From Nitrospiraceae bacterium (GTDB lineage: Bacteria > Nitrospirota > Nitrospiria > Nitrospirales > Nitrospiraceae), in the NCBI GenBank assembly GCA_014534095.1, contig JACVSD010000056.1:1-11797 (forward strand): a DNA stretch of 11,797 nucleotides, given 5' to 3'. The notes below the pieces were generated by a model that had not been told where the DNA came from, did no database searches, and saw nothing but the letters and a program-made list of their open reading frames with translations. Shown here one piece after another: positions 1 to 11,797 of the stretch (the stretch's first letter is position 1; each line of letters opens with the position of its first letter). The position numbers were made by a program, and so were the translations under genes.

Positions 1-1
1 C

Positions 2-637
2 CAAATCGCCGGCGGGCAAGTCCATGAAATTCATGTGGACTACGTTAACGGCGCCTTCGTTGAACGGCTCCAACATCCCTCCACCCCCAGGCTCCAGGCC
101 CACTTGGACAGGCTTCACATTTCGCTCCCCGAAGGGTATCGGACCGAGGTCAACCTGCACGCCGTGCAATGGATGGAGACAGTGGCCGCCGCCATGGACC
201 GTGGCGTGGTCATCACCATCGACTACGGGCACACGGCACAGGATCTCTATAACAGTGACCGGTCGGACGGTACGCTGCTCTGCTATTACTCGCAATTGAC
301 GTCGGAAGATCCGTACCAGCGCGTCGGTGAACAGGACATGACGGCGCACGTCGACTTTACGAGCCTGGCCATCGCGGGGGAAGACCATGGGCTGCTGGTC
401 ACCGGCTTTACGAATCAAATGAGTTTTCTCATGGGACTGGGTGTCGAAGAGATGATTGCCGCTCTCGATCCGGAGAGTTCGGCATTTCGCGCGGCGATTC
501 ATTTACTGCGGCCGGAGGGTATGGGGCGCACCTTCAAAGTGCTGCTGCAACACAAGGGAATCGCACGGCCTGAACTCGACGGGTTGCGATATAAACCCTT
601 CTTCGGCAACGTCCTTGCCGCCCCTTCCGCCGCATGA
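2..637 (+). CDS. MidA/NDUFAF7-family SAM-dependent methyltransferase, 5' truncated by the window
   Basis: The reading frame is open from the first bases of the window to TGA at 635-637, giving the last 211 residues; the true start lies upstream. The fragment matches the C-terminal half of the MidA/NDUFAF7 family (COG1565, DUF185). It has a beta-strand ending in DYG at about residues 72-76, then GTLLCYY (about 90-96) and VGEQDMTAHVDF (about 107-118), followed by a terminal region beginning GFTNQMSFLMGLG. The SAM-binding glycine loop expected in the N-terminal half is outside the window. Family members are usually about 350-400 residues. Human NDUFAF7 symmetrically dimethylates an arginine of NDUFS2, the NuoD homologue, during complex I assembly. 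Bacterial members are mostly uncharacterised. Here the gene lies 84 bases upstream of nuoA on the same strand, which suggests, by inference only, a role in NDH-1 assembly. The family call is firm; the substrate is not shown. Confidence 0.9.
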   Translation, partial: QIAGGQVHEIHVDYVNGAFVERLQHPSTPRLQAHLDRLHISLPEGYRTEVNLHAVQWMETVAAAMDRGVVITIDYGHTAQDLYNSDRSDGTLLCYYSQLTSEDPYQRVGEQDMTAHVDFTSLAIAGEDHGLLVTGFTNQMSFLMGLGVEEMIAALDPESSAFRAAIHLLRPEGMGRTFKVLLQHKGIARPELDGLRYKPFFGNVLAAPSAA

Positions 638-680
638 CGACACTTCGCAGCTATGAACTTATGGACTCTTTGACATCCGA

Positions 681-715
681 TCACCTCTCACGCCTCGCGC
701 ATCGCGCCTCACGGG
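681..715 (+). repeat. Five degenerate TCACGCC-type heptamers before nuoA
   Basis: Five heptamers run head to tail without gaps in the 84-base spacer between the methyltransferase and nuoA. The first unit is TCACCTC, the second TCACGCC and the last TCACGGG; the middle two carry TCGCGC. The last unit ends exactly 6 bases before the nuoA ATG. A shorter set of the same type precedes nuoK, with the same last unit and the same 6-base spacing, and two units precede nuoG. On the + strand a run of TCACGCC has no stop codon in any frame, while its complement carries TGA. Function is unknown. The array occupies the place where a Shine-Dalgarno sequence would be expected. Confidence 0.6.
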
Positions 716-721
716 ATCTGC

Positions 722-1093
722 ATGGGTAACGCGGCCGTGCCAGCCAACTATGTGCCGATCCTCGTCTTTATCGGGATTGCGATCGCGTTCGGCGCAGTAT
801 CGCTCCTGGCCGGATGGTTTGTCAGACCGAGTCATCCCTATCGCGCCAAACTGGCCCCCTATGAAAGCGGCAGCCCGCTCTTTCACGATGCCCGGGTCCA
901 GTTCCCCATGCGGTACTACATCATCGCGATGCTCTTCGTGATTTTCGACATAGAAATCGTCTTTATGTTTCCCTGGGCAGTTGCTTTCCACAAGCTCGGC
1001 CTGATTGGATTGGTGGAGATGAGCGTGTTCATCGGCATTCTGGTGGTGGGATTTTGGTACGCCTGGAAAAAGGGGGCGTTAGAATGGGACTGA
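722..1093 (+). CDS. nuoA: NADH-quinone oxidoreductase subunit A (NuoA)
   Basis: A 123-residue membrane subunit of complex I (ND3 homologue). Three hydrophobic segments are visible, at about residues 9-31, 63-84 and 91-112. The loop between the first two carries the family signature: YESG at about 47-50, then DAR, then MRYY leading into the second helix. FDIEIVFMFPWAV is the conserved second-helix sequence, and the C-terminus KKGALEWD is typical. The loop between helices 1 and 2 lies near the quinone cavity in known structures. Many homologues have Cys in this loop (YECG); here it is Ser, a common variant. ATG at 722 gives the usual length. The only purine-rich sequence upstream is ACGGGA at the end of the heptamer array, so the ribosome site is weak. 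nuoA is the first structural gene of the operon, and the gap to nuoB is 142 bases. Confidence 0.97.
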   Translation: MGNAAVPANYVPILVFIGIAIAFGAVSLLAGWFVRPSHPYRAKLAPYESGSPLFHDARVQFPMRYYIIAMLFVIFDIEIVFMFPWAVAFHKLGLIGLVEMSVFIGILVVGFWYAWKKGALEWD

Positions 1094-1239
1094 GCGGGAT
1101 TTACGGGGCGAATGTGAACTCGCCCACCGCGCACCGAAGATCCGCTAATTGCCGAACCATGGATTGGTGCTCGGTGGATGCCCGCAGCAAAGGACACGCC
1201 ATCGCCCCTTCTTTGCGTAGAAGGATAAAAACGGAATGA
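1084..1239 (+). other. Possible 51-codon small ORF bridging nuoA and nuoB
   Basis: ATG at 1084 overlaps the last 10 bases of nuoA in another frame. The frame stays open through the 142-base spacer and ends at TGA 1237-1239, which overlaps the nuoB ATG as ATGA. A good Shine-Dalgarno-like AGGGGG lies 7 bases upstream (1071-1076), but those bases also encode the conserved KKGA of NuoA. The predicted peptide is basic and has no domain I recognise. Its second half uses codons uncommon in the neighbouring genes (AGA, AGG, ATA), which argues against a conserved protein. If translated at all, it may only deliver ribosomes to nuoB. It could equally be a chance open frame. Confidence 0.2.
1094..1235 (+). 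other. nuoA-nuoB spacer with two small hairpins
   Basis: This is the longest spacer in the operon, at 142 bases. GGGCGA at 1106-1111 pairs with TCGCCC at 1120-1125 around an 8-base loop. A second stem pairs CCGAACCA at 1152-1159 with TGGT at 1165-1168 and TCGG at 1171-1174, with a 2-base bulge. Neither stem is followed by a T-run, so neither looks like an intrinsic terminator. The 3' end holds GAAGGA at 1220-1225, the likely ribosome site for nuoB. I see no convincing sigma-70 promoter pair. Confidence 0.4.
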
Positions 1240-1715
1240 GTTTTTTAGAGCGCCAATTCGAAGCCAATATCATCACCACGAATCTGGACGCTGTCGTGAA
1301 CTGGTCCAGGAAATCAGCCTTGTGGCCAATGACCTTCGGTCTGGCCTGTTGCGCCATCGAGATGATCGCCAGCGTGTCTTCCCGCTATGACCTGGACCGG
1401 TTCGGCGCGGGCGTATTCCGGGCCTCCCCGAGGCAGTCCGACCTGATGATTGTCGCCGGAACGGTCACGCGCAAGATGGCGCCGGTCATCCGACGGATTT
1501 ACGACCAGATGCCTGAACCCCGCTATGTCATGTCGATGGGGTCCTGCGCCACGTCCGGCAACCACTACAACAGCTACGCGGTCGTGCAGGGTGTCGATCA
1601 GATTGTGCCGGTCGACGTGTATGTACCCGGGTGTCCCCCGCGGCCTGAAGCGCTGATGGACGGCCTCCTCAAGCTTCAGGAAAAAATCCAGCGGGAAAAG
1701 GTCTTCGTCAAATAA
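1236..1715 (+). CDS. nuoB: NADH-quinone oxidoreductase subunit B (NuoB), N2 cluster subunit
   Basis: A 159-residue peripheral-arm subunit (PSST homologue) that binds the terminal 4Fe-4S cluster N2, which passes electrons to quinone. The four expected ligands are present: the adjacent pair C38-C39 in [10 protein letters not shown]104 in MGSCA, and C133 in PGCPPRPE. The [18 protein letters not shown] segment at about 52-69 is characteristic of the family. The protein is at the short end of the family because it lacks the N-terminal extension of E. coli NuoB (about 220 residues). Where many homologues read SGG after the third ligand, this one reads SGN, a mild variation. ATG at 1236 has GAAGGA 10 bases upstream and fits the usual MSFLE-type start. 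The stop TAA at 1713-1715 shares one base with the nuoC ATG, so translation is probably coupled. Confidence 0.97.
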
Positions 1716-2044
1716 TGATGCCCGCATTGGCCGACACGCTGCTCAAGAGATTCCCGGACGCCGTCCTGTCCGTCCATGTCGACGCGGCGCGTTCGGAGGT
1801 TTCCGCTCAGATACGGGCCTCGAAACTTCTGGAGATCGCCCGCTATTTGCACGATGCGCCCGAAGCGTGTTTCGACCACATTACCGACATCTGCTCGGCC
1901 GACTATCCTGAAGACTCGCAGCGGTTCGAAGTCATCTATCAGCTGCTCTCTCTGCCTCATGGGAAACGGATTCGCCTGAAGGCGCGGGTAACGGAAGACA
2001 ATCCAACATTTGTGTCCGTCACCGGCATCTGGCGCGGCGCCTAA
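1715..2044 (+). CDS. nuoC: NuoC (30 kDa subunit), N-terminal part cut short by an in-frame stop
   Basis: The frame encodes 109 residues matching the first two-thirds of the complex I 30-kDa domain: FDHITDICSADYP at about 53-65, RFEVIYQLLSL at about 69-79, and SVTGIWRGA at 101-109. Family members then continue with an [22 protein letters not shown] block. Here TAA at 2042-2044 stops the frame just before that block, and TAG follows at 2051-2053. The missing block resumes in the same frame at 2054 and is joined to nuoD. The gene is therefore not a complete NuoC. It is either the 5' part of a disrupted nuoCD fusion or an error in the sequence. The start is ATG 1715, or the adjacent ATG 1718. Upstream AAAAGG (1696-1701) is a weak and distant ribosome site, consistent with coupling to nuoB. 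Confidence 0.85.
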   Translation: MMPALADTLLKRFPDAVLSVHVDAARSEVSAQIRASKLLEIARYLHDAPEACFDHITDICSADYPEDSQRFEVIYQLLSLPHGKRIRLKARVTEDNPTFVSVTGIWRGA

Positions 2045-2068
2045 TTTCTTTAGCGCGAAGTATACTAT
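2042..2068 (+). other. nuoCD: Stop-bearing junction inside the NuoC conserved block of a nuoCD frame
   Basis: Read in the nuoC frame, these nine codons are stop, Phe, Leu, stop, Arg, Glu, Val, Tyr, Tyr, and are followed directly by [16 protein letters not shown]. The conserved NuoC pattern here is acidic or Asn residue, x, x, Glu, Arg, Glu, x, x, Asp, Met. A single G-to-T change at the first base of three GAN codons explains all the deviations: GAA to TAA at 2042, GAG to TAG at 2051 and GAT to TAT at 2066. No frameshift is present. The joined frame from 1715 to 3469 would encode about 584 residues, close to the length of E. coli NuoCD (about 600). Confidence 0.8.
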
Positions 2069-3469
2069 ATGATGGGCATCCGGTTTACCGGCCACCCGGA
2101 TCTGCGCCGCATCCTGATGCCGGAAGACTATGCGGAAGGTTACCCCCTCAGGAAGGACTTCCCGACCGAAGGACGGGGCTGGCGCAGCGAATTCAACTTC
2201 ATCCCGCGCCTCGATGAACCGCCGGTTGAGCAGCGGGAGGGCGAAATCTCGGAACAGCAAAAAAAGCCGTTCGTCTCGGAGAGCGCGCCCCAGGGATCCC
2301 GCCGGCGTGAAGAATTGCTCCTGAACATGGGACCGCAACATCCCAGCACCCACGGTGTGCTGCGCGTCGTGCTCGAATTGGACGGCGAGCGGATCGTGAA
2401 GGCGACCCCGGACCTCGGCTACCTCCATCGCGGAGTCGAGAAACTCTCCGAGGGCCTCGCCTACATGCAGATCATTCCGCACACCGACCGGCTCGACTAC
2501 GTGTGCGCCATGGCGAATAACTACGCCTATGTACGGGCCGTCGAGAAGTTGCTCGGGATCACGGTACCCGAACGGGCGGAATATGTCCGCACCATTGTCG
2601 CGGAGATGCAGCGGATCGTCGGACATCTCTTCTGGCTCGGCACGCAGGCGCTCGACATCGGCGCCATGACCGTCTTTTTCTGGACATTCCGGGAGCGGGA
2701 AACGTTGCTCGACCTGTTCGAAAAGCTGTGCGGAGCCCGATTAACGTTGAATTATTACCGGATCGGCGGCGTGGACAGCGACTTCACCCCAGACCTGGTG
2801 CTCCGCTTAAAGACGTTTCTCGACACGTTCCCCCAGAAGGTTCGCGAATATGACTCGCTGATTGCCTCGAACCGGATCTGGCTGGGCCGCACGAAGAACG
2901 TGGCCGTCATTTCAGCCGACGATGCCATTAACTTCGGCTTGACCGGCCCCACGCTCCGTGGCTCGGGCGTCGCCTACGACGTCCGCAAGATGGAGCCCTA
3001 TGGGGTGTATCACAAGGTGGACTGGGAAGTGCCCGTCGGCAAGAACGGCGACACCTATGATCGGTATTGGATCCGGATGGAAGAAATGCGGCAGAGCGCG
3101 AGGATCATCGCCCAATGCCTCGACCAGATGCCGCCGGGGCCCATCATGGCGGAGGTCCCGCAGTACATTCCCCCTCCGAAACCCCAAGTCATGCGGGACA
3201 TGGAGAGCTTGATCCACCATTTCATCATCTTTACCCAGGGGTTCAAGCCGCCTAAAGCCGAAACCTACTGCGGGACCGAGGCGCCCAAGGGCGAACTCGG
3301 GTTCTTCATCATCAGCGACGGCAGCCCGCGTCCCTATCGATTGAAGATCCGCTCGCCCTCCTTCATCCATATGGGCGCCTTCGACCACATGGCCCGTGGC
3401 TATCTCATTTCCGACATCATTACGATCTTTGGCACATACGATATTGTGATGGGCGAGTGCGATCGATGA
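2069..3469 (+). CDS. nuoD: NuoD (49 kDa subunit) with the C-terminal segment of NuoC at its N-terminus
   Basis: A 466-residue frame. Residues 1 to about 33 are the end of NuoC ([18 protein letters not shown], then GYPLRKDFP). Residues 34 to about 80 form a charged linker, and NuoD proper starts near [17 protein letters not shown]. NuoD with NuoB forms the quinone-binding pocket. The His of the THG loop (H95) and a Tyr 49 residues later (Y144 in DRLDY) match the spacing of the quinone-head ligands known from Thermus Nqo4. R121 in LHRGVEKL corresponds to the arginine dimethylated by NDUFAF7 in human NDUFS2. The C-terminus [12 protein letters not shown] is the normal family end. The first available ATG after the stops is 2069 (or 2072). 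It has only a weak GAAG (2057-2060) upstream, so this may not be a natural start. The TGA overlaps the nuoE ATG as ATGA. The NuoD assignment is firm; the 5' limit is uncertain because of the disrupted fusion. Confidence 0.93.
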
Positions 3470-4014
3470 CTCTGACTGATAAATATCCGGACGAAATCGC
3501 CGACATCCTCAGCCGCTACCCGGTCAAGCGGTCGGCTCTCATCCCACTGCTCTATGTGGCGCAGCGGGATGCCGGATACATTACGGAGCCGGCGATGAAA
3601 GAAATCGCCAAATTGCTCGGCTTAACGCCCCCACAGGTCTATGAGACGGCCACCTTCTACACCATGTTGAATTTGAAGAAGGTGGGCCGGTTTCATATTC
3701 AGGTCTGCAAATCGCTCATGTGCGCCCTGGTGGGCTCCGACACGGTCCTCGCCTGGATGAAGACGAAACTGGGAATTGGGCCGGGCGAATCGACGAGTGA
3801 CGGTCTCTTTACGGTGAGCGCGGTGGAATGCCTGGCCGCCTGCGGGACCGGTCCGATGATGCAGATCAACGAGGATTATTACGAACGGCTAACCGAGGAC
3901 AAGGTGGATCGCATTCTTGCGGACCTAAGAACGACCGGCACGAGCGCGCTCAAGAGCGGTCCCTTCATGTGGCCGGACCCCTCGACCAACAACGCGTCAC
4001 GGCCCATCGGATAA
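3466..4014 (+). CDS. nuoE: NADH-quinone oxidoreductase subunit E (NuoE), N1a cluster
   Basis: A 182-residue thioredoxin-like 2Fe-2S subunit (24 kDa homologue) of the NADH-oxidising module, partner of NuoF. The N-terminal helical part carries [19 protein letters not shown], and the motif [16 protein letters not shown] follows at about 59-74. The N1a ligands are C81 and C86 (CKSLMC) and C122 and C126 (ECLAAC), with normal spacing. I chose ATG 3466, which overlaps the nuoD stop as ATGA. GTG at 3457 in the same frame would add three residues and is less likely. The Gly/Pro/Asn-rich tail after about residue 158 is longer than in E. coli NuoE (166 residues in all) and shows no motif. nuoF follows after four bases. 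Confidence 0.97.
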
Positions 4015-4018
4015 ACGA

Positions 4019-5326
4019 ATGCCGGCACACGAACTCATCTTGCTGAAAAACATGTCGCAGCCGGGATATGCCGGCTCGCTGGAGGAGTATGAGAGAACCG
4101 GCGGGTATCAGGCCTTGCGCAACACGCTTGGCCGGACGGCACCCACCGACGTGACAGCCACCGTCATGAAGTCCGGCTTGCGGGGACGCGGGGGAGCGGG
4201 CTTTCCGACCGGCGTCAAATGGGGCTTCCTGCCGAAAGAGTACCAAGGCCCCCGCTATCTCTGCTGCAATGCGGACGAAAGCGAGCCCGGCACCTTCAAG
4301 GATCGGCAACTGATGGAACGCGACCCGCACCAGCTGCTCGAAGGCATCGTGCTCGCCTGCTACGCCATTGGGGCCGCGTCCGCCTACATTTATATCCGGG
4401 GCGAGCTGGTGCTGGCCTCACGTATTCTCGAACGGGCCTTGAGCGAAGCACGCGCCGCCGGATACATCGGCAAGAATATCCTCGGCACAGGCGTCACCGT
4501 GGAGGTCTGGGTGCATCGTGGCGCAGGGGCCTACATTTGCGGCGAAGAAACCGCGCTGCTCGAGTCGTTGGAAGGCAAGCGCGGGCTTCCGCGCGTCAAG
4601 CCCCCGTTTCCGGCGACTCATGGGCTCTACAACAAGCCGACCGTCGTCAATAATGTGGAGACGCTGGCGAACCTGCCTCACATTCTCAATCGCGGCGCGG
4701 AATGGTTTGCCGCCATCGGCTCTCCGCCCAAGAGCACGGGCACGCGAGTCTTTTGCGTCAGCGGCCATGTGAAACGCCCCGGGAATTACGAAGTGCCCAT
4801 GGGTGTCACGTTCAGGGAATTGGTCTATGAACATGCCGGCGGCATGCGTTCCGACAAGCCGATGAAAGCGTTCATCCCGGGAGGCGCCTCAGCCCCGTTT
4901 TTGACACCAGATCATCTCGATGTAAAACTGGACTTCGAGTCTGTGGCCGCAGCGGGTTCCATGCTTGGCTCCGGCGGTGTGACCGTGATGGAAGAAGGGA
5001 CGAGCATGGTATGGGCTGCCCTGCGCCTCATGGAATTTTTCTACCACGAGTCGTGCGGCAAGTGCAGCCCGTGCCGGGAAGGCAGTTCTTGGCTGGTTCA
5101 AACGATGCGTCGCATTGTCGCGAAGCGGGGGCAGGCACAGGACCTTGAAACCTTGACCGATCTATGCAAAAACATCGCCGGTCGCACAGTCTGCGCCTTT
5201 GGGGATGCCGAAGTCGCCCCCATTATGAGTACCCTGAAACATTGGCGGCACGAGTACGTGACCCTCATTCATGAAGCCGAAGCGGCCAACCTGATCCGGC
5301 CCGAGCCGGTGCGCGTTGGTAAGTAA
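4019..5326 (+). CDS. nuoF: NADH-quinone oxidoreductase subunit F (NuoF), NADH/FMN-binding, N3 cluster
   Basis: A 435-residue 51-kDa homologue that binds NADH and FMN and holds 4Fe-4S cluster N3. It is the electron entry point of complex I. The nucleotide/FMN glycine loop GLRGRGGAGFPTG lies at 53-65, NADESEPGTFKDR at 84-96 and GAYICGEETALLESLEG at 170-186. After the SLBB-type region the N3 ligands are C346, C349 and C352 (CGKCSPC) and C392 in TVCAFGD, with the usual 39-residue spacing. Length is typical for the family. ATG 4019 follows the nuoE stop by four bases, and a GGAT near the end of nuoE could be a weak ribosome site, so translation is likely coupled. The module order E-F-G is the standard bacterial one. 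Confidence 0.98.
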   Translation: MPAHELILLKNMSQPGYAGSLEEYERTGGYQALRNTLGRTAPTDVTATVMKSGLRGRGGAGFPTGVKWGFLPKEYQGPRYLCCNADESEPGTFKDRQLMERDPHQLLEGIVLACYAIGAASAYIYIRGELVLASRILERALSEARAAGYIGKNILGTGVTVEVWVHRGAGAYICGEETALLESLEGKRGLPRVKPPFPATHGLYNKPTVVNNVETLANLPHILNRGAEWFAAIGSPPKSTGTRVFCVSGHVKRPGNYEVPMGVTFRELVYEHAGGMRSDKPMKAFIPGGASAPFLTPDHLDVKLDFESVAAAGSMLGSGGVTVMEEGTSMVWAALRLMEFFYHESCGKCSPCREGSSWLVQTMRRIVAKRGQAQDLETLTDLCKNIAGRTVCAFGDAEVAPIMSTLKHWRHEYVTLIHEAEAANLIRPEPVRVGK

Positions 5327-5355
5327 GATGTGGACTGCAGCGCGCAGCCATATGA

Positions 5356-5369
5356 TCACGAGTCACATT
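5356..5369 (+). repeat. Two TCACNNN heptamers before nuoG
   Basis: TCACGAG (5356-5362) and TCACATT (5363-5369) stand in tandem, one base before the nuoG ATG at 5371, in a 44-base spacer that has no Shine-Dalgarno sequence. On its own this would be too short to call. It is listed because clearer arrays with the same TCAC register precede nuoA and nuoK. Confidence 0.3.
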
Positions 5370-5370
5370 G

Positions 5371-8088
5371 ATGCCTAATACGACCACAGACACCGTTCGT
5401 CTTACGATCGACGGCCATCAGGTCACGGTCCCGAAAGGGACCTTGGTCATCGAAGCGGCGCGGCGGGTCGGCGTCATGATTCCGCATTTTTGTTATCACC
5501 CGAAGCTCAAGCCGGATGCGAACTGCCGCATGTGCCTCGTCGAAGTCGAGAAAATGCCGAAGCTCCAGACGGCTTGTAGCACGCCGGTGGCCGAAGGCAT
5601 GAGCGTGCGCACCGCGACCACCGTGGTCCATGACGCCCATAAGTCCGTCCTCGAATTCATCCTGGCCAACCATCCGCTGGACTGTCCGGTGTGCGATCAA
5701 GGCGGCCGCTGTGACCTGCAAGACTTTTCTCATCAATATACGGCCACGAGCAGCCGCTTTGTCGAAACGAAGCGCATCTTCCCCAAGGAGTATTTCAGTC
5801 CGCTCATCGAAACGCAGATGAATCGCTGCGTGCAGTGCCTGCGTTGCGTCCGCTATTGCGACGAAGTGATGGACGTGAAGGCCCTCGCCCCGGTGGGCCG
5901 CGGCACCATGACGGAGATCAAGCACTTCGGGCCCCACCCGTTGGACTGCGAGTTCTGCGGCGGCTGCGTGCAGATCTGTCCGGTCGGCGCCATCACCAGT
6001 CGCCTCTCGATGTACGAATACCGGCCGTGGATGTTAAAACGCGCCGACACGATATGTGGCTATTGCGGAGACGGCTGTCAGATCACCGTCCAAATGAAGG
6101 ACCAGGAACTCGTCGAAGTCAATTCGGCTCATGGAGCCGGACGAAACAACGGCGATCTCTGTGCACGGGGGTTTTTCGGGTTCCATGCCGGCCATCATCC
6201 GGAACGGCTCACCCATCCCTTGGTGCGCCGTCACGGCGTGCTCACGCCAGCGACGTGGGAAGAAGCGTTGGAGTTCATCGCGGAACAGACCGGCATCCTC
6301 AAAGCCGCCCACGGCGGACAAAGTTTCGGGGGACTCATTTCCGGACGCTGCACCAACGAAGAACTGTATCTCTTCCAGAAATTCATGCGCATCGCGATTG
6401 GCACAAACAACGTCGACAGCAGTGCCCGTTATGGGCATCTCAACGGGGTCCAGGCCATGCGGCGGGTCCAGGGCACCCACCGGTGGACCGTCAGCTTCGA
6501 CGACATCCTCTCCGCCGACGTGCTGTTGCTGGTGGGGACGAACATTACGGAATCGAATCCGATCACGGGGCTCAAGGTCAAAGAAGCCGTCAAGAAGCGG
6601 CATGCTCGCCTCATAACGATTGAAGCACTGGAGCCGGCGATCGATGCGATCAGCAACATCGCCAACCTCTCGTCGCACCATTTTGCCGTCCAGACCTCGT
6701 ACCTCCGCAATGCGGTTCTCGGGCTACTCAAAGCGGTCGTCGATCAGCAGCTGGTTCAGCCGGACCTCGAGCAGGCCCACCCAGCTTACGTGCAGGCAAT
6801 TACAGGGGCGCTTGAGCGGATGTCCTGGGAAGATGTGGCGGCGGCCACCGGCATGGACCGATCGGCCTGGCTGGACGCAGCCAAGGTCCTGGCGACCGGT
6901 CGGCGGGTCATCGTGCTGGCCGGGCAAGGTCTCCTGCGCAGCCAGGCCGGCTACACCGGTTCCATGAACCTGCTCGACCTGTTGCTCCTTACGGGAAAAC
7001 TGGATCAGCCGGGATGTGGGTTTGCTCCCCTGGCGGAAGAGAATAACGACCAGGGTGCGATCGAGATGGGCGCCGCCGCCGAATTCCTGCCGGGCCTCTG
7101 TGATATCGCGGATCGCACCGTCCGGGACCGCCTGATGACATTATGGGGAGACGAGCCGCCGGCGAATGGCGGAGCATCCCTGGTCGAAATGCTGGACCGG
7201 GCTGGCGCGGGCCTCCTCAAAGCCATGTTCATCGTCGGGGAGAACCCCGTGGCGAGCCTCCCGGCCCAAGTGCAAGCCGAAGCCTCGTTGCGCAAACTGG
7301 ATCTCCTGGTCTGTCAGGAGTTGTTTCTCACGGAAACGGCCGCGCTGGCCCATGTGGTCCTGCCGGCGGCGTCCTCAATGGAGAAAAGTGGCACCTTCAC
7401 CAATACGGAAGGGCACGTGCAGGCGATTCGACCGGCAGTGGAGCCGGCTGGAGAAAGCCGACCCGACTGGGAAGTGTTCGCAGCGCTGGCCGTGCTCATG
7501 GATTCGCCGTTCGAGTACGCGGACAGTAAAGACATTCTGAAAGAAATCCGCAGTCTCATTCCGGGCTATGCGTCGCTCGGGCCGGCGCCGGTCTTGCCCA
7601 AAGCCGATGACGCCACGATGGACCGGTATCTGACGGCCGGGCATCAACAGGACCTGGCACCCCGATATACGTTGGAGGCGCCGACGCCTCACCCCGAGGG
7701 GTCCCTGCAGCTGGAACTCGTACAGAGTCTGTTTCACTCGGGCAAACTCTCGACCCGCTCAAAAGGCCTTGTGCAGATCGAAGGCACGGGAGCGCTGCGC
7801 ATGAGTCCCCGCGATGCGGCTCGCTGGGCGCTCAGGGATGGCGACCGCGTGCGTCTGTCGAATGCCCGTGGGGAGTTGGTCGCGCCGGTCAAGGTCGTTG
7901 GACGCGTGCCGGAAGGTCTGGTCTGGTTTCCCGACCACTTCGGCCAAGCCGCCATCCACTTGTTTGATTGTAGCATCGACCCGGTCACCCGCGTACCGGC
8001 TTTTCGGACGACGGCGGTATCGATGGTGAAAATCCATGAGCAGAGCACCGCGAATCTGACGTTAACTGAGGGGAGTCATCGTGACTGA
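5371..8088 (+). CDS. nuoG: NADH-quinone oxidoreductase subunit G (NuoG), with N7 cluster site
   Basis: A 905-residue 75-kDa homologue carrying the iron-sulfur relay of the NADH module. Ligands seen in order: 2Fe-2S N1b C41, C52, C55, C69; the His-ligated cluster H101, C105, C108, C114; two 4Fe-4S sets C153/C156/C159/C163 and C193/C196/C199/C203; and a fourth set C229/C232/C236/C264. The last set has the CxxCxxxC-x27-C spacing of cluster N7, which only some bacteria keep. From about residue 225 the protein resembles molybdopterin oxidoreductases (GYCGDGCQ, GDLCARG), ending in a dinucleotide-binding-like domain at about 775-880. In complex I no molybdenum cofactor is bound there. Length is close to E. 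coli NuoG (about 908). ATG 5371 is preferred over TTG 5368. It has no SD and may depend on coupling from nuoF. The end overlaps nuoH by 8 bases. Confidence 0.98.
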   Translation: MPNTTTDTVRLTIDGHQVTVPKGTLVIEAARRVGVMIPHFCYHPKLKPDANCRMCLVEVEKMPKLQTACSTPVAEGMSVRTATTVVHDAHKSVLEFILANHPLDCPVCDQGGRCDLQDFSHQYTATSSRFVETKRIFPKEYFSPLIETQMNRCVQCLRCVRYCDEVMDVKALAPVGRGTMTEIKHFGPHPLDCEFCGGCVQICPVGAITSRLSMYEYRPWMLKRADTICGYCGDGCQITVQMKDQELVEVNSAHGAGRNNGDLCARGFFGFHAGHHPERLTHPLVRRHGVLTPATWEEALEFIAEQTGILKAAHGGQSFGGLISGRCTNEELYLFQKFMRIAIGTNNVDSSARYGHLNGVQAMRRVQGTHRWTVSFDDILSADVLLLVGTNITESNPITGLKVKEAVKKRHARLITIEALEPAIDAISNIANLSSHHFAVQTSYLRNAVLGLLKAVVDQQLVQPDLEQAHPAYVQAITGALERMSWEDVAAATGMDRSAWLDAAKVLATGRRVIVLAGQGLLRSQAGYTGSMNLLDLLLLTGKLDQPGCGFAPLAEENNDQGAIEMGAAAEFLPGLCDIADRTVRDRLMTLWGDEPPANGGASLVEMLDRAGAGLLKAMFIVGENPVASLPAQVQAEASLRKLDLLVCQELFLTETAALAHVVLPAASSMEKSGTFTNTEGHVQAIRPAVEPAGESRPDWEVFAALAVLMDSPFEYADSKDILKEIRSLIPGYASLGPAPVLPKADDATMDRYLTAGHQQDLAPRYTLEAPTPHPEGSLQLELVQSLFHSGKLSTRSKGLVQIEGTGALRMSPRDAARWALRDGDRVRLSNARGELVAPVKVVGRVPEGLVWFPDHFGQAAIHLFDCSIDPVTRVPAFRTTAVSMVKIHEQSTANLTLTEGSHRD
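8068..8075 (+). promoter_or_regulatory. Strong ribosome-binding site deciding the GTG start of nuoH
   Basis: GAGGGGAG lies five bases before GTG 8081 and inside the 3' end of nuoG. It is one of the best Shine-Dalgarno matches in the window and fixes the GTG start despite the 8-base overlap with nuoG. Confidence 0.7.
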
Positions 8089-9157
8089 AATCGGTCTACG
8101 CCTTGCTGTGTCCCTTGCCCAGATCGCCGCCGTCATGGGCATTGTGATGTTGACGGTCATGATCCTGACGCTGGCCGAACGCAAGGTGCTGGGATGGATG
8201 CAAGACCGCATGGGGCCCATGGAAGTCGGTCCCTACGGGATACTGCAACCCATCGCCGATGGACTGAAGCTCTTTTTCAAGGAAGACATCGTGCCGGCCG
8301 GCGCGAACAAATTTCTGTTCAGCCTCGCGCCGATTCTGGCCATGGTGCCGGCACTGATCGGCTTCGCCGTCATTCCGTTCGGGCCGGACCGCACGCTCGA
8401 AGTTTTCGGCCTGACCATCAAGCCCTTCGTCATCAGCGATATCAACATCGGCATCCTGTATATCCTTGCCTTCACCTCCATCGGGGCCTACGGCATCATC
8501 CTCGGCGGGTGGGCTTCCAACAGCAAATATTCGCTTCTCGGCGGCCTACGGTCGGCCGCTCAAATCATCAGCTATGAATTGAATGTGGGATTGGCCATCG
8601 TCGGCGTCTTGCTGATGGCCGGCTCCTTGAGCCTGGTGAAGATTACGGAGGCTCAGGCGGGAGGCTTTTGGCATTGGTACGTCTTTGCCTTTCCCGCACC
8701 ACAAATCTTTGCGTTCGTGGTGTACGTCATCTCGGCCGTGGCGGAAACGAACCGCGTGCCGTTCGACTTGCCGGAAGCGGAAAGCGAGCTGGTCGCCGGC
8801 TTCTTTACGGAGTACAGCGGCATGCGCTTCGCGTTTTTCTTCATCGCCGAGTATGCGAACATGGTCCTCGTGTCGTGCGTCGCCGCCGCCTTGTTCCTGG
8901 GCGGCTGGAATGCGCCCTATCCCGGCACGATCCTGGGGCATCTGGGCTTAGAATCGCTGTCCTGGGCTGAAGGCGTCGCCTGGTTCACCGTCAAAGTCTA
9001 CGGCTTTCTGTTTCTGTTCTTTTGGCTGCGCGCCACGCTGCCCCGGCTGCGTTATGATCAGCTTATGAAATTCGGGTGGAAGGTCATGTTGCCCATCGCC
9101 CTCGGCAATATCATCGTGACTGCCATCGCGGTCTATATTTACAATCAAATGCAGTAG
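8081..9157 (+). CDS. nuoH: NADH-quinone oxidoreductase subunit H (NuoH)
   Basis: A 358-residue multi-span membrane subunit (ND1 homologue) that links the quinone pocket to the proton-pumping arm. About eight hydrophobic segments can be seen. Family signatures are AERKVLGWMQDRMGP at 32-46, GPYGILQPIADGLKLFFKED at 50-69, and ETNRVPFDLPEAESEL at 222-237 followed by EYSGMRFAFFFIAEYANM at 244-261. These acidic loops line the quinone access channel in known structures. Many homologues have GPNRVGP where this protein has GPMEVGP. The GTG start at 8081 is supported by the GAGGGGAG ribosome site and by the normal short N-terminus before the first helix. The TAG stop at 9155-9157 is 11 bases before nuoI. 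Confidence 0.98.
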   Translation: MTEIGLRLAVSLAQIAAVMGIVMLTVMILTLAERKVLGWMQDRMGPMEVGPYGILQPIADGLKLFFKEDIVPAGANKFLFSLAPILAMVPALIGFAVIPFGPDRTLEVFGLTIKPFVISDINIGILYILAFTSIGAYGIILGGWASNSKYSLLGGLRSAAQIISYELNVGLAIVGVLLMAGSLSLVKITEAQAGGFWHWYVFAFPAPQIFAFVVYVISAVAETNRVPFDLPEAESELVAGFFTEYSGMRFAFFFIAEYANMVLVSCVAAALFLGGWNAPYPGTILGHLGLESLSWAEGVAWFTVKVYGFLFLFFWLRATLPRLRYDQLMKFGWKVMLPIALGNIIVTAIAVYIYNQMQ

Positions 9158-9168
9158 CGAACACGGCT

Positions 9169-9735
9169 ATGGCGCAGGCACCGACACAGCAACGCCGCTC
9201 CTTCACCAGCTGGCTCAAGACCATCACGTTCTACGAGATTCTCGTGGGCATGAAGGCCACGCTATCGCATTTGATCCATTACCAACCCATCACGCTGCAG
9301 TACCCGCATGAGAAACGCACCTTGCCGGACAACTATCGCGGCATGCTGGCGCTGCTGCGCTACGACGATGGAACCGAAAAGTGCGTGGGCTGCGATCTCT
9401 GCGAAGCGGCCTGCCCCTCCCGGGTCATTCGAGTGGTCAGCGCCGAAGTGCCGGGCGAGCCGACGAAACGCTATTCGAAAGAGTATTACATGGACATGAC
9501 CCGTTGCCTATTTTGCGGCATGTGCGTCGAGGCCTGTCCCGTCGACGCGCTGGGCATGACCAGAGAGTTTGAATGGGCGGTGTACGACAAGCGACAGCTC
9601 CATTTGAACAAGCAACAATTGCTGGCGATCGGCGATCGCTCGTTCCCGGTGCGCGAAAAGCGCCTCGAGTTGCAGCATCCGAATGTGGCGTTCTTCAACG
9701 TCCCCTATAAGCACGTACCGCAAAAACCGAGCTAA
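9169..9735 (+). CDS. nuoI: NADH-quinone oxidoreductase subunit I (NuoI), two 4Fe-4S clusters
   Basis: A 188-residue ferredoxin-like subunit (TYKY homologue) that carries electrons from NuoG towards N2 in NuoB. Two CxxCxxCxxxCP motifs bind N6a and N6b: C72, C75, C78, C82 and C113, C116, C119, C123. The amphipathic N-terminal region SFTSWLKTITFYEILVGM fits the membrane-surface helix of the family. Length is near E. coli NuoI (180). The frame is open further upstream into nuoH, but ATG 9169 is the first start after the nuoH stop and gives the usual N-terminus. The upstream bases have no clear Shine-Dalgarno sequence, so coupling from nuoH is likely. A 62-base spacer follows. Confidence 0.97.
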   Translation: MAQAPTQQRRSFTSWLKTITFYEILVGMKATLSHLIHYQPITLQYPHEKRTLPDNYRGMLALLRYDDGTEKCVGCDLCEAACPSRVIRVVSAEVPGEPTKRYSKEYYMDMTRCLFCGMCVEACPVDALGMTREFEWAVYDKRQLHLNKQQLLAIGDRSFPVREKRLELQHPNVAFFNVPYKHVPQKPS

Positions 9736-9756
9736 TCAGAGAGCATCATTGGGCGG

Positions 9757-9779
9757 GCACCGGATCCGGGCTCCGGCGC
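9757..9779 (+). other. Hairpin in the nuoI-nuoJ spacer
   Basis: G57-C58 and CCGGA (9760-9764) pair with TCCGG (9772-9776) and G78-C79, with one A-C mismatch and a 7-base loop. CCGGATCCGG at 9760-9769 is also a perfect palindrome and gives an alternative fold. No T-run follows, so it is not an intrinsic terminator. It sits 7 bases before the GAGGA ribosome site of nuoJ and could mark an mRNA processing point or tune nuoJ translation. Neither role is shown. Confidence 0.4.
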
Positions 9780-9797
9780 GTGGATGAGGATTGGACC

Positions 9798-10316
9798 GTG
9801 GGGCAGATTTTTTTCGGGTACTTCGCTGCAATCATCGTGCTGACAGCCGTCTTGGTGGTCGCACTGAAAAATCCGGTCTATAGCGCGCTCTCCCTCCTCA
9901 TCATGTTTTTTCATGTCGCCGGGCTCTATATTACGCTCCATGCCGAATTCTTGGCGGCAGTCCAGATCATCGTCTATGCGGGCGCCATTCTGGTGCTGTA
10001 TCTCTTTGTCGTCATGCTGCTTAATGTCAAGCGGGAGGACCGCTACCACAGCCAGTGGCGGATGGCGACGTTGGTGTGCGTCCCTCTGCTGATCGAATTT
10101 GTCGTCTTGCTCGCCGGCAGCGCCGCCACCGAGCGATTAGACAAGACTGTCCGGGCGGTCGGCGAGGCGGGTAGCGGAGATAATACGCTGGCCATCGGGG
10201 AAGCGCTCTTCTCGACCTACCTCTTCCCCTTTGAGGTCGCCTCGCTCATTCTCCTGGTCGCCATGATCGGCGCCATCATCCTCGCCAAAAAGGACATGGG
10301 AGGACGGGAAGCATGA
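9798..10316 (+). CDS. nuoJ: NADH-quinone oxidoreductase subunit J (NuoJ)
   Basis: A 172-residue membrane subunit (ND6 homologue) with about five hydrophobic segments. The conserved third helix AEFLAAVQIIVYAGAILVLY (49-68) includes Y60, matching the Tyr at the pi-bulge of this helix in known complex I structures. The last helix (about 138-165) is hydrophobic and ends in AKKDMGGREA. Two GTG starts are possible. I prefer 9798, because GAGGA at 9786-9790 lies seven bases upstream and it gives the common MGQIFFGYFAA-like N-terminus. GTG 9780 would add six polar residues and has no ribosome site. The stop TGA forms ATGA with a possible small ORF start at 10313. Confidence 0.95.
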   Translation: MGQIFFGYFAAIIVLTAVLVVALKNPVYSALSLLIMFFHVAGLYITLHAEFLAAVQIIVYAGAILVLYLFVVMLLNVKREDRYHSQWRMATLVCVPLLIEFVVLLAGSAATERLDKTVRAVGEAGSGDNTLAIGEALFSTYLFPFEVASLILLVAMIGAIILAKKDMGGREA

Positions 10317-10411
10317 GTGGCCATGCGTCATGGTCGAGCGGTTCAGGGGCGATCCGCTTCTGCTCCCCACCGGTCACCCGTCACGCACCACGCATCACGG
10401 GCACTTCATGA
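10313..10411 (+). other. Possible 32-codon small ORF bridging nuoJ and nuoK
   Basis: ATG 10313 overlaps the nuoJ stop as ATGA. It is preceded by GGGAGGA (10298-10304) at 8 bases, a better ribosome site than that of any nuo start in the window except nuoH. The frame runs through the heptamer array and ends at TGA 10409-10411, overlapping the nuoK ATG again as ATGA. The predicted peptide is Ser/Pro/His-rich and matches nothing I know. The site may be a relic of a former nuoJ-nuoK ATGA junction that was separated by inserted spacer DNA, or a translated linker that delivers ribosomes to nuoK. Chance is also possible. Confidence 0.3.
10374..10401 (+). repeat. Four TCACGCA-type heptamers before nuoK
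   Basis: Four heptamers lie in tandem: TCACCCG first, then TCACGCA and CCACGCA, and TCACGGG last. The array ends exactly 6 bases before the nuoK ATG (10408), as the array before nuoA ends 6 bases before its ATG with the same last unit. It fills most of the 3' part of the 91-base nuoJ-nuoK spacer. Confidence 0.6.
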
Positions 10412-10713
10412 CGGTGCCAGTATCCTACTATCTCATCTTGAGCGCAGTCGTGTTCCTCACGGGGGTGGCCGGCGTGCTGATCCGGCGCAACATTATCGCG
10501 ATCCTTTTGTCGGTTGAACTGATGCTGAATGCCACGAATATCAACTTCGTAGCCTTCTCAGAACATCTTCAAGATCTCGGCGGTCAGGTTTTCGTCTTTT
10601 TCGCGCTAACCGTGGCGGCAGCCGAAGTGGCGGTAGGCCTCGCCATCATCATCGCCCTCCACCGGTCGAGGTCCACGATCAACGTGGAAGAATTCAATCT
10701 TATGAAGTGGTAA
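10408..10713 (+). CDS. nuoK: NADH-quinone oxidoreductase subunit K (NuoK)
   Basis: A 101-residue membrane subunit (ND4L homologue) with three helices at about 6-26, 29-49 and 60-84. The two buried glutamates needed for proton pumping in E. coli NuoK (E36, E72) appear as E37 in SVELMLNA and E73 in AAAEVAVGLAII. Start: ATG 10408 gives the standard length and the typical VPVSYYLILSA N-terminus. An in-frame ATG at 10330 would add 26 residues encoded by the heptamer spacer, and I reject it. There is no good Shine-Dalgarno sequence at 10408, only the GGG of the last heptamer. nuoL starts eight bases after the stop. Confidence 0.97.
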   Translation: MTVPVSYYLILSAVVFLTGVAGVLIRRNIIAILLSVELMLNATNINFVAFSEHLQDLGGQVFVFFALTVAAAEVAVGLAIIIALHRSRSTINVEEFNLMKW

Positions 10714-10721
10714 CCCGTCCT

Positions 10722-11797
10722 ATGTATGTGGCGCTGATCCCCCTGCTTCCGCTGGCCGCCTTCCTCATCCTGGGGTTGGCCGGCTCGCGCATCAAAGACC
10801 GGGCCCATCTTGTGGCGGTTCCGGCCGTGCTGCTCTCCTGCGCGCTCTCGCTCGGAGCGTTTCTCGAGGTGGCTCGTGGATCGGTCCTGTCCGTTCCCCT
10901 TTACACCTGGCTCACCTCCGGACATCTGGACATCCATATCGGGCTCTACATCGACCGGCTCACCGCCGTAATGCTCTTGCTCGTCACGATTGTCAGCTCG
11001 CTCGTACACGTGTACACGATCGGCTACATGCAGGGGGATGCCGGGTACGCCCGGTTCTTCAGCTACATCGCGCTCTTTACGTTCTCGATGTTGATGCTCG
11101 TGCTGGCCGACAACCTGCTCCAGCTCTTCGTGTTTTGGGAAGCCGTCGGGCTCTGTTCGTATCTGCTCATCGGGCATTGGTACGAACGGGCACCGGCCTG
11201 TGCCGCGGCGACGAAGGCGTTCCTCGTCAATCGCGTGGGCGATTTCGGCTTTCTGCTGGGCCTCTTGCTGGTCTGGTACAGCTTCGGGACGTTGAACTAC
11301 CTCGAAATCTTCCCCGCCGCGCATCAAGCGCCCGATCTGACGATGAACCTGCTGGCGTCTTTTGGCGGCAGCTGGACGGTCTCCCTGTTTACCGTGATCT
11401 GCCTGTTGCTCTTTACCGGTGCCATCGGAAAATCGGCGCAGGTGCCGCTCCATGTGTGGCTACCTGATGCCATGGAAGGCCCCACGCCTATTTCCGCCTT
11501 GATTCACGCCGCGACGATGGTCACGGCCGGGGTCTTCATGGTGGCGCGGCTGGCTCCGCTCTACAACTTGTCTCCGGTGGCCATGGATGCGGTAGCCTTG
11601 GTGGGTGGCGCGACCATGATTCTCGGGGCCACCATTGCGCTGACCCAAACCGACATCAAGCGCATCGTCGCCTACTCCACGGTCAGCCAGCTGGGGTACA
11701 TGGTCATGGCCTGCGGCCTCGGCGCCTATGCCTCTGGGATGTATCACCTGCTGACGCATGGCGCATTCAAGGCCCTGCTGTTCCTCGGGTGCGGCTC
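10722..11797 (+). CDS. nuoL: NADH-quinone oxidoreductase subunit L (NuoL), 3' truncated by the window
   Basis: ATG 10722 opens a frame of 358 codons plus two bases that runs off the window with no stop. The full protein should be about 600-650 residues. It is the distal antiporter-like proton-pumping subunit (ND5 homologue). Multiple hydrophobic helices are visible. Key charged residues are present: E140 in FVFWEAVGLCSYLLIG, K237 in GAIGKSAQVPLHVWLPDA, H262 in SALIHAATMVTAG, and H342, H346 and K350 in YHLLTHGAFKALLF. These correspond to E144, K229, H254, H334, H338 and K342 of E. coli NuoL. The C-terminal helices and the lateral helix lie outside the window. The ribosome site is weak (a GAAGTGG about 11 bases upstream at the end of nuoK), which suggests coupling. 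nuoM and nuoN would be expected downstream. Confidence 0.97.
   Translation, partial: MYVALIPLLPLAAFLILGLAGSRIKDRAHLVAVPAVLLSCALSLGAFLEVARGSVLSVPLYTWLTSGHLDIHIGLYIDRLTAVMLLLVTIVSSLVHVYTIGYMQGDAGYARFFSYIALFTFSMLMLVLADNLLQLFVFWEAVGLCSYLLIGHWYERAPACAAATKAFLVNRVGDFGFLLGLLLVWYSFGTLNYLEIFPAAHQAPDLTMNLLASFGGSWTVSLFTVICLLLFTGAIGKSAQVPLHVWLPDAMEGPTPISALIHAATMVTAGVFMVARLAPLYNLSPVAMDAVALVGGATMILGATIALTQTDIKRIVAYSTVSQLGYMVMACGLGAYASGMYHLLTHGAFKALLFLGCG

Follow-up and report, generated by a model that had tools for sequence, protein, structure and literature searches.

Two in-frame stop codons in the nuoCD gene of a Nitrospiraceae metagenomic contig probably reflect a local sequence error

The window analyzed here, a stretch of 11,797 nucleotides from an uncultured Nitrospira bacterium (Nitrospiraceae), carries a nuoCD reading frame that is interrupted by two in-frame stop codons. 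We consider these stops to be, most probably, a local consensus error made in sequencing or assembly of the metagenomic contig and not the mark of a split gene; with the same degree of confidence, the organism would carry an ordinary fused nuoCD, and the operon would be the canonical one for complex I that occurs throughout Nitrospira. Base calling or assembly would have gone wrong over a patch of approximately 60 bases, where T was put in place of purines, and the cell itself would be free of the fault. An error is favoured because the changes form a cluster, run in one direction and alter two positions that are invariant, and because a protein record that is otherwise identical lacks them.

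Most of the window is filled by a complex I (nuo) operon running on the + strand from nuoA to the start of nuoL. The reading-frame list, NCBIfam and related loci identified nuoA (722..1093), nuoB (1236..1715), nuoE (3466..4014) and nuoF (4019..5326), and nuoG (5368..8088) was identified by NCBIfam with the ENA record P0180 as its match. nuoH, nuoI, nuoJ, nuoK and the start of nuoL occupy 8081..11795; here nuoH and nuoJ were named by NCBIfam, and nuoI, nuoK and nuoL from position and conservation only. These ten nuo genes are all open on the + strand, with no internal stop in any of them. The relatives of the locus are titled Nitrospira, Nitrospiraceae or Nitrospirae/Nitrospirota and show 85-92% identity over the NuoD piece (best 80 of 319). 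At the DNA level nuoCD is only about 80% identical to its best match among 79 genomes of the genus, from which we conclude that the species of the window is absent from those genomes.

The frame from 1715 to 3469 (+) comprises 584 codons with NuoC and NuoD in one phase. Translation agrees with the preliminary description in that this single frame is broken by exactly two internal stops, TAA at 2042..2044 (residue 110) and TAG at 2051..2053 (residue 113), with no frameshift. The break was also correctly placed inside the NuoC domain rather than at the NuoC/NuoD boundary. The N-terminal piece (1715..2044, +), which ends at the TAA, has 109 codons and holds most of the NuoC domain, aligning with the Pfam profile PF00329 (124 positions) from position 2 to position 79. 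The remainder, in the same phase (2069..3469, +; 466 codons from the first ATG), opens with PF00329 positions 89-123, so that the break falls between profile positions 79 and 89, and continues through a linker into NuoD, where TIGR01962 matches the 466-aa piece at 7.4e-172. NuoC and NuoD are thus joined in one phase as in a fused NuoCD; the uninterrupted frame that goes with this is lacking in the window and is found in the ENA record P0001.

P0001 is the best protein match to the 466-aa piece (best 120 of 8000 candidates scored). It comes from a separate contig of 3542 bp and encodes an intact protein of 584 aa, of which 579 residues are identical to the window frame. All five differences, the stops included, lie within residues 99-118, and they define a patch of five changed codons at 2009..2068 (+), corresponding to residues 99, 100, 110, 113 and 118. 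The preliminary description had noted the two stops and a change at 2066, all of which are borne out, but the damage is wider than it stated, since two further residues differ from P0001 at 2009-2014. The codon at 2066-2068 (residue 118) has changed from D to Y.

To judge the changed positions we used an aligned set of 100 of 165 related loci (L001-L080 and L146-L165), representing 92 distinct nuoCD sequences; a motif pattern for the region fits 63 of the first 80 loci, and the other 17 were still included in the 100-locus counts. No stop was found in nuoCD in any of these 100 loci. The conserved E, E and D at residues 113, 115 and 118 are all kept in 100 of 100 loci, and the window keeps only residue 115 of the three, having a stop at 113 and Y at 118. 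Residues 99, 100 and 110, the last of which is E in P0001, vary among the aligned loci and never show the letters of the window. Among the 79 genomes of the genus, at least 67 have a full-length fused copy with 83-89% identity to P0001, and none of these copies has an internal stop. Four more (G026, G027, G029 and G075) give partial nuoCD matches without stops, and the remaining eight have only more distant NuoCD copies, or none, among the matches listed. Compared with the canonical complex I of Nitrospira, the window has the same fused NuoCD, of the same length and phase and with about 80-92% protein identity to the relatives compared, and differs from it by three substitutions and by the two stops, all inside the span of residues 99-118.

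It is clear that the five changed codons are not placed by chance. When five codons were drawn at random from 584, they fell within a 20-codon span in about 7 per million draws (2,000,000 simulated draws). Each of the five codons can be explained by one purine-to-T change on the + strand; if the codons commonest in relatives are taken as the starting point, two of the five also require a C-to-T change. The 60-base patch contains 19 T, a count reached by 580 of 11738 stretches of that length, which adds little, as the five changed codons are counted in and T is not clearly overrepresented at the third codon positions (4 of 20, compared with 13.5% overall; 27% of 20-codon stretches have at least as many). 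A pseudogene formed by gradual decay was considered and rejected: a gene that decays slowly once its function is lost would be expected to collect disabling changes along its whole length, and here the differences from P0001 are confined to one tight patch, 20 of the 584 codons. Templated mutation, through a quasi-palindrome or by copying from elsewhere in the window, was likewise rejected. The longest exact matches through the five places were 8-10 bases, compared with a background mean of 9.2 and a maximum of 14 for 60 random places, and within 300 bases they were 5-8 bases, compared with a mean of 6.7 and a maximum of 12; at neither distance are they longer than background.

Three explanations had been offered for the stops: a wrong sequence, a recent inactivation and a split gene. 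The first is the best supported by our data and the second has some probability (see below), but the split gene found no support. It was tested against a set of relatives, none of which has the two stops, and the best protein match is intact. A working split would consist of the 109-aa NuoC piece and a second piece with the end of NuoC and NuoD, made by re-initiation at the ATG at 2069. Both pieces are open, this ATG lies 15 bases past the second stop, and separate NuoC and NuoD are normal in other types of complex I: Nitrospirales NUO types are described as canonical with fused NuoCD or as 2M with separate NuoC and NuoD (PMC12342949). The likeness to the 2M complex I of Nitrospira is restricted to the presence of NuoC and NuoD in separate reading frames. 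In 2M the boundary lies between the domains, with 168-170 as the end of most NuoC matches and 187-189 as the start of NuoD matches, whereas the window has its cut within NuoC and a sequence of the fused type. This cut removes residues 113-118, and a product started at 2069 would be devoid of residues 113, 115 and 118, which by motif spacing would correspond to Glu138, Glu140 and Asp143 of E. coli NuoC. These three residues are needed for stability (cited in PMC7050243), and in the E. coli NuoCD protein removal of the N-terminal domain, or separation of NuoC from NuoD even between the domains, is reported to abolish complex I activity (PMC7050243). No promoter-like site or terminator was found at the junction (1700-2400), no strong ribosome site was seen by eye before the ATG at 2069, and the predicted RNA structure of 1995-2085 is ordinary (z -0.46; 57 of 200 shuffles fold as well). 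Since in addition no relative examined shares the split, we regard a working split gene as very improbable.

A protein identical in its truncation to the 109-aa piece was not present among 59 matches, obtained from 71 candidates of 0.55-1.75x its length. The best-scoring of these matches has 73% identity; no match exceeds 78%, a value reached over 34% of the piece. Truncated NuoC pieces ending near the same place do occur in other records, two of them on long contigs and both from other species: P0131, a NuoC-like protein of 111 aa on a 12131-bp contig, and P0154, one of 114 aa on a 17467-bp contig. One of the best 120 matches to the 466-aa piece, P0120 (another species, 88% identical), has 466 aa and starts at the same methionine, which speaks for a split gene. 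These three records may be errors, contig ends or real, and they count against an error in the window.

Even less probable, and in our estimation next to negligible, is that the full protein is restored by stop-codon read-through, reassigned codons or RNA editing. The frame does continue in phase past the stops, as recoding would demand, but the ten other nuo genes contain no internal stop and no special RNA structure surrounds the two found here. Moreover, residue 118 is also changed, and read-through would leave that change in place.

The stops could also be real, as a very recent nuoCD null allele that arose in one clustered mutation event in a cell sustained by other copies of complex I. 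Such a loss may be survivable, as two or more copies of complex I are reported for most Nitrospirales genomes (PMC12342949), two forms of Nuo are described (PMC7784846) and N. moscoviensis is reported to have three complexes I (PMC6606698). The matches listed for the genus genomes include additional copies resembling NuoCD, with identities of about 62-70% and 42-44%. With multiple copies, a real loss is possible in principle, and the null allele stays alive as an explanation; it would also be helped if the window came from a slightly different strain than P0001 and P0180. Against it stand the five amino-acid changes in 20 codons with none in the other 564, the ten open nuo genes and the lack of a local or distant template above background for the changed letters. 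A further point against it concerns expression. The window frame is 87% and 41% identical to the two fused copies of N. moscoviensis (G002, the genome of locus L002), and we infer that its counterpart is CI_2, the complex with fused NuoCD that is described as the most highly expressed of the three in that organism (PMC6606698). Taken together, we consider a real null allele unlikely, and its more specific form, in which the canonical complex I of a natural strain was inactivated in a single event, by a strand-asymmetric burst of purine-to-T changes confined to 60 bases, while other copies sustain the cell, appears less likely still.

For a consensus error we counted, besides the patch itself, the ten other nuo genes without internal stops, the intact relatives and the want of a close match to the 109-aa piece. 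Known Illumina errors offer a partial parallel. With an older Illumina chemistry, wrong T calls are reported that affect G to begin with and, as the cycles proceed, A and C as well (PMC2745764); in MiSeq reads, T was the base called in 40-45% of the errors at G (PMC4381044). The likeness to such T-accumulation and G-to-T errors lies in purines being called T in a short stretch (PMC2745764, PMC4381044). The difference lies in the order, since the A-type changes precede the others when the + strand of the window is followed, while A errors in the old chemistry would follow the G errors; the order of A-type and G-type changes thus misfits a single read. Counted against an error were the unclear excess of T at third positions, the second, C-to-T change that two of the five codons may need, and the finding that errors at A in MiSeq reads were mostly to C (66-85%) and not to T (PMC4381044).

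One more point counted against an error concerns the relation of the window to the intact record. P0180, an ENA record on a 5048-bp contig, differs from the NuoG of the window at 4 of 905 residues, so that the intact record possibly comes from a sister strain. One of these four is NuoG residue 243 (codon 6094-6096), which is unusual in being M in the window, T in P0180, and T in 116 and A in 3 of 119 other homologues; it would be either a polymorphism or another single error. P0001 and P0180 may accordingly both belong to a sister strain; alternatively, the window may contain one more isolated error.

Outside the patch we searched gene by gene for unusual residues, defined as residues never seen in columns that are at least 90% conserved among the related loci. 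By this measure none was found in the rest of nuoCD or in nuoA, nuoB, nuoF and nuoK, and 18 were found in other nuo genes (nuoE 1, nuoG 8, nuoH 2, nuoI 1, nuoJ 1 and nuoL 5). Of the eight in NuoG, six are found close to its end, in a stretch of 113 codons where only 19 loci reach, and because P0180 has the same six residues we take them as differences of the lineage. NuoG also has a C-terminal extension at residues about 891-906 (8038-8085), where 118-119 of 119 homologues have gaps at the listed places and which is present in P0180. In NuoE, position 117 (3814-3816) is occupied by V, where 97 of 99 related loci have L.

Upstream from nuoA, on the same strand (+), lies a gene for a Methyltransf_28 protein (PF02636, 9.1e-32) at 2-637, cut by the start of the window. 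Among the loci L001-L080, a PF02636 gene is visible in 77, and in every one of these it lies at most 300 bases upstream of nuoA and on the same strand, with 57-73% identity; in the other three (L005, L035 and L046) the sequence ahead of the NuoD match is only 503-1223 bases long and stops short of the gene. We take PF02636 to be the MidA/NDUFAF7 family. It is a reasonable guess that the upstream gene is a candidate NuoD arginine methylase of Nitrospira, encoded beside its target operon, and the guess builds on the human enzyme. NDUFAF7 is reported to dimethylate Arg85 of human NDUFS2, the NuoD counterpart, a modification that complex I assembly requires (PMC3829151), and Paracoccus complex I is reported to carry the same modification (PMC8042128).

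The case serves mainly as a caution: a respiratory gene with two stops in a metagenomic contig resembles a split gene, yet an intact near-identical record and a one-directional cluster of changes suggest a faulty patch of sequence. Should the change prove genuine after all, the organism would offer a natural experiment on whether the canonical complex I is dispensable for life in Nitrospira.
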